Shown piece by piece: positions 1 through 64,000 of a DNA stretch of 64,000 bases. A model generated the notes under the pieces. That model did not search any database, had not been told where the DNA came from, and worked only from the letters and a program-made list of their open reading frames with translations. Both the position numbers and the translations under genes were made by a program. The stretch comes from Gemmatimonadota bacterium (GTDB lineage: Bacteria > Gemmatimonadota > Gemmatimonadetes > Gemmatimonadales > GWC2-71-9), in NCBI GenBank assembly GCA_009692115.1, contig SHZU01000001.1:132345-196344 (forward strand), read 5' to 3'. Position 1 is the first letter of the stretch, and the number at the start of each line of letters is the position of its first letter.

Positions 1-1227
1 TGGCCCGGCGGAGCCGAACCAGGGTGTCCCAACAGCCCTCCTCGCCGGTTTCCGGCATGATCAAGACAAATTCATCCCCGCCGTACCGAGCCACGAAATC
101 AGGCGAACGGAGTTCCCGCTGGAACCCGCCGCCCAACTCGCCGAGCACCCGGTCCCCGGCCTCGACGCCAAGGCGCTGGTTCACAAACCGGAGTCCGTCT
201 ACGTCGAGCAGCATCACACTGAACCGGCGCCCGTACCGGTCGGCGCGGTGCATCTCCTCCCGGATCCGCCGGTCGAGGGCGTCGAGCCCGCCACAGCCGG
301 TCAGTGAATCGGTTACGCCGGCGCTCGCTTGTCGCCGGTAGAGCGTGGCCCGGCGGTCTTCGTGCTCCAAGAGCCGGACCGTGGTGACCACCAGGGTCTC
401 GACAAAAGCCACTTCGTCCGCCGTGAGATTCGGACGCGGCAGGGCGGTGCGGAGGATCAAGAACCCCAGACCCTTGCCCTGAAAAACGATCGGGACGGCA
501 ACGGCGCTCGTGGGCTGACCCGGGTGACCGGCCGCCGGCCCGGTCCGCCCCGCAAACAGCGGATGGTGCCTGACGTCCGGAATGAACGCGGTGCGGCCGG
601 TGCTCGCGGCATGGAGCGCTTCCGGATAGTCGGCCAGCCCGATTTCGAGGTTGCGGACCTCGGGGCGCTCGGCCACGGCAATCAACCGACCCCGATGCTC
701 GTCGACCGAAAAGACCACGGCGCAATGCGCCGCGTCGAGCGAACGGGCAACATCCCGGACCAAGATCTGCAGCATTTCCTCCGGGCGCGGGGCGAGGGCC
801 ACGTCTTGAAACACCGCCAAGAGTTGGGCCTGCCTGTTGTCCGACGCTGTGGCCCGAAATCCGTCCCGAACCCCCGGAGCCGGGCCGCCACCCGAGCGGT
901 CAGTTCCGGGAGGTAAATCGGCGCCACCATGGCGTCGACCGCCCCTTGGGCCAAGGCACTCCCGGCGGCGCCTGAGGAGCCCGCCGGGAGCAGGACTATC
1001 GTCGGCACATTCCGCCATGCCTCGTTCGTCATCGGCATCAGGAGCCGGTCCGACTCGGCGTCCACCCGGCCGATCGAGACGATCGCGAAATCGGGCGAGC
1101 CGACATCGCCCGGTCGGGCCGCGAGGTCAACCGCTTCGCTGAGCACGAACCCAGCCCGCATCAGGCTCCGTTCGAGGCCGTCAGAGCGAGCGTTGGGGGT
1201 TCCAAGGAGGGGCACGCGTGTCTGCAT
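1..1227 (-). CDS. GGDEF diguanylate cyclase with pseudo-receiver and GAF domains (3' end outside window; apparent frameshift)
   Basis: Predicted signalling protein making cyclic di-GMP. Translation from the ATG at 1227 (upstream AAGGACC) gives a receiver-like fold of about 115 residues, then a GAF-like region, then a GGDEF domain with RYGGDEF encoded at about 70-90; the protein runs off the left edge. The receiver looks inactive: the strand that normally ends in the phosphoacceptor Asp reads DFAIVSI, and the usual Lys-Pro near its end reads VAPIY. The frame of the N-terminal part and the frame of the GAF-GGDEF part differ; they join smoothly if one base is added to the five-C run at 871-875. 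This is either an assembly error or a real disruption. A TATAGT box (bottom strand) lies at 1275-1280. Confidence 0.75.
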
Positions 1228-1542
1228 CTCGAGGTCCTTATGGCACGATCCAGACCAAGGATTTCCTGCCCTCAACTATACCAGCAAGCGGTTGCAGTAG
1301 AAGGCATTACAAGGCCTGGCCTCGGCTGGTTTTTGGGCTGGTGGGGCGCGGGTGTCGGATCGGAACCACGACACCTTGAGGGCCCCGGCAGCCGGCCCCT
1401 CCACTCCGACCACTAGCTTGGCTTGTCCGAAATGCGGGAGGTGCCGATCTTTCCCCCTTGCAGCCGTTGGCTGGGACGTTTTGGTCCGAGCGATCCCGTT
1501 CACGGGCCCGGTGACCGCCACTGGGGCCCCGACCCTAGGATT
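1228..1542. other. Intergenic region between the GGDEF gene and pckA
   Basis: Divergent 315-base gap. It holds the likely -10 box for the leftward GGDEF gene at 1275-1280. On the top strand a 64-codon frame starts with GTG at 1352, contains CPKCGRC, and ends by overlapping the pckA ATG as ATGA (stop 1544-1546). That overlap could be translational coupling or chance in GC-rich DNA. No homology is recognised, so it is not called as a gene. Confidence 0.4.
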
Positions 1543-3120
1543 ATGAGCAAACCCACGAGCCTCGCTGCCCACGGCGTCACCACCACGACCGTTTGGGCCA
1601 ATCTCGGCACCCCTGCTTTGTACGAACACTCCGCCCGGCGCGGGGAAAGCCGCTTGACCGACCACGGCGCTCTCGCGGTCGTCACCTCCCCCCATACCGG
1701 TCGCTCCCCCAAGGACAAATTCGTCGTGGATGAGCCGTCGAGTACCGGACAGATCTGGTGGGAGAAGAACGAGCGCCTGGCCCCCGACAAGTTCGACCGA
1801 CTGTTGCACGACGTGCAGACCCATCTCAGTGGCCTGACCGAGGTGTTTACCCAGGACCTCTTTGGCGGAGCCGACGAGAGCTATCGCCTACCGGTCCGAT
1901 TCATCACCCCGAACGCGTGGCAGGCGATGTTCGTCCGGAACATGTTCATCCGGCCCGATCGGGCGGTCCTCGGTTCGTTCGCGCCCTCGTTCGTGGTCTA
2001 CCACGCCCCCGAGTTCCAGGCCGACCCGGCCCGGCACGGCACCCGGACCGGCACGTTCATCGTGCTCAACTTCGCCAAGCGGGTCATTCTCATCGGCGGC
2101 ACCCACTACGCCGGCGAGATGAAGAAGTCGATCTTCACAGCCCTCAACTATCTCCTGCCCCAGCAGCAGGTGCTGCCGATGCACTGCTCGGCCAACATCG
2201 GTCCGACCGGCGACGCGGCGATCTTCTTCGGGCTCTCGGGCACCGGAAAGACCACCCTGTCCGCCGACCCGACCCGGAAGCTGATCGGCGATGACGAGCA
2301 CGGGTGGAGCGATCATGGCGTCTTCAATTTCGAGGGCGGGTGTTACGCCAAGGTCATCAAGCTGTCAAAACAAGGCGAGCCGGAGATCTGGAACGCGAGC
2401 CATACCTTTGGAACGGTCCTCGAGAACGTCACCCTCGATGACCAGACCCGAGCCGTGGACTTCGACTCCGACAAGATTACCGAGAACACCCGGGCCAGCT
2501 ACCCGATCCACGTCATCCCCAATTTCGAATCGAGCGGCACCGGCGGCCATCCGAAGAACATCGTGTTCCTCACGGCCGATGCCTTCGGGGTGATGCCCCC
2601 GATTGCCCGGCTGACGGCCGAACAGGCCATGTTCCACTTCCTCTCGGGCTACACCGCGAAGGTGGCGGGAACTGAGCGGGGGGTTACCGAACCCTCGGCA
2701 ACCTTCTCCTCGTGCTTCGGTGCCCCGTTCCTGCCGCTCCACCCGGGCGTCTATGCCAAAATGCTCGGCGAGAAGATCGCGACCCATGGGGCCAAGGTCT
2801 GGTTGGTCAACACCGGGTGGACGGGTGGCGCGTATGGCGCCGGGTCGCGAATGAAGTTGGCCCATACCCGCGCCATGGTGACGGCCGCGCTCTCCGGCGT
2901 GCTTGACCGCGGGACCTTCCGGACCGACCCGGTCTTCGGCTTCGAGGTTCCGGCGGCGGTCGCCGGGGTTCCTTCCGAGGTCCTCGACCCCCGGGGCACC
3001 TGGAAGGACGGCGCGGCGTACGACACCCAAGCCGCCAAGTTGGCCGCGATGTTCAGGGAGAATTTCAGAGCGTTCGCGAGCCAGGTCCAGGAAACGGTCG
3101 TCAAGGCGGGCCCTCGGTAG
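1543..3120 (+). CDS. pckA: Phosphoenolpyruvate carboxykinase (ATP)
   Basis: Converts oxaloacetate plus ATP to phosphoenolpyruvate, the entry step of gluconeogenesis, in the cytoplasm. With the ATG at 1543 the product is 525 residues, the usual size for the ATP-dependent family. Visible signatures include the P-loop [13 protein letters not shown] at about residues 230-242, followed by the metal-binding DDEHGW and [10 protein letters not shown] segments. The open frame continues upstream to 1423, but that 40-residue extension does not look like the family and would make the protein too long. The start has no good ribosome-binding site. The next gene begins 17 bases after the stop. Confidence 0.96.
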
Positions 3121-3137
3121 GGCCAAGGATCACCCCA

Positions 3138-4412
3138 ATGAGCGGGTTCGAGATCATCCGGGATCCGTTGTGGGACAACATCCAACTCGATCCGGCGGCG
3201 CTGTCGGTTCTCGACACGCCGCCGCTGCAGCGTTTGCGGTACGTCCGCCAGCTGGGGCACGCCTTTCTCGTCTATCCAGGGGCAACCCATTCGCGATTCG
3301 AGCATGCCTTGGGAGCCTACCACCTGACCGGGCGGGCCCTGACGGTGTTGCAGCAGCGGGGCGAACTCGAACGGGTGCCGGTCCTCCATCAGCACGCGGT
3401 GCGCCTCGCGGCCCTGGTCCACGACATCGGGCACTACCCGTTTTCCCATGGCCTCGAAGAGGCCGGGTTTCTCCACCACGAGTCACTGGGCGTCGCCAAG
3501 CTGGGCCGGGGCCAGCTCGGACAGGCACTCAATGCCCTGGGCGGACCGGAGCTGGTCGGTGAAATCGGCTCGTTGGTCCGGGGAACGAACCCGGGACCGC
3601 TTCAAGGCCTCGTCTCCGGAACCCTCGACCTCGACAAGATCGATTACCTGAGCCGGGATGCCCGGGCCTGCGGCGTTCCGTACGGCGCCCTCGACGTCGA
3701 CCGGTTGCTTTCAGGGCTCACGATCATTGCCGCCCCTCATGGCCGACTCGAGGTCGGGATTCTCGAAAAAGGCATGAGCGCCCTCGAGACCTTGCTCTTC
3801 GCCAAATATCAGATGTATCGGAACGTCTATTGGCACCATGCGGTTCGCGCCGCGACGTGCATGTTCAAGCGGGCCGTCCGCGCGGCAGTGGCGGGGGGCG
3901 GGCTCAGCCGTGACGAGTTGGCTGAAGAAACCGACGGCGCTCTGATGGAACGGCTCTTTGCGACCGACCCGACCGGCCTGGCCCGGGCGGTCCACGAACG
4001 CCGACTCTATAAACGGGCGCTCGATCTTCCGGCCAGCGACGTCCCCGATGGCGCGGGGGCCTGGATCGGCGACGACCCTGACCTGCTCGAACGGGTCGAA
4101 GACGCCGTGGCCCGCGAACTCGGCCTCGAACCGGCAAGCCTGCTGCTCGACTACCCGGCCCGGCCCAACATGCTGGGCGTCGACATCCTGCTGGCCACTC
4201 GCGAGGGGCAGGCCGAGCGTTTGACCGGCGAGGGCCGAGCCGGCCAGCTGGGGCTCCCCCGCATCGCCGGGGAACTCTACCGCAGTGCCCGCCACCTCCG
4301 GGTCTTCACGGCCGAGCCGCTGACTGGGAGTACGGAACGGCTCGGCCGGCTGGCACTGCTGTCGGCCGGTGAAGTGGAAGAACGGCTGGCGAGGGGACGC
4401 GCCCTGATCTGA
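3138..4412 (+). CDS. HD-superfamily phosphohydrolase (dNTPase-like, COG1078 type)
   Basis: Metal-dependent phosphohydrolase of 424 residues. The metal site is readable: HSRFEH at about 51-56, the HD doublet in LVHDIGHYPFSHG at 95-96, and a downstream DLDKIDYLSRDA containing the remaining Asp. These are the signatures of the cytoplasmic HD family related to dGTPase; the true substrate cannot be told from sequence. It starts at an ATG with AAGGAT upstream and lies 17 bases after pckA, so co-transcription is likely. It converges on the PP2C gene with an 18-base gap. Confidence 0.88.
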   Translation: MSGFEIIRDPLWDNIQLDPAALSVLDTPPLQRLRYVRQLGHAFLVYPGATHSRFEHALGAYHLTGRALTVLQQRGELERVPVLHQHAVRLAALVHDIGHYPFSHGLEEAGFLHHESLGVAKLGRGQLGQALNALGGPELVGEIGSLVRGTNPGPLQGLVSGTLDLDKIDYLSRDARACGVPYGALDVDRLLSGLTIIAAPHGRLEVGILEKGMSALETLLFAKYQMYRNVYWHHAVRAATCMFKRAVRAAVAGGGLSRDELAEETDGALMERLFATDPTGLARAVHERRLYKRALDLPASDVPDGAGAWIGDDPDLLERVEDAVARELGLEPASLLLDYPARPNMLGVDILLATREGQAERLTGEGRAGQLGLPRIAGELYRSARHLRVFTAEPLTGSTERLGRLALLSAGEVEERLARGRALI

Positions 4413-4430
4413 GGGCGGATCGGGGGAGTC

Positions 4431-5162
4431 CTACACTTCGTCGATCCGCACCACGATGGCGGTGATGTTGTCGAGACCGCCATGTCGGTTGGCTTCGGCG
4501 ATCATCCGGCCCACCACGAGTTCCGGGGTCGAATCGGTCTGAATGATCTTGCCCAGTTGGTCGTCTTCCAGCATCCCGGTCAGGCCGTCCGAGGCCACCA
4601 GCAGCACGTCGCCCTGCTCAAGGGTGCCGAAGTACACATCCGGGACCACGTCCTCGTTGGCCCCAACACAGCGGGTAATCACATTGCTATAGGGATGAGT
4701 GCGGGCCTGATCGGCGGTCAGCAGACCGGCGTCGACTTGCTCCTGGACGTAGCTGTGATCTTTGGTGATCTGAAGAAACTGTCCCTTCCGAAACAGATAG
4801 GCCCGGCTGTCCCCAACCTGCCCGATCAAATAGCGATTGGCCTCGAGCACCAGCACCGTGGTCGTCGTGCCCATCCCGCGCTTGTCGGCCTCAGCAATGG
4901 TCCGTTCAAAAATCGCCTGATTGGCGGCCCGGATCGAATGCCGGACCCGCTCGAAGGCGGCCGCGTCCGGCAGTCCGGGGAGCGAACCCAATTCCTTGGC
5001 GATGATCTCAACGGCCATTTTGCTGGCGACTTCGCCGGCCGCGTGGCCCCCCATCCCGTCCGCGACGATGAAGGTGCCGCTTTTGAGATCGATCATGAAA
5101 TTGTCTTCGTTGCCGCTCCTGACAACGCCGACGTGAGTGTCTCCCGCGCAGGTGATCAGCAT
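4431..5162 (-). CDS. PP2C-family serine/threonine protein phosphatase (Stp1/PrpC type)
   Basis: Dephosphorylates serine and threonine residues on proteins. The 243-residue product shows the bacterial PP2C metal motifs in order: GNEDNF at 17-22, VADGMGGHAAGE at 33-44, VGDSRAYL around 116-123 and SDGLTG around 191-196. It starts 2 bases after the stop of the FHA gene, so the two are translated from one mRNA. FHA domains bind phosphothreonine, so the pair suggests a Ser/Thr phosphorylation circuit; the partner kinase is not in this window. Confidence 0.92.
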   Translation of the reverse strand: MLITCAGDTHVGVVRSGNEDNFMIDLKSGTFIVADGMGGHAAGEVASKMAVEIIAKELGSLPGLPDAAAFERVRHSIRAANQAIFERTIAEADKRGMGTTTTVLVLEANRYLIGQVGDSRAYLFRKGQFLQITKDHSYVQEQVDAGLLTADQARTHPYSNVITRCVGANEDVVPDVYFGTLEQGDVLLVASDGLTGMLEDDQLGKIIQTDSTPELVVGRMIAEANRHGGLDNITAIVVRIDEV

Positions 5163-5164
5163 GG

Positions 5165-5950
5165 CTAGACGAACAGGACCAAGGCGACCAGGGCCGCCAG
5201 GAGGAGGGCGATCGCCACCGCCATGAGGCCGGCCCGGGGACCGGGCGCCACGGCGACGGGCGCCGGCACCGCGGGGGCACGGAGGACGAAGTCGGCCCGC
5301 TCGTCATTGGGTTCGAACGAGATGACGACCTCGCCCAGCCGGATGGTGGCCCCCGGCGAGAGCGGCGTCTCCTCGGTCACCGGCTCGTCATCGACTGCGG
5401 ACCCGTGGGTCGAGCCAAGATCCGTCAGGGTCCAAACCCCCTCCCGTAATTGCAACACCGCGTGCTCGGCACTCACACTCTGGTCGGAGAACCGAATCTG
5501 GCTCGCGGCCCCGCGACCGAGATGGGTGACGGCCGCGACGACCAGCTTGCGATCGCCCTTGCCCACCCCGTTCTTGATCCGGAGCGTGGCCAACGGACGA
5601 ACCCGCGGCACCCCAACCAGGGTGTCGCTCAAGCGGGCTGCGGCCCCCACCGGTGGGACGGGGCGCCCAGCCGGTTCATTGACCATGGAATAGTACCGGA
5701 ACTCTTCAGCTCCAATTCGGATCACATCCAGCGCTTTCAATGGGCGGCGGCCATCGATCCGGCTGCCGTTCACATAGGTTCCATTGGCCGAGCGATCAAC
5801 CAGCACACTGCCGTCGGGACGAACCACGATTTCCGCATGCCGCCGGGAAGCATCCGGCGATGCGACAACCACTTCCACCTCGGCATCCCGCCCGAACCCG
5901 AATGGAACGACCGACACGAGATACTCCCGCCCGTCGTTGAGGCTCACCAC
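5165..5950 (-). CDS. Double FHA-domain membrane-anchored protein
   Basis: Predicted phosphothreonine-binding adaptor with two FHA domains. The first (about residues 18-75) has the pattern GRD...SRRHAEI...NGTYVNGSRI. The second (about 140-195) has LGRG...SAEHAVL...GSTHGSAVD. A hydrophobic helix forms the extreme C-terminus, so the FHA part probably faces the cytoplasm from the membrane. The start is uncertain: GTG at 5950 or 5953 gives the frame shown, and an in-frame stop lies not far upstream with no ATG between. It precedes the PP2C phosphatase by 2 bases. Confidence 0.85.
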   Translation of the reverse strand: MVSLNDGREYLVSVVPFGFGRDAEVEVVVASPDASRRHAEIVVRPDGSVLVDRSANGTYVNGSRIDGRRPLKALDVIRIGAEEFRYYSMVNEPAGRPVPPVGAAARLSDTLVGVPRVRPLATLRIKNGVGKGDRKLVVAAVTHLGRGAASQIRFSDQSVSAEHAVLQLREGVWTLTDLGSTHGSAVDDEPVTEETPLSPGATIRLGEVVISFEPNDERADFVLRAPAVPAPVAVAPGPRAGLMAVAIALLLAALVALVLFV

Positions 5951-6095
5951 CCGGCCACCGCCATACTGCTGTTGCGTCCGCCGGGGGGTCCCTTTTTCAA
6001 ACCCAGTGGCGCCAAAACGTAGGCCGTGGTCGGCGGGTTAGCAAGAAACCAAAGTCCCCGATCTTTTAACCCTGGCAGCCGATCTGTCAAGTCGT

Positions 6096-7874
6096 TCAGG
6101 CCAGATGAGTTCCGGCCTGAAGCCGGGAGAGTCGCTGATAGACACCGTCGCGCCGGACCAGGGTCTCATGCCGCCCCCGCTCCACCACCCGGCCGTGGTG
6201 CATCACCACGATCTCGTCGGCATGAAGGATCGTGCTCAACCGGTGGGCAATGACAACCGCGGTCCGGCCCCGCATCAGTTCATCCACCCCGCGCTGAATC
6301 CGGGCCTCCAGCTCGGAGTCGATCGAACTGGTGGCTTCGTCGAGCAGGAGGATCCGGGGATCCCGGGCCATCGCTCGGGCAAAACTCAGCAATTGCCGCT
6401 CCCCGACAGACAGGTTCTTGCCCCGCTCCGCCAGGACATGGTGGTATCCCCCAGGCAGTCGCCCGATAAACCCGTCGATCCCCACCCGGGCCGCGGCCGC
6501 CCGAACCCTGGCCTCGGTCACCTCGGGGTCGAGGGCCAGGTTGCGGAACACGTCGCCAGCAAACAGGAACAGGTCCTGCTGGACGAAGCCGAATTGGCGC
6601 CGCAAATCCGCGACGCCCACCGATCGGATATCGATCCCGTCGAGGGTAATGCGGCCTTGCGACGGGTCGTAGAACCGCAGCAGCAAGCTGACCAGCGTGG
6701 TCTTGCCCGCCCCGGTATGGCCGACCACGGCCAGGGTCGAGCCGGCCGGCACCCGGAACGACACATCCTGGAGCACCCACGGCCCCGACTCCGAGTAGCG
6801 GAACCAGACGTTTTCGAAGGCGATCTCCCCGCGAGTCGGCACCGGCAACGGCACCGGGTCGGTCGGGTCGAGGACGGCCACCGGCGTATCCAGCAAGCGG
6901 AAGACCCGCTCGGAACTGGCCATCGCACTCTGCACCAAGTTGACCTTCTCCGAGAGGTCTTGGAGCGGCTGGAAGAACCGCCGGGTCAGCTGAACGAAGG
7001 CCGCCAACACCCCAACCGTGAGCGACCCGTCGAGAACCCAGGGAGCCCCCCGGGCCAAGATCAACGCCAGGGCCACCGCCGCGACCAGCTCGACCAACGG
7101 AAAGAACACCGCATAGATCGCGATCGATCGCTGGTTCGCAGTGAGGTAGGCCTGGTTCACCTCGGTGAACTCGGCCGCGGCGGCGCGCTCGCGTCCAAAG
7201 AGCTGAACGACTTGCACCCCCGCCAGGTGTTCTTGCAAATAGCTATTGAGTTTGGCCACCCGGCCCCGGATGTCCCGAAACGCGTCCCGAATCCGGCGCC
7301 GAAATCCTGCCGCGACCAACCACATCATGGGCATGACCAGAAAGGCAACCAGCGCCAACCGCCAATCCGTGGCCAGCATCATCGTGGTAATCGCCGCGAG
7401 GGTCAGCAGGTCGCCGAAGACGCTGACCACCCCCGAGGAAAACAGCTCGTTCAACGTTTCGACGTCGGACGTGACCCGGGTCATTAAACGACCTACCGGG
7501 TTCCGGTCGAAGTACCCGACGGACAGCCGCGTCAAACGGTCGAAAATCGAGATCCGGAGGTCCGCCATGACCCGCTGCCCGATTCGGGTCGTGAGCATGG
7601 ATTGGGCGTAATCCACGACGAACGTCAGGAGCAACGCCGCCAGAAAGATCGCGGCGTACCGGAGCAAGAGGTCGCCATCCCGAGCGGGAATCGCTCGGTC
7701 GAGTGCCCGCTGGGTCAGGGCCGGGCCAACCACCGCCAGGCCGGCATGGATCGCAATCAGCACCGCCGAGGCGGCGACCAGTCGCCAGTGGGGCTTGAGG
7801 TATTCGAGGAGTCTGGCGAGGAGGCGGCGGTCGACCGGATCGGTCGGCAGATCGTCGCTGTCGAGCTCGGTCAC
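6096..7874 (-). CDS. ABC exporter, fused permease and ATPase (MsbA/MDR type)
   Basis: Half-transporter of 592 residues that would act as a homodimer in the inner membrane. The N-terminal half is a type I exporter transmembrane domain. The C-terminal half carries Walker A (GHTGAGKTTL), the signature LSVGERQ, Walker B (ILLLDEATSSID) and the switch His in IAHRLST. The GTG start at 7874 overlaps the upstream stop as GTGA, so it is coupled to the flippase-like gene; a longer reading frame upstream is only overlap with that gene. Lipid or drug export is likely; the substrate is unknown. Confidence 0.93.
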   Translation of the reverse strand: MTELDSDDLPTDPVDRRLLARLLEYLKPHWRLVAASAVLIAIHAGLAVVGPALTQRALDRAIPARDGDLLLRYAAIFLAALLLTFVVDYAQSMLTTRIGQRVMADLRISIFDRLTRLSVGYFDRNPVGRLMTRVTSDVETLNELFSSGVVSVFGDLLTLAAITTMMLATDWRLALVAFLVMPMMWLVAAGFRRRIRDAFRDIRGRVAKLNSYLQEHLAGVQVVQLFGRERAAAAEFTEVNQAYLTANQRSIAIYAVFFPLVELVAAVALALILARGAPWVLDGSLTVGVLAAFVQLTRRFFQPLQDLSEKVNLVQSAMASSERVFRLLDTPVAVLDPTDPVPLPVPTRGEIAFENVWFRYSESGPWVLQDVSFRVPAGSTLAVVGHTGAGKTTLVSLLLRFYDPSQGRITLDGIDIRSVGVADLRRQFGFVQQDLFLFAGDVFRNLALDPEVTEARVRAAAARVGIDGFIGRLPGGYHHVLAERGKNLSVGERQLLSFARAMARDPRILLLDEATSSIDSELEARIQRGVDELMRGRTAVVIAHRLSTILHADEIVVMHHGRVVERGRHETLVRRDGVYQRLSRLQAGTHLA

Positions 7875-8941
7875 GCGGCTGACGGCTCCTCCTCGATGCC
7901 CGTGAGGCCCCGCCTGACCCACCGATAGAACACCAGGGAACCGAAGACCACCGTGTACCCGCTGATCACCAACCGCCAAATGAGAATGTAAAGCGGCGCG
8001 ATTTCTCGGGGTACATAGATCGACATGACGGCGGTGGAAATCAGCTCACCGATGCCAGATCCGCCCGGGGTCGGAGCAAAGAAGTAGAGCACGAAGGTGA
8101 TGAAGGTCTGGAGCAACAGAACATCGACGAACTGGGCTTCGATTCCGAGGGCCCGAAGCGCCACGTACCCCGCCAGGAGCTTGTTGGCGTGCGAAGGGCC
8201 GGACAGGACGGTCGCCACCGCCAGCGCCGCCCACCCCCGGGGCGAATTGAAGCGCGCCACCGATTCATGCGCCTGATCGATGCCGCGCCGGAGCCCCTCG
8301 AGCCGGGCCGCCACCCGCTCACTCTTCTTCCCCAGGCCCATCGCCAGGCGATGAACCAGATCCCGGACGAATTTCGGAAAGAGGATCACCACCAGAAACA
8401 CCACGCCAAGAGCACAAAAAATGACCAGGCTGCCGATGAACAAGTCGTAGAGCGAAATCCCGAGCGCCACCCCATGGTTCCCGAGTGACTTCCCGGCCCC
8501 GAACGCAATCGCGATCGGCCCCGCAATCGCAAAGAACGCCACCGTGGCGATGAAACTCATGAAGGTGATGGTGAACCCAAGGGGAACCGGCACCCCGTAC
8601 CGCTTCATCGTGTAGATCATCATCGGGGCAGCCCCCGACTGGACCGGTGTCAGGTACGCGGCCCACGCGCCCATGCCCCCAGCCAACACCATACCCTTGA
8701 GCGGCGGATCGGCCATCACGTTCCTGGCCAACACATAGTTCCGGAGGCCGCCGCCAATCCAGTCCATCGACGCGAGTCCCAGACCCAACGCCAGCCACCC
8801 AAAGCGAAGATCCGGAATCGCCTCGAGGAACCCGGTTGAGCTGTCGCTGTACACCAGCACGGCGCCAAAGCTCACCAGCGACATGAGCAGGAACAGCTCG
8901 AGGCCGCGGAGCAGGATTTGGGGGGTCAGCAGCTTGGCCAT
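7871..8941 (-). CDS. Lysylphosphatidylglycerol synthase/flippase-like membrane protein (UPF0104 family)
   Basis: Integral membrane protein of 356 residues with many hydrophobic helices. It has the polar stretch and the TPGGSGIGE motif near residue 280 typical of the AglD/LPG-synthase transmembrane family, which flips or modifies lipids. The ATG at 8941 matches the start of the family's first helix. The gene is divergent from uvrA across only 54 bases and coupled to the downstream ABC exporter by a GTGA overlap. Together they suggest an envelope-lipid transport pair, which is an inference from context. Confidence 0.8.
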   Translation of the reverse strand: MAKLLTPQILLRGLELFLLMSLVSFGAVLVYSDSSTGFLEAIPDLRFGWLALGLGLASMDWIGGGLRNYVLARNVMADPPLKGMVLAGGMGAWAAYLTPVQSGAAPMMIYTMKRYGVPVPLGFTITFMSFIATVAFFAIAGPIAIAFGAGKSLGNHGVALGISLYDLFIGSLVIFCALGVVFLVVILFPKFVRDLVHRLAMGLGKKSERVAARLEGLRRGIDQAHESVARFNSPRGWAALAVATVLSGPSHANKLLAGYVALRALGIEAQFVDVLLLQTFITFVLYFFAPTPGGSGIGELISTAVMSIYVPREIAPLYILIWRLVISGYTVVFGSLVFYRWVRRGLTGIEEEPSAA

Positions 8942-8983
8942 AGGCAGCTGGAATCTAATCTCGGGTGCCAACGGCCGAGCAAT

Positions 8984-8989
8984 TATATT
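8984..8989 (+). promoter_or_regulatory. -10 box of uvrA, implying a leaderless mRNA
   Basis: TATATT ends 6 bases before the uvrA GTG at 8996. Transcription normally starts about 7 bases after a -10 box, so the mRNA would begin at or beside the start codon. No good -35 hexamer is seen 17 bases upstream. Confidence 0.55.
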
Positions 8990-8995
8990 CCCCCG

Positions 8996-11785
8996 GTGCC
9001 CAACGCCTTTCTCCGAGTCGTCAACGCTCGCCAGCACAACCTGAAGGGCATTACGGTCGAGCTGCCGCACCGGCACCTGATCGTGGTGACCGGACCATCG
9101 GGATCGGGGAAGAGTTCCTTGGCGTTCGATACCATCTACGCCGAGGGGCAACGGCGGTACATCGAGTCCCTCTCGACCTACGCGAAGCAATTCCTGGAAC
9201 GGATGCCGAAGCCGCTGGTCGACCGGATCGAAGGCATCGCTCCGGCGGTGGCCATCGAGCAACGGAACCCAACCGTGTCGGGCCGGTCAACCGTCGGCAC
9301 GGCCACCGAAGTCTACGACTACCTCCGGTTACTCTGGGCTCGATTGGGCATCCAGTACTGTCGCAAATGCGGCGCCCGGGTAGTCCGCGACACCCCCACC
9401 ACTGCGGCCGACCAGGTTCGGGCCCTCGGACCGGTTCCGATCCAGGTGGCGTTTCCGCTTCCCCCCTCGGCCCGGCTCTCGCACGAGGCCATTGTCGAGA
9501 ACCTCCGAGCTATGGGGTATCTCCGTCTCATCAGCGACGGCGTCGCCCTCCACCTCGATGATCTGAAGCCGACCCTCGACCTCGGGCGGGCCGCCGAACT
9601 CCTGGTGGTCGCCGATCGGCTCGGCAACGCGGCCACCGCCCAAGCCCGGCTCCCCGAGGCGATCGGCCAAGCCATGGCTGAGGGCGATGGCATTGCCGTC
9701 ATTCTCTGGGAAGGGGGGCGGCTTCGGTTCACCGAGCATCCGGCCTGCAGCACCTGCGACACCCCCGCCCTGCCCCTCTCACCGGCCCTCTTCAGCTTCA
9801 ACAATCCCCGCGGGGCCTGCGGCGGCTGCAAAGGCTTCGGCGCAGTCCTCGAGTACGACGAGTCCCTGGTCGTGCCCGATCCCAGCCGCTCGCTCGAAGA
9901 CGGTGCCATCGACCCGTGGACCAAGCCGCGGTACGAAGGCCGGCGCCGGACCCTCCTCGACGCGGCCCGAAAACTCGGCGCCGACCCGACGGCGCCGTGG
10001 CAAAGCCTGAAGGCCACCGTCAAGCGCGAGTTGCTCTACGGCAAGCTCGGCAAATTCACCGGGATCTTTCCGTTTCTGACCTCGCTCGAAGAGAAGCGAT
10101 ACAAGCAGTACATCAGGGTCTTCCTCCGCCAATATCAGCTGGCCAAAATCTGCCCGGGCTGCGGCGGCACTCGGCTCAACGAGCATGCCCTCGCGGTCAA
10201 GGTCGGCGGGCGAACCATCGCCGACGTCGCCACGCTCCCGTTGGCCGACCTCTCCCTCTGGCTCCGGGGCTTGCCCTGGAGCCCAACCGAACGCGCCATC
10301 GCGACTGACATCCTGACCGAGTTGACCGCCCGGGTCGACTACTTGGTCGAGGTCGGGCTCGGCTACCTCACCATGGAGCGGCAGACCCGGACCCTCTCGG
10401 GCGGCGAAGCCCAGCGAATCGCCTTGGCCAACGCCCTCGGTGCCCGGCTCGTCGATTCCCTCTACGTCCTCGACGAACCGTCGATCGGCCTCCACCCCCG
10501 CGACACCGACCGCCTGCTCGACCTCTTGGTCCGGCTCCGAGACGCCGGCAATACCGTCCTCGTCGTCGAGCACGATCTCGAAGCGATTCGTCGGGCCGAT
10601 TTCATGGTCGAGCTGGGTCCGGGCTCAGGCGAACGCGGCGGATTCCTCGTGCATGCAGGCCCGGTGGCCGCGGCCGGGAAGACCCTGACCGGCCAATATC
10701 TCGAGGGCACCAAACGGATCGGCGTACCGAGTGCCCGCCGTCCCGCCGGACCCCGCTGGCTCAAATTCCGGGGCGCCCGGCTCCACAACCTTCAAAGCGT
10801 CGATGTCGACGTTCCCTTGGGCACTCTGGTGGCGGTGACCGGGGTCTCCGGCTCCGGCAAGAGTACCCTGGTGCATGACGTGATCTACCGTCAACTGGAA
10901 GCCAAGGTGGTCGGCGAGTCCTCGATCAAGGCCCACATGGGCGAGGTCATCGGCACGGTCGAATCGATGACCGGACACGAGTGGCTCGAAGACGTGGTGC
11001 TGATCGACCAGTCGCCGATCGGCCGGAGTCCCCGGTCCAACCCGGTGACCTATATCAAGGGGTTCGACGACATCCGGGAACTCTACGCCGAGCAGCCCCT
11101 CTCCCGGACCCGGCGATATACCCCGGCCACGTTCTCGTTCAACACCGGCAGCGGCCGGTGCGAACATTGCGACGGCGCCGGACAGGTCATGGTCGAGATG
11201 GTGTTTTTAGCCGACGTCTACGTACCGTGCGACGCCTGCGGTGGCACCCGATTCAAACGGGACGTCCTTGATGTCAGGGTCCGGGGCCATTCGATCCACG
11301 ACGTGCTCCAATGGACCGTCGACGAGGCGATCAGCCGGTTCCACCACCAACCCCGGCTCGGCGCCGCCTTGTGGCACCTCCAGCAGGTCGGGCTTGGCTA
11401 CCTGCAACTCGGTCAACCGGCCACGACCCTCTCCGGCGGCGAAGCGCAGCGGCTCAAAATTGCCCGGGAGTTGATTCAGGCCGGCAAGCGGGGCGGCCGA
11501 AAACTCTACCTCCTCGACGAACCGACCACCGGCCTCCACCTGGAGGACGTTCGGCAGCTGATCTCCGTCCTCGACCGCCTGGTGGACGCCGGGCATACGG
11601 TCATGGTCATCGAGCACCACCTCGATGTGGTCAAGCGAGCCGATTGGGTCATCGACTTGGGCCCCGAGGCCGGCGATGGCGGGGGCCGGGTGGTGGCCCA
11701 GGGCCCGCCCGAGTCGATCGCGGCCGCCGCCGCGTCGCACACCGGACGGTATCTCAAACCGCTCCTGGCCGGCGGCCCGGAATGA
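8996..11785 (+). CDS. uvrA: Excinuclease ABC subunit A
   Basis: DNA-damage recognition ATPase of nucleotide excision repair, 929 residues, close to the usual 940. Two ABC modules are clear: P-loops GPSGSGKSSL near residue 33 and GVSGSGKSTL near residue 616. There are two LSGGEAQR signatures, Walker B segments LYVLDEPSIGLHPRD and LYLLDEPTTGLH, and zinc-finger cysteines in CRKCG, CGGCKGFG and CEHCDGAG. The GTG at 8996 places the family's usual N-terminus; there is no ribosome-binding site because the -10 box sits just upstream. Its TGA overlaps the next gene's ATG. Confidence 0.98.
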   Translation: MPNAFLRVVNARQHNLKGITVELPHRHLIVVTGPSGSGKSSLAFDTIYAEGQRRYIESLSTYAKQFLERMPKPLVDRIEGIAPAVAIEQRNPTVSGRSTVGTATEVYDYLRLLWARLGIQYCRKCGARVVRDTPTTAADQVRALGPVPIQVAFPLPPSARLSHEAIVENLRAMGYLRLISDGVALHLDDLKPTLDLGRAAELLVVADRLGNAATAQARLPEAIGQAMAEGDGIAVILWEGGRLRFTEHPACSTCDTPALPLSPALFSFNNPRGACGGCKGFGAVLEYDESLVVPDPSRSLEDGAIDPWTKPRYEGRRRTLLDAARKLGADPTAPWQSLKATVKRELLYGKLGKFTGIFPFLTSLEEKRYKQYIRVFLRQYQLAKICPGCGGTRLNEHALAVKVGGRTIADVATLPLADLSLWLRGLPWSPTERAIATDILTELTARVDYLVEVGLGYLTMERQTRTLSGGEAQRIALANALGARLVDSLYVLDEPSIGLHPRDTDRLLDLLVRLRDAGNTVLVVEHDLEAIRRADFMVELGPGSGERGGFLVHAGPVAAAGKTLTGQYLEGTKRIGVPSARRPAGPRWLKFRGARLHNLQSVDVDVPLGTLVAVTGVSGSGKSTLVHDVIYRQLEAKVVGESSIKAHMGEVIGTVESMTGHEWLEDVVLIDQSPIGRSPRSNPVTYIKGFDDIRELYAEQPLSRTRRYTPATFSFNTGSGRCEHCDGAGQVMVEMVFLADVYVPCDACGGTRFKRDVLDVRVRGHSIHDVLQWTVDEAISRFHHQPRLGAALWHLQQVGLGYLQLGQPATTLSGGEAQRLKIARELIQAGKRGGRKLYLLDEPTTGLHLEDVRQLISVLDRLVDAGHTVMVIEHHLDVVKRADWVIDLGPEAGDGGGRVVAQGPPESIAAAAASHTGRYLKPLLAGGPE

Positions 11786-12669
11786 CCCACCGCCGGGCAA
11801 TCTGGGTGCTCTTGGGGTGCACCTTCATTTGGGGCGCCTCATTTTCATTGAACAAAATGGTTCTCGGCTCAGCCACCCCGCTCGCGTTCATGGCGGTTCG
11901 GTTCGCCGGCTCCGCCCTGCTGCTCGCGCCGGTCTATCGCCACGTGGACCGGCGGGACTGGCGGACCGGCGTGGCGTTGGGCACCCTGTTCGCGGTCCAA
12001 CTGGCCCTGTTCGTGGTGGGCCTCGCCGCGATCGATCCGGGCCGGGCGGCATTTCTCTTCAGCTTCCAAACCCCGTTGGTCCCCGTGCTGATGCTCGCGT
12101 TCCACTGGCGGTGGCCCACCGGCCGGGATCTCGCCGCGATCGGCCTTGCCACGTTAGGCGGATGGTGGCTGACCCGGCCGGCCGCCAATGGGACGGGCCT
12201 CGGGTTTGGAGCCGGCGACCTCGCCATGATCGGGAGCGCCGCCTGCGCCGCGCTGTACGTGGTGCTGGTCGGTGCGGTCGCGAACCGCCACGAGCCGATG
12301 CGGCTCATGGCGGTGCAATTCGTGGTGATTTCGTTGACGGCCGGGGTCCTCTCCGCGGGGTTCGAAGATCCCCGGATCGACCTCAACACCACCACCGTCA
12401 CCCTGATCCCATTTCTGGCTCTGGCGGGCGTCGCAACGTTCGTCGGCCAATTGGCCGGCCAACGGGCCATCCGGCCGACCGAAGCCGCTCTCCTCTTCGC
12501 GCTCGAGCCGCTGGTAGCGGCCGCCGTCAGCTTCATCAGCGTCGGGGAACGGCTCTCGCTCGGGCAGTGGGCCGGCGGCGGATTGATCCTCGCCGGCTCG
12601 ATTGTGGCTCAGGTCGGACGATCGGCGGTGGTGCCCGCGGTTCCTCTCCCGAGCCAAGCGGTAAACTGA
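11782..12669 (+). CDS. EamA/DMT-family transporter
   Basis: Inner-membrane transporter of 295 residues built from two EamA repeats, about ten hydrophobic helices. The N-terminal WVLLGCTFIWGASFSLNK and the repeat-2 ending ALEPLVAAAVSFISVGERL are typical of drug/metabolite exporters. The ATG at 11782 overlaps the uvrA stop (ATGA), so it depends on uvrA transcription. The substrate is unknown; many relatives export amino acids or metabolites. Confidence 0.88.
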   Translation: MTHRRAIWVLLGCTFIWGASFSLNKMVLGSATPLAFMAVRFAGSALLLAPVYRHVDRRDWRTGVALGTLFAVQLALFVVGLAAIDPGRAAFLFSFQTPLVPVLMLAFHWRWPTGRDLAAIGLATLGGWWLTRPAANGTGLGFGAGDLAMIGSAACAALYVVLVGAVANRHEPMRLMAVQFVVISLTAGVLSAGFEDPRIDLNTTTVTLIPFLALAGVATFVGQLAGQRAIRPTEAALLFALEPLVAAAVSFISVGERLSLGQWAGGGLILAGSIVAQVGRSAVVPAVPLPSQAVN

Positions 12670-12697
12670 GCGGCGTGACGGTCGGCATCCCGGTGGC

Positions 12698-12874
12698 CTA
12701 ACGCGATCGTCTGATCGATCCGGTCCGTTGGGGCAGCCCCCCGCCCTCCTCGGGCCGCCGACAGAACCAACGCCACCACGCGGCGATCTGATCGGGCGTC
12801 ATCCGGTAGAGGGCCTCGGCTTCCCGCCATTCTTCGAGCGTGATCTTGATTGAGGGTCGTGCTCTGTACCCCAT
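12698..12874 (-). CDS. Small hypothetical protein (58 aa) starting inside the long inverted repeat
   Basis: A 58-codon frame begins MGYRARPSIKITLEEW at the ATG at 12874 and continues with an aromatic, charged stretch TPDQIAAWWRWFCRRPEEG before a TAG at 12698-12700. The amphipathic composition looks protein-like rather than random antisense. No family is recognised. The start codon lies within the left arm of the inverted repeat at 12859-12976, and the right arm carries a mirror-image copy of the same first five codons. Confidence 0.4.
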   Translation of the reverse strand: MGYRARPSIKITLEEWREAEALYRMTPDQIAAWWRWFCRRPEEGGGLPQRTGSIRRSR

Positions 12875-12976
12875 TTCGTGAGGCTAGTTTGGGCTAGCAT
12901 GTGAAACCTACCCTGTCCTGCGTGTTAGGTTTCACATGCTAGCCCAAACTGCCTCACGAAATGGGGTACAGAGCAC
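12859..12976. repeat. Long near-perfect inverted repeat (52/51-base arms, 15-base loop)
   Basis: Left arm 12859-12910 and right arm 12926-12976 are reverse complements except for one extra base in the left arm (ACTAGCC against ACTGCC). The 15-base centre is 12911-12925. It could fold into a very stable hairpin or cruciform. Each arm contains ATG GGG TAC AGA GCA pointing outward, so both sides begin a frame MGYRA: 58 codons on the left, 18 codons on the right. No T-tract follows, so it is not a standard terminator. A small non-autonomous element or an inverted duplication are alternatives. Confidence 0.9.
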
Positions 12977-13111
12977 CGGCCGGCGACGGCCTGGGCCGGT
13001 TGCTGCAGAAGCAGTAACATGTATCCGAGTATCATTGGTACCTTCGCGGGAGGGTCGGCCTGAAGGGTCGACCTCCCATCCATCCGAGTCAAGTCATCGA
13101 GGTAGGTCCGC

Positions 13112-14500
13112 ATGGCGCGGTTTCTCGCAGTGGTCGTCCTGGTCCTCGGCGGTTGCGCCAAGGCTCCCGAAAGTCCGCCGCCCGATCTGGTCTTGGCGGC
13201 GGTCAACGTGGTGGACGTGACCACCGGGATGGTCCAGCGCGAAATGGACGTGGCGATTGCCGGCCGGTTCATTACCGGGATCGCCCCGGCGGTGGCGAAG
13301 CCAAGGGCCGCTTCAGTGGTCGACGCCCGCGGCCTCTATCTGATCCCCGGTCTGTGGGACATGCACGTCCACGTCGCCTCGATGCCGGGGACCTCCGACG
13401 TGTTTCTCCCGGCGCTGGTCGGCTACGGGGTGCTCGGCGCACGGGACACTCACAGCAACCTCGACAGTGTGGTCGCGGCCAAACGGGCCATCGCCGCCGG
13501 GTCGCGTGTCGGGCCCCGGCTCTTCGTGTCCGGCGAGCTGGTCGACGGCGTCAACTCCGTCAACCCGTCGGCGCGTCGGGTGGCAACCGAGGCCGAAGCG
13601 CGGGCTCAAGTGCGGGCACTCAAGCAGGGCGGGGCGGACTTTGTGAAAGTGTACTCGGCGCTTTCGCGGGACCTGTACTTCGCGATCGCCGACGAGGCCA
13701 AGAAAGCCGGGATCCCGTACGCGGGGCACGTCACCCCGGCCATCACGGCGCTCGAGGCGTCGAACGTGGGCCAACGGACCTTCGAGCATGTGATCGGCGT
13801 CGAAGCGGGCACCTCCCGCGAAGAAGCCGCGATCCTGGCCGAGAACTGGGCCGCCGTGGCGAAGAGGGTCTTCAAATGGGCCGACGCCGCCCGGATTCGG
13901 GTCACCCAGGACTCCGCCAAGGCCGCGGCGCTGTTCGCGGCCTTCAAGCGAAACCAAACCTGGCAAGTTCCGACCTTGATCGTGTCCCGGCAGGTCGGGA
14001 GTCTGGTGGATGGCGTACCCGCTGCGGTGCCGGCCGATCGCTTCATCGGGCAGTCGGTGCGGGGCATGTGGGCCGCGATGGGATCGATGGCCGTCTTCGT
14101 GAAAGGCATCCACGATCTTCATCCGCTCGACATGGAGCTGGTCGGGAAGATGTATCGGGCCGGCGTGCCGATCCTGGCCGGGACCGATTTCCCGAACCCG
14201 TACGTCTATCCAGGGGCTAGCTTGCACGACGAATTGGCCTTGCTGGTCAAAGCTGGTTTGCCCGCTGCGGCGGCCCTGCGGGCCGCGACGAGCGAGCCGG
14301 CCCGATTCCTCGGACTCAGCGATTCCCTCGGCACCGTGGCCGTCGGCAAGGTGGCCGATCTGGTGCTGTTGACTGCCGATCCGCTGACCGATATTGCCAA
14401 CACCACGAAGATTCAATCCGTGATTCAGGGAGGCCGAGTGTGGGATCGCGCCTCGCTCGATCGGTTGCTGTTGGGCGCCGAGGCCGCGGCGCAGCGCTGA
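13112..14500 (+). CDS. Amidohydrolase-family lipoprotein (imidazolonepropionase/prolidase-like)
   Basis: Secreted metal-dependent hydrolase of 462 residues. The N-terminus is a lipoprotein signal with lipobox VLGGCA at about residues 11-16. The metal site is visible: DMHVHVA (two His), a Lys in DFVKVYSAL that would be carboxylated, His in YAGHV and FEHVIG, and the closing Asp in LAGTDFPNPYVYPG. The C-terminus ends with the usual VGKVADLVLL strand. The substrate is not predictable; relatives act on cyclic amides and dipeptides. The ATG at 13112 is preceded by GAGGTAGG. Confidence 0.87.
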   Translation: MARFLAVVVLVLGGCAKAPESPPPDLVLAAVNVVDVTTGMVQREMDVAIAGRFITGIAPAVAKPRAASVVDARGLYLIPGLWDMHVHVASMPGTSDVFLPALVGYGVLGARDTHSNLDSVVAAKRAIAAGSRVGPRLFVSGELVDGVNSVNPSARRVATEAEARAQVRALKQGGADFVKVYSALSRDLYFAIADEAKKAGIPYAGHVTPAITALEASNVGQRTFEHVIGVEAGTSREEAAILAENWAAVAKRVFKWADAARIRVTQDSAKAAALFAAFKRNQTWQVPTLIVSRQVGSLVDGVPAAVPADRFIGQSVRGMWAAMGSMAVFVKGIHDLHPLDMELVGKMYRAGVPILAGTDFPNPYVYPGASLHDELALLVKAGLPAAAALRAATSEPARFLGLSDSLGTVAVGKVADLVLLTADPLTDIANTTKIQSVIQGGRVWDRASLDRLLLGAEAAAQR

Positions 14501-14530
14501 CCGGAGCACCTAACGATCGCACTGCAGAGG

Positions 14531-14728
14531 ATGACAATGAGAAACGGATCGCGACAAGGTGTCCTGTCGGTGCTGGCGTTGCTTGGAGTCGTCCCGGCGG
14601 CCAGTCCGCAGTCGAATGGCATGTCGGAGGCCTTTGTGAACACGCTGCGGCGGGACTACCTGGCCGCCCGCTACCGGATCGAGCGCGAACCGTCGCGGTT
14701 GGCCCTCAGTGAGGCGAGACGGCTGTAG
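14531..14728 (+). CDS. Small putative exported protein (65 aa), possibly a gene fragment
   Basis: Begins MTMRNGSRQG with a hydrophobic stretch VLSVLALLGVVPAAS that resembles a signal peptide, followed by a short charged region ending EARRL. It lies 30 bases after the amidohydrolase. It stops just before a strange C6-G8 run, so it may be the 5' end of a decayed gene. No homology is recognised. Confidence 0.35.
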   Translation: MTMRNGSRQGVLSVLALLGVVPAASPQSNGMSEAFVNTLRRDYLAARYRIEREPSRLALSEARRL

Positions 14729-14942
14729 CCAAGACCAGCCCCCCTGGGCAACGAGCTTCCCCTCGAACGTTTTACCCCCCGGGGGGGGCTTCGGCTCAAA
14801 AATGTGCCGCAGATTTAGCCCCCTACACGCCCTGGGCGATAGGCGATCGGGGGTGGGGGGGGGTGGCCGGCCGGCCTCCTATTGGCCTCCTGGAACGACA
14901 AACGCCACTCCGAGGAATGGCGTAAGTCATTGATCCATAACA
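14729..14942. other. Non-coding stretch with long G and C tracts before tRNA-Asn
   Basis: No convincing gene. It contains C6 followed directly by G8 near 14775, and a G5-T-G9 tract at 14849-14863 that could form a G-quadruplex. Such runs are also prone to sequencing error. Confidence 0.5.
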
Positions 14943-15015
14943 CTCCCGAGACAGGACTCGAACCTGTGACCCGCTGATTAACAGTCAGCTGCTCTACCAA
15001 CTGAGCTACTCGGGA
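14943..15015 (-). tRNA. tRNA-Asn (GTT)
   Basis: A 73-base cloverleaf on the bottom strand. The acceptor stem TCCCGAG pairs with CTCGGGA, the D arm is GCTC...GAGC, the anticodon loop CTGTTAA carries GTT, the T loop is TTCGAGT, and the discriminator base is G, as expected for tRNA-Asn. CCA is not encoded. Confidence 0.97.
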
Positions 15016-15037
15016 TCGAACTCTGAAAAGCGCGGGT

Positions 15038-15066
15038 AAAGTATGTCGGCGACCCTGATCCGGCAA
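15038..15066 (-). promoter_or_regulatory. Promoter of tRNA-Asn
   Basis: On the bottom strand TTGCCG (15061-15066) is separated by exactly 17 bases from TACTTT (15038-15043), which lies 22 bases before the tRNA 5' end. This is a good match to a housekeeping sigma promoter. Confidence 0.6.
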
Positions 15067-15079
15067 TACTTCGGACCGA

Positions 15080-15110
15080 TTCGGTCACCAGGAAGCACCC
15101 TGTGACCGAA
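15080..15110. repeat. Inverted repeat in the AT-rich island
   Basis: TTCGGTCAC (15080-15088) and GTGACCGAA (15102-15110) are perfect 9-base complementary arms around a 13-base loop. They lie just upstream of the tRNA-Asn promoter. They could be a terminator for either strand or an operator; no T-run is obvious. Confidence 0.6.
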
Positions 15111-15305
15111 AATCGCTTCATTTTCCTATGCCGCTGACATCAAACGACTTACACTAAAAAGAGTGCAGGCACCATCGTACTACAAGCAATAGTTAGCGCT
15201 CACACTAGTTATTCAAGGAGATTCTTGGCAAAAAGAGACCAAGTCTCGGTGACGTGAGTCACAGTAACACGTTCAAAAACAACAACTTATGCATCCGCGC
15301 ATCAC

Positions 15306-15334
15306 TTCAATTCTGACCCAGAGTTCACTACTTT
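15306..15334 (+). promoter_or_regulatory. Promoter of holB
   Basis: TTCAAT (15306-15311), 17-base spacer, TACTTT (15329-15334). The -10 box ends 8 bases before the ATG at 15343, so the transcript would have almost no leader. Confidence 0.5.
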
Positions 15335-15342
15335 TATCCCTT

Positions 15343-16425
15343 ATGAAGCCCCGGTTGCTTGGCCACGAGAGCGTCCAGCGAGATCTCCTCAACGCCAACC
15401 GAAATGGTCGCCTTCCCCAGGTCCTCCTGATCACCGGAGACCAGGGCGTTGGTCGCCAGTCGTTCGGCCGATGGCTGGCTGCGGTGGCCCTCTGCCAATC
15501 CGCCGAGGCCCCCTGCGGGGTCTGTCAATCCTGCCGGTTGGTCTCGACCTTGTCCCATCCCGATTTCCACTGGTTCGTCCCGACGCCCCGCCCCAAGGCC
15601 GGCGACCCGGACAAACAGATGGACGAGGTTCGGGAAACCCTGGCCGAAGTCATGGCAGCCCGGCGCGAAAACCCCGTGTACAGCGCCCCCGACGGGCTGG
15701 CAATGCATGGGGTCGCCACCGCGCGCCTGATCCTCAAGGCTGGCTCCCTCACCACCGTCATGGGCGGCCGGCGGGTCATTCTGATCGGCGACGCCGAACG
15801 GCTAGTACCCCAAGAGGCCAACCAGGAAGCCGCCAACGCCCTCCTCAAGTTCCTCGAGGAGCCCCCGGCCAGCGCCTTGATCATCCTCACCACCACCGAT
15901 CCCAACCGGGTCCTCCCGACCATCCGATCTCGGGCAGTGCCCGTTCGCCTGGGCCGGCTCGACCCGGCCACGCTGGCCGCAGGGTTGACAGAGCTTGCCC
16001 CCGAGCTCCCCGAAGCGGAGCGCCGCCGCCGGGTTCTGGCGGCCGAGGGTTCGTTAGGCCGGGCGCTCGTCGCCACCGCCACCGCCAAGACCGACGAACA
16101 AGTGGACCAGCTCCTGGCGGTCGCCAAACAAGGCGGAGCGCCTCGTTTCGAGCGGGTCTTGCGTCAGGGCGCCTGGCAGGCCCGAGGCGACTTTACCGAA
16201 CTCCTCGACCGCCTGGCCGGCGCTCTTGGCCAAGCTGTCCGGGTCAGCTCTGGTGGACCAGTCGGGCCGGTTGCCGAATCGCTCCGAACCGTCACCAGCC
16301 CGGCCCGGCTTCTGGTGGCCCTCGAAAAAGTCGAGGCGGCCCGCGAGGCCGCCCAAGGCAACGTCAATCCTCAACTGCTCCTCGGCACCCTCACCGCCGA
16401 CTTGGCGGAGGCACTATGGGCCTGA
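15343..16425 (+). CDS. holB: DNA polymerase III delta' subunit
   Basis: Clamp-loader subunit of the replicative polymerase, 360 residues from the ATG at 15343. The LLGHESVQ opening, the zinc-binding pattern CGVCQSC with a nearby His, and the [10 protein letters not shown] segment identify the gamma/tau/delta' family. The P-loop position reads [11 protein letters not shown], with Arg in place of the usual Lys, and the arginine-finger region reads TIRSRA rather than SRC; a poor P-loop is normal for delta', which does not hydrolyse ATP. An upstream ATG at 15289 would add 18 residues that do not look conserved. It overlaps moaC by 10 bases. Confidence 0.88.
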
Positions 16426-16913
16426 GCCACACCGACGCCGCTGGACAAGCCCGGATGGTCGACGTCGGCTCCAAGCCGGCCACGGCGCGTCAGGCCACCG
16501 CCCAAGGGTCGGTCACGATGTCGGCCGACGCGTTCCGAGAGGTCAGCGCCAATACGGTGGCCAAGGGGGATGTGCTCGCCGTGGCCCGAGTCGCGGGGAT
16601 CATGGCCGCCAAGCGGACCGCGGAGTTGATCCCCCTCTGCCACCCCCTCGGCCTCGACGGTGTCGACCTCGGCCTCGCATTGGACCCGGCGCTGCCAGGC
16701 ATCCAGGTGACGGCCACCGCCCGGGTCGAGGCCCGGACCGGGGTCGAGATGGAGGCCATGGTCGCCGTTGGCATTGCCTGCCTCACGATCTACGACATGG
16801 TCAAGGCCGTCGACCGCACCATGACGATTGGACCGATGTACCTCGTCGCGAAAAGCGGCGGCCAGAGCGGCAACTACCGCCGCGATCGGTTAACGGAGGG
16901 AGAACGCCCATGA
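16416..16913 (+). CDS. moaC: Cyclic pyranopterin monophosphate synthase
   Basis: Second step of molybdenum-cofactor synthesis, forming cyclic pyranopterin monophosphate. The 165-residue protein matches the family length and shows [13 protein letters not shown] and [10 protein letters not shown] followed by [12 protein letters not shown]. The ATG at 16416 overlaps the end of holB by 10 bases and its TGA overlaps the next ATG. No other moa gene is in view. Confidence 0.96.
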
Positions 16914-17608
16914 ATCACCTCGACAAACGATCCCGTCAGAGCCTCCGATCACTGCTTGGTCGTGCCCTGTTGCTGGCCGGCGGCGGCGCCGTGTTCGGAA
17001 TTGGCCACAGCATTTTCGAGCGGCTCTCGGCGGAGCTCCCGAAGCCGCTGGCGAGTATCGAGGCCAATCTGGAGATCAGCCGGCTCGAAAGCCTGGTGGA
17101 CGAACTCGAGGGCCGAATCTCGGTCACCGACCTCAAGGTCGAGCGGTTGACGATAGTGGGGCAGTACTCAGCAGCCTATCGGATTCCGGCCGACTTGGCC
17201 GGGCAGATCTATGACGCCGCCTTGGCCGAGGGCCTCCATCCATCGTTAGGCTACCAGCTGGTCAAGGTCGAGAGCGGGTTCCTTCGGGGCGCCCGCTCCC
17301 ATCGGAACGCCCTGGGCCTGACCCAGGTTCGCTTGGCCACGGCCCGGGAAGTCGACTCGACCCTGACCGAGCGGGACCTACTGGTCCCCGACACCAATCT
17401 CCGGATCGGGTTCCGGGTCCTCCGCCGGCTGCTCCGCCAATTCGGCAACGACCTCGAACTCGCACTGGCGGCCTACAACCTCGGACCGACCGGCGCGGCG
17501 ATGGCTCGCGCCGATACCACCACCGGCGTGGCGCCGGCGGGAACGAACTACGCAAGCAAAGTGATGAGCGGGATGAAAAAGCGGGCCCTGATCAAGCCGA
17601 CAACCTGA
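16910..17608 (+). CDS. Membrane-anchored lytic transglycosylase (SLT fold)
   Basis: Peptidoglycan-cleaving enzyme of 232 residues. It has an N-terminal membrane helix (about 16-32), a short coiled-coil-like stretch (about 45-80), and an SLT domain with the catalytic Glu in [10 protein letters not shown] at about residue 122, ALGLTQV, and LAAYNLGP. The ATG overlaps the moaC stop (ATGA). The helix would hold it in the inner membrane facing the periplasm. Confidence 0.86.
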
Positions 17609-17617
17609 GGAGCTGAC

Positions 17618-19351
17618 CTACCCGGGAATGGTGAGCCGCTTCCCGGTCTTGAGGTCGCCACCGGGGCGGAGCCCGTTGGCCTCCCTGAGCGCCGTCACCG
17701 TCACCCGGTAGCGGCGAGCCACGCTGGATAGTGTTTCTCCCCGCCGGACGATGTGTACCGCCTTGGACCCCGATTTCGAGGGGACCGCGGTGCGGGACCG
17801 GCTACTCCCGATCCGAACCACCTGCCCGATCCGCAACGAACTCCTGGCCGACAAGCCATTCCAGGCAGCCAACTGCGCGACCGTGACCCTGTAGCGCCGA
17901 GCCAATGCGCCTAACGTTTCACCCCGGGCAATGCGGTGGGTGCCCCGGGACGCCACCCGCGCCCGGCGGGTGATCGTCTCCTGCTGGTCGGCCGCCACCA
18001 ACCCTCGCACCAACGCCCGGCCGGGCACCCGCAATTGGGCCCCGAGTTTGAGCGGTGATTTGGCCGTCAGACCCGGATTGAATTCAGCGAGCGCGGCGGC
18101 GGTAATGCCGTACTTCCGGCTGACCGACCGCATCGTCTCCTTGCGCTGGACCACGTGGATCTGGGCCGGAAGCCGATCGGCGGTCGGTACGGCCGCGAGC
18201 GCCTCGGTGATCTCTCGGCCGCGACCAATCGGAACCCGAACCCACGCGACCGGCGCGTCCGGCGGGGTTATGCCCCGAATGTAGAACGGGTTGAGGCCGG
18301 CGATCGTCGCGAAGTCGAGCCCCGCCACTTTGGCCACCACCTCGAGACTCGTCGGCTCGGTGACCGGCACCGAGTCGACCTCGAAGGGCTCCACGGCGGG
18401 AATCGGCGGGAACCCGTACTTCTCCGGTTGCTTGGCGATCATCGCCGCCGCAATCAGCTTCGGCACGTAGTCCTTGGTTTCCTGTCGGAGAAACCGAGAT
18501 TCCGAGAGGTGGAAGAAACGGTCATCCCCGGTCGGATCTTCGGCTAAGTCGATCGCGGCCTCGTCATCGTCGAAATAATCCTCGGCCGCCCCCGCGCCAA
18601 GCTTCCGGAGCCCGCGGGACACGGTCCCGCCACCGCTGTTGTACGCCGCCGCCGCGAGATAGTAGGAGCCGTCAAACCGCTTAGTCAGATCGGACAGGAA
18701 CCGGGCCGCCGCCGCGGTGGCCTTGACGGGATCGCGGCGCTCGTCGACCCAGTGCGTGGTCTTGAGGCCGTAGTCCCGCGCGGTCGGACGCATGAACTGC
18801 CACATCCCGACCGCTTTCGACCGGCTGACGGCCGTGTTCGAATAGCCGGATTCGATCAGCGCGAGGTATTTGAGATCGTTGGGAAGACCGCGGGCGCTGA
18901 GGGCCGCCTTGATCATCGGCTCGTATACCGGAAGCCGGCCCAACCACACCGTCATTCGTTCGCGGGCCGGTCCCTGGAAAAAGTCGAGGTAGTACCGGAC
19001 CCGTGTATGCTCGGCATACCGGGCCACGTTGATGTCGAACATTTCAGCCAGATCCACGCCGGCCTCGGTCCCGACGCTCATCGAATCGCCGGCTACTGCG
19101 ACGTCCCGAAGCCGCTCGAGGATCTCCATGTCCTTCTGATCCTGGAGTGAATCGACGGCCGATCGTTTGAGCAAGCTGTCGGAGAGGGCCCGGGCCAGAC
19201 GGAGCTCCGGTGGCGGCGGAAGTTCGGTTTCAGATGGAACCGGCACCGGTTCGGCGGCGCTCTGACGGGGCCCGGGTACCGCAACGGGCGTTCGGGTCGG
19301 CGAACACCCGACACCAAGCCCAGCGGTCAACACCCAGAGCCACCGTTTCAT
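17618..19351 (-). CDS. LysM-repeat lytic transglycosylase lipoprotein (MltD-like)
   Basis: Murein hydrolase of 577 residues. Lipobox LGVGCS near residues 12-17 marks an outer-membrane lipoprotein. The SLT domain has catalytic Glu in LIESGYSNTAVS, then GMWQFMRPTARDYGL and AAAYNSGGGTV. Three LysM peptidoglycan-binding repeats follow (VVQRKETMRSVSRKYGI, RIARGETLGALARRYRV, IVRRGETLSSVARRYRV). The ATG at 19351 is preferred over an upstream in-frame ATG because it opens the signal peptide. It converges on the other transglycosylase, giving two wall-remodelling enzymes side by side. Confidence 0.92.
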   Translation of the reverse strand: MKRWLWVLTAGLGVGCSPTRTPVAVPGPRQSAAEPVPVPSETELPPPPELRLARALSDSLLKRSAVDSLQDQKDMEILERLRDVAVAGDSMSVGTEAGVDLAEMFDINVARYAEHTRVRYYLDFFQGPARERMTVWLGRLPVYEPMIKAALSARGLPNDLKYLALIESGYSNTAVSRSKAVGMWQFMRPTARDYGLKTTHWVDERRDPVKATAAAARFLSDLTKRFDGSYYLAAAAYNSGGGTVSRGLRKLGAGAAEDYFDDDEAAIDLAEDPTGDDRFFHLSESRFLRQETKDYVPKLIAAAMIAKQPEKYGFPPIPAVEPFEVDSVPVTEPTSLEVVAKVAGLDFATIAGLNPFYIRGITPPDAPVAWVRVPIGRGREITEALAAVPTADRLPAQIHVVQRKETMRSVSRKYGITAAALAEFNPGLTAKSPLKLGAQLRVPGRALVRGLVAADQQETITRRARVASRGTHRIARGETLGALARRYRVTVAQLAAWNGLSARSSLRIGQVVRIGSSRSRTAVPSKSGSKAVHIVRRGETLSSVARRYRVTVTALREANGLRPGGDLKTGKRLTIPG

Positions 19352-19483
19352 GAGACCTCGAGTTTGGGATCCGGCCCGACCCGTCGTACAAAGGTAGGAA
19401 GGGGCGGTCGGCCAGGGCAACAGGTCGGACTCTCTTGCTGATGCTCGGGCTGCGCAAACCGTTGCACAGCTTTGGCCTAGGGC

Positions 19484-19879
19484 TTAACGGCGGGCCTCGG
19501 ACGATCCGGTCATCAAGCGGTTCGTGGCGTTGAGCACGGCCAGGGCAGCGCCCCGGGGAACATGATCCTGGACCAGGGCCGACCCCACCACCCGGAGTCC
19601 ATCGAGCCGGCCATGGGTGGCGAGGGAGGCTATGACCACCGTCGCGTCGAAGGCTCGCACCGCCTTGACCCCGACCAAGTCGAACGCCACCTCCGGGAAG
19701 GCCGTTGCCAGCGCCGACAGGCACGCCTGGGCGGCCCACCGCAGTTCACCGGCCTGAGAGGACAGCCCGGTTGCCTCGCCGGGCCAAGCCAGGACGACCC
19801 GGGCTTGGCACTAGCCCGACGAGAGCCGCTCGATCGAGAAGTCTTTGAACCGGAGCCGACCCCTCGTCTCGGTGCTCAC
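19484..19879 (-). pseudogene. Third small gene behind ilvE, interrupted by an in-frame amber codon
   Basis: The frame starts GTG at 19879, overlapping the previous stop as GTGA, and reads 22 codons ending FKDFSIERLSSG before a TAG at 19811-19813. The same frame then stays open for another 108 codons to a TAA at 19484-19486, with protein-like sequence including QAGELRWAAQACLSALATAF and FDLVGVKAVRAFDATVV, ending VLNATNRLM. The alternating helix-strand pattern and that ending loosely recall the C-terminal domain of 2-isopropylmalate synthase; this is only a resemblance. Readthrough, a point mutation or a base-call error would each explain it. Confidence 0.5.
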
Positions 19880-20133
19880 GACGCTCGCGGGTCGAGGCTG
19901 ACTTCGAGCTGTCGAGTAAACTCCTCAGGCGGCACCACGATATCCGCCGCAAGGTGGTACTGCCGGCCGGCCTCATCGAGCTCGACGCCAATCACCAGCA
20001 TCCGGCCATCGGCCAACTCGATCTTGAGTTGGCGAAGATCGGACCGCATGACACAATCGGCGATCTCGTTGCCCCGGAGCAATTGAAGCGAGGCGGCCAC
20101 CCGGCGAAGATCCTGCGCTGGAATTTGAATCAT
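19876..20133 (-). CDS. Small hypothetical protein (85 aa), second gene behind ilvE
   Basis: Begins MIQIPAQDLRRVAASL and contains two strand-rich segments (LRQLKIELADGRMLVIGVEL and HLAADIVVPPEEF). It has no signal peptide or cysteine pair. Its ATG overlaps the previous stop as ATGA and its TGA overlaps the next GTG, so the three tiny genes form a tightly coupled set. No family is recognised. Confidence 0.7.
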   Translation of the reverse strand: MIQIPAQDLRRVAASLQLLRGNEIADCVMRSDLRQLKIELADGRMLVIGVELDEAGRQYHLAADIVVPPEEFTRQLEVSLDPRAS

Positions 20134-20387
20134 CGCGGATCCCGCCCGGAAAGATGTTGCGTAAGCAATTCGACCAACTCCCGGTCGGATAGCTTCTCGG
20201 CTTGAGAATAACAGGATGCCTTGGACGACGACTGATGGGCCTCGACCGGAGTCCAGAACCGGCGGGGTATTGGACCGGAGGACCGGAACGACAGGACCAA
20301 ACCCCATTGGTCGGTATTGGCCCGGCGCTCGGCTGCCACCGAGATGTTCCAGGTCTCGTCCCCAACCTCAAGCACTCGCCACGCCAC
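20130..20387 (-). CDS. Small hypothetical protein (85 aa), first gene behind ilvE
   Basis: Starts GTG at 20387, five bases after AGGAGG, and lies 11 bases downstream of the ilvE stop. The product has a beta-rich front half (VAWRVLEVGDETWNISVAAE; WGLVLSFRS) and a helical end (LSDRELVELLTQHLSG). The context suggests co-transcription with the aminotransferase. No family is recognised. Confidence 0.7.
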   Translation of the reverse strand: MAWRVLEVGDETWNISVAAERRANTDQWGLVLSFRSSGPIPRRFWTPVEAHQSSSKASCYSQAEKLSDRELVELLTQHLSGRDPR

Positions 20388-20398
20388 GGGGGCCTCCT

Positions 20399-21256
20399 TC
20401 AGTCGCCGCGGGTCAAGGCCCGGAAACGGCGCATGATGTCCTGGACGATCGGGCCCGGCTTGCCGGTCCCAATGGCCCGTCCGTCGAGCTTCTGGACCGG
20501 CGCAATCTCCGCCCCGGTTCCGCACAGGAACATTTCGTCCGCGGTGTAGAGGTCGTAGCGGTTCAGCATTTCTTCGCGGGCCTCGACCCCGGCCGCCCGG
20601 GCCAGTTTGAACACCAAATCGCGCGTCACTCCCATCAGGATCCCGGCATGGGCCGGTGGGGTCTTCAACACCCCGTGCCGGGCAATCCAGATATTCATGC
20701 CGGTAGCTTCACAAACGTGGCCGCTGGCGTCGAGCATGACGGCGTCGTCGGCACCCGCCGTATTGGCTTCATGCTTGGCCAACACGTGGGGCAAGTAGTT
20801 CAGAGACTTGATCCGCGGACAGAGGGCTTCCCGGTGCGGAATCGGAGTACCCGCGGTGACCATGACGAGCCCGTTCTGATAGCGGTCAGGGGCCCACATC
20901 TTGATGGAATCGACGATAATGACGATGGTGGGCTGGCCGCATTTTTTCGGATCGATGCCCATGTCGCCGTCGCCGCGGGTTACCAGGGGGCGGATGTAGG
21001 CATCCTTGAGCCCCGACTGGGCAACGCCGGCCTCGATCAGCGCCGCCATCTCCGCAACCGGCATCGGAATCGTCAGCGCGATGGCCCGGGCCGAATCATA
21101 CAGTCGGTCAAGGTGGGCACCCAATTCGAATACTTTCCCGTTATAGGCGCGGATCCCTTCGAAGACGCCGTCGCCGTACAGCAGCCCATGGTCGAATACC
21201 GAAATTTTGGCGGTCGCTCGGTCACCCCAGACGCCGTCAATCCAGACAATGGCCAT
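20399..21256 (-). CDS. ilvE: Branched-chain amino acid aminotransferase (fold IV PLP)
   Basis: Transfers the amino group between glutamate and the keto acids of valine, leucine and isoleucine. The 285-residue protein has the fold-IV signatures VFDHGLLYGDGVFEGIRAY at about 20-38, the PLP lysine at residue 150 in IKSLNYLPHVLA, and EATGMNIW in the cofactor-binding loop. D-amino acid transaminase and aminodeoxychorismate lyase share this fold; the YGDGVFEGIR pattern and length favour IlvE. It heads an operon with three small unknown genes. AAGG lies 8 bases before the ATG. Confidence 0.9.
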   Translation of the reverse strand: MAIVWIDGVWGDRATAKISVFDHGLLYGDGVFEGIRAYNGKVFELGAHLDRLYDSARAIALTIPMPVAEMAALIEAGVAQSGLKDAYIRPLVTRGDGDMGIDPKKCGQPTIVIIVDSIKMWAPDRYQNGLVMVTAGTPIPHREALCPRIKSLNYLPHVLAKHEANTAGADDAVMLDASGHVCEATGMNIWIARHGVLKTPPAHAGILMGVTRDLVFKLARAAGVEAREEMLNRYDLYTADEMFLCGTGAEIAPVQKLDGRAIGTGKPGPIVQDIMRRFRALTRGD

Positions 21257-21781
21257 CGAGTTGCCTTGTGGTATGGTGAGCCCTCGTGTCCGGCAATGTC
21301 CGATAATAACCGGACCGCGAGTCTATCGCACCGACCCGACCGGCTCGATGACCAGATGCTCCCGCTTCACGATGAGGTGGTGGCGGTTGAGCCAATTGAG
21401 GACCCGGTCGCTGGTCGTCATCCGGCCCTTGACCGGGTCGAACGGAAACCCAAAGTTAGGTCAGGCCGTCGAGGGTATAGCTCCCAACGGTATTGGTTGG
21501 ATCGGGGACCCCGCGGGTCGCTACGCCGACGGCTGTCCAAGCGATCGAACGATTGCACCAACTCACGGTGTGCCGTGCAACGGTCTTTCCCATGGTTCCG
21601 GACCCCTTCTCGAGTCTCCTGTGGCTTCTGCCAGCGGACTACTACTCCAATCCTCGGCAATTCCTGGCCGGACTTGAGTCCCACCGGCCCCAAAATCCGG
21701 AAGGGTCTGCCGGGCGGGGCCCATAGGGGCAATCACCGGGCCACTCTTATCTGGGTCGGGGTCAGCCGCGAACGTTGGATC
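21257..21781. other. Gap between ilvE and the SixA-like gene
   Basis: About 525 bases with no intact gene. It contains the ilvE promoter region on the right side of ilvE and a possible frameshifted remnant on the bottom strand (21323-21593). Nothing else is recognised. Confidence 0.5.
21323..21593 (-). pseudogene. Possible gene remnant with one frameshift
   Basis: An ATG at 21593 opens a 45-codon frame ending VPDPTNTVGSYTLDGLT then TAA. Skipping one base there continues as NFGFPFDPVKGRMTTSDRVL and on to a TAG at 21323-21325, with a winged-helix-like charged end. Together this gives about 90 residues. The call rests only on protein-like composition on both sides of the break. Confidence 0.22.
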
Positions 21782-22195
21782 ATGCTCATACTGCTGGTAC
21801 GCCACGCCTTGGCCGCCGACCGGGACGGCGCCCGGTATCCGCTCGACTCGGACCGCCCGCTGGTCGCCAAGGGGAAGAAGACGCAGGCCCATATCTCTCG
21901 ACGGCTGGCCCGGGAGACCGGGACCGACAAGAAACGGCGAGTGGCTTCTGCCCCCCTGGCACAAGACACCAACCTGGCCGCCATTGCTGAAGCCGTGGGT
22001 CCCCGGACCGCGGACGAGGTCGTCGCGCTCGTCGGCCATGAGCCGTGGATGAGCGAGTTGGCGTCGGTGTTGCTCACCGGGTCGGCCAGCCGGCTCGCAG
22101 TCCGGTTCGACAAGAGCGGCGTCATGGGAATCGAAGCCCCCACGATCGCCGCCGCCGCCGGGCGACTGGTGTTCTTTACTCCTACATCGCCGTGA
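21782..22195 (+). CDS. sixA: SixA-like histidine phosphatase, shortened and probably inactive
   Basis: Opens MLILLVRHALAADRDGARYP, the phosphoglycerate-mutase/SixA start with catalytic RH at residues 7-8. It keeps the distal VALVGHEPWMSELASVLL segment with the second catalytic His. The middle is too short: where SixA has the SPWxRAxQTAEI segment carrying a phosphate-binding Arg, this protein reads SAPLAQDTNLAAIAEAV. Total length is 137 residues against about 160. An internal in-frame deletion is likely. SixA normally removes phosphate from the ArcB phosphorelay or from Npr. Confidence 0.75.
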   Translation: MLILLVRHALAADRDGARYPLDSDRPLVAKGKKTQAHISRRLARETGTDKKRRVASAPLAQDTNLAAIAEAVGPRTADEVVALVGHEPWMSELASVLLTGSASRLAVRFDKSGVMGIEAPTIAAAAGRLVFFTPTSP

Positions 22196-22320
22196 GGGGA
22201 TCTAGCCGGGCGGCGCGGCCGGCCGGCACGGCGGCGGCCACCAGGCCACCACCGGGAGCAGGGTCGCCGCCGCCGGATCGCTCCGTCGGTCGCCTGCTCA
22301 GCATCGACAATGATTCCAAC

Positions 22321-22341
22321 CCGAGTGCCGAGTGCCGAACC
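22321..22341 (-). repeat. Stop-adjacent short tandem repeat, copy 1
   Basis: Reading on the bottom strand, the beta-lactamase-fold gene's TGA is followed by GG and then TTCGGCACTCGGCACTCGG. This is a copy of the CTCGGCA-based repeat found at seven other places in the window. Confidence 0.85.
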
Positions 22342-24228
22342 TCAATACCTCCAGCCAAAGAGGTTCCAGGCGTTGAGGGTGAGGAAGAACAGGGCGGCGA
22401 TGATGACGGCGCCGAGATGCCGAACCCGGGCGCCGGTCGTGCCTTCGCCTTTCCGCCACTGGGTAATTCCGATCCAGAGGGCGCCGGCGGTGAGGATGGC
22501 GCCGAGCACCGGGAAGACGAGGCCGATCTTGAGGCTGGTGGGCGCGCCGCTCGGGAGGCCTTTCGACATCCCCGCCAGGACGAGCCCGAACAGGACCAGG
22601 AAGATCACCTGGAGGAGAGCGACGATGGCTATGACCCGACGGCCGGACGCGATAGTTGGGGCGGCGGCGGGCTCGGTGCCGCTCCGGCGACGGAAGAACC
22701 GGAGCACCACCGAGATCAGAATCCCGAGAAACGTCACGACACCAAGGCCCAGCAAGATTTGGCTCCGCCGGGGGGCAAACAAGCCGGTCTGCTTCTCGAG
22801 CACCATCATCGGCGCCATCGAGAGGAATCCGTGGGTGATGTTGCCCTTGGCATCGGCCCGGAATGCCACCAGGTCGCCGCTGACAGCGTCGCGGAATAAC
22901 ATGCTGTCGACGCTGATCAGCCGGAGGGGGCCGAACGGGGTGATCGTCACCAACGCCCCGTCCTCGGCAGGGGTCACGCTAATCGCGCTCACCAGGCCCA
23001 AGACCTTTTGGAACGTCGAGTAGCTCGTTCGATTGAAGAGGTATTCACCGGCGTACCGGGCTGCCCCTGCCTTGGCCTCGGGTGTGGGCGTGATGACCGC
23101 CAGATCCTCGGGGTAGTAGTGGTCGAGAAAGGCGTCGACGACCGCCTTGAAGCTGATCGAGCTGCCGGTGTTGGTGTTGGTCGAAATGAAGAGGCCGACG
23201 TTCTCGCTTGGGATCAACGCCAAATCGGAGTGGAACCACCCGGTGTCGCCGCCGTGGCCGAAGATCCGGAGGCCATGGCTGGACTGCTCGTAGAAACCGT
23301 GGGCAAAACCCGGCAGCCGGTCATCGTGCCCCTGGAGGCGGGAGTGCATCCGGCGGGCGGTCGAGTCGGCCAGGATTCGGACCTCGCCAAGCGCGCCGTT
23401 GCCGAGATGGGCCAGCATGAATTTGGCCATGTCCGTGGCCGAGGCACTAACCGACCCGGCCGGCGCGGCGCCGGTAATGATCTCCCATTTCTTCGGTTCG
23501 AAGCGCCCCTGGTCCCACAGGTACCCAACCGACATATCGGCGGCGAAACGGCCGGGGAGCGGCTGACGAGTCGTGGTTTGGGTCATGCCGAGCGGAGTGA
23601 GAATCCGCTGTTCGATGTAGTCGTCGAAGCTCAGGCCGGACACCCGCTCGACGATGTAGCCCGCGACGGCGGTCGCGTAGTTCGAGTAAGACGAGAAGGT
23701 CCCGGGTACCCGCACCCGGGCCGGCATGTGGGCCGGCAGCCACTCCTTCATCGGGACCATGTGAGCCGAGTCCTCGGTGAACAAGTCGCGGCCGTCTTCT
23801 TCGAAGCCCGGCGTGTGCGCCAGGATGTCCTTGAGCGTGATCGGCTGGGGATAGGTGGCCGGGATCTTGAAATCGAGGTACTCGTTCACATCCCGGTCGA
23901 GGTCGAGCTTGCCCTGCTCCACCAACTGCATGACGGCGGTCCAGGTAAACAGCTTCGAAATCGAACCGATCCGGAACTGGGTCTTGGCCGCGTCGACCGG
24001 CTTCTTGGCGACCACATCCGCGTACCCGTAGCCCTTGGCAAAAAAGAGGGCGCCATTCTTGACCACTGAGACCGTCACCCCGGCGATGTGCTTATCCCGA
24101 AGCCAGGCGGCCATCGTCCCATCAATAAACGCCTCCACTTCGGCCGAGTCACGAAGGCCGCGAACCTGAGCGGCCACGGGGCCCACCAGTCCAGCGGATA
24201 CGAGCAAGAGAGCGAGCGAAGTGCGCAC
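22342..24228 (-). CDS. Serine hydrolase, beta-lactamase/class C esterase fold with C-terminal membrane helices
   Basis: Exported penicillin-binding-protein-like hydrolase of 628 residues. A signal peptide (SLALLLVSAGLVGPVAA) is followed by the catalytic SISK tetrad (S-x-x-K) near residue 80, YSNY near 165 and HGGDTGWFH near 330. The last 200 residues end in about four hydrophobic helices. Relatives act as D-amino acid peptidases or esterases rather than true beta-lactamases. The GTG at 24228 has GGAGG six bases upstream, which decides the start over an upstream in-frame ATG. Confidence 0.86.
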   Translation of the reverse strand: MRTSLALLLVSAGLVGPVAAQVRGLRDSAEVEAFIDGTMAAWLRDKHIAGVTVSVVKNGALFFAKGYGYADVVAKKPVDAAKTQFRIGSISKLFTWTAVMQLVEQGKLDLDRDVNEYLDFKIPATYPQPITLKDILAHTPGFEEDGRDLFTEDSAHMVPMKEWLPAHMPARVRVPGTFSSYSNYATAVAGYIVERVSGLSFDDYIEQRILTPLGMTQTTTRQPLPGRFAADMSVGYLWDQGRFEPKKWEIITGAAPAGSVSASATDMAKFMLAHLGNGALGEVRILADSTARRMHSRLQGHDDRLPGFAHGFYEQSSHGLRIFGHGGDTGWFHSDLALIPSENVGLFISTNTNTGSSISFKAVVDAFLDHYYPEDLAVITPTPEAKAGAARYAGEYLFNRTSYSTFQKVLGLVSAISVTPAEDGALVTITPFGPLRLISVDSMLFRDAVSGDLVAFRADAKGNITHGFLSMAPMMVLEKQTGLFAPRRSQILLGLGVVTFLGILISVVLRFFRRRSGTEPAAAPTIASGRRVIAIVALLQVIFLVLFGLVLAGMSKGLPSGAPTSLKIGLVFPVLGAILTAGALWIGITQWRKGEGTTGARVRHLGAVIIAALFFLTLNAWNLFGWRY

Positions 24229-24312
24229 TGAAGCCTCCGAATTGTTAGTATTCGATTTTGGGCACAGAGAAGGAGCCCCGTACGTTGTCCCCAACTCGAA
24301 GGTTTCGCAAGC

Positions 24313-24801
24313 CTACCGAGGCGGACCGAGGGGGTTGGGCTTACAGCGGGAGGCTGGTCGAACGACGGTGTAGATGATCGAGGTGACTTGCCAGCCGGCG
24401 GCGGTTTTCACCAACTGCAAACTGTCGATACCGCAGTGGCTCCAGACTGTGCCCAGATGGAAGTCGTATTGGGTCCAGATCGAAGCAATGCCTTCGCTGA
24501 CCCGGACTTCGGCATTCCACATCCGCTCGATCGGCACGGTGGCCATGGTCGCGATCTGGACGAGAAACTGGTCCCGGGTACTGACCCGGGCCATGGCGGA
24601 ATCGCCGGTTCCGATGGTGGCAATCAGGTGCGCGGCGGGATGAACCAGCCGCCTCAGGGCAATGGTGTCCCGGCGGGCCATGGCCTCAAAGACCGCCTGC
24701 CCGGTCTTGAGGACATCATCTTTCGGAGATTGGGCCGCGGCCGGGGCGGACCGCCCGATCAGGGCCAGGCCGAAGCCAACGAGGAGGGGCTGAATTCGCA
24801 T
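24313..24801 (-). CDS. Exported NTF2/SnoaL-like protein
   Basis: A 162-residue protein with a signal peptide (MRIQPLLVGFGLALIGRSA...AQ). The domain starts DVLKTGQAVFEAMARRDTIALRRLV, the usual first helices of the NTF2-like cone fold, and carries central strands (EGIASIWTQYDFHLG) and a closing WQVTSIIYTVV. Such proteins bind small ligands or are enzymes; no active-site pattern can be named. The ATG at 24801 follows a TAGAAT box by 7 bases, so the mRNA is likely leaderless. Confidence 0.75.
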   Translation of the reverse strand: MRIQPLLVGFGLALIGRSAPAAAQSPKDDVLKTGQAVFEAMARRDTIALRRLVHPAAHLIATIGTGDSAMARVSTRDQFLVQIATMATVPIERMWNAEVRVSEGIASIWTQYDFHLGTVWSHCGIDSLQLVKTAAGWQVTSIIYTVVRPASRCKPNPLGPPR

Positions 24802-24808
24802 GGTCAGT

Positions 24809-24837
24809 ATTCTACCCGGGGGCCGACTATCTTGGAA
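24809..24837 (-). promoter_or_regulatory. Promoter of the NTF2-like gene
   Basis: On the bottom strand TTCCAA (24832-24837), 17-base spacer, TAGAAT (24809-24814), then 7 bases to the ATG. The -10 position again implies a leaderless transcript. Confidence 0.5.
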
Positions 24838-24869
24838 CAGCGACCACAACCACCTCGGAGGAGCCGACG

Positions 24870-25043
24870 ATGGGGAAGAAAGAAGACGCGATGATCGCGA
24901 AGTTGGTGAAGAAGGCGGCGGCGAAGGTGGCCGTCCCCAAGGATCGGGCCCGGCAGTACGACGACACCCTCAAGATCAGTCAGCGGGAAGAGGATTCCGA
25001 CACCAAGCACTTGTTTCGAGAAATGCGAAAGCGGGAGTTTTAG
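24870..25043 (+). CDS. Small lysine-rich conserved-looking protein (57 aa)
   Basis: Begins MGKKEDAMIAKLVKKAAAKV and ends HLFREMRKREF. It is strongly basic and probably helical. A strong ribosome-binding site (GGAGGAG) lies before the ATG, and a CTATCTT -10 candidate lies about 40 bases upstream at 24827-24833, both unlikely by chance. The function is unknown; a nucleic-acid-binding role is only suggested by charge. The stop is followed at once by a repeat copy. Confidence 0.7.
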   Translation: MGKKEDAMIAKLVKKAAAKVAVPKDRARQYDDTLKISQREEDSDTKHLFREMRKREF

Positions 25044-25045
25044 GG

Positions 25046-25070
25046 CTCGGCACTCGGCGCTCGGCATTCG
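25046..25070 (+). repeat. Stop-adjacent short tandem repeat, copy 2
   Basis: TAG of the 57-aa gene, then GG, then CTCGGCACTCGGCGCTCGG and a decayed unit CATTCG. It fills most of the gap to the convergent aminotransferase gene. Confidence 0.85.
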
Positions 25071-25079
25071 CGGGCAGGG

Positions 25080-26198
25080 TCAGCCGGGGATTTCCTCCGC
25101 TAGGGCGTCGATCGCTTGGTCGATCTCGGCTTCCGTTGTAAAGAAATGGGGCGCGAGGCGAATGACGTTGCCGCGGGCCGACGCGAGGATCCGGCGCCGG
25201 CGAAGCCGGCCTTCGACGAGACCCGCCTGATCGCCGACCTCGATAGCCGTCGTCGGGGCTTTGGCGGCTGGATCGGCGGGTGAGAGCACCGTGAGGTTTC
25301 GGCCGAGCGCCCGGGCCCGCATCCGGGCGGAGAGGTTTTGGATCCAGCCATCAATGGCCGCCGGGTCGGCCGCTTCGATCAACTCGATCCCGGCCCGGGC
25401 GATCGCCGCGTTAATCAGGGGCGGCGTGCCGGTATCGAAGCGGGCGGCGGTATCGGCCCAATCCAGGGGGCGCGGTCGAAAAGCCAAAGGCTCCTGCCGG
25501 CCGAACCACCCGGTCACGGTGGGCACCAGCCGCTCGATCAAGGACCGCCGAACGTACAGAAACGCGATCCCCGCGGTGCCCAGGAGATACTTGAGGCACC
25601 CGGCGGCGAGGAAGTCGACATCCAATGCCCGGACGTCGATCGGGCAGGTGCCAATGGTCTGGTACACGTCGGTGAAGACGAGGGCGCCGTGGCGGTGAGC
25701 GGTCGCCGCGATCGCCGCCACGTCTTGCTTTGCCCCGGTCAGATACGAAGCATGGGTAACGGAAACCAAGCGGGTTCGCTCGTTGACGAGCCGCCCAAGG
25801 TCGCCGTCAGAGGCCCACTCGAGGTCGGCGCCGCGGCGCGCCTGGGCCTGCCACCCGTGGGCCACGGTCGGAAACTCGCTCTCAGCAAGCACGAGACCCG
25901 GCCGGTCCCTGAAATCGAGGGCGGAGGCCAAGCTGCTCACGGCTTCGCTCACCGAACTCGTCACCGCAATCTCATCGGGATCGGCCTTGATGAGTCGGGC
26001 AAACGCCTCCCGAGCCCGATTCACTTCGCCGATCCAGGCCTCCCAGTCCATCCCGTCGTTCCGCCAGGAGTCGAGGAAACGATCGGCCGCGAGGCGGGTG
26101 GCATGAGACTGGGGCCCCTGGGAGCAGTTGTTGAGCAGGCTGTGGGTAGCCAAGAGGGGGAACTCCGCCCGGGCCAGGCTCAGGGATGCGAAAGGCAT
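25080..26198 (-). CDS. Aminotransferase class V-fold PLP enzyme
   Basis: PLP enzyme of 372 residues, related to cysteine desulfurases, kynureninases and isopenicillin-N epimerases. The N-terminus has LLNNCSQGPQS; the cofactor Asp lies in ALVFTDVYQTIG, and the Schiff-base Lys in LAAGCLKYLLGTAGIAFLY. The reaction is not predictable. The ATG at 26198 is five bases from a TAAGTT box. It is divergent from the ATP-grasp gene over only 43 bases, so the two may be co-regulated. Confidence 0.82.
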   Translation of the reverse strand: MPFASLSLARAEFPLLATHSLLNNCSQGPQSHATRLAADRFLDSWRNDGMDWEAWIGEVNRAREAFARLIKADPDEIAVTSSVSEAVSSLASALDFRDRPGLVLAESEFPTVAHGWQAQARRGADLEWASDGDLGRLVNERTRLVSVTHASYLTGAKQDVAAIAATAHRHGALVFTDVYQTIGTCPIDVRALDVDFLAAGCLKYLLGTAGIAFLYVRRSLIERLVPTVTGWFGRQEPLAFRPRPLDWADTAARFDTGTPPLINAAIARAGIELIEAADPAAIDGWIQNLSARMRARALGRNLTVLSPADPAAKAPTTAIEVGDQAGLVEGRLRRRRILASARGNVIRLAPHFFTTEAEIDQAIDALAEEIPG

Positions 26199-26229
26199 CC
26201 CGGAACTTATCCCGATCGGGGCGACAAGG

Positions 26230-26235
26230 TACTTT
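26230..26235 (+). promoter_or_regulatory. -10 box of the ATP-grasp gene
   Basis: TACTTT ends 6 bases before the ATG at 26242. A second -10 candidate TAAGTT points the other way at 26204-26209, five bases before the aminotransferase ATG. Both divergent genes would be leaderless. Confidence 0.5.
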
Positions 26236-26241
26236 TCCCCG

Positions 26242-27273
26242 ATGCGGATCGCCGTAGTCTTCAATACGCCCTATCCTCGGTGGACCCCGGAACAGCATCT
26301 CCAGCAGATGCGGGACGAATTGGCCGGCAAGACCGGGAACGAGCCGGAGCTCGAGTACCAGGTGGCCGAGGCGTTGGAGAGCAACCGGCACGAGGTGCTG
26401 CTGATCGGGGTGCACGACGACCTCCGGGTCATCCTCGACCACTGCAGCGCCTGGAAACCCGATCTAGTGGTCAACTGCGCCGAGGCGTTCCGGGACGCCC
26501 GCCACGACTTCGTCTTCCCGGCTCTGCTCGAGACCTGCGGCGTGCGATACACGGGGTCACCCCCATTGGGCCTCCTGGTGACCCGCGACAAAGCGATGAG
26601 CAAGAAGATCCTCGCCTATCACGGGATTCAAGTGCCGAGCTTCGAGACCTGGAACCCGAATGAGCCAGTTGGGGAGGTGTCGCTCCGGTTTCCGTTGATC
26701 GTCAAGCCCCTCGCCAGCGATGCGTCGGAGGGGATTGCCCAAGCCTCGGTGGTGAGCGATGCGGCCGAACTCCGGGAGCGGGTGGCGTTCGTGCACCAGC
26801 GGTTCGAACAAGCGGCCATCGCGGAGGAATTCATCGAAGGCCGGGAACTCTACGCCAGCATGATCGGCAATGATGACACGCTCGAAGTCTTGCCACTGAC
26901 GGAACTAGTGTTCGACAAAGAGAAGAACGCGCCTGAAGAACGAATCGCGACTCAGACCACGAAGTGGGACGCGCCGTACCGGCGGCGGAAAGGAATCCGG
27001 TATCAGTTCGCCCGGCCGGTGTCTGCGGCGGCCAAGGAGCGGATCGAGGCCATCTGCCGGACCGCGTGCAAGGCGCTCTGGCTCCGGGATTACGGCCGGA
27101 TCGACGTCCGGTTGAGCAACGATGACGACGTCTGGGTGTTGGAAGCCAACGCCAATCCATTCATTGCCAGGGGCCACGAAGTGGCGAACGCGGCGGACAA
27201 GATCGGGTTACCATATCCGAAGTTCATTCAACGGATCGTGAGTGAGGCGGTACGACGGTATGACCGCACGTAG
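26242..27273 (+). CDS. ATP-grasp ligase related to D-alanine-D-alanine ligase
   Basis: A 343-residue ATP-grasp enzyme. It opens MRIAVVFNTPYPRW, has the preATP-grasp DLVVNCAEAF, the lysine-bearing PLIVKPLASDASEGI, the loop VEEFIEGRELYA-type motif (AEEFIEGRELYAS at about 193-205), and the closing metal site WVLEANANPF. It joins a carboxylate to an amine using ATP, making an amide. The substrate need not be D-alanine, because no other wall-precursor gene is near. It overlaps the zinc-ribbon metallopeptidase by 14 bases. Confidence 0.85.
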   Translation: MRIAVVFNTPYPRWTPEQHLQQMRDELAGKTGNEPELEYQVAEALESNRHEVLLIGVHDDLRVILDHCSAWKPDLVVNCAEAFRDARHDFVFPALLETCGVRYTGSPPLGLLVTRDKAMSKKILAYHGIQVPSFETWNPNEPVGEVSLRFPLIVKPLASDASEGIAQASVVSDAAELRERVAFVHQRFEQAAIAEEFIEGRELYASMIGNDDTLEVLPLTELVFDKEKNAPEERIATQTTKWDAPYRRRKGIRYQFARPVSAAAKERIEAICRTACKALWLRDYGRIDVRLSNDDDVWVLEANANPFIARGHEVANAADKIGLPYPKFIQRIVSEAVRRYDRT

Positions 27274-28270
27274 ACGGCCCCGGGAAGGGGTGCCCCACGA
27301 CGATCCGCGGTGCCAATGCGGCTATCCGCTGCACCGCTACTGGCCCCACTGCCCCGACTGCGGCCGGGCCCAGAAGTGGCGCGACACGGCGGCGGTCACC
27401 GGCGATCAGTGCCCAAGCTGCGGCTGGGTCATCAGTCCCAAGTTCCTGCACTGCCCGTGGTGCTCGACCATGGTGTACGACGAGAAGCGGACCGCCAAAG
27501 CCCCGCTCAAAGCCCCCAAGGGATTCCGCAAAGACGCCAAGTGCGACTGGGGATGCGGGGGCGGCGTTCAGTACCCAATGCCGTTTTGCCCCTGGTGCGG
27601 CGGCGACCAGCACTGGAACGAGGACGACCGGTTCGAAGGGGAGTGTCCCCGGTGCAGCCGGGGTGTTGACGACTGGATGGACCACTGCCCGTGGTGTGGC
27701 GACGACGCGACGGGCCGGGATCTGATACCCAAGGCCCTCCGCCAGGTCCATGCCCTGCTCCGCGCCACCGGCATCGCGGACTGGGGCTACCGGGTCCTCC
27801 TCCGGCCCGGGGTCTCGGGCGTGGATCCGCGGTACCCCAAGATCGTCGAAATCGAGCAACGCTACGTCATCGGCGTTAGGCGCCGGGACGAAATCCCGTG
27901 GCCGATGCTGATCGGCCTGATCAGCCACGAGCTCGGCCACAGCTTCCTCTACCACCACTGGCACTGGACCCAGTCCAAAGATTTCCGCCGCACCTTCGGG
28001 GAAGCCACCAAAGCCTACCGGGTCAACGACGACGCCTGGGTCGACTTCCAGCGCCGCCGGGTGGCCATCGCCCCCGTCAACCACGTGAGCGGCTACGCCG
28101 CCCGCCACCCCCAAGAAGACTTCGCGGAAACCTTCCGCTTCTACGTCACCCGCCGCGGCCGGCTCCGCGAAATGTTCACCGAGCTCGGCCAGAAACGAAA
28201 AGGCGTCCCCGTCTACGAGAAGTTCCTCCTCCTCGACGAATTCCTCCGCTCGGTCCGAGCCTGGAGGTAG
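27260..28270 (+). CDS. Zinc-ribbon-rich putative metallopeptidase (HELGH)
   Basis: Protein of 336 residues with two parts. The first 155 residues hold many Cys pairs: CQCGYP, CPDCGRA, CPSCGW, CPWCSTM, CPWCGG, CPRCSRG and CPWCGDD, enough for about four zinc ribbons. The second half carries LIGLISHELGHSFLYHHWHW, an HExxH-type metal site, and downstream QEDFAETFRFYVTRRG, where the DFAETF segment could supply the third ligand. It resembles gluzincin peptidases but no named family is recognised. The ATG at 27260 lies within the ATP-grasp gene, which shows tight coupling. Confidence 0.78.
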   Translation: MTARRRPREGVPHDDPRCQCGYPLHRYWPHCPDCGRAQKWRDTAAVTGDQCPSCGWVISPKFLHCPWCSTMVYDEKRTAKAPLKAPKGFRKDAKCDWGCGGGVQYPMPFCPWCGGDQHWNEDDRFEGECPRCSRGVDDWMDHCPWCGDDATGRDLIPKALRQVHALLRATGIADWGYRVLLRPGVSGVDPRYPKIVEIEQRYVIGVRRRDEIPWPMLIGLISHELGHSFLYHHWHWTQSKDFRRTFGEATKAYRVNDDAWVDFQRRRVAIAPVNHVSGYAARHPQEDFAETFRFYVTRRGRLREMFTELGQKRKGVPVYEKFLLLDEFLRSVRAWR

Positions 28271-28272
28271 AT

Positions 28273-28328
28273 CTCGGCACTCGGCACTCGGCACTTGGCG
28301 GCCGAGTGCCAAGCGCCGAGCGCCGAGT
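28273..28328. repeat. Stop-adjacent short tandem repeat, copy 3 (with hairpin)
   Basis: Two bases after the metallopeptidase TAG, CTCGGCA units run forward (28273-28300) and then reappear inverted (28301-28328). The arms 28287-28299 and 28308-28320 pair over 13 positions with one mismatch around an 8-base loop. It could act as a terminator before tRNA-Lys. Confidence 0.8.
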
Positions 28329-28347
28329 ATATATTTGCGCCTCGTTT

Positions 28348-28420
<73 letters not shown>

Positions 28421-28424
28421 TTTT

Positions 28425-28457
28425 CTCGGCACTCGGCACTCGGCACTCGGCACTTGG
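28425..28457 (+). repeat. Short tandem repeat copy 4, directly after tRNA-Lys
   Basis: Four CTCGGCA heptads and a decayed CTTGG unit begin four bases (TTTT) after the tRNA 3' end. This is the longest uninterrupted array in the window. Confidence 0.88.
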
Positions 28458-28463
28458 GGAATT

Positions 28464-28886
28464 ATGGGTGGTGGGGGGGGGATTCGGGGACGCCGTTGGT
28501 GAAGAAGTTGGGGATTGGGGCGGGGGCGCGGGTGTTGGTGCTCTCGGCGCCGGACGGGTATCGGCAGTGGCTCGCGCCGTTGCCTCCGGGGGTGGAGTTT
28601 GGGAGTCGGTGGGCGGCTTCGACCGATTATCGTCCACTGCTTCGTGGCCCGGCGGCGGGATTTTCTCACAATTCTTGAGACGGCGCGGGCTCGGCTCAAG
28701 CCGGATGGGGCTATTTGGGTTTCCTGGCCCAAGAAGGCTGCCAGGGTGGCCACCGACATTACCGAGGATATCATCCGAGAGATCGCCCTGCCGCTCGGAT
28801 TCGTCGACATCAAAGTCTGCGCGGTAAGCGAGGTCTGGTCGGGCCCCAAATTGGTAATCCGGAAGGCGCTTCGAACCACCCCTTGA
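28464..28886 (+). pseudogene. DUF3052-like protein, broken by two apparent frameshifts
   Basis: Two reading frames together make one DUF3052-like protein: SGTPLVKKLGIGAGARVLVL up to about 28625, then IVHCFVARRRDFL and LKPDGAIWVSWPKKAARVAT with DIKVCAVSEVWSGPKLVIRK to the stop at 28886. The first break is at a nine-G run (28473-28481) just after the ATG at 28464. The second is near GATTATC at about 28627-28633, where removing one T restores the frame. Either the gene is dead or the runs contain base-call errors. The function of the family is unknown. Confidence 0.7.
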
Positions 28887-28938
28887 GTCGAATTGATCGT
28901 CCGCCGGCTTGCCGGTACTGGCGTGGTGCCCTCGACAT

Positions 28939-28953
28939 GTCTACATTGTAGAC
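28939..28953. promoter_or_regulatory. Likely PadR operator
   Basis: GTCTAC-ATT-GTAGAC is a perfect palindrome with 6-base arms, lying 24 bases before the padR start and overlapping a TAGACT -10 candidate. PadR regulators commonly repress their own operon from such dyads. Confidence 0.5.
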
Positions 28954-28977
28954 TCAAAACCCCGGGACCTGGATACC

Positions 28978-29310
28978 GTGCCCGACACCTCAAGTCTTGG
29001 CGATTTCGAGCAACTCGTCCTGCTCGCCATCCTGCGGCTCGACAGCGACGCCTATGCTCCGGGTATTCGGGTCGCGATCGAGACCGCTGCGGCCCGCCGG
29101 GTCACTCGCGGCGCCCTCTACTCTACGTTGGAGCGGCTCGAGACCAAGGGCTACCTGCAGTGGCGCCCCGATCCGAACCCCGGTCGCCGAGGCGGCGTCC
29201 CCCGGCGCCAATTTGCGCTGACGGCGCCGGGGTTGAAGGCGCTCCGACGGTCGGTGGCGGCGGTGACCGCCCTGACCCGCGGACTCGAACGCACCCTGGG
29301 TTCGGCCTGA
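28978..29310 (+). CDS. PadR-family transcriptional regulator
   Basis: A 110-residue winged-helix repressor. It shows the PadR opening LGDFEQLVLLAILRL, the recognition region VTRGALYSTLERLETKGYL and the wing RRGGVPRRQFALTAPG. The GTG at 28978 fits the family N-terminus. Its TGA overlaps an ATG as TGATG, leading into an ADOP permease remnant. PadR-ADOP pairs are common in this type of genome, so this regulator has lost its usual target. Confidence 0.9.
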   Translation: MPDTSSLGDFEQLVLLAILRLDSDAYAPGIRVAIETAAARRVTRGALYSTLERLETKGYLQWRPDPNPGRRGGVPRRQFALTAPGLKALRRSVAAVTALTRGLERTLGSA

Positions 29311-29628
29311 TGACTGGCGCGCACCCTCCCCGGGTGGCCGAGTGGCTGCTGACGGGAGCGGCAGAAGGGGTGGGACATCAACCTGGTCGGGCTCCACGCC
29401 GACATCGTGAACGAGGTCCGGACCCTGATCGCCGTGGTGTTCGGCGCGATGTGTTTCGTGTTGCTGATCGCCTGCGCCAACGTGGCCGACCTTAGGATGT
29501 TGTTGTCGGAAGGGGGACGGATGGTCGCCCCGGCCCTCGCGACCGGCGCCGTGGCCCCGGTTGCGTGCTGGATTCCAGCCCGGAGGGCCAGCGGCATCCC
29601 GCCCGTCGAGGCGATCCGTTCGGACTGA
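29310..29628 (+). pseudogene. Remnant of an ADOP-family FtsX/MacB-like permease
   Basis: The ATG overlaps the padR stop and begins AHPPRVAEWLL, the usual ADOP N-terminus. The frame then breaks. A second frame continues LHADIVNEVRTLIAVV, FVLLIACANVADL (the start of a transmembrane domain) and, after a further jump, WIPARRASGIPPVEAIRSD, the family's C-terminus. The full protein would be about 800 residues; barely 100 remain. At least two internal deletions are implied. Confidence 0.8.
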
Positions 29629-29643
29629 GCCTAACGACCAAGC

Positions 29644-30522
29644 CTAGGCCTCGTCGAGCACCCGCTGGGGCACCGGGCGGAGGTCCCAGACCAGCCGGAA
29701 CCGCTGGAGGATCTGAAGGGCGTAATAGGTCAGATCGACCTCCCACCAGAAAAAGCCCTGCCGTGCCGCGCCGGGAAAGCGGTGGTGATTGTTGTGCCAA
29801 CCTTCGCCCAGGGTAACCAGGGCAAGCAGGAGGCTGTTCCGGCTATCGTCGCCGGTTTGGTAGCGCCGCCGGCCCAGCACATGGGCCAGGGAGTTGATGA
29901 AGCAGGTACAGTGAAAGAGGACCACGGTGCTGACGAAGAACCCCCAGACGAGCCACTGCCAACCCCCGACCACGAAGAGCGTCACCGCCAACACGATCGG
30001 GACCAGAATGTCGAACCGGTCGAGAAACCGGAGCTCCGGATACTGGGCCAGGTCCGGCACCGCCTCGAGGTCAGTCGCAAAATTGGCCGGGGACGTAATC
30101 CACCCCATGTGGCTCCACCAGAATCCGTGATGCCGGGGGGAATGGACGTCCTCTTCGGTATCGGAATGGCGATGGTGTTTGCGATGATGAGCGGCCCACC
30201 AAAGGGGGCCGCGTTGGACGGCGCTCGCCCCGAGCAGCGCAAAGGCAAACTGGGTCACCCGCGACGTCTTGAAGGCCCGATGCGAGAAATACCGGTGATA
30301 GAAGCCGGTAATCGCAAACATCCGAACCAGGTACAACGCCAGCGCCACCGAGACGGCACCCCAACTCCACCCGACCCAGATCACCCCGAGGCAGGCGGCA
30401 TGCATCCCGACGAACGGGATGACCCTGACCCAGTCGACGGTACGGGGGTTATCGGTCGGAACCACGGCAACGGCCCCGGTGTCGAACCAGAGAACAAACT
30501 TCTTCAGAAACGAGGGCAGCAC
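29644..30522 (-). CDS. Acyl-CoA/lipid delta-9 fatty acid desaturase
   Basis: Membrane di-iron desaturase of 292 residues that puts a double bond in fatty acyl chains. All three histidine boxes are present: HRYFSH near residue 77, HRKHH near 112 and HNNHH near 254. Hydrophobic helix pairs lie before and between them. The start is GTG at 30522 with GGAG upstream; a CTATCTT -10 box lies about 30 bases further at 30551-30557 (bottom strand). Control of membrane fluidity is the expected role. Confidence 0.92.
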   Translation of the reverse strand: MLPSFLKKFVLWFDTGAVAVVPTDNPRTVDWVRVIPFVGMHAACLGVIWVGWSWGAVSVALALYLVRMFAITGFYHRYFSHRAFKTSRVTQFAFALLGASAVQRGPLWWAAHHRKHHRHSDTEEDVHSPRHHGFWWSHMGWITSPANFATDLEAVPDLAQYPELRFLDRFDILVPIVLAVTLFVVGGWQWLVWGFFVSTVVLFHCTCFINSLAHVLGRRRYQTGDDSRNSLLLALVTLGEGWHNNHHRFPGAARQGFFWWEVDLTYYALQILQRFRLVWDLRPVPQRVLDEA

Positions 30523-30733
30523 AGCGGAGACTCCGGTCGGATTGGGACTAAAGATAGGGCGGGATGCCGCTCGGAAACATCGGGGACCGGCCAGACCCAG
30601 TCAAGCGCGCCCGGTGTCCGATCTGACACCCTTGCCATCCGGAGCCCGTAGTCTCCATCAGGTCCCGGCGGCCCCTTGCGAATCGACGCCCCAGCCGGCA
30701 GCTATCTATCCTGACCCTCACCAAGGACACCCG

Positions 30734-31405
30734 ATGCGTATTGCTGCTTTCCTGATCCTGGCCGCCCTGGCCACCTCCTCCTCGGCCGCCCAGGATGCCG
30801 ATCGTAGCGTCAAGGATGGCGGCATCAAGGTGGCCGACTGGAAGGGCCGGGTCGATCGGCGACCTGCGTCGCAGGGCAAGACGGTCAACGACTCCAAGTT
30901 CGCCACCACCGAGGGTGGCTTTCGGATTTCCGCCGGGCCGGCCGGCAACTTCTGGAACCCCGCCCACACGGCCAAGGGCAACTACGAAGTCAGCGCCACC
31001 TTCAAAGAGCACAAGATGGTGGCCAGCCATCCCCATTCCTACGGCATCTTCATCGGCGGCGCCGACCTCGAGTCCGATAACGAGACCCTGGCCTACTGCA
31101 TCGTCTATGGCAACGGCACCTTCGCGGTCAAGACCTTCCACGGCGCCAAGGTGACCACCGTGGTGGCCCCGGAAGCCAACGCCGCTCTCCATAAGGCGGA
31201 TCCCACGAGCGGCGAGTCAACCAACGTGATCGGGTGGCGGGTTCAGGGCGACAAGGCGTCCTGCATCGTCAACGGTACCGAGGTGAAGTCCTTTGCCAAG
31301 GCCGATTTGATTGGGCCGGACAAATTGACCTCAACCGACGGCGGGTTTGGGATCCGGGTCAGTCATAATCTCGAGCTGACGGTGACGGGGCTCGGGAAGA
31401 AATAA
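30734..31405 (+). CDS. Exported DUF1080-like (concanavalin-type) protein
   Basis: A 223-residue protein with a signal peptide (MRIAAFLILAALATSSSAAQ). The mature part is beta-rich, with ISAGPAGNFWNP, NYEVSATFKEHKM, HSYGIFIGGADL and a closing FGIRVSHNLELTVTGLG, which resemble the jelly-roll fold of 3-keto-disaccharide hydrolase/DUF1080 proteins that bind or cut sugars. No catalytic residues are assigned. AAGGAC precedes the ATG. The stop is followed at once by a repeat copy. Confidence 0.75.
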   Translation: MRIAAFLILAALATSSSAAQDADRSVKDGGIKVADWKGRVDRRPASQGKTVNDSKFATTEGGFRISAGPAGNFWNPAHTAKGNYEVSATFKEHKMVASHPHSYGIFIGGADLESDNETLAYCIVYGNGTFAVKTFHGAKVTTVVAPEANAALHKADPTSGESTNVIGWRVQGDKASCIVNGTEVKSFAKADLIGPDKLTSTDGGFGIRVSHNLELTVTGLGKK

Positions 31406-31408
31406 GGG

Positions 31409-31429
31409 CTCGGCACTCGGCGCTCGGCG
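31409..31429 (+). repeat. Stop-adjacent short tandem repeat, copy 5
   Basis: TAA of the DUF1080-like gene, then GGG, then CTCGGCACTCGGCGCTCGG. It occupies the gap to the convergent rnhB stop. Confidence 0.85.
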
Positions 31430-31439
31430 AGGGGCAGCG

Positions 31440-32087
31440 TTAGAGGCCGAGGCCGAGTTGGGCGATGGGGGCGAAGGTGCGACGGTGGTGGCGGGTGGGG
31501 CCGTGTTGTTCGATGGCCTGGAGGTGGGCCTCGGTGCCGTAGCCGCGGTTGGTGACCCAGTGATACGCGGGGTGGCGGCGGGCCAGGTTCACCATCAGGC
31601 GGTCGCGGATCGTCTTGGCGATGATCCCGGCGGCTGAGATCGAGACGCAGAGGGCGTCGCCGTCGATCAGGAACTCGTGGGCGAAGCCGACTTCGGGCAT
31701 GGCGAGCCCGTCGAGCAAGACTCGGCACTCGGGTTCTCGGCACTCGGGTTCTCGGCACTCGGCGTAGAGGCGCAGGATGGCGCGGCGCATGGCTAGGGCG
31801 GTGGCGCGGCGGATGTTGAGGCGGTCGATTTCTCGGACCGAGGCGGCGCCGATTCCGATGGCCAGGGCACGCTTGCGGATCAGGAGGACGGCTTTGTCAC
31901 GTTGGGGTTCGGAGAGGGTCTTGCTGTCGCGAATGCCGGCTAGGCGTTTGACGTCTCGGGGGAAAACTACGGCCGCGGCCACCACTGGACCAGCCAGGGG
32001 ACCGCGGCCTGCTTCGTCAACGCCCAGAAGGAGCTTGCCCGCTTGCCACGCGATCCGCTCCAGCTTGAGCGTCGGGCCGGCGGGCAT
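31440..32087 (-). CDS. rnhB: Ribonuclease HII with a repeat-derived insertion
   Basis: Removes ribonucleotides from DNA and RNA from hybrids; 215 residues. The active-site segments are present: LLGVDEAGRGPLAGPVV at about 21-37, IRDSKTLS, LLDGLAMP and GDALCVSISAAGIIAK. Between residues about 108 and 122, where the family has a short variable loop before the strand with the third Asp, this protein has ECREPECREPECR. That stretch is encoded by the same short repeat found after stop codons. It is the last gene of the ffh-rpsP operon. Confidence 0.94.
   Translation of the reverse strand: MPAGPTLKLERIAWQAGKLLLGVDEAGRGPLAGPVVAAAVVFPRDVKRLAGIRDSKTLSEPQRDKAVLLIRKRALAIGIGAASVREIDRLNIRRATALAMRRAILRLYAECREPECREPECRVLLDGLAMPEVGFAHEFLIDGDALCVSISAAGIIAKTIRDRLMVNLARRHPAYHWVTNRGYGTEAHLQAIEQHGPTRHHRRTFAPIAQLGLGL
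31721..31763 (-). repeat. Short tandem repeat inside rnhB, copy 6
   Basis: Three units of the 15-base sequence CTCGGCACTCGGGTT (top strand), the last one cut short. The 15-base period keeps the rnhB frame and encodes Glu-Cys-Arg-Glu-Pro repeats. Confidence 0.9.
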
Positions 32088-32099
32088 GGTACCGCCAGC

Positions 32100-32453
32100 T
32101 TAGAGGGTGGGGGCGCGCTTCTCGCGGATCCGGGCGCCCTTACCGCTCAGATTGCGGAGGTAGTAGAGCTTGGCGCGGCGAACCCGGCCCCGCCGAACCA
32201 CCTCGATGGTCGCGATGATCGGGCTGTGGAGCGGGAAGATCCGCTCGACGCCGACCGAGGCCGAGATCTTCCGAACGGTGAAGGTCTCGTCGATGCCCCC
32301 GCCCTTCCGGGAAATACAGGTGCCCTCGAACGCCTGGAGCCGCTCTTTGTCACCTTCACGCACCCGAACCATGACCTTCAGGGTATCACCCGTCGCAAAG
32401 TTCGGGAGGTCGGTCTTGAGCCCTTCACGGGTGATCGTTGCCAAGTCTGTCAT
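32100..32453 (-). CDS. rplS: Ribosomal protein L19
   Basis: Large-subunit protein at the 30S-50S interface, 117 residues. Diagnostic segments are [54 protein letters not shown] and [29 protein letters not shown] lies 8 bases before the ATG. It follows trmD by 4 bases. Confidence 0.98.
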
Positions 32454-32457
32454 AGTC

Positions 32458-33165
32458 TTACTCCGGTTCGTGGTGCTCGTTCCACGCCGCCCACAAGTCG
32501 GGGCGCCGCTGGGCCGTCAGCCGCTCGGCCTCTCGTTGTCTCCACGCGTCGATGTCGGCGTGGTTCCCGGATCGTAACACGTCCGGGACGTTCAAGCCCC
32601 GAAACTCCGGGGGTCTGGTAAAGCTCGGCGGACTCAGCAGTCCGTCATAAAACGAATCGGAACTCGCCGATTCGTGATCACCTAACGCACCAGGGAGCAG
32701 TCTGACGATCGCATCGATCAGACAGAGCGCCGCCGGTTCCCCGCCACTCAGGATGAAGTCTCCCACCGAGACTTCCTCCGCCTCGAGGACGTCGACGACC
32801 CGCTGGTCGATGTCCTTGTAGTGCCCACAGAGAATCGTGAGCACCGGTTCGAGCGAGTACCGCACCACCATCGCGTGGGTCAGCGGCTTGCCGCGGGCCG
32901 ACATCACCACGACCCGACCCCGCGTCCCGAGCGACTCGACCGCCGCCACCAGCGGTTCCGGCTTCATCACCATCCCGGCGCCGCCCCCGTAGGGCGTATC
33001 GTCGACGGTGCGATGCCGGTCGGTCGTAAAGTCGCGCACCTGCACCAGCCGAAACTCCACCAACCCTTTGGCCGCCGCCCGGGCCGGGATGCTGGCGGCC
33101 AGGTAGGGTGCGATCACCTCGGGAAAGAGCGTGACCACCGCAATCCTGGCCGCTCCGTCAGCCAT
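32458..33165 (-). CDS. trmD: tRNA (guanine-37-N1)-methyltransferase
   Basis: Methylates G37 of tRNAs to keep the reading frame; 235 residues. The deep trefoil-knot SAM site shows in [15 protein letters not shown] and [14 protein letters not shown], with [19 protein letters not shown] upstream. The start overlaps the end of rimM by 8 bases. The order rpsP-rimM-trmD-rplS is the standard ribosome-maturation operon. Confidence 0.98.
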
Positions 33166-33691
33166 CCACCAGACCCTCCGGGAGGTCGACGATGAGCCGC
33201 CGTCCCGCCCGATCGACCGTTTTCACGAACTCCTTCTTGAACGGCAGGACGTACTCGCGTTTCTTGCCCTGCACTTCCAGCAGCACGCCGGTGATCGTCT
33301 CGTCGATCTTGGTGACGACGCCGAGCCCGTTGCCAGCCTCATCCTGGATCGCGAAGCCCTCCAACTCGTGGAGGTACACCTCGCCCTCTTCCGGAGAGGG
33401 CAGCGTGTCGGCCGGAGCCGACAGCAACAGATCGAACCACCCCTGCACTGCTTCGCGGCCCGGATATCCTCGGAACGCGATCAACCATTCCCGGCGATAC
33501 GCCCGGCTTCGCTCGACTTTGAGCGGCCCGCCGACGATTTCACCCTTCAGATTCATCAACCACACCAGACGGCCAGGCGCGTACACAACCGCCGGGCTGC
33601 TGGTGAGCGGAAAAACCGTACAGTCGCCCTTGAGGCCGTGCGGCTTTCGTAACCGCCCGACCACCAAGTGGCGGGCGGGTTCTTCGGTCAC
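33158..33691 (-). CDS. rimM: Ribosome maturation factor RimM
   Basis: Helps assemble the 30S head through protein S19. The 177-residue protein shows the RimM start LVVGRLRKPHGLKGD and the PRC-barrel part with LHELEGFAIQDEAGNGLGVV and YVLPFKKEFVKTVD. The GTG at 33691 overlaps the rpsP stop as GTGA, which decides it over an upstream in-frame ATG inside rpsP. Confidence 0.96.
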   Translation of the reverse strand: MTEEPARHLVVGRLRKPHGLKGDCTVFPLTSSPAVVYAPGRLVWLMNLKGEIVGGPLKVERSRAYRREWLIAFRGYPGREAVQGWFDLLLSAPADTLPSPEEGEVYLHELEGFAIQDEAGNGLGVVTKIDETITGVLLEVQGKKREYVLPFKKEFVKTVDRAGRRLIVDLPEGLVDG

Positions 33692-33936
33692 GCGCCGACG
33701 CCGGCCCTCTTGAGCAGGGCGGCGCAGGTGTCCGACGGCGTGGCGCCCTTCCCAATCCACTCCTCGGCAGCCGCGACGTCGAGCTGGATCTGCTTCGAGT
33801 CCTCCGCGCGGGGGTCGTAGGTCCCGAGGATCGCGATGAAGCGGCCGTCGCGGGACTTTTCCTTGTCGGCGACCACGATCCGGTAGATCGGGACCTTTTT
33901 CCGGCCAATGCGGCGGAGACGAATGCGAGTTGCCAT
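33688..33936 (-). CDS. rpsP: Ribosomal protein S16
   Basis: Small-subunit protein of 82 residues. It starts MATRIRLRRIGRKKVPIYRI, followed by RDGRFIAILGTYDP and the C-terminal EWIGKGATPSDT. It is coupled to rimM by a GTGA overlap and lies 20 bases after ffh. Confidence 0.98.
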   Translation of the reverse strand: MATRIRLRRIGRKKVPIYRIVVADKEKSRDGRFIAILGTYDPRAEDSKQIQLDVAAAEEWIGKGATPSDTCAALLKRAGVGA

Positions 33937-33956
33937 GCTGGGTGCTTTCCTGTGAG

Positions 33957-35294
33957 TTAACTCATACCCGGGAAACCGCCGCGACCGAACGGCATTTTCA
34001 TTCCCGGTTTGACCGACTTCATCATCTTCGACATCTGTTTGAACTGATTCAGCAATTGATTCACTTCCTGCACCGTCCGGCCCGATCCCTTGGCCACCCG
34101 CATCCGGCGAGATCCGGTCATCGTGTCGGGGTCGGCCCGCTCGCCAGGCGTCATCGATAGGATGATGGCCTCGAGATGCTTGACCCGGTTGTCGTCCACG
34201 TTCGCGGCCTTGAGCATGGCGGGGTTCACCCCCGGCAGCATCCCCAACACATTCTTGAGCGGCCCCATCTTCTGCATCTGCTTCATGGCCGTGAGGAAGT
34301 CCTGGAGATCCAGGCCCTTCTTCGACATCGCCTTCTTGGCGAGTTTTTCGGCCTCCTTCTCGTCGATGGCGCCCTGCGCCGCTTCGACCAGACTCAACAC
34401 ATCGCCCTGCTGCAAGATCCGGCCGGCCATCCGGTCGGGGCGGAACGGCTCCAACGCATCGAGCCCTTCCCCGACCCCGACAAACTTGATCGGCGCGCCG
34501 GTAACACCGTACACCGAGAGCGCCGCGCCACCCCGCGCATCGCCGTCCATCTTCGTCAACACGATGCCGGTTACGCCTAACGCATCGTGAAAGCCCTTCG
34601 CAATCCGGACCGCATCCTGACCGGTCATCCCGTCGGCCACCAGGAGGATTTCATGGGGCTTGATGGCCGCCTTGAGATCCTTGAGCTCCTGCATCATCTC
34701 ATCGTCGATCTGGAGCCGGCCGGCCGTATCGACGATGACTGAGCGAGCCCGCGCCTTGGCCGCCGCCTCGATGCCCCGCTTGACGATCCCCGCGACGTCC
34801 GTGCGGCCCGGTTCGCCGTGGAAGCCGACGTCGACTTGGCGGGCCAGCGTGGCCAGTTGCTCGACCGCGGCCGGACGATACACATCCGCGGCCACCAGGA
34901 ACGGGGCCTTCTGCTCCAGTTTCAACCGCTTGGCGAGCTTGCCGGCGCTGGTGGTTTTCCCCGATCCTTGGAGCCCGACCATCAAGATGATGGTGGGCGG
35001 GATCGAGGCGAACCCAATCGGCGCCTGCTTTTCACCGAGCATCACCACCAATTCGTCAAAGACGATCTTGACGAGTTGCTGGCCCGGCCTCACGCCCTTC
35101 AACTGCGAAACACCGACCGCTTTTTCCTGGACCCGCTCGAGGAATTGACGAGTGAGTTCGAAACTCACATCGGCCTCGAGGAGCACGCGACGGATTTCGC
35201 GAAGCCCTTCCTTGACTGCGTCCTCGCTCAATACCCCTTTCCCAGCCAGGCGCTTCAGGGCATCAGTTAGTTTGGACGACAGTTCATCGAACAT
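33957..35294 (-). CDS. ffh: Signal recognition particle protein Ffh
   Basis: GTPase that targets nascent membrane proteins with 4.5S RNA; 445 residues. The N domain begins MFDELSSKLTDALKRLAGKG. The G domain has GLQGSGKTTSAGKLA, DTAGR and TKMDGDARGG. The methionine-rich M domain ends with MTPGERADP, RVAKGSGRTVQEVNQLLNQF and a PGM tail. The ATG at 35294 fits the family; an upstream ATG adds only seven residues and lies in the promoter. Confidence 0.98.
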   Translation of the reverse strand: MFDELSSKLTDALKRLAGKGVLSEDAVKEGLREIRRVLLEADVSFELTRQFLERVQEKAVGVSQLKGVRPGQQLVKIVFDELVVMLGEKQAPIGFASIPPTIILMVGLQGSGKTTSAGKLAKRLKLEQKAPFLVAADVYRPAAVEQLATLARQVDVGFHGEPGRTDVAGIVKRGIEAAAKARARSVIVDTAGRLQIDDEMMQELKDLKAAIKPHEILLVADGMTGQDAVRIAKGFHDALGVTGIVLTKMDGDARGGAALSVYGVTGAPIKFVGVGEGLDALEPFRPDRMAGRILQQGDVLSLVEAAQGAIDEKEAEKLAKKAMSKKGLDLQDFLTAMKQMQKMGPLKNVLGMLPGVNPAMLKAANVDDNRVKHLEAIILSMTPGERADPDTMTGSRRMRVAKGSGRTVQEVNQLLNQFKQMSKMMKSVKPGMKMPFGRGGFPGMS

Positions 35295-35303
35295 AAGCCT
35301 TTT

Positions 35304-35332
35304 AAGATAGCGCACTTAGAGGGGAGGTTCAA
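35304..35332 (-). promoter_or_regulatory. Promoter of the ffh operon
   Basis: Bottom strand TTGAAC (35327-35332), exactly 17 bases, TATCTT (35304-35309), then 9 bases to the ATG. Transcription would start 2-3 bases before the start codon. Confidence 0.65.
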
Positions 35333-35365
35333 GGACCGGAACCGGGCCCCCTAGTATGTCCGCAA

Positions 35366-35394
35366 TTGACTTCGACTTGATTGAACGATTAATT
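35366..35394 (+). promoter_or_regulatory. Promoter of the tetR-efflux operon
   Basis: TTGACT (35366-35371), 17 bases, TTAATT (35389-35394), and the GTG start only 5 bases later. This is the closest consensus match in the window and implies a leaderless tetR message. GATTAATTAA around the -10 is a partial palindrome that could be an operator. Confidence 0.65.
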
Positions 35395-35399
35395 AAAGA

Positions 35400-36056
35400 G
35401 TGACAGCCACCTTCGAACCCGCCCGCCCAGCCGCGACCTACCAAGCCATTCTTGACGCAGCGGAGGAGCTGTTTGCGACCCAAGGCTTCGATCCGACCAC
35501 CATCAAGGAGATCGGCCGCCGGGCGGGGGTAAACCCCGGGCTCCTGTATTACTACTTCCCCGACAAGGCCGGCCTCTATCAGGCCGTGCTGGGCCGGATC
35601 GCGACGACCCTGAGCCAAGGCGCCACGGCCCGTCTCGAACGGGCTGGAACAGCCGAGGAGGTCATCGAGGCGATCGTCGAAGCCCAAGCCGAGTTGCTGA
35701 TCCGCCATCCCCGGGCGGTCACCCTGATCATCCGGGAGATGATCGACCATCAAGCCGCCCATGCCCAGCCGGTTATTCACGAGTTGGCGGTTCGGCTCTT
35801 TCGCCCGGTGGCCGAAGCAATCGAAAAGGGCAAAGCCACCGGGATGATCCGGGCGGACCTCGATCCCCGGTTTGCCACCATTTCGACCATCGCACAGTTG
35901 GTCTATTTCACGCTGGCCCAGCCGTTGATCCGAATCCTTCTCGACCAAGGCCCCTCCTACCCCACCCCGGACGACGTGAGAATATTCGGCCGTCACGCGG
36001 CCGGATTTGCCGTGGCGGGTATCCGAGGGCCAACTCCCAAGAGGCAGGCGACATGA
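35400..36056 (+). CDS. TetR/AcrR-family regulator (CecR-like)
   Basis: A 218-residue repressor. The N-terminal helix-turn-helix shows YQAILDAAEELFATQGFDPTTIKEIGRRAGVNPG (read in parts) and LLYYYFPDKAGLYQAVL. The C-terminal domain is the ligand pocket, of the CecR/YbiH type that often sits with an HlyD-ABC-2 efflux system, as here. The GTG at 35400 is preferred because the promoter abuts it. Its TGA overlaps the next ATG. Confidence 0.9.
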   Translation: MTATFEPARPAATYQAILDAAEELFATQGFDPTTIKEIGRRAGVNPGLLYYYFPDKAGLYQAVLGRIATTLSQGATARLERAGTAEEVIEAIVEAQAELLIRHPRAVTLIIREMIDHQAAHAQPVIHELAVRLFRPVAEAIEKGKATGMIRADLDPRFATISTIAQLVYFTLAQPLIRILLDQGPSYPTPDDVRIFGRHAAGFAVAGIRGPTPKRQAT

Positions 36057-37018
36057 GGTTGCGAACGTTGGTGGTGGTTCTTTGCCTTGCCGGGTGCGGA
36101 AAGGCCGACGATGGGGCGCTGGTGGCTCGGGGCTCCGTCGAACTGCCCGAGATCGACCTCTCGGTGCCGATCGCCGCCCGGGTGGTGGCCGTTCGGGTCG
36201 ACGAGGGTGCCGTAGTGGCGGCCGGCGACACCATCGCCCTGCTCTCGCAGGCGGACTTGCCGAGTTCCTTAGCGGCGCAACGGGCCCGGGTCGGGATGGC
36301 CGGCGCCAATCTCAAGGATCTGGAAGCGGGTGCCCGGCCCGAGGAACTGAAGCGGGCGGAGGCGGAGCTCGCGGCGGCGGGGGCGGAAGCGAAGCGGACC
36401 GCGACCGATTTGGAGCGATTCAAGTCGTTGTACGCGAACGAAGTCATCGCCCAGCAACAACTCGACAACGCGGAAACGGCGACCCAGGTCGCGGCGGAGC
36501 GGCGCCGGGTCGCCGCCGAGGCCCTGGCGGTCCTCCGCGCGGGCACTCGACGCGACCGAGTGGCCATGGCGCGGAGCGAACTGGCCAGCGCCCAGGCAGC
36601 CCTGGCGATGATCGAGGCCCGGGCCACCGATCTCGTCATCATCGCGCCGGTGGCGGGCCGGATCCTGACGCGCCAGGCCGAGCCGGGTGAGTTCCTGGCT
36701 CCGGGGGTTCCGGCCGTGACGTTAGGCGATACCGCCCGGTCCTATGTTCGGGTCTACGTCCCCGCCCGGCGAATTGCCGAGCTCGCCGTGGGCGACACGG
36801 CGTCGGTGGTCGTGGACGGCACCGGACAGGCGGTCGGCTGGGCCCGGATCGCTGCCATCAACACCAAGGCCGAGTTCACGCCTCGGGTGGCCCTGACCGA
36901 GCAAGAACGGGCCGACTTGATGTTTGGGGTCAAGCTGGACCTTCTGGGCGGCGGGGTCGCCGCGCACCCCGGGCTCTGGGTCTCGGTGACGCTGGTTCGA
37001 GCTCGCGCCCGCCCATGA
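36053..37018 (+). CDS. HlyD-family periplasmic adaptor lipoprotein
   Basis: Membrane-fusion subunit of an ABC efflux pump, 321 residues. Lipobox VLCLAGCGK at about residues 8-16. Biotinyl-lipoyl strands (IAARVVAVRVDEGAVVAAGD), a long alpha-helical hairpin (about 75-185, rich in Ala, Glu and Arg) and the second lipoyl half IIAPVAGRILTRQAEPGEFL follow. The gene resembles YbhG. It overlaps both neighbours by 4 bases. Confidence 0.9.
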   Translation: MRLRTLVVVLCLAGCGKADDGALVARGSVELPEIDLSVPIAARVVAVRVDEGAVVAAGDTIALLSQADLPSSLAAQRARVGMAGANLKDLEAGARPEELKRAEAELAAAGAEAKRTATDLERFKSLYANEVIAQQQLDNAETATQVAAERRRVAAEALAVLRAGTRRDRVAMARSELASAQAALAMIEARATDLVIIAPVAGRILTRQAEPGEFLAPGVPAVTLGDTARSYVRVYVPARRIAELAVGDTASVVVDGTGQAVGWARIAAINTKAEFTPRVALTEQERADLMFGVKLDLLGGGVAAHPGLWVSVTLVRARARP

Positions 37019-37761
37019 CCGCCCTGGGCATCGAGACGAAGGGGCTCCGAAAGACCTACGGAGACTTGGTGGCCGTCGAGGGGCTCGACTTGGCCATTCG
37101 CAGGGGCGAGGTCTTCGGTCTCCTCGGCCCGAACGGCTCCGGGAAAACCACGACGATCCGGATGTTGACCGGGCTGGTCCGGCCGACCAGCGGCTCGGCG
37201 ACAGTCGTCGGCATCGACGTGGTCCGGTCTCCTGAGAAAGTCCGCCAGCGGATCGGGTACATGTCGCAGCGATTCGGCTTCTACGAGGACCTGACCGTGA
37301 CCGAGAACGTCCGGTTCTATGCCGGGATTTACGGTCTGCTCGGCGCCGAGAAGAAGCGCCGGGTCGACGAGCAACTGACCGTATACGCCCTTGGCCCGCG
37401 GGCCAACCAGTTGGCGGGAACGCTGTCGGGCGGTTGGAAGCAGCGGCTGGCGCTTGCCTGCGCGACGGTACACCGGCCGGACTTGGTCTTTCTGGACGAG
37501 CCAACCGCCGGGGTTGACCCCGCCGCGCGGCGGCTGTTTTGGGATCTGATCAAGCGCCAAGCGGCCGGGGGCATGACGATGATCGTGACGACGCACTACA
37601 TGGATGAGGCCGAACGGTGCGAACGCCTGGCCTTCCTGTCGCGGGGGCATCTGATCGGCATTGGAACTCCCGCGGAAGTAACCGCCCGGTTCGGGCTCCC
37701 GACCATCGAGGACGTGTTCATCGCCCTGCAGGCGAAAGACGAGGTGGGCGTTGAGCGTTAG
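37015..37761 (+). CDS. ABC-2 efflux ATPase (YbhF/CcmA type)
   Basis: ATP-binding subunit of 248 residues. Walker A is GLLGPNGSGKTTTIRML at about 37-53, the signature reads LSGGWKQRLALA (usually LSGGxxQR), Walker B is LVFLDEPTAGVD and the switch His lies in THYMDEAERC. It powers the permease that follows. It is translated with HlyD by an ATGA overlap. Confidence 0.95.
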   Translation: MTALGIETKGLRKTYGDLVAVEGLDLAIRRGEVFGLLGPNGSGKTTTIRMLTGLVRPTSGSATVVGIDVVRSPEKVRQRIGYMSQRFGFYEDLTVTENVRFYAGIYGLLGAEKKRRVDEQLTVYALGPRANQLAGTLSGGWKQRLALACATVHRPDLVFLDEPTAGVDPAARRLFWDLIKRQAAGGMTMIVTTHYMDEAERCERLAFLSRGHLIGIGTPAEVTARFGLPTIEDVFIALQAKDEVGVER

Positions 37762-38866
37762 GGGTTGGCCCTTCTGGGCCATGCTGTGGAAGGAATTCAT
37801 CCAGCTTCGGCGAGACCGATTCACCCTGGCCATGATGATCGGGATCCCGGTGGTCCAGATCGCTCTCTTCGGGTACGCGATCCAGACCGAGGTCCGGCAC
37901 CTGCCCACCGTGGTGGTCGACGAGAGCCGGAGCGCCCAGAGCCGCTCGATGGTGACGACCCTCGAGAACACCGGCAACTTCGATATCGTCGCGGAGGTTG
38001 GCGACCGGGACGCGGTTCGCGAGTGGTTCGACGGCGGACGGGCCCGCGCGGCGGTGATCATTCCACCCGACTTTGCCCGGGACCTCAAGCGGCGCCGGCC
38101 GGCCAGCATTCAGGTCATCCTCGACGCGGCCGACCCGCTCTCGGCGGCGGCCGGGATCTCGGCCGGTTCCCAGGTAGGGGCGGCGGAGAGCCAACGCCTG
38201 GTCGCGTCTACCGGCGGGACCGGGACCATCGACGTCCGGGTCCGCCCCTGGTACAACCCCGGCCTCCGGAGTTCGGTCTATATCGTGCCGGGCATCATCG
38301 GGGTTCTGCTGTCGATGACCCTGGTGGTGATCGCGAGCACGGCCGTGGTCCGGGAGCGGGAACGGGGAACCTTGGAACAACTCATCGTGACCCCGATCAG
38401 CAAGACCAGCCTGATGTTAGGCAAGATCGTCCCGTTCCTGCTGATCGGGTATGTCCAAGTCACGGTGATCCTGCTGGTGGGACGGCTGCTCTTCGATATC
38501 CCGATCGTCGGCAGCGTGCTCGACCTCTATGTGGTGGCGTTGCCGTTCAACGTGGCTAGCCTGGGGGTTGGGCTGTTGGTGTCGAGCGCGGTGCAGAACC
38601 AGGCCCAGGCGATGCAACTCGGCTTCTTGTATCTCCTGCCGAACATTCTGTTGTCTGGGTTCATGTTTCCGCGGGAGGCCATGCCGGTAGCGGCGCAGTG
38701 GATCGGCGCGGCGCTCCCGCTAACGTACTTTCTCCGGGCGCTCCGGGGGATTCTACTGAAGGGCGTCGGTCTTCAGGACCTCTGGCGAGAGTTTGGGGCG
38801 CTGTCGGGGTTTGCGGTGGTGCTGGTGATGCTGGCGGTGATGCGGTTCAGGAAGACCGTTGAATAG
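37751..38866 (+). CDS. ABC-2 type permease (YbhS/YbhR-like)
   Basis: Inner-membrane subunit of 371 residues if started at TTG 37751 (GAGGTGGG upstream); an ATG at 37781 is the alternative. It has one N-terminal helix, a large extracellular domain (about 60-180) and five C-terminal helices, with the family motif RERERGTLEQLIVTPIS around 190-206. With TetR, HlyD and the ATPase it completes a drug-efflux operon. It converges on the zinc-ribbon gene. Confidence 0.92.
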   Translation: MSVRGWPFWAMLWKEFIQLRRDRFTLAMMIGIPVVQIALFGYAIQTEVRHLPTVVVDESRSAQSRSMVTTLENTGNFDIVAEVGDRDAVREWFDGGRARAAVIIPPDFARDLKRRRPASIQVILDAADPLSAAAGISAGSQVGAAESQRLVASTGGTGTIDVRVRPWYNPGLRSSVYIVPGIIGVLLSMTLVVIASTAVVRERERGTLEQLIVTPISKTSLMLGKIVPFLLIGYVQVTVILLVGRLLFDIPIVGSVLDLYVVALPFNVASLGVGLLVSSAVQNQAQAMQLGFLYLLPNILLSGFMFPREAMPVAAQWIGAALPLTYFLRALRGILLKGVGLQDLWREFGALSGFAVVLVMLAVMRFRKTVE

Positions 38867-38872
38867 CGCTGG

Positions 38873-39208
38873 TCACTTGGTGAAGACCTCGACCGCCAGC
38901 GAGAACGTCCTGACATCGGCCGGATTGAGGGCCCCGACCCCGACGACCTGCCGGGCGATCTCTTCGCCCCGGCCGTCGCGGATCGAGACGACAACCGAAT
39001 ATTCCCAGGCCGGGCCGTCGGCCGAGTGTTGAATGGTGCCTTCGACGCGGAGCGGCGAAAACGCGGGTTCGGCCCGCTGCGCCGCCCCCGGGTCGAAGCG
39101 GAGATGGTGGCGGCAGGCCGGACAAACGGCGGCGCTCTCGAGAATAGCCGTCCGGCAATGGGGGCAGATCCTGGTGGCCCCCGCCACCCCCGGGCGAACG
39201 GTGCTCAT
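38873..39208 (-). CDS. Zinc-ribbon protein of unknown function
   Basis: A 111-residue protein with a rubredoxin-like ribbon (ICPHCRTAILESAAVCPACRHH, two CxxC pairs, residues about 14-36) and a beta-strand domain (LRVEGTIQHSADGPAWEYSV onward). No enzyme motif is seen. Its ATG overlaps the bactofilin stop, so both are made from one message; a scaffold-linked role is inferred from that only. Confidence 0.75.
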   Translation of the reverse strand: MSTVRPGVAGATRICPHCRTAILESAAVCPACRHHLRFDPGAAQRAEPAFSPLRVEGTIQHSADGPAWEYSVVVSIRDGRGEEIARQVVGVGALNPADVRTFSLAVEVFTK

Positions 39209-39696
39209 CCCGTGGCGCCGTTATCCGATTTGCCCTTCTCCCAACCAAACTCGACCTGCCCGCGCATCCGCGATCCGGCCGCCACGGTCAGTGCCCCGGC
39301 TTTGAGGTTGCCGTTGAGGATGCCGGTTTCGAGGAGTTCAACCCGATTGGCATCGTCGATGTTGCCCTCGAGCTCCCCACCAATCACGACCGTTCCGGCG
39401 CGGACCCCGCCGGTGACCTTGGCGCCGGCCTCGATGGTCACATTGCCTTGGACATGCACGTCACCCTTGAACCGCCCGGCAATCCGAATGTGGCCGGTGC
39501 CCTCAATTTTCCCTTCGATGGTGAGCCCGGCGGCGATCAGCGATTCTTTGGCCTCCCGCTCTGCCGGCCGGCGAGGTAGATCGTACGCCGACGACGCCTC
39601 GACCCGGGGGAAGTCAGCTTCTTTCTTCATGGTTAGATCGGGCAGTACCGGGGGGAGGTCCTTCTTCGGCGCAACGGTTTCTTTCCAGATGGCCAT
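39205..39696 (-). CDS. Bactofilin-family cytoskeletal protein
   Basis: Polymer-forming scaffold protein of 163 residues. The centre is a right-handed beta-helix with the bactofilin pattern GLTIEGKIEGTGHIRIAGRF, KGDVHVQGNVTIEAGAKVTG and VRAGTVVIGGELEGNI. The proline-rich tails flank it as usual. Such filaments organise cell shape or surface organelles. AGGAG lies 11 bases before the ATG. The zinc-ribbon protein follows in the same operon. Confidence 0.92.
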   Translation of the reverse strand: MAIWKETVAPKKDLPPVLPDLTMKKEADFPRVEASSAYDLPRRPAEREAKESLIAAGLTIEGKIEGTGHIRIAGRFKGDVHVQGNVTIEAGAKVTGGVRAGTVVIGGELEGNIDDANRVELLETGILNGNLKAGALTVAAGSRMRGQVEFGWEKGKSDNGATG

Positions 39697-39877
39697 GGAG
39701 CGTAACTCCTATGCACGGGGCGAATGACGGGTGACGGTGCGTTGCCTCAAGACCTATGGTGACGTGAAACGACCAAGCAGGCAACACAGGCCCGGTGGCC
39801 ACGTTGCCGTACGATACACCCGGAGACCGGTTTTCGAACAGACCGTGGGCCGGGGAGTCCATCGGACACGGGACCGG

Positions 39878-41080
39878 TCAGCGAGACTGGGGCAGCGATG
39901 ACCATTGGGTCCAGGCTTCGGGGGCGCGTACCACCCGAACGGTCGGGCGGCTCGCCTGGGGCAACAACTCCGCGGTGGTCCGGTACCCCGGACGCGGACG
40001 ATCGACGAAGCGGGCACCAGTCAGGGTCACGAAGCGCCGGGCGGCCGTGGAGTCCTCCCATTGGGTGTAGAGCACCAGCGCCGGACCGGTGGGCGTCCGG
40101 TAGACCCGGAACCGATCGCCGGCCCACCCAATCGGCAGGTCGGTCAGCACTTCCGTCCCGTTCCGCATCTGGGTGGCCCAGATCTGCAACTCGAACTCAC
40201 CCATGGTGTCTTCGTGCAGAACATCCGCGTCCCGAGGCTCGGCGAATTCGACCGACTGGGGCTGGTCGTTGGCCAGGTACCGATTAGGATGGAGAATCTG
40301 CTCGGTGGATCGGGGCAACTGTTCCACGGTTGGAAGCGGGCCGCGGCCGCCGCCCTGGATGGCCCACCACCGCATGAACTCGGCGCCGGCCAAATAGGGG
40401 AAGATCAGCCCTTCGCGGAGGATCAACGGCGCCCGCTGGAATACCGGCATCGAGCTTTGGGCTAATTTCACTTGGTCCCGGTAGGAGTTCCAGAAGCTCG
40501 GATCAGCCAGGGCCTCCAGATTCGGCATGACGACACCGAGCATGGCCACCGTGGCGTGTCCCTCGAGCACCGCCTGAGAGGCGGCGAGGCGATCGGCGTT
40601 CGAAACGTCCTTCAACATCTTTTCGAGCGGGAGGCGCTCATGCTGAAGGGCGTGCACCAACTCGTGGGCCAAGACCAGCCGCAGTTGGTCGCCCTTGGCT
40701 CCTTCGACCGCGTAGAGCGTCGTCGAATCCGGATCGTAATAGCCGGCCACCTGTTCGGAATAAAGCGGCAGCAGCAGTGACTTGATATCGACCGTATCGG
40801 GCAGGAGCTCGAGGAGCCGATACGCCGCTTCCACACCCGCCATCTTGGACGCGGGAAACTCCTGCTCCAGCTTGACGCGGAGATACTCCTGGACCTGGGC
40901 TTTGGTCCGCATTTCAAAGCGGGGCGGCTTCTTGAACGTGATGCCGACGGCTTTTTCGACCAACGGAATCAGACTATCCACCGTGGCCCGAACCGCAGGA
41001 GAATCGGCCACCCCGGGCGCCTTGCCGCGACACGCGGCCACCCCCGCCACCGCCAACACCGCCGCGAGTGCTCGCCGCAT
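39878..41080 (-). CDS. Exported zinc metallopeptidase lipoprotein (HELVH)
   Basis: A 400-residue protein with lipobox GVAACRG at about residues 13-19. The zinc site is LVLAHELVHALQHERL at about 146-161; a downstream Glu in VLEGHATVAML at about 189-199 could be the third ligand. A TAATG junction links it to the prepilin peptidase gene, so translation is coupled. The substrate is unknown. Confidence 0.83.
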   Translation of the reverse strand: MRRALAAVLAVAGVAACRGKAPGVADSPAVRATVDSLIPLVEKAVGITFKKPPRFEMRTKAQVQEYLRVKLEQEFPASKMAGVEAAYRLLELLPDTVDIKSLLLPLYSEQVAGYYDPDSTTLYAVEGAKGDQLRLVLAHELVHALQHERLPLEKMLKDVSNADRLAASQAVLEGHATVAMLGVVMPNLEALADPSFWNSYRDQVKLAQSSMPVFQRAPLILREGLIFPYLAGAEFMRWWAIQGGGRGPLPTVEQLPRSTEQILHPNRYLANDQPQSVEFAEPRDADVLHEDTMGEFELQIWATQMRNGTEVLTDLPIGWAGDRFRVYRTPTGPALVLYTQWEDSTAARRFVTLTGARFVDRPRPGYRTTAELLPQASRPTVRVVRAPEAWTQWSSLPQSR

Positions 41081-41904
41081 TACATGGCTCCGCTGAAACT
41101 GCGATACCACGACAGGATGGAAGGGCCGACGACATAGGTCAGCGCGGCCCCCATCGCGAGGAAGACGCCGAAAGGTAAATGTTTCTTCTCGCCCGACGGC
41201 GTCCTGGGCGGGAAGATAAATTTGCGGACCGCGGTCAGCGCCTCCCTGGCGTTGATGATCACCCCAGCCAAGGCGCCCAGGAAGATCGTCAAGACCACCC
41301 CCTTCCATCCGAGAAACGCACCGGCCATCGCCATCATCTTGATGTCGCCGCCGCCCATGGCCTCCTCCTTGAAGAGCCAAGTCCCGGCAACCTCAACCAG
41401 CCAGAGCACCCCGAAGCCAACCGCGGCACCAATGACCGCCGTGAGGAGAGTCGAGCCGCCGCCGGCCGCGGCAAAGAGGAGGCCGATGACCAAACCGCCG
41501 AGGGTGAACTCATCGGGAATGAGGTACTCGCGGGCGTCCGCCATAGCGATGCCGAGCAGAACGGTGAAGAAGAAAGCGCCTTCGAGTGCCTCGAGGCTCA
41601 GACCGTGCCGCCAGGCCATCCAGGCCCAGATCAGAGCCGTCGCGAGTTCGATGGCCGGATAGAGCGCGCCGATCGGTTGTTTGCAGGACCGGCATTTCCC
41701 GCCGAGGAGCAGCCAGGAAATCAAGGGAATATTGTCGGCCCAGGTAATCTGGTAACTGCACTTCGGGCACCGGGACCGCGGCTTGACGACCGATTGCTCG
41801 GCCGGCCAGCGCACGATGCACACATTCAAGAAGCTCCCGATGACGGCCCCGAACAGCCCACCGACCAAGGCCAGAATTCCGTTATCGATCACGACAGGCT
41901 CCAT
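41080..41904 (-). CDS. pilD: Prepilin peptidase / N-methyltransferase
   Basis: Cuts and methylates type IV pilin and type II secretion pseudopilin precursors in the inner membrane; 274 residues. The N-terminal domain has GSFLNVCIVRWP and two Cys pairs (CPKCSY and CRSCKQPIG). The catalytic aspartates lie in MADAREYLIPDEFT and GGGDIKMMAMAGAF (the GxGD motif). The ATG at 41904 overlaps the SpoU gene by 23 bases; a GTG 12 bases later is the alternative. Confidence 0.95.
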   Translation of the reverse strand: MEPVVIDNGILALVGGLFGAVIGSFLNVCIVRWPAEQSVVKPRSRCPKCSYQITWADNIPLISWLLLGGKCRSCKQPIGALYPAIELATALIWAWMAWRHGLSLEALEGAFFFTVLLGIAMADAREYLIPDEFTLGGLVIGLLFAAAGGGSTLLTAVIGAAVGFGVLWLVEVAGTWLFKEEAMGGGDIKMMAMAGAFLGWKGVVLTIFLGALAGVIINAREALTAVRKFIFPPRTPSGEKKHLPFGVFLAMGAALTYVVGPSILSWYRSFSGAM

Positions 41905-42649
41905 AGAGGAAGATGCCCGCGGCCACCGCAACATTGAGCGATTCGGACCCCGCCTCGAGCGGAATCGCGACGGTGACTGGCGCGTTCCGGCCGAGGTCCG
42001 ACTGGAGCCCGGCGCCCTCGTTGCCCAAGACCAGGGCTACCGGGCCCGTCAAACGGGCGCGATCGAACGGTTGTCCACTCATGGCCGTGGCGGCGACGGT
42101 CACCCGGTGGCGGACCAGCCATTCGGAGAGAGCCGCCTCATCGGTTGGAACGGTCGGGAGCCGGAACGTGGCCCCCATGGCGCTTCGCATGGTCTTCGGG
42201 TTCCCAATCTCGGCGGTTCCGGGCAACGCCACCACCCCCTTGGCCCCGAGGGCGAGCGCGGTCCGGACGATGGTGCCGACGTTGCCCGGATCCTGGAGCG
42301 CGTCGAGGACGACCACCACACCGGACGGTCCGATGGCGATGTCGTCAAGCACCCAACGCTTGGGGACGACCACCGCCACCACCCCTTGAGGATGATCGGT
42401 GGCGGCGAGTTCGGCGAGTTCCTCGTCGGTGGTCTCGGTCACCGGGCCGGCGGCCTCCAGGGCCGCCTTGAGCGCCCGGCCTCGCTCGGTGCCGTGGAGC
42501 GCCGGGCTGACCACCACCGCCCGGCATTCGATGCCGGCCGCGAGGACCTCCTCGACCAAGCGAACACCCTCGGCCAAGGCCAAGCCGCGACGTTCCCGAC
42601 CCCGGCGGCGATGGAGGTCCCGAATCATCGTATGGAGGGCATGTCCCAT
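41882..42649 (-). CDS. SpoU/TrmH-family RNA 2'-O-methyltransferase
   Basis: Methylates ribose in rRNA or tRNA; 255 residues. The N-terminal substrate-binding part ends near 90. The SPOUT knot carries the three motifs VLDALQDPGNVGTIVRTALALGA, VALVLGNEGAGL and VAIPLEAGSESLNVAVAAGI. The exact target cannot be told. The prepilin peptidase gene overlaps its end. Confidence 0.92.
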   Translation of the reverse strand: MGHALHTMIRDLHRRRGRERRGLALAEGVRLVEEVLAAGIECRAVVVSPALHGTERGRALKAALEAAGPVTETTDEELAELAATDHPQGVVAVVVPKRWVLDDIAIGPSGVVVVLDALQDPGNVGTIVRTALALGAKGVVALPGTAEIGNPKTMRSAMGATFRLPTVPTDEAALSEWLVRHRVTVAATAMSGQPFDRARLTGPVALVLGNEGAGLQSDLGRNAPVTVAIPLEAGSESLNVAVAAGIFLYGACRDR

Positions 42650-42699
42650 TGCCGGGAATGTTGGGGGGGGCGGACCTCGTTAGGCAAGGGGGGGACGGG

Positions 42700-42720
42700 C
42701 TCGGCACTCGGCGCTCGGCG
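42700..42720 (+). repeat. Short tandem repeat, copy 7 (intergenic, divergent promoters)
   Basis: CTCGGCACTCGGCGCTCGG follows a GGG. This is the one copy not placed at a gene's 3' end; it lies between two divergent start codons and between long G tracts. Confidence 0.85.
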
Positions 42721-42745
42721 GCTGGCTTCGGGGGTGGGGGGGGAC

Positions 42746-42751
42746 GATATT
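42746..42751 (+). promoter_or_regulatory. -10 box of the Xaa-Pro peptidase gene
   Basis: GATATT ends 5 bases before the ATG at 42757, again implying a leaderless message. A G5-T-G8 tract at 42730-42743 lies directly upstream. Confidence 0.45.
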
Positions 42752-42756
42752 TGGGG

Positions 42757-44217
42757 ATGCAAATCATTCGGTGGGTAGTCCTGGGGGCGGGGCTGTTTGG
42801 GGTGGCGCCGGTGGCTCGGGCGCAAATTCCGGTCGGCGAGTATCGGGATCGGCGGGATTCGGTAGCAGCGCGGATCGGTGACGGCGTGGTCGTGGCCTTT
42901 GGGGGCCGGACCCCGGTCACCGACTTTGGGCCGTTTTACCAACTGGCTGGTTTTCGGTACCTGACGGGGTACGAGTTTGCCGACGCGGCCTTGGTCATGG
43001 TGATTCGGGGCGGCCGCCAACGGAGCACGATCTTCGTGAACCGGAGTACGCCGCGACGGGCGTTGTACTACGGGGCGGAGCCGGACTCGAGCGCGTTGGC
43101 CGATGAGGTCGGACTGGTGCCTCGGGATGGGGGCGATTTGGTGAAGGTGGCCGATTCCCTGGCGGCCAGCGGATTGACGTTCTATTCGCTGCGGGACTTC
43201 GAAGCCGCCGATTTTTCCCGACAGGATTCGCTGACCCGGGGCGGGCAGTTCATCCGTGGACTCGCGGCGCGCCGTCCCGGTCTCAACGTCAAAGATGCCC
43301 ACCCGATCGTCGATCTGCTCCGGGCCCGGAAAAGCGACGCCGAGTTGGCCCTGATTCGGAAGGCCGCCGAGATCAGCGCCCACGGGCACCTTGAACTGAT
43401 GAAGAAGATTGAACCTGGGATGCACGAGTACGACCTCCAGGCGATCATCGAATACGCGTTCCGCCGGGCCGGCGGCGAGCGGCCCTCCTATGGGTCGATC
43501 GTCGGGGCCGGGCCGAACGGAACCCAACTTCACTATATGAAAAACCGCCGGCCCGCCCTCCCCGGCGAGGTCGTGGTCGTGGATGCCGGCACCGAGTATC
43601 AAGGGTATGCGGCCGACGTGACCCGGACGATTCCGGTGAGCGGCACGTACACCGCGGAACAGCGGGCGGTCTATCAGCTGGTCCGGGATGGCCTCGCGGC
43701 TGCGGAACGGAATTCCAAGCCGGGGATGTCGATTCAGGCGGCGCAGGACAGTTCGATCGATGTTCGGGCCCGGGGTCTTGCCGCCTTAGGCTTGGTTGAA
43801 TCGGCCACGGCCACCTTTGACCCGCCGTGGCCGGTGGATTGCCAAGCGGTGCCCCGGTCCTGCCTCCAGGCCTCGTTGTTTGCCATTCACGGGATCACCC
43901 ACGGGATCGGACTCGAGGTCCATGACCAGTTGCAGGCGTACTACGGCGACAAAACCTTCCAGAAAGGCGACGCGTTCACGATCGAGCCGGGGATCTATAT
44001 CAGTGCCAAACAGCTCGATATTCTGCCCGATACTCCGAAGAACCGCCGGTTCATTGCCAAGGCCCGGCCGTTGGTGGCGCGGTACCTCAACACCGGGGTC
44101 CGGATCGAGGATGACTACGTGATCACGGCTGAGGGACTCGAGTGGATCAGCAGCGGGGTTCCTCGGGAGATCGAGGAGATCGAGGCGATTACGAGGCGGA
44201 TTCGACCGGTGCCTTAG
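42757..44217 (+). CDS. Exported Xaa-Pro aminopeptidase (M24 family)
   Basis: Di-metal peptidase of 486 residues with a signal peptide (MQIIRWVVLGAGLFGVAPVARAQ). The N-terminal creatinase-like domain has YLTGYEFADAALVM. The metal ligands are readable: VVVDAGTEYQGYAADVTRT (two Asp), GITHGIGLEVHD (His), TIEPGIYI (Glu) and VRIEDDYVIT (Glu). It removes an amino acid before proline in the periplasm. An insertion between 380 and 400 with two Cys (PVDCQAVPRSCLQ) is unusual. Confidence 0.93.
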   Translation: MQIIRWVVLGAGLFGVAPVARAQIPVGEYRDRRDSVAARIGDGVVVAFGGRTPVTDFGPFYQLAGFRYLTGYEFADAALVMVIRGGRQRSTIFVNRSTPRRALYYGAEPDSSALADEVGLVPRDGGDLVKVADSLAASGLTFYSLRDFEAADFSRQDSLTRGGQFIRGLAARRPGLNVKDAHPIVDLLRARKSDAELALIRKAAEISAHGHLELMKKIEPGMHEYDLQAIIEYAFRRAGGERPSYGSIVGAGPNGTQLHYMKNRRPALPGEVVVVDAGTEYQGYAADVTRTIPVSGTYTAEQRAVYQLVRDGLAAAERNSKPGMSIQAAQDSSIDVRARGLAALGLVESATATFDPPWPVDCQAVPRSCLQASLFAIHGITHGIGLEVHDQLQAYYGDKTFQKGDAFTIEPGIYISAKQLDILPDTPKNRRFIAKARPLVARYLNTGVRIEDDYVITAEGLEWISSGVPREIEEIEAITRRIRPVP

Positions 44218-44219
44218 GG

Positions 44220-44238
44220 CTCGGCACTCGGCACTCGG
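44220..44238. repeat. Stop-adjacent short tandem repeat, copy 8
   Basis: CTCGGCACTCGGCACTCGG fills the gap between two convergent stop codons: the peptidase TAG is followed by GG and the repeat, and the next base begins the TAA of the purine phosphorylase gene on the other strand. Confidence 0.9.
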
Positions 44239-45081
44239 TTAGGTGTGGGTTAGGGTTGATTCGATGAGGTGGGCGACGGTGGTGCCGGAGTGGGCGGCGG
44301 ATTCCATGACCTCGGCGTGGGACAGGGGGGTCTTGCTGAGGCCGGCGCCGGCGTTGGTGATCATGGAGATGCCGAGGCAGCGGAGGCCCAGGGTTCGGGC
44401 GGCGATGATTTCGACCACGGTGGACATGCCGACGGCGTCGGCGCCGAGGTGCTGGAGCATCCGGATCTCGGCGGGGGTTTCGTAGTTCGGGCCGAGGAGG
44501 CCGGCGTAGACACCTTCTGCGACCGGGATACCGAGGGTGGCGGCGGTTTGTTTGGCCGCGGCTCGGAGTTCGGGGTCGTAGGCGGCGGACATGTCGGGGA
44601 AACGCGATTCACCTTCGCGAACCGGACCGAGTAGCGGATTTTGGCCGGTCAGGTTCAGGTGATCCTTGATCACCATGATGGTACCGGCGCCAAACGACGG
44701 ATTGACGCCGCCGGCGGCGTTGGTGACAACCAGGGTTCGCACCCCCAACAACGCGAAGGCCCGGACCGGAAGGGCGGCGGTGTGGGCGGAGTGGCCTTCA
44801 TACATATGGAACCGGCCGCTTTGCCCGACCACCATCCGGCCGCCCAGGGTCCCGATGACGAGTTCACCCTTGTGGCCCAGGACGGCAGGGGCGTGAAAGC
44901 CGGGGATGTCCCGGTAGGCGATCCGGACCGGGTCGGTGATCCGATCGGCTAGGGCGCCGAGGCCGGAGCCCAGGACGATCGCGACCGTGGGCCGGCGACC
45001 GCCCAGGCGGGCTTGGATTGACTCGGCGGCGTGGCTCACCTCATCGGCCGACCCAGTGGTGGTGGGCGAGTGACTGGTCAT
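44239..45081 (-). CDS. Purine nucleoside phosphorylase (trimeric type)
   Basis: Splits inosine, guanosine and related nucleosides into base plus ribose-1-phosphate; 280 residues. Signatures: VAIVLGSGLGALADRI, GHKGELVIGTLGGRMVVGQSGRFHMYEGH, TLVVTNAAGGVNPSF and ADAVGMSTVVEIIAAR with the purine-binding ending SMITNAGAGLS. The ATG at 45081 follows a TATTCT box by 7 bases. It completes the salvage route started by the nearby 5'-nucleotidase and adenosine deaminase. Confidence 0.95.
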   Translation of the reverse strand: MTSHSPTTTGSADEVSHAAESIQARLGGRRPTVAIVLGSGLGALADRITDPVRIAYRDIPGFHAPAVLGHKGELVIGTLGGRMVVGQSGRFHMYEGHSAHTAALPVRAFALLGVRTLVVTNAAGGVNPSFGAGTIMVIKDHLNLTGQNPLLGPVREGESRFPDMSAAYDPELRAAAKQTAATLGIPVAEGVYAGLLGPNYETPAEIRMLQHLGADAVGMSTVVEIIAARTLGLRCLGISMITNAGAGLSKTPLSHAEVMESAAHSGTTVAHLIESTLTHT

Positions 45082-45088
45082 GGGCCGA

Positions 45089-45094
45089 AGAATA
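45089..45094 (-). promoter_or_regulatory. -10 box of the purine nucleoside phosphorylase gene
   Basis: TATTCT on the bottom strand, 7 bases before the ATG. No -35 is clear. The message would be leaderless. Confidence 0.5.
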
Positions 45095-45106
45095 CCTAGC
45101 CCCCGA

Positions 45107-45857
45107 CTATTCCCGCCGGAGCGCGGCGACCGAGTCCACCCGGGTGGCCCGATGGGCCGGGCCAAGCGCCGAGCCGAGCGCAACGCCGGTCAGGAGGAGC
45201 GGGACGACGAGGAACGTGAGCGGATCGAGCGGCCCGACCCCGTAGAGGATTTCACCGAGAAACCGGCTCAAGCCCATCGCCGCCGCGAGTCCGGCTCCGA
45301 TTCCGATCACAGCCGGAACCATCCCCTCGACGATCACCAGGCGGCGGACCCGGCCCGGCTTCGCACCCAGGGCCAGGCGGACCCCGATCTCCTGGTTCCG
45401 CCTCGTCACTGAGTTAGGACATCACCCCGTAGATCCCGATCGCGGCCAGCACCAGCGTCACCAGCGCGAGACCGGCCATCAGCGTGTCCGTGAAGCGCTG
45501 CTCGCGGACCGCGCCGCCCATGACATCGCCGAGGGTCACCACCTCGGTGATCGGGAGGTTCGGGTCCCGCGTGACGATGAGCGCCTCGATCGGCTTCCAG
45601 ATGCTCCGGGGATCACCGGCGGTTCGGACGACCAGCGTCATCGCCGAGCGAGTGATCCCCCACGGCTTGTCGAACTGGTTGTGCGGTACGAACCAGGCGC
45701 GTTTGGCCGGATTGGTCAGGCCGTTGTGGTGGACGTCGCCCACGCTGAAGATGGCCGTATTGGCGCCAATCCCCAGGGCCAGCGTGAGGATGACCAACCT
45801 GGAAAAGAGAGGGCGGTTTCGGAGCATCCGAACCGCCAACCGGAGATCAGCGCGCAC
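45107..45857 (-). pseudogene. Remnant of a second ADOP-family permease
   Basis: Starts with GTG 45857 behind AGGAGG and gives [18 protein letters not shown] and [13 protein letters not shown], the normal ADOP start of the first permease helix. The next residues [20 protein letters not shown] match a region some 350 residues further on, so a large in-frame deletion is present. At 45413-45420 an extra A turns a tyrosine-serine junction into TAA; removing it joins IYGVMS to VTRRNQEIGVRLALGA and on to the end at 45107. Confidence 0.82.
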
Positions 45858-45943
45858 GGGTGGCCTCCTGAGGCAGGACTGTGGGGACGGGCGCCTAGGT
45901 GTCGGGCGAGGTTTCGATACCCGCCGGGCGGCCGGCGTTGGAG

Positions 45944-47020
45944 CTAGCCGAGCACCTCGCGATAGAGCCGAAGGAGATTGCCGCCCATGACCTGCTCGAC
46001 CTCCCGAGGCTTGAGTCCCCGTTTCACCAGCCCGTCCCACACCACCTCCATTCGCCGGGGCCCGTTCAGTTCGGCGATGAAGTAGGGCAACTCGTTGTCC
46101 TGCACTTGGGCCCCCTCCTCGCGCTTGAGCTCGGCGAGGTACTCCGGGGTGAGTTCGACCACTCGATGATCGCGGTCGCTCCCGATGGCGACGTGCTCGA
46201 CCCCCGCAACCCTGATCGCGTGCACCAGATGGTCGAAGTAGGCCGCGAGGTTGTCGGTCTTTTTCGGGGTGAGAAAGGGGCGCATTTGACAGATCCCGAC
46301 GACACCGCCCCGACCCGCGAGGAGCCGGAGGTTGTCGTCGGTCGTGTTGCGGCGGTTTTGATGGACCGCCATGCAGGCCGTGTGGGAGACGATGACCGGC
46401 GCCCGGGACGCCGTGATCGCCTCCGCCATCGTGGTCATGTTGGCGTGGGAGAGATCGATCAGCATCCCTCGGGCGTTCATCCGCTCGATCACCTGCCGGC
46501 CGAAGGGCGTCAGACCCCCGGACTCCCAGCATCCAACGCCGACCTCGTTGCGGGTGTTGTAGGTGAGTTGGCAACTCCGGAGTCCCATTCGGTGGAACAG
46601 GTCGATCCGGTCGAGTGCCCCGCCGAACTGGACCGTATTTTGATAGAGATAAAAGACCGCCAAGCGTCCGGTGCGGCGCGCCCGGTCGAGATCCGCGGCC
46701 CGGGTTGCCTTCAGGAAGAACTCCGGATGAGCCGTGAGGTAGGCGTCATGCTCGAGGAGCGAATCCACGGCGAGCGCCAAGGCCTCCGGCCCTTCGGGCT
46801 TGGGATCGCAGAGGGTGACCGTGATCGCGTCCATCCCGCTGGCCAGCAAGTCGCGAATCAAGGAGGCCGGATATTCGGGACGAAGCTCCCCCATGGCGTC
46901 AATGATGAGTCGGTCGCGCGGCTGGGCCCGAGCCGAGGCCAGCGGAACCGCCGCCACGGCCGCGATGAATGCGGCCCGGCTCAGGCCTGGCCGAGCTTCG
47001 TGGCGCCGAAGCATGGTCAT
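45944..47020 (-). CDS. M19 (renal dipeptidase)-like protein with altered metal site
   Basis: Exported protein of 358 residues with a signal sequence ([23 protein letters not shown]) preceded by RRH. The M19 fold is supported by [14 protein letters not shown] and [25 protein letters not shown], which carry the two late His ligands, and by [10 protein letters not shown]. The early HxD metal pair is missing: that strand reads [12 protein letters not shown], and the bridging Glu region reads [10 protein letters not shown]. The ATG at 47020 overlaps the adenosine deaminase stop (ATGA). Confidence 0.8.
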
Positions 47021-48042
47021 CGGATGCCTTCCAACTCGTCGCGAATGCGGGAAACCAGGGCTCGCCGTTCGAGCCACGGGAGGAATGCGGCCTCGAACCC
47101 TGCCACGATCATCCGGTCGATCTCAGCGCGGGTAAAGCCCAGGGCATCATGGGCCAGCCAGTATTCGTCCGACAGGGTGGCGCCGGTCATCAGCCAGCCG
47201 TCGGTGCAGAGGGTTACCAGGATGCCGGCCGCGAAATAGGCCTTGGCCGGGTGCTCGCGGAGCGAACGCACGGCTCCGGTCTTGACGTTGCTGGTCAGGT
47301 TGATCTCGATCGGGACCTGGCGATCGCGAACGTAGGCCATCAGGGCCGGATCCTCGAAGAGCCGGGTTCCGTGGCCGATCCGGTTGGCGTGGCAGCGGAG
47401 CAAGGCCTCCCGAATCGACTCCGGCCCGGCCGCCTCGCCGGCGTGTACCGTGATGCCGATCAGGCCGTCCTGGGCGATGTCGAAGGCAGCCCGGTGAACG
47501 GCGGGGGGGCGACCGGCCTCGCCGCCGGCCAGATCGAAGGCGACCACACCCTGATGGCGGTTGGCCACGGAACATTCGGCGAGCTCGATCGACACGCCGG
47601 GGTCGTAGTGGCGGAGGGAGCAGTTGATGATCCGGCTCACGACGCCGAAATCCTGTTCGCCGCGGCTCAAGCCCCGCCATTCGGCGTCGAGGACGTCCTG
47701 GAGCGGCATCCCGCGTTTCGTCGAAAGCATCGGGCAGTAGCGCATCTCGAGGTACCGGATGTTGTCCCGCGCGGCGTCCTCGACCGCTTCGTAGGCCACC
47801 CGTTCGATCGATTCCGGGGTCTGCAGCAGCGGGATGGTCTGGTCGAATCGTTTGAGGTACTCATCGAGCGACGTGCCATCACCCACCAGCATGAAGCGGC
47901 GAAGGGCGTCGGGGTCGGTGGTCGGCAGGGAAAACTTGGCGGCCTTCGCGAGAGCCACCATCGTGGTGGGCCGGATGACGGCATCGAGGTGAACGTGGAG
48001 CTCGGCCTTGGGCAGGCGCTGGATGACATCACGCGTGGTCAT
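47017..48042 (-). CDS. add: Adenosine deaminase
   Basis: Converts adenosine to inosine; 341 residues. Zinc ligands: LHVHLDA at about 15-21, VHAGEAAGP, RIGHGTRL and the Asp in TLCTDGWLMTGATLSD. The last motif resembles the actinobacterial TDNRLMS form rather than the TDDP of E. coli. It sits between the small beta-grasp-like gene (14-base overlap) and the M19 gene (4-base overlap). Confidence 0.93.
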   Translation of the reverse strand: MTTRDVIQRLPKAELHVHLDAVIRPTTMVALAKAAKFSLPTTDPDALRRFMLVGDGTSLDEYLKRFDQTIPLLQTPESIERVAYEAVEDAARDNIRYLEMRYCPMLSTKRGMPLQDVLDAEWRGLSRGEQDFGVVSRIINCSLRHYDPGVSIELAECSVANRHQGVVAFDLAGGEAGRPPAVHRAAFDIAQDGLIGITVHAGEAAGPESIREALLRCHANRIGHGTRLFEDPALMAYVRDRQVPIEINLTSNVKTGAVRSLREHPAKAYFAAGILVTLCTDGWLMTGATLSDEYWLAHDALGFTRAEIDRMIVAGFEAAFLPWLERRALVSRIRDELEGIR

Positions 48043-48268
48043 CGGGCGGCTCCTCGACCCGGCGGGCCGACGTGACGACCCGAATGATGGCGCCGGGCCC
48101 GACGAGGGCGCTCGGGTCCATGCGGATGCCCCGGCCGTCGGTGAGATAGGCCCGCCCGTCGCCTAACGTTTCCGCATGACTGGCGTCGGCGGATATCGCA
48201 GCACCCGCCGCCGTGGTACCGGGGGCCACCGCCACGCGCCGGTCATTGACGAACACCGGGATCATCAT
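48029..48268 (-). CDS. Small protein (79 aa), beta-grasp-like
   Basis: Reads MMIPVFVNDRRVAVAPGTTA, then DGRAYLTDGRGIRMDP and ends ALVGPGAIIRVV plus a polar tail. The strand-helix-strand order and the VFVN...PG...G.IIRVV spacing recall ubiquitin-like ThiS/MoaD folds, but the terminal Gly-Gly is absent. The start ATG overlaps the nucleotidase stop; an extended start six codons upstream is possible. It lies between two purine enzymes. The role is unknown. Confidence 0.6.
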   Translation of the reverse strand: MMIPVFVNDRRVAVAPGTTAAGAAISADASHAETLGDGRAYLTDGRGIRMDPSALVGPGAIIRVVTSARRVEEPPDDHA

Positions 48269-49764
48269 TTGGTCACCGCCTGCCATCGTTTCCCTGCCGG
48301 TGCCCGAATGGGCTGTGGCAGCCGCTTGGCCCAGGCGATTATCGCCTCGAGATCGGTTTTGCCGGTCCGGACCTGCCGGTACTGTCGGAGCATCGCATAC
48401 CCGCCACCTCCGCCCGCCAAAAAATCGGCCACCGCCAAGACGTAGAGCCGCCGAGGATCGATCCGAGTGCCATCGAGCTTCCGGATCTCGACGACTTGGT
48501 CGCCGGGGGGCCGGGAGGGATCATACCGCACCTTGAGGCCCGAGATGTGGGCATTGGGCGCCCCATCCCGAAGAGAGTGCTCGAGGACCCGCTTCAGCTC
48601 GCGACCCGGCATCGAAAGCCGGACGACGTTGTTGCCGAATGGCTGCAGCTCAAAGAGGTCGGCGTAGGTTACCGGACCCGGCAGCAGCGCCCGCCGGATG
48701 CCGCCGTTGTTCATCAGTCCAAAGTCGGCCGGGGCGGCCGCTCGTTGGGCATCGGCAATCAGGTTCCCGATGGGATACTCGCCCCGTTCAACCAACAGCG
48801 TGTCCCGGAGCCGGGCCACGACTTGGTTGGCGAGCCGGCCGATCAGCGGCCGGTACCGGTCGACCAATGCCACCGCCGCCGAATCGAGACTGACCGCGTC
48901 GGCGTAGACCGACTCGACCCGGACCCGCCAGCGCCGGCCCCCGTCCGGCGAGCGAACCAGATCGGCAATCCCGATCGCGGTGCCACTCGACCGGGCCGAC
49001 ACGATCGGGATGCCGTTGACGACGGTGTTGAGCAAGGTATGGGTGTGTCCCGCCACGATCAGATCGAAGACCGTCGAATCAGTTTGCCGGGCCAGGTCGA
49101 TGATCTCTCCGGTACACGCCAGCGAGTCGCAAAACGCGCCTTCGTGGGCCACCAGCATGGTGAAATCCGGTCGGGCCGCCTTGACCAGAGCCAAGGTCTC
49201 GGCCATCGACGCCATCCCCTCGGGAAAGCGAAGGCCCCTCACATGGCGGTCCATCACCATGGTTTTGGTCGCGGGGGCGAGGTACCCGACGACCCCGATC
49301 CGATAGGGCCCCGCGGAGACAATGGCATACGGCTTCGACCAAGCGGGCCGTCTGCTCGTGGCCGTATCGATGATATTGACCGCCAACCACGGATACCGGG
49401 CTTCGCTGATCCGCGCCATCAGGGTATCCACGCCCCAGTCGAGTTCATGGTTGCCGATGACCGCCGCGGTCAGCCCAAGGAGGTTCATGGCCTCGACCGC
49501 GGAACGGCCGGCGACCAGATTCGAGGTCAGGGTGCCCTGGAGCTGGTCCCCAGCGTCGAGCCGGATCGAGGGGCACCGGCACTCGCCCGCCAGACTGTCC
49601 ATCATCCCCTTGACCGCCGCGATTCCACCGATCGGCCGGCCGTTCGACCAGGCATACCCCTTGGCCTCCAGGGCCCCGTGAAAGTCATTGATCGTGAGCA
49701 CGCGGAGCAGAATCGAGTCCGCCGGGAGGGCCAGGACCGCGGCCAGGGTCAGGGAGTTCAGCAT
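48265..49764 (-). CDS. Exported 5'-nucleotidase (UshA/metallophosphoesterase family)
   Basis: Periplasmic enzyme of 499 residues. A short signal (MLNSLTLAAVLALPA) precedes TINDFHGALEAK, DAGDQLQGT, VIGNHELDWG, VAHEG and AGHTHTLLN, the full set of calcineurin-type metal ligands. The C-terminal substrate domain has GLMNNGGIRRAL, FGNNVVRLSMPG and FLAGGGGGYAML. It releases nucleosides that the downstream adenosine deaminase and PNP would process. The ATG lies 8 bases after a TAGTTT -10 box. Confidence 0.94.
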   Translation of the reverse strand: MLNSLTLAAVLALPADSILLRVLTINDFHGALEAKGYAWSNGRPIGGIAAVKGMMDSLAGECRCPSIRLDAGDQLQGTLTSNLVAGRSAVEAMNLLGLTAAVIGNHELDWGVDTLMARISEARYPWLAVNIIDTATSRRPAWSKPYAIVSAGPYRIGVVGYLAPATKTMVMDRHVRGLRFPEGMASMAETLALVKAARPDFTMLVAHEGAFCDSLACTGEIIDLARQTDSTVFDLIVAGHTHTLLNTVVNGIPIVSARSSGTAIGIADLVRSPDGGRRWRVRVESVYADAVSLDSAAVALVDRYRPLIGRLANQVVARLRDTLLVERGEYPIGNLIADAQRAAAPADFGLMNNGGIRRALLPGPVTYADLFELQPFGNNVVRLSMPGRELKRVLEHSLRDGAPNAHISGLKVRYDPSRPPGDQVVEIRKLDGTRIDPRRLYVLAVADFLAGGGGGYAMLRQYRQVRTGKTDLEAIIAWAKRLPQPIRAPAGKRWQAVTK

Positions 49765-49772
49765 TAGGGATA

Positions 49773-49801
49773 AAACTAGGCAGCCGTAACAAACCTGTCA
49801 C
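49773..49801 (-). promoter_or_regulatory. Promoter of the 5'-nucleotidase operon
   Basis: Bottom strand GTGACA (49796-49801), 17 bases, TAGTTT (49773-49778), then 8 bases to the ATG. Five of six -35 bases match consensus, and the start site would be almost at the ATG. Confidence 0.6.
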
Positions 49802-49828
49802 GTCGCTTGCCCAAACTCGGAAGACGGT

Positions 49829-49850
49829 CATATTCGTTTCGGCGAATATG
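49829..49850. promoter_or_regulatory. ArsR-type operator overlapping the arsR start
   Basis: CATATTCG and CGAATATG form perfect 8-base arms around 6 bases; the right arm includes the ATG at 49848-49850. ArsR-family repressors bind AT-rich dyads of this kind, so self-repression of the arsR-phoB-phoR operon is likely. Confidence 0.65.
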
Positions 49851-50201
49851 ACTGACCCGTCTCCCTCAGCGTCCCTGCTGGCCACCGTGGCCGAGCCGAC
49901 CCGGCTCCGGATCCTCAACTGCCTGGCAGCCGCGCCGCTGTTCGTGTCCGACCTGCAGACCGTCCTGGCGCTACCGCAGCCGACGGTGTCGCGCCATTTG
50001 ACCGTGCTGAAGAAGGCCGAGCTGGTCCGGGATACGTCGGTTGCGCCGTTCGTGCTCTACCGACTGACCCGAGATCCCGGCCCCCAGGGCCGGCTCGTGA
50101 AGACCATATTGGACACCCTGAGTACCGAAACCGAATACCGGCGGGAGCGAACCCTGGCCCTCGCCCGGAGCCGAGGGCGGAGCAACGGAGTAACAGAGTG
50201 A
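49848..50201 (+). CDS. ArsR-family winged-helix regulator
   Basis: A 117-residue regulator with the ArsR layout: ATVAEPTRLRILNCLAAAPLFV, SDLQTVLALPQPTVSRHLTVL as the recognition helix region, then VLYRL in the wing. The metal-binding CxC of classic ArsR is absent, so it is likely a non-metal sensor. It is the first gene of an operon with phoB and phoR, and its TGA overlaps the phoB GTG. Confidence 0.9.
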   Translation: MTDPSPSASLLATVAEPTRLRILNCLAAAPLFVSDLQTVLALPQPTVSRHLTVLKKAELVRDTSVAPFVLYRLTRDPGPQGRLVKTILDTLSTETEYRRERTLALARSRGRSNGVTE

Positions 50202-50917
50202 CGGATACAATGACCCATCGGATCTTGGTGGTAGACGACGAACCCGACATCACGGCCCTGGTAGCGTATCACTTAGCCAAGGCCGGCTATCGGGTTTCGA
50301 CCGCGGCAAACGGCACCGATGCCCTGAAGACAGCCACGGAGCAGCGGCCCGACGTGGTGGTTCTCGACCTGATGTTGCCCGGCCTCTCGGGGCTCGACGT
50401 GCTGCAGGCGCTTCGGAAGCAGGAGGACACCCGGGACGTGGGCGTGATCATGTTGACCGCCCGACGCGAGGAGGCCGACCGGATTCGGGGCCTGGCGCTC
50501 GGCGCCGACGACTACCTTACCAAGCCGTTTTCCCCGAACGAGTTGACCCTTCGGGTGGCCGCGATCATCCGGCGGCTGGCGGCGCCGTCGACCACGAGCG
50601 GCTCTCAATTGGTAGCGGGGTCGATCACGGTCGACCGGTCGGCCCATCGAGTGACGGTCGACGGCCAGGAGTTGCTGCTGACGGCGACCGAGTACAAGCT
50701 CTTGTTGACGTTGTTGGAGCGCCGCGGCCGGGTGCAGACCCGCCCGCAGCTTCTCGAAACGGTGTGGGACGCCCAGCCCGACATCCAGACCCGAACGGTG
50801 GACATGCACGTGCAACGGCTCCGAACCAAACTCGGCGAAGCCGGTGACCAGATCGAGACCGTCCGAGGGTTCGGCTACCGCTTCAAATCCGCGGAGAAAG
50901 CGGCCCGGATCCGGTGA
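50198..50917 (+). CDS. phoB: Phosphate-regulon response regulator PhoB (OmpR family)
   Basis: A 239-residue regulator. Receiver domain: ILVVDDEPDIT, phosphoacceptor Asp in VVVLDLMLPG, Lys in YLTKPF. The winged helix has LLTATEYKLLLTLLERRG and RTVDMHVQRLRTKLG followed by VRGFGYRF. The GTG at 50198 overlaps the arsR stop; an ATG four codons later is the alternative. Assigned to PhoB by its partner and the Pst genes about 10 kb downstream. Confidence 0.92.
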   Translation: MTDTMTHRILVVDDEPDITALVAYHLAKAGYRVSTAANGTDALKTATEQRPDVVVLDLMLPGLSGLDVLQALRKQEDTRDVGVIMLTARREEADRIRGLALGADDYLTKPFSPNELTLRVAAIIRRLAAPSTTSGSQLVAGSITVDRSAHRVTVDGQELLLTATEYKLLLTLLERRGRVQTRPQLLETVWDAQPDIQTRTVDMHVQRLRTKLGEAGDQIETVRGFGYRFKSAEKAARIR

Positions 50918-52623
50918 CCTATGCCGCCCGATCGATTGCCGGTACCCTACTCGTCCTGGTCGTGACGGTTGGGGTCCTAGTCGTCGGGGTCAAGCGTTCG
51001 CTCCGCCACGAACTCGAACAGGAAACCCGGAACTCCCTGACCCGAGAAGCCGAGCTGTTTCGAAGCGGGATGCCGGCTGATTCGGCCGCCTGGCAAGGGG
51101 CGGTTGCGGAGGCCGCTCGCGCCACCGGCATCCGAATCACCGTCATCGACCGGACCGGCCGGGTGGTGGCCGAGTCGGGCGTCCGGCCGGAGGATCAAGG
51201 CCGGATCGAGAACCACGCCGAGCGCCCGGAAGTCGCGGCCGCCCTCCGGGGCACCCCCGGCTTCGATCAACGCCTCAGCGCCACCACCGGCGAGCGCCTG
51301 ATCTACGTCGCGGTGCCCGGTGGCCCCGGCGTCGTCAGGATGGCCCTGCCTCTCGACCAAATCGGAATACTCGTGAGCCGGGCCCAACGACCGGTGCTGG
51401 TCGTGGCGCTGGTGGCTCTGCTCCTGGGTACCGTGCTTGCTCTGGTGGCGGCCCGGCGGTCCGGCCGGCCGCTCTCGGACATCGCCAAGTCGGCGCAGAG
51501 CATTGCACGAGGGGAAACGCCCCGGTTTCCGTTCTCCGGCATTCCAGACGTGGATCAGCTGACCACCAACCTCCGCCAGATGCATGACCAGCTGACCGAG
51601 CGGTTTGAGATCCTCCGCCGGAAGCAAGCCGAAACCGCCGCCATCGTCGATTCGATGGTCGAGGGCGTGCTGTCATCGGACGCGAAGGGCCGGATCCTCA
51701 CGGCGAACCCCGCGGTCCGCCGGCTGCTCGGCTACGGGGAGACCGATCAACTGCCGGAGCTTGCCTTGCTGTTCCGGACCAAAGATGCCCGCGAAGCGCT
51801 CGCCACCGTGTTGATCGGCGAGTCGATTGCCGACCGAGAACTCTCGCTGGGCGACCGGACCTATCTGCTGAATGCCAGGCCGCTGCCAACCGGCGGGGCG
51901 GTCGTGGTGCTCCACGACCTGACTCGCCTGAAACGGCTCGAGACGGTCCGCCGGGACTTCGTGGCCAATGCCTCCCACGAACTGAAGACCCCGCTCACCG
52001 CCATCTCGGGCTACGCGGAAACGTTGTTAGCCGATGAACCGGGGCCGGCCATTACCAAACGGTTTCTGGAGACGATCCTTTCGAACGCCCTGCGGATGCA
52101 GCGGCTCGTCGACGACCAGCTGGATCTCTCCCGGATCGAATCGGGTGCCTGGACCCCCCGCTTGGACGATGTGGCCATCGAGCCGGCGGCCCGGGAGGCG
52201 TGGGCGTTGGCCACCGCGACCGAACCGGCCGCCCCGAATTTCAGTGTCGAGCTCGCACCTGAGGCAACCTGGATCACCGCCGATGCCGACGGGCTCCGCC
52301 AAATCTTCCGGAATCTCTTCGAGAATGCCGTCCGGCATACCGCGCCCAGCGGGCGGGTGACCGTGACGGCAACGTCCGACGACGGTGGGATCCGGCTCAG
52401 TGTTACCGACACCGGCGCGGGGATCGGATCGGAGCACCTACCCCGAATCTTCGAACGATTCTACCGAGTGGACCCCAGCCGGTCGCGGGAGCAGGGTGGG
52501 ACCGGACTCGGCCTCGCCATCGTCAAGCACTTGGTCGAGGGCCATGGCGGACGGGTCTGGGCCGAGAGCACCCTGGGCGCTGGGACCACGATTCAGATCC
52601 AGTGGCCCGCTACTCCATCGTGA
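50914..52623 (+). CDS. phoR: Phosphate-regulon sensor histidine kinase PhoR
   Basis: Membrane kinase of 569 residues. Helix near the N-terminus, periplasmic part (about 30-150), second helix (about 152-176), HAMP-like linker, a PAS domain around 240-330, then the H-box NASHELKTPLTAISGYAETLL, N-box RNLFENAVRHTA, DTGAGIG, FERFYRVD and GTGLGLAIVKHL. The GTG overlaps the phoB stop. A PAS-containing PhoR is usual outside enterobacteria. Confidence 0.93.
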   Translation: MTYAARSIAGTLLVLVVTVGVLVVGVKRSLRHELEQETRNSLTREAELFRSGMPADSAAWQGAVAEAARATGIRITVIDRTGRVVAESGVRPEDQGRIENHAERPEVAAALRGTPGFDQRLSATTGERLIYVAVPGGPGVVRMALPLDQIGILVSRAQRPVLVVALVALLLGTVLALVAARRSGRPLSDIAKSAQSIARGETPRFPFSGIPDVDQLTTNLRQMHDQLTERFEILRRKQAETAAIVDSMVEGVLSSDAKGRILTANPAVRRLLGYGETDQLPELALLFRTKDAREALATVLIGESIADRELSLGDRTYLLNARPLPTGGAVVVLHDLTRLKRLETVRRDFVANASHELKTPLTAISGYAETLLADEPGPAITKRFLETILSNALRMQRLVDDQLDLSRIESGAWTPRLDDVAIEPAAREAWALATATEPAAPNFSVELAPEATWITADADGLRQIFRNLFENAVRHTAPSGRVTVTATSDDGGIRLSVTDTGAGIGSEHLPRIFERFYRVDPSRSREQGGTGLGLAIVKHLVEGHGGRVWAESTLGAGTTIQIQWPATPS

Positions 52624-53716
52624 TGACGACCTTGCCGCGGGCCCGCCCTTGCTCCAGATACCCGATCGCGGCTGGAAGCTCCGCCAACGGATAACGCCGA
52701 TCGATCACTGAGCTGAGCTTGCCGGCCTCCATCAGGTCGCGCAAGACAGTCAGGTCCTTCTGGCTTCGCTGAGCCAGGACCATGACGAATCCCTGACTCA
52801 CGAACGGTGACAGCACCGCGGCATCCAGAAACCGGCCGAGGGGTCCGATCCACCGGTTCTCGCTCGACCCGCCGACGATCACCACAACACCCTTCGGCGT
52901 CAGCACTTTCCGATACTCCGGCAAGGGGTGATTGCCAACGTTGTGGATGATGACGTCGTAACGCTCGGCGCTCTTGGTGAAGTCCTCCCGGGTGTAGTCG
53001 ATGACGTGATCGGCGCCGAGGGACTTCACCAGGTCGAGGTTTCGGGTGCTGGAGACGCCGGTGACCAGGGCACTAAACAATTTCGCGATCTGAACGGCGA
53101 AGGTCCCGACGCCGCCCGAGGCGCCGTTGACGAGAACGCGCTGCCTCGGTTTGACCTGCCCTTTGTCGCGCACCGCCTGGAGCGCCGTGACCGCTGCGAC
53201 CCCAATCGCGGCCGCCTGCTCGAAGGTCACGCTGTCGGGCTTGGACACGACGGCGCCGTTCTCCCGGATTGTCAGGTATTCCGCGAAGGTCCCGTCCCCG
53301 GCGCCGAAGACATGGTCGCCCGGCTTGAACCGGGTCACCACGCTCCCAACGGCTTCCACGGTGCCGGAGAAGTCAACGCCGGCGCGAGGGTCTTTCGGTT
53401 TGCCGAGACCGGAGGACAGCCGCATGACGTAGGGCTTGCCCCGCATGAAGTGCCAATCGAGCGGGTTGAGCGAGGCCGCCCGAACTTTGACGAGCAACTC
53501 GTTCGAGTCGGGAACCGGCCTCGGGATATCCGCGAGGGTCAGCCCGTCTGGCCCACCGCAGCAGCGATAACGGAAGCCCCGGACCAGGACCGTCCCCTTC
53601 GGGGGCGTTGCCGGTGGCTCGCAGGCCGAGTCGTGGCTCACGACGAAAGCGAGCGCGAACCCGGCCGCGGCAAGCACCGCGACGACGATTCCCAGAACCT
53701 TAACGCGCCGGCTCAT
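52610..53716 (-). CDS. Membrane-anchored zinc-type alcohol dehydrogenase / quinone oxidoreductase
   Basis: MDR-superfamily NAD(P)H oxidoreductase of 368 residues. An N-terminal helix (VKVLGIVVAVLAAAGFALAFVV) is unusual for the family. The catalytic and cofactor segments are normal: VRAASLNPLDWHFMRG, GVDFSGTVEAVGSVV, GDHVFGAGDGTFAEY and VNGASGGVGTFAVQIAKLF. The ATG at 53716 follows AAGGACAAGT. It overlaps the end of phoR by 14 bases on the other strand. Confidence 0.85.
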   Translation of the reverse strand: MSRRVKVLGIVVAVLAAAGFALAFVVSHDSACEPPATPPKGTVLVRGFRYRCCGGPDGLTLADIPRPVPDSNELLVKVRAASLNPLDWHFMRGKPYVMRLSSGLGKPKDPRAGVDFSGTVEAVGSVVTRFKPGDHVFGAGDGTFAEYLTIRENGAVVSKPDSVTFEQAAAIGVAAVTALQAVRDKGQVKPRQRVLVNGASGGVGTFAVQIAKLFSALVTGVSSTRNLDLVKSLGADHVIDYTREDFTKSAERYDVIIHNVGNHPLPEYRKVLTPKGVVVIVGGSSENRWIGPLGRFLDAAVLSPFVSQGFVMVLAQRSQKDLTVLRDLMEAGKLSSVIDRRYPLAELPAAIGYLEQGRARGKVVITME

Positions 53717-53852
53717 ACTTGTCCTTTGGATCAGAAGGCGACGCCGAAGGGGCCGTCGAGGGCGCCCGTACGAGGGGCTCAACCCCAAGGTTTCCGTTCC
53801 GGTGAGGCCGCGGGTACTAGCGAAACGGCCGACGACGTCGGATTTTGCTAGG

Positions 53853-55688
53853 ATGTCACTGTCAATCCGATTTGCCGCCCTTGGGTTGGTCCTCGCCATC
53901 GCTCCGGCCGACCGCCCAGCCACTGCCCAAGCCCCCGATACCGCGATTGCGCGCCGGTTTGACCGCCGCGAGGAACGGATCGCGATGCGGGATGGGACCC
54001 GCCTCTTTACGGTGATCTTGACCCCGAAAGGGCCGAGCGGATCGCTCCCGATCCTGATGTCGCGAACGCCCTACGGCACCGACGGCTGGGGCGGCACGTC
54101 CGGCATGGCGACCGGGTTCAAGGAACTGATCGAGGACGGCTACATCTTCGTCTTCCAGGACATCCGGGGTCAGCACCAATCCGAGGGCACCTTCGTCATG
54201 ACGCAGCCCCCGCGAGATCGCCGGGACCCGAAGAGCCTCGACGAAGCGACCGACACCTGGGACACGATCGACTGGCTCCTGGCCCACCTGCCGAGCACCA
54301 ACCGCAAAGTCGGGATCCTCGGGATTTCCTATCCCGGATTCCTGGCCAACGCGTCGCTGACCGAACCGCATCCGGCCCTTACCGCCGTCAGTCCTCAGGC
54401 CACCATGGGCGACACCTGGATGGGGGATGACTTCTTCCACCAGGGCGCCTTCCGGCAATCGTACGGGATCGAGTGGGTTCACGGGCGGGAAGCGGGTCAG
54501 GCGGGGACGGGCCCCCTGCAGATTGGCCGGTGGGACACCTACGACTGGTATCGCTCATTTCCGACCCTCGACTCCCTGGCCCGGGCCGTCGGCGCTAACC
54601 GGTGGCCCACTTGGCAGCTGTTTATGGCCCACCCGGAGTACAGCGCCGAGTGGAAGAGCCGCGCCGTCCAGCGCAACGTTCGGCACGCCCCGGTCCCGAC
54701 GCTTACGGTGGCCGGCTGGTGGGATCAGGAAGACGGCTATGGCCCGCTGGTGACCTATGCGGCCATGGAGCCAACCGACAGCCTCAAGCGGAATCACCTC
54801 GTGGTGGGCCCCTGGTTTCACGGCCAGTGGTACGACCAGGCCGCGGCCAATCTCGGCGAGATCAAGTTCGGCCGAAACACGGGCGACGATTTCCGGGCGT
54901 TACAGCGGAAGTGGTTCGGCTACTGGCTCAAGGGCCAGGGCGACGGCAGGTTCGCCGAGGCGACGGTGTTCGACGCCGGAGTGAATCAGTGGAAGAGCTT
55001 CGACACCTGGCCGCCGCGACTGGCGACGACCAAGCGGCTCTACCTCCATCGGAACGGGCGGGCCAGCTTCCAGCCGCCGACCGAGGCAGCTGGGTTTGAC
55101 AGCTACGTCTCCGATCCGGCCAATCCGGTGCCCTACCGGCCTCGGCCGATCCCGTCGTACGTGGATTGGGAAACCTGGCTGGTGCGCGATCAACGATTCG
55201 TCCACGGCCGGCCCGATGTCTTGAGTTGGGAAACCGAGCCGCTGGCGGAGGATGTGGTGGTCGCCGGCAACGTGGCGGCAAAACTGTTTGCCTCGACCAC
55301 CGGAAGCGATGCCGACTGGGTCGTGAAGCTGATCGACGTCCGTCCCGACTCGGATCCTGACCTGGCGATGCGTGGCTATCAGTTGATGGTGGCGAGCGAC
55401 ATCATGCGGGGGCGGTACCGGAAGAGCTTCGAGAAGGCCGAGCGGATTCCCAACAACTTGGCGCTGCCCTACACGGTCGACCTCCACCAGCAGTCGTATA
55501 CCTTCAGGAAGGGGCACCGGATCATGGTTCAGGTCCAGAGCAGTTGGTTCCCGCTCTATGACCGCAACCCCCAAACCTTCGTCCCGAACATCTTCCTGGC
55601 CAAGCCAGCCGACTACCGGGCGGCTACCCACCGAATCTTCCGGAGTAGCCGCCTGGCATCCCACGTCACCCTCGACGTCCTGCCCTGA
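53853..55688 (+). CDS. Exported CocE/NonD-family hydrolase (X-Pro dipeptidyl-peptidase fold)
   Basis: A 611-residue alpha/beta hydrolase with a signal peptide (SIRFAALGLVLAIAPADRPATAQ). The nucleophile elbow GILGISYPGF at about 167-176 and the upstream DIRGQHQSEG are the CocE-type signatures; the C-terminal beta-sandwich has WVVKLIDVRPD. Members cut esters, acyl peptides or X-Pro dipeptides. The ATG at 53853 is chosen because it opens the signal peptide. Confidence 0.9.
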   Translation: MSLSIRFAALGLVLAIAPADRPATAQAPDTAIARRFDRREERIAMRDGTRLFTVILTPKGPSGSLPILMSRTPYGTDGWGGTSGMATGFKELIEDGYIFVFQDIRGQHQSEGTFVMTQPPRDRRDPKSLDEATDTWDTIDWLLAHLPSTNRKVGILGISYPGFLANASLTEPHPALTAVSPQATMGDTWMGDDFFHQGAFRQSYGIEWVHGREAGQAGTGPLQIGRWDTYDWYRSFPTLDSLARAVGANRWPTWQLFMAHPEYSAEWKSRAVQRNVRHAPVPTLTVAGWWDQEDGYGPLVTYAAMEPTDSLKRNHLVVGPWFHGQWYDQAAANLGEIKFGRNTGDDFRALQRKWFGYWLKGQGDGRFAEATVFDAGVNQWKSFDTWPPRLATTKRLYLHRNGRASFQPPTEAAGFDSYVSDPANPVPYRPRPIPSYVDWETWLVRDQRFVHGRPDVLSWETEPLAEDVVVAGNVAAKLFASTTGSDADWVVKLIDVRPDSDPDLAMRGYQLMVASDIMRGRYRKSFEKAERIPNNLALPYTVDLHQQSYTFRKGHRIMVQVQSSWFPLYDRNPQTFVPNIFLAKPADYRAATHRIFRSSRLASHVTLDVLP

Positions 55689-55707
55689 GCCCGGCCGCCC
55701 AGTCGGG

Positions 55708-57126
55708 TCAATAGAGCCCGACGTTTCCTTTGACCGCGGCGATCAGTTTGGCGGGGTCGTAGCCGACGCCCTGCTTGAAAACGAGCTCAACGTTCCGAAT
55801 GTCGGCGATGGCTTGAGACGGATTGCCCCCCACCACCACGAGGTCGGCCTGTTTGCCGGGCTCAATGGTGCCGAGCCGGTCGGACAGCCCCAGATACTTG
55901 GCGCCATTTTGGGTCGCAATCTGGATCGCTTCGACCGGGGTGAACCCGGCCTCGACCAGGAGCTCGATGGCCCGTTGGTTCGAGTAACCCGGGATCACGC
56001 CACCTCCTCCCGTTGGGTCGGTCCCCACGACCAGCAGACCGCCGGCCCTGGCAAAGGCCAACTCCATGGCCATCGCCTTGGGGAACAGGGTCGTGTAGAC
56101 CGACTGGGGCTGGGCCGAGACTCTGGCGTACTGACGGTCGTAGGCCGCCTTGAGTTCCGGCAGCAACACGTCGGTGCCGGGGGACTTGGGCCGGCCTGGG
56201 GTAAAGGTCTCGAACACCGTGAGGGTTGAGGTCACGGCCACTTTCCGCTTCACCAAGTCGGCAACCAGCGACTGAAACGGCGCGCCCGCAAGGTCCAACG
56301 CGACGAGGGTGCCCTGCCCCCCGCCCTGGCCCGGGCATTCATCGGGCAACTTGCCGGCCACGAAGTCGGTCGCGGCCAGGAATCCATGCTCGAGGTTGTC
56401 GATGCCGAGAGCGGCCGCCTCCCGGTAGGTGACCGAGCAGAGATGGCCGGTGACCTTGAGCTTCCGCCGGTGGACCTGGTCGATGGCCGCGCCTAACACC
56501 TCGCGGCTGATCTGCATGTAGGCCTTGAACGAGGTGGCCCCCTGGTCGGCCCAGAAATCGACGAACCGGCGGGCCTCGGCGGCGGTTCCCAACGCCTGCA
56601 TCTGGGAAAACGGATTCGGGCCGTTGAGGTAGGGTGCAGTGGCGTCGATCCACGGGCCGGGCTTGTCCCCCCGGGCAATGGCCTTGGCGATGTTGAGTTC
56701 GGAATAGCCGTTCATGTTGCCGCCGGTCCGCATCGCGGTAACGCCCCCGGCCAAGTAGAGCTTGACGAACGACTCGGTGAAGTTGCCGTAGATCCCGGGG
56801 CCGACCGGGTAGTACAGATGCTCGTGGACCATCACCAGACCAGGCAGGACCGTCTTGCCGGCGAGATCGACGATTGCAGTTCCAGCCGGGTAGAGCACGC
56901 TCCCCGACGGGCCGACCGCCGCGATCACGCCGTCCCGAATGAATACGGTCTGGTTGTCCTGCGCCGGCGTCCCCCGCCCATCGATGACGCGGGCATTGAT
57001 CAACGCCACCATCGCGGTGTCGATCTTGGCGTAGGCCCGGGTGGCCCCGGACAGCTTGGGCCGCTGCGCGCCGGCCGGCGCGGCCAGAACCAGGGCCAGC
57101 GCCAGCGCCCGCTTCACAGCGTTCAC
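55708..57126 (-). CDS. Exported metal-dependent amidohydrolase
   Basis: A 472-residue enzyme with a signal peptide (KRALALALVLAAPAGA). Metal-site segments: PGLVMVHEHLYYPVG (two His), SFKAYMQIS with a candidate carboxylated Lys, VTGHLCSV, LEHGF and the Asp in VVGTDPTGGGG. The order resembles imidazolonepropionase-type amidohydrolases. Its ATG overlaps the stop of the upstream D-aminoacylase gene, so the two work together, perhaps on D-amino acid peptides. Confidence 0.88.
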   Translation of the reverse strand: MNAVKRALALALVLAAPAGAQRPKLSGATRAYAKIDTAMVALINARVIDGRGTPAQDNQTVFIRDGVIAAVGPSGSVLYPAGTAIVDLAGKTVLPGLVMVHEHLYYPVGPGIYGNFTESFVKLYLAGGVTAMRTGGNMNGYSELNIAKAIARGDKPGPWIDATAPYLNGPNPFSQMQALGTAAEARRFVDFWADQGATSFKAYMQISREVLGAAIDQVHRRKLKVTGHLCSVTYREAAALGIDNLEHGFLAATDFVAGKLPDECPGQGGGQGTLVALDLAGAPFQSLVADLVKRKVAVTSTLTVFETFTPGRPKSPGTDVLLPELKAAYDRQYARVSAQPQSVYTTLFPKAMAMELAFARAGGLLVVGTDPTGGGGVIPGYSNQRAIELLVEAGFTPVEAIQIATQNGAKYLGLSDRLGTIEPGKQADLVVVGGNPSQAIADIRNVELVFKQGVGYDPAKLIAAVKGNVGLY

Positions 57127-58835
57127 TTGGTCACCTCATACCCCGGCCCGCGAAGCGCCCGACCGGGCTTGGCGCCGGTGTGCTTGCCGTTCCGCCAGAC
57201 CGCGACCCCGTTCACGAACACATCCCGGACCCCGACCGATAGCTGGTGGGGCTTCTCGAAGGTCGCCTTGTCGAGGACCGTGGCGGGGTCGAAGATGACG
57301 AGGTCGGCCATCATCCCTTCCTTCACCAGGCCGCGATCGCGAAGCCCGAGAATTTGGGCGGTTGACCACGTCATCTTGCGGACGGCCTCTTCGAGCGGAA
57401 AGAGCCGTTCGTCCCGGGCGTACTTGCCCAGGACCCGGGGAAACGTCCCGTACGACCTGGGATGGACCAGGGCCGACGCGGAGTCGGGATCGTAGCCGCC
57501 GGCGTCACTCCCGATCACCACCCACGGCCGGGCCAGCATCTTGGCCACGTTTTGGTCCGACATCCCGAAGGTGATCTTGCCAAGCCGGTTGTCTTCGCCA
57601 ATCGTCAGCTCGATCACCGCATCGATCCAGTCCTTCCCGAGGGCCTTGGCGATCACATCGAGCCGGAGCCCCTGGAAGTTCTGCCACTCGGCCTTGGTGA
57701 ACCCGGCAATTTGGTAGGCGTTCGGCGCGTTGTGCTGGCAGTAGACCGCGGCATCCGGCCCCCGGTCGGCCATCTCGCGGCGGATCCGATCGCGAAGCGC
57801 CGGGTTCTTGAGGTTCTCGATCAGTTTGCCGTCCGCATGGGCCCAGCCCGGGAGACACGACGAGAGGTTATTGCCCGAAGCGGGGTACGGGTACATCGTG
57901 GCCTTGACGTCCTGCCCCGCGGCCCGCGCCGAGTCGACCTTGGCGATGGCCGGATCGGCCAAGTGCCAATTGACCGAGCCCGACGCCTTGAAGTGATAGA
58001 TCACGACCGGCACGCCGCCATCCTGCCCGATCAGCAGCGCCTCATCCATGGCGGCGAGGAGCTTGCTCTCCTCCGAGCGCATGTGGGTGATGTAGGTGCC
58101 GTGCAGCGGCGCCATAGCCTTGGCCATCTCGATCAACTCGGCGGTGCCGGCGTAACTCCCGGGCGGGTAGATCAGGGCGCTCGAGATTCCGAAGGCGCCA
58201 TCCTTCATGGCGTTGGCCACGACGAGACGCATGGTATCGAGTTGAGCCGGACTCGGCTGACCTTCGCTTCGGCCCATGGCATACGCCCGCACGGTCGTTG
58301 AGCCGAGATAGCTCCCCACGTTGGCCGAGACGCCGTGCTTCTCGATCGCGTCGAGCCAGGCCCCGAAGCCGCGGGGGCCGTGGAAGCCCTTGACCAGTCC
58401 GAGGGTCGCGATGTCATCGGGGTCGGACCCGGTAAAGAGCGAGTCGATGTTGTCGTTGGCGGGGCCGGGAGTCGTGGATTCGCCGAGGATCTCAGAGGTC
58501 ACCCCCTGGGCGATCTTCCCAACCAATCGTCCGTCGCCCACCAGCGCCGCGGTCCAAGAGTGGCTCTGGATATCGATGAACCCGGGCGAAACCACCAGAC
58601 CACCGGCATCAACCCGGTCTTTGCTTCCAGCCGACGCCAAGGCGCCCCGGGGGGCGACGGCCGCGATTCGGTTTCCCCGAACCCCGACATCGCCGAAGTA
58701 CCAAGGGTTGCCGGTGCCATCGACGATCTTGGCGTTGGTAATGACGAGGTCATAGTCGCCGGGAGCGGCGGGAGTGCCGGGAGCCTGGCAGGCTCCGAGC
58801 AGGAGCGTCAGGGCGGTCAAGCGGAATGCGGCCAT
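57123..58835 (-). CDS. N-acyl-D-amino-acid deacylase lipoprotein
   Basis: D-aminoacylase of 570 residues. Lipobox LLLGACQA near residues 11-18. The metal centre shows PGFIDIQSHSWT, YITHMRSEESK, VVIYHFKASGS and a closing Asp in VIGSDAGGYDPDS, and the end has MMADLVIFDPATV. It removes N-acyl groups from D-amino acids. It is paired with a second amidohydrolase through a 4-base overlap. Confidence 0.91.
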   Translation of the reverse strand: MAAFRLTALTLLLGACQAPGTPAAPGDYDLVITNAKIVDGTGNPWYFGDVGVRGNRIAAVAPRGALASAGSKDRVDAGGLVVSPGFIDIQSHSWTAALVGDGRLVGKIAQGVTSEILGESTTPGPANDNIDSLFTGSDPDDIATLGLVKGFHGPRGFGAWLDAIEKHGVSANVGSYLGSTTVRAYAMGRSEGQPSPAQLDTMRLVVANAMKDGAFGISSALIYPPGSYAGTAELIEMAKAMAPLHGTYITHMRSEESKLLAAMDEALLIGQDGGVPVVIYHFKASGSVNWHLADPAIAKVDSARAAGQDVKATMYPYPASGNNLSSCLPGWAHADGKLIENLKNPALRDRIRREMADRGPDAAVYCQHNAPNAYQIAGFTKAEWQNFQGLRLDVIAKALGKDWIDAVIELTIGEDNRLGKITFGMSDQNVAKMLARPWVVIGSDAGGYDPDSASALVHPRSYGTFPRVLGKYARDERLFPLEEAVRKMTWSTAQILGLRDRGLVKEGMMADLVIFDPATVLDKATFEKPHQLSVGVRDVFVNGVAVWRNGKHTGAKPGRALRGPGYEVTK

Positions 58836-58921
58836 GGCAGAACTCGAGGAGATGGGTAATTTCCGTTTCGCGAAGGATCGGGACGAAAGGGGTCGCCGTC
58901 AAGCGCCGCCAGGAGGAACCG

Positions 58922-59191
58922 ATGTGCCGGAACATTCGCCCGCTCTATCATTTCGACCCGCCGGTGAGCGACGCCGAGATCCAGGCGGCCTCGCTCCAAT
59001 TCGTCCGCAAGGTCAGCGGGTTTGCCAAGCCATCCGCCGCCAATGCGGCCGCCTTCGATCAAGCGGTCCTGGAGGTGACCGGGGTGGTTCGCCACCTGAG
59101 GGGTTCGCTGGTGACATCCGCGCCGCCCAAGAACCGGGAGGCCGAGATAGCCAAAGCTCGTGCCAGAAACGCGAAACGGTTCGGACCCTGA
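58922..59191 (+). CDS. DUF2277 family protein
   Basis: An 89-residue cytoplasmic protein matching DUF2277: it opens MCRNIRPLYHFDPPVSD, has the conserved helix LQFVRKVSGFAKPS and ends with EIAKARARNAKRFG. The family function is unknown. AGGAGG precedes the ATG. It is divergent from the deacylase gene and lies just before rhlE. Confidence 0.92.
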   Translation: MCRNIRPLYHFDPPVSDAEIQAASLQFVRKVSGFAKPSAANAAAFDQAVLEVTGVVRHLRGSLVTSAPPKNREAEIAKARARNAKRFGP

Positions 59192-59233
59192 CTATCTTGG
59201 GGTAGTTCGTTTCCCACTACCCAAGGGTATTCC

Positions 59234-60640
59234 GTGCCGTTCAATTCACTCGAGCTCCATCCGAGCCTGCTCAGAGGCTTGAAGGAACTCGGCTTCGCTC
59301 GTCCGACTCCCATTCAGCTCGATTCCATTCCCCCCGCCCTGGCGGGCCGGGACGTGCTGGCCTGCGCCATGACGGGCAGCGGGAAGACCGCCGCCTTTCT
59401 GCTCCCGATCCTCCACCGTTTGATCGACAAGCCCCGCGGCACGACCCGAGCTCTCGTCATCACGCCGACCCGGGAACTGGCCGCCCAGATTCTCGAGCAC
59501 CTGAACGACTTGGCCGTCCACACCCCGATTACCGGCGCTTCGGTCTTCGGCGGCGTCGGCATGAACCCGCAGGAGCATGCCTTCCGAACCGGGGCGGATG
59601 TCATCATCGCGACGCCGGGCCGGCTCCTCGATCACTTCCGGTTCCCCTATGCCAAGCTCGCCGGTCTCGAGCACCTCGTTCTCGACGAAGCCGACCGGAT
59701 GCTCGACATGGGCTTCCTGCCAGAGATCAAGAAGATTCTCCGCCACATTCCGCCCCGGCACCAGACCCTGTTCTTTAGCGCCACCATGCCGCCGCCGATT
59801 GCCGCGCTGACCCGGGAGCTCTTAAAAGATCCTGTCAGCATCAACATTCAGCGCCAAGCGGCCCCGGCGGTCGGGATTACCCAAGCCGTCTACCCGGTCC
59901 GGCAGGATCTCAAGTCGGCGCTGTTGCTCACCATGCTCGAGCGGGGCGCCACGGCCGAAGCCCTGGTGTTTACCCGGACCAAGCACCGGGCCGACCGGCT
60001 GATGAAGTTCCTGGTCAAGGGCGGGATCAACGCCGAACGGATTCATGGCAACCGGTCGCAGCCGCAGCGGACCGAAGCGCTCGCAGGATTCAAGAGCGGG
60101 AAGTACCGGGTCCTGGTGGCCACCGACATCGCGGCCCGCGGCATCGACGTGACCGAGTTGGGGCACGTGATCAATTTCGATGTGCCGATGGTGCCGGAGG
60201 ACTACATCCATCGGGTCGGCCGGACCGCGAGGGCCGAGGCCACCGGCGATGCCTTCACGTTCGTGGCGCCGGAAGAAGAGGGCGATCTCAAGAGCATCGA
60301 GCGGGCAATCGGGAAGCGGTTGCCGCGGGTCACCGTGCCGGACTTCGACTACTCGGCCAAGGCCACGCCCCAGCTGGAAATCCCCCTGGCCGAACGGATC
60401 GCCGCCATCCGGGCCCGGAAGGCGGAGGACCGGGCCCGAGCCAAAGCCAACGAGGCTCGGCGGGCCGCAGCTAAAGCAGGTCCCCGGCATCCGTCCGGAC
60501 CGGGCCGCGCCCACCGGCGCCCCGACCAGGGCGACGGCCAGCCCCGGTCGCAACGGAGCAGCTCCGAGAGTGGACCCGGTGGTCGCGATGCCCGCCGCGG
60601 TCCTGGCCCCCGACGACCCGGACGGACCCCACCTCCCTGA
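59234..60640 (+). CDS. rhlE: DEAD-box RNA helicase RhlE-like
   Basis: ATP-dependent RNA helicase of 468 residues. Motifs: FARPTPIQLDSIP (Q), AMTGSGKTAAF (I), ITPTRELAAQI (Ia), LDEADRMLD (II), FFSATMP (III), VFTRTKHRADRL (IV), VATDIAARGID (V) and HRVGRTAR (VI). The C-terminal 70 residues are basic and low complexity, as in RhlE. A TATCTT box at 59193-59198 and a hairpin (59196-59205 with 59217-59225) precede the GTG start, leaving a short structured leader. Confidence 0.94.
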   Translation: MPFNSLELHPSLLRGLKELGFARPTPIQLDSIPPALAGRDVLACAMTGSGKTAAFLLPILHRLIDKPRGTTRALVITPTRELAAQILEHLNDLAVHTPITGASVFGGVGMNPQEHAFRTGADVIIATPGRLLDHFRFPYAKLAGLEHLVLDEADRMLDMGFLPEIKKILRHIPPRHQTLFFSATMPPPIAALTRELLKDPVSINIQRQAAPAVGITQAVYPVRQDLKSALLLTMLERGATAEALVFTRTKHRADRLMKFLVKGGINAERIHGNRSQPQRTEALAGFKSGKYRVLVATDIAARGIDVTELGHVINFDVPMVPEDYIHRVGRTARAEATGDAFTFVAPEEEGDLKSIERAIGKRLPRVTVPDFDYSAKATPQLEIPLAERIAAIRARKAEDRARAKANEARRAAAKAGPRHPSGPGRAHRRPDQGDGQPRSQRSSSESGPGGRDARRGPGPRRPGRTPPP

Positions 60641-60744
60641 TCGCCGAGCACTCCCCGGGTCGTTCTCATTCGCGAATGACTCCGGGGAACCGGCGTTACT
60701 GATTCGTTACACAAAATTGACATTACGATGGCCGAGGCCGGCGA

Positions 60745-60762
60745 GTGTTACGCCCGTGTTAT
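60745..60762 (+). promoter_or_regulatory. PHO-box-like direct repeat
   Basis: GTGTTAC-GCCC-GTGTTAT: two 7-base direct repeats separated by 4 bases, the 11-base spacing used by PhoB boxes. A second pair, CATAACGG at 60773-60780 and 60788-60795, follows closer to the start. PhoB from 50198 is the natural candidate to bind here. Confidence 0.55.
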
Positions 60763-60817
60763 GGGCTCCTGACATAACGGCCTCGTTCATAACGGATCAT
60801 TCTACCCGGGAGACTTG

Positions 60818-61897
60818 ATGAAATTGGCCCTTGGAGCCGCATTGGCGGTATTGCTTTCGACCCCTGCCGCGGCACAGGAACCGACCTATCCCCAGATCGT
60901 GGTCGGCGGGCGTTTACAGACTCAGTTCTACACCTTCGACAACGACAACCAGGCCAAAAGCGGGTCCAGCAGCAACTTCTTCATCCGGCGGGCCCGGATC
61001 CAGATCAACGCCAAGCTCCGCGAGAACGTGAGCTTAGTCATCCAGCCATCGTTTGAAGGCGGGCGGGCCACCGGGGTTCGGCTTCGGGACGCCTATATCG
61101 ATGTCCGGTTGACACCGGCGAGTTCCCGCACCGCGTTCACCATCCGGACTGGGGCCGAAAAGAAACCCTTCGGGCGCTACGAACTCCTCTCGTCCAACAA
61201 CCTCCCGACCCTCGAGCGGAATGCCGGCCGGGGCCTCCTTCCGGTGGCATCCAACAACCTCTTCGAAACCGCGGGTTACATCGCGACCGACTTGGGGGCG
61301 TCCCTCATCCTGGCCCACAAGCTGGCCGAGGGGCGCCACCTGACTGTGCAGGTGGGAGGCTATAACGGCCAGGGCGAGAGCATCAACGACGTCAATGGAT
61401 CGAAGTCTCTCGGGGTCCAGGCCTTGGCGGATGTCACGAAGAAGCTGATGCTCGGGGTGGCGTTCTTTTCCCATGACGGAATCGTGGCCCTGACGCCAAC
61501 GGTGTCCGATAGCTCGTTCCGAAACCAGGCCATCGGACTGGAAGCCCAGTGGGGCAAGCCGGGCGACAAAGGCCTGTTCGTGGTGGCCGACTACATGGCC
61601 GGCGAAGACTTTACCAAAGACCTCCATTCAATGAAGGGCGTTTCCGTGGTGGCCGCATACCACGCCCGAACCGCGGCGGCCAAGAAGATCTTTGCCGTCG
61701 AGCCGGTGGTACGGTTTGACTGGGCCGACCCGGACGGTGGGGTAGCGGCCAATGCGTCGACCCTAGTTTCAGCGGGGGTCAACCTGTATCTGACTGCCAA
61801 GGCCCAACTCCGGTTCATGTTCGAGACCCAGAACCCCCAGGCGGCGGCGGGCAAGACGATTTCAGGGCTCCGCACGGCGATGACGATGACTTTTTGA
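60818..61897 (+). CDS. Phosphate-selective porin (OprO/OprP type)
   Basis: Outer-membrane beta-barrel of 359 residues. A signal peptide (KLALGAALAVLLSTPAAAQ) is followed by VVGGRLQTQFYTFDNDN and IRRARIQINAKLRENVSLVIQPSF, the porin P start, and ends with an aromatic residue (AMTMTF), as barrel proteins do. The ATG at 60818 has GGGAGA upstream. It lies between a PHO-box-like repeat and pstS, so phosphate uptake under PhoB control is the likely role. Confidence 0.88.
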   Translation: MKLALGAALAVLLSTPAAAQEPTYPQIVVGGRLQTQFYTFDNDNQAKSGSSSNFFIRRARIQINAKLRENVSLVIQPSFEGGRATGVRLRDAYIDVRLTPASSRTAFTIRTGAEKKPFGRYELLSSNNLPTLERNAGRGLLPVASNNLFETAGYIATDLGASLILAHKLAEGRHLTVQVGGYNGQGESINDVNGSKSLGVQALADVTKKLMLGVAFFSHDGIVALTPTVSDSSFRNQAIGLEAQWGKPGDKGLFVVADYMAGEDFTKDLHSMKGVSVVAAYHARTAAAKKIFAVEPVVRFDWADPDGGVAANASTLVSAGVNLYLTAKAQLRFMFETQNPQAAAGKTISGLRTAMTMTF

Positions 61898-61913
61898 CCG
61901 ATCCGTGATCGGT
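61897..61913 (+). terminator. Hairpin at the porin stop codon
   Basis: ACCGATC-CGT-GATCGGT is a perfect 7-base stem with a 3-base loop starting at the stop codon, followed by TTCGTTAAA. It may weaken read-through into pstS rather than stop it. Confidence 0.45.
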
Positions 61914-61965
61914 TCGTTAAAGACATCATGTTGGTTACTGCACCCTTTGGCTAACGGAACTAGCA

Positions 61966-62997
61966 ATGAAGACACTCGGTATGGTCGTGATCGCGGTGGC
62001 GGTGGCGGGTCCGCTGGCGGCCCAGGCCAATCTCAATGGAGCCGGCGCGACGTTTCCGAACCCGATCTATACGAAATGGTTCGACGCCTACGCCAAGAAG
62101 ACCGGCATCAAGATCAACTATCAGTCGATCGGTTCGGGCGGCGGGATTCGTCAATTCACTCAAGGGACGGTCGACTTCGGCGCCTCCGACAGCCCAATGA
62201 CCGACGAGCAAATCGCCTCGGTCAAGGGCAATGCGGCGCACATCCCGACCGTACTGGGCGCCGTAGTGCTGACCTACAACCTCCCGGCGGTCGGAGCCAC
62301 GAAGCTCAAGCTCGACGCCCCAACGATTGCCGACATTTTCCTTGGGAAGATCACCAAGTGGAATGACCCCCGGATCGCGGCCCTCAATCCCGGCGCGAAG
62401 CTCCCGGCGACCGACTTGTTGGTGGTCCACCGGTCCGACGGGTCGGGTACCACGTTCGTGTTCGTGGACTATCTCTCGAAGGTCTGGCCCGAATGGCGCA
62501 CTAAGGTGGGCGCGGCCAACGCGGTGAATTGGCCCACCGGTTTGGGCGGCAAGGGCAACGAGGGCGTGACCCAGCAGGTCAAGCAACTCGAAGGCACCAT
62601 CGGCTACGTCGAGCTGGTGTATGCCTTGGCCAACAAGCTTCAGTATGCGTCGGTGAAGAACCAAGCCGGCAAGATGGTCGACCCGACGCTCGAGACCGTC
62701 ACCGCCGCGGCGGCCAGCGCCAAGCTCCCGAAGACCACGGATTTTCGGGTCTCGATCACCGACGCACCGGGCGACAAAGCGTATCCGATTGCGTCCTTCA
62801 CCTGGCTCCTGGTCCAAGCCGACAACGCCGACGCCGTCAAGGGCAAGCAAATTCGGGACTTCCTCAACTGGATGGTCTCCGGCGACGCTCAGAAGATGGC
62901 AACCGACTTGGGATATGCCCCGCTGCCCGGGGATGTCGCCGGGCTGGTCGAGGCACGGGTCAAGACCCTGATGGCGACGGGTAAGGCCATTTCCTGA
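61966..62997 (+). CDS. pstS: Phosphate ABC transporter substrate-binding protein
   Basis: Periplasmic phosphate-binding protein of 343 residues. Signal peptide MKTLGMVVIAVAVAGPLAAQ. The binding site is readable: GAGATFPNPIYTKWF, IGSGGGIRQF, FGASDSPM and VVHRSDGSGTTFVFVDYLS, with the Ser-Gly-Thr loop contacting phosphate. It precedes pstC by a TGATGA junction: its TGA overlaps the pstC ATG. Confidence 0.97.
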   Translation: MKTLGMVVIAVAVAGPLAAQANLNGAGATFPNPIYTKWFDAYAKKTGIKINYQSIGSGGGIRQFTQGTVDFGASDSPMTDEQIASVKGNAAHIPTVLGAVVLTYNLPAVGATKLKLDAPTIADIFLGKITKWNDPRIAALNPGAKLPATDLLVVHRSDGSGTTFVFVDYLSKVWPEWRTKVGAANAVNWPTGLGGKGNEGVTQQVKQLEGTIGYVELVYALANKLQYASVKNQAGKMVDPTLETVTAAAASAKLPKTTDFRVSITDAPGDKAYPIASFTWLLVQADNADAVKGKQIRDFLNWMVSGDAQKMATDLGYAPLPGDVAGLVEARVKTLMATGKAIS

Positions 62998-63950
62998 TGA
63001 AGGGGCCAGGGTCGGTCCTCGAAGGCCGGAACGTCGGCGACGCCGTATTTCGAGGCGTCCTGACCACCGCCGCTCTGGCGGTGCCGGCTCTCTTGGCCTT
63101 CCTGGTGTACGAACTGTGGGTGGGGTCCCGCCTCGCCATCGACCGGTATGGTCTTGGATTCGTCACCGGGTCGACGTGGGACCCGGTGACGGAGGAGTTC
63201 GGGGCGCTGCCGTTGATCTTCGGGACCGTCCTGTCAGCCGGCATCGCCCTGCTAATCGCCGTACCGCTTTCGTTAGGCGTGGCGATCTACCTGACCGAAT
63301 TCGCGCCGAAATGGCTCCGGCAGCCGGTGGCGTTTCTCATTGAACTCCTGGCCGCCATTCCGAGCGTCGTGTACGGCCTGTGGGGAATTTTTGTCCTGAT
63401 CCCGGTGCTCAAGTCCACCGTGTTTCCGTTTCTCCGCGACACCTTGGGTTTCTTGCCCTTCTTTCAGGGCCCGATTTACGGCAACTCGATGCTGGCCGCG
63501 GGGATCATCCTGGCCATCATGGTGATGCCGTACATCATGTCGGTGTCCCGGGAAGTCCTCAACGCGGTGCCCGCGAGCCAACGAGAGGCGGCCCTGGGAC
63601 TCGGGGCCACCCGGTGGGAAGCGGCGTGGACCGTCGTCGTCCCGTACGCCCGCTCGGGCATCCTTGGCGCCATCATCCTTGGACTGGGCCGCGCCCTGGG
63701 CGAGACGATGGCGGTGACGATGCTGATCGGCAATCGCAACGAAATCGCCGCCTCGCTCTTTGCACCTGGGTACACCATGGCGGCGGTCATCGCGAATGAA
63801 TTCAGCGAAGCCACCAGCGACATTCACTTCGCGGCCCTGACCTACGTGGCGCTGGTGTTGTTCGTCGTCACAGTGCTGATCAATGCCCTGGCCCGACTTC
63901 TGATCTGGCGGGTCTCGAAGGGCCAGCCTGGCGGGGGGCACGGGCTTTGA
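62997..63950 (+). CDS. pstC: Phosphate ABC transporter permease PstC
   Basis: Inner-membrane permease of 317 residues with about six helices. The loop between helices holds AIPSVVYGLWGIFVLIPVL, and the ATPase-contact EAA motif is ASQREAALGLGATRWEAAWTVVVPYA. Its TGA overlaps a TTG that begins pstA. Confidence 0.95.
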   Translation: MKGPGSVLEGRNVGDAVFRGVLTTAALAVPALLAFLVYELWVGSRLAIDRYGLGFVTGSTWDPVTEEFGALPLIFGTVLSAGIALLIAVPLSLGVAIYLTEFAPKWLRQPVAFLIELLAAIPSVVYGLWGIFVLIPVLKSTVFPFLRDTLGFLPFFQGPIYGNSMLAAGIILAIMVMPYIMSVSREVLNAVPASQREAALGLGATRWEAAWTVVVPYARSGILGAIILGLGRALGETMAVTMLIGNRNEIAASLFAPGYTMAAVIANEFSEATSDIHFAALTYVALVLFVVTVLINALARLLIWRVSKGQPGGGHGL

Positions 63951-64000
63951 ACCGGCTGGCTTGGCGGCGGTGGAAGAGCCGGATCATGGTCGGCCTGTTG
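63947..64000 (+). CDS. pstA: PstA permease, first 18 codons (runs off the window)
   Basis: Starting with TTG at 63947, which overlaps the pstC stop, the frame reads MNRLAWRRWKSRIMVGLL to the edge. The basic start followed by hydrophobic residues fits the first helix of PstA and the gene order pstS-pstC-pstA. An ATG at 63986 is an alternative start. Confidence 0.65.
   Translation, partial: MNRLAWRRWKSRIMVGLL

Follow-up and report, generated by a model that had tools for sequence, protein, structure and literature searches.

Unrelated dispersed repeats of four genera lie in frame in the same loop of RNase HII

The rnhB gene of a bacterium of the Gemmatimonadales (Gemmatimonadota; genome G000) contains an in-frame array of a heptamer repeat that is dispersed through its genome. 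Three other genera of its family carry a dispersed repeat of their own, unrelated to that of G000, in the corresponding RnhB loop. In our judgement, the probable explanation is that a tolerant surface loop of RnhB has repeatedly captured small dispersed repeats in frame.

The rnhB array and its repeat family

In the window, i.e. the whole 64-kb stretch of DNA analysed, the following features are relevant here (coordinates, strand, description, evidence):

22318..22338, no strand, copy of the dispersed heptamer family, holds the other CTCGGCACTCGGGTT 15-mer (repeat search)
25046..25070, no strand, intergenic heptamer array (repeat search)
28273..28327, no strand, inverted pair of heptamer arrays forming a hairpin (-42.6 kcal/mol, z -7.9), directly upstream of tRNA-Lys (repeat search and fold)
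28425..28454, no strand, heptamer array directly downstream of tRNA-Lys (repeat search)
31408..31429, no strand, second family copy, ~3 heptamers, in the gap between the stop codons of rnhB and its convergent plus-strand neighbour (repeat search)
31440..32087, minus strand, rnhB, RNase HII of 215 aa, intact (ORF, Pfam, catalytic residues, AF2 model)
31721..31762, minus strand, in-frame array, 15-bp unit x 2.8, 7+8 form of the CTCGGCA heptamer (tandem-repeat call, frame)
42699..42720, no strand, heptamer array of the CTCGGCA family (repeat search)
44220..44238, no strand, heptamer array of the CTCGGCA family (repeat search)

According to TRF, the array inside rnhB is a perfect tandem repeat with a period of 15, 2.8 copies and 100% matches (unit CTCGGCACTCGGGTT), and it stands in the reading frame of the gene. 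It encodes ...LYAECREPECREPECRVLLDG..., its own coding being ECREPECREPECR. The coding strand reads GCC, then twice GAG TGC CGA GAA CCC and finally GAG TGC CGA, i.e. A-ECREP-ECREP-ECR, which confirms the in-frame Glu-Cys-Arg-Glu-Pro repeat of the original prediction. The unit is a 7+8 form of the CTCGGCA/CTCGGCG heptamer. That the array belongs to the same family as the intergenic arrays, as had also been proposed, is borne out by its exact 12-mer core CTCGGCACTCGG, for which we counted 231 matches in the 3.12-Mb genome versus 1 for a reversed-pattern control; the array is thus not a chance occurrence. Being a direct array of 42 bp, it showed no significant fold (z -0.9). Some other clusters of G000 are inverted arrays with strong hairpins (z -7.9).

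A 19-mer of the CTCGGCA family is present in 62 copies here versus none in 40 relatives, five of them congeneric, and the family is therefore species-specific. Among the distances between units in G000, 7 dominates (204 close pairs), followed by 19. We read 309 kb of this genome in stretches around repeat matches (89% coding according to a simple codon-based caller) and found 65 clusters, of which 44 are intergenic, 9 extend over gene ends and 12 lie inside genes. A tandem unit of ~7 bp with many dispersed copies in one genome, mostly intergenic and depleted in coding DNA, is what characterizes STRR-like (short tandemly repeated repetitive) repeats, and the G000 family fits this description. 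Non-coding clusters are located at a median distance of 9 bp from a stop codon, and gaps between convergent genes are over-represented among them (18 of 49 versus 26 of 168 gaps). This preference for stop codons and convergent pairs, seen window-wide and in L178-L217, suggests a terminator or 3'-end role of the intergenic arrays. The 15-bp tandem form was found in rnhB only (genome search allowing up to one mismatch); the single CTCGGCACTCGGGTT 15-mer in the array at window position 22318 is the only other one in the 309 kb read. The tRNA-Lys gene (28347-28421) is flanked by heptamer arrays on both sides (window 28273-28454), the upstream one being the very stable inverted-pair hairpin listed above.

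Besides the rnhB array, 11 clusters are located inside called genes (about ten genes), in frame and with plain 7-bp units; all in-gene heptamer copies of G000 are in intact frames. They occupy linkers or domain interiors of conserved enzymes: the arrays lie between the two Aldedh domains of an aldehyde dehydrogenase, between the dimerisation and DbpA domains of a DeaD-type (DEAD) helicase, and between domains II and III of phosphomannomutase, where phmmer alignments with PDB phosphomannomutases show a gap of ~9 residues. Further hosts are NuoG, an S15-type peptidase, a nucleotidyltransferase, a TonB-dependent receptor, a ferredoxin-NADP-reductase-like protein, a putative esterase without Pfam match and, with two arrays, a malonyl-CoA-synthetase-like acyl-CoA ligase. 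In the latter gene (L215:1345-2823) the two arrays are separate, both in frame and of opposite orientation, and in L181:5442-7763 the linker joining two aldehyde dehydrogenase domains consists almost wholly of a forward and an inverted heptamer array.

Plain 7-bp arrays can be in frame in these genes because three heptamers (21 nt, seven codons) give stop-free codons on either strand: the same heptapeptide is read in all frames, LGTRHSA in forward and SAECRVP in reverse direction. Such freedom from stops on both strands is common: at this GC content it applies to 72% of random heptamers. As the arrays are open in every frame, capture needs only a total length that fits the frame, and a 15-bp period is no condition for sitting inside a gene. 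The proposal that the repeat was tamed by switching its period from 7 to 15 is therefore unsupported and unneeded, given the 11 in-gene clusters with ordinary heptamers. The most plausible reading of the 15-bp form is that a 7+8 pair was duplicated locally once it had been captured, its length being incidentally a multiple of three. The repeat may have moved or grown within the gene, as originally envisaged.

Position of the array in RnhB

The product of the host ORF has a Pfam RNase_HII domain (E 9.8e-35), and its closest solved relatives are the RNase HII enzymes of E. coli and T. maritima. In an alignment of 26 proteins the catalytic DEDD residues D24, E25, D126 and D144 are invariant, i.e. 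the catalytic segments on both sides of the repeat are intact as had been supposed, and domain and residues together identify the protein as an RNase HII. The array fills a length-variable loop ahead of the catalytic VLLDG strand. This loop is 9 residues longer than that of the E. coli enzyme and exceeds those of the same genus by 4-5 residues; the loops of close relatives are shorter and unrelated in sequence. The AF2 model (pLDDT 93.5) agrees with the known RNase HII fold and consists in this region of a helix (residues 84-110), a loop (111-120) and a strand (121-126) ending in the catalytic D126. It places the repeat in the loop (block pLDDT 89), at the N-terminal end of this strand. Judging from the length of the strand, the repeat would be ~20 A away from D126, at the opposite strand end. 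As this position is distant from the catalytic Asp, the enzyme presumably tolerates the repeat, and we expect that it works with the altered loop.

The same loop in related genomes

We compared the loop DNA of more than 120 RnhB loci, both within the order and outside it, plus 20 from a class-wide search; the genomes are mostly MAGs. A short loop is the commonest state among the RnhB loci compared. In the tree of family f1, a clade of 30 rows (support 98/92) has loops of 7-31 residues versus 5-6 in the other f1 rows. Four genera of this clade, represented by G000, G109, G031 and G007, carry a dispersed repeat of their own genome in the RnhB loop. In G109 the loop is built of octamers CTACCGCC (123 genome matches, control 0). 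In the loop of G031, AAGGTCG heptamers are arranged as an inverted pair that folds into a hairpin (z -6.1); this heptamer has 21 matches in the G031 genome, including one in rnhB, and none in 31 other genomes searched. G031 is left out of the in-gene counts, as gene calls on 46 kb of its fragments gave wrong-frame proteins. In G007 (isolate WB-IL-12, contig JABFSM010000010.1), which shares an identical loop with L062, we found the palindrome GTCATTGCGAGGGGCCGGAGGCCCCGAAGCAATC (GTCATTGCGAGG...CGAAGCAATC), with 110 matches in the genome (control 0) and the rnhB copy at G007:C241:4799-4832. All four host genes encode an intact RNase HII according to Pfam. The captured peptides (ECREP, SKVEG/STFDL, PYRPTALPP and HCEGPEAPKQ) differ among the genera and are absent in congeners. 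Since the four repeats share no sequence relationship and their genomes sit on separate branches within the clade, the captures are independent.

The GTCATTGCGAGG palindrome of G007 also lies in frame in two other proteins (L243:2097-2130 and L255:2036-2069): in FtsK it precedes the alpha domain, and in a protein with a PSP1 domain it is located in the tail. Unlike the heptamer families, the CTACCGCC octamers are common to several genera (123 matches in G109, 68 in G019, 29 in G104 and 23 in G108), which suggests transfer or an older origin of this family.

Two further long loops turned out differently. The loop of G006, considered as a degenerate GTCATTGCGAGG element, has a sequence that is unique to rnhB in that genome, and the loop of G013, considered as a dispersed GAGCCTGTCGAA repeat, gave a single match; both candidates were dismissed. 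As these loops are not genome-wide repeats, long loops arise in other ways too. The TTCCCCGC-like loop of G012 looks old, as its genus mates have similar loops. The 20 loops from the class-wide search are variable in length (17-29 by anchor count), and inspection by eye revealed no tandem or palindromic array among them.

Origin of the captured repeats

According to our proposal, a small species-specific dispersed repeat, usually adjoining stop codons, would have been captured in frame between the long helix and the strand carrying Asp126, where it would have replaced or extended the native loop; comparison with congeners at ~70% identity points to such an insertion in rnhB. The 15-bp (7+8) unit may then have been duplicated locally. 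We infer that capture is rare per site, that it survives where frame and fold permit, probably as a neutral change, and that local slippage may follow. Template switching, slippage with gene conversion, or a mobilising enzyme are candidate routes for the spread of the repeats. Regarding the last, mobilisation by a RAYT transposase was considered and set aside, as no Y1_Tnp was found in G000, G007, G031 or G109; all four are draft genomes, in which such an absence is not final.

Within the family, different genome-specific repeats were captured by this loop on at least three further occasions, which makes it a recurrent landing site. This raises the question if it is also a preferred one, attracting unrelated repeats across the family beyond what tolerance would explain, for example through a coupling of their spread to rnhB transcription or to the structure of the DNA or RNA there. 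We consider this doubtful. A rough null, relying on a home-made gene caller and on assumed numbers of in-gene copies, gave P ~0.0015 for rnhB being struck in at least 3 of the 29 other genomes of the clade at an assumed ~22 in-gene copies per genome and 2900 genes, and P 0.008 at 40 assumed copies. These values are suggestive of rnhB hits beyond plain tolerance, but not decisive, because the copy numbers are assumed and the survey was confined to rnhB.

Alternatively, slippage of the loop's native codons might have created the array in situ, its likeness to the intergenic heptamer being fortuitous. Three perfect 15-bp units are indeed typical of local slippage, and the loop of the congener G003 contains CCTGCCGAATCG, which is similar to a unit. 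Nevertheless, we regard such an origin as improbable, as the 12-mer of a family with 231 matches in the genome is contained unchanged in the unit, and slippage alone leaves unexplained why three other genera have a genome-specific repeat in the same loop. Still less probable is that the inserted loop has acquired a function, e.g. as a partner-binding site. Its frame is conserved and, to judge from the title of entry 7UWE, the RNase HII of E. coli belongs to a transcription-coupled complex, docking on RNA polymerase; the peptides found at this site are, however, unrelated among genera and missing from congeners. Although tandem repeats are error-prone in assemblies, an assembly or binning artefact can practically be dismissed in view of the 518-kb contig, the 97%-complete genome in 23 contigs, the intact rnhB frame, the in-frame copies in about ten other genes and the analogous captures in independently assembled genomes.

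Comparison with known repeats

In-frame capture as proposed here is reminiscent of the Rickettsia palindromic elements (RPEs), which are repeats inserted in frame into conserved genes (Ogata et al. 2000, cited after PMC10969869). In both cases a dispersed, genome-specific repeat is found in frame in unrelated conserved genes, and the G000 arrays conform to RPEs in this respect. RPEs are palindromes of ~150 bp coding for a conserved peptide, whereas our repeats are tandem arrays of 7-8 bp units, as in the direct array in rnhB, or a 34-bp palindrome; furthermore, here one loop was struck by unrelated families in different genera.

Many-copy, mostly intergenic heptamer arrays are known as STRR, with the units GGGGA(C/T)T in Nostoc and GGGAATC in Xanthomonas; these are often located within 50 bp of stop codons, and 7-32% overlap genes (PMC4692102). 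For the heptamer TAACTGA of the Beggiatoaceae, copies inside genes were suggested to persist mainly at the ends of proteins (PMC4679880). The family described here differs in unit sequence and in its many intragenic copies within conserved enzymes, beyond their ends. The G007 element, a short palindrome in 110 copies, resembles REP/REPIN sequences; REPs, however, are mobilised by RAYT, for which the draft genomes of G007 and G000 yielded no Y1_Tnp, and heptamer arrays are not REPs. Tandem repeats in Borg ORFs likewise add peptide segments to proteins, but these are extrachromosomal and of independent origin at each site (PMC9879509), whereas here one family is dispersed through the chromosome. 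The literature searched yielded no report on Gemmatimonadota and none in which one loop is filled again and again by unrelated repeats, and a search for CATTGCGAG returned nothing relevant among the best matches.

Implications

The four genera represent natural, independent trials of one protein loop by unrelated genomic repeats, and G000 in addition has enzymes with many peptides derived from one heptamer. Both offer a handle on the spread of heptamer repeats that lack a known transposase, and on the frequency with which selfish or neutral repeats give rise to new protein segments outside Rickettsia. For a census of repeat captures, the RnhB loop could be used as a ready site.
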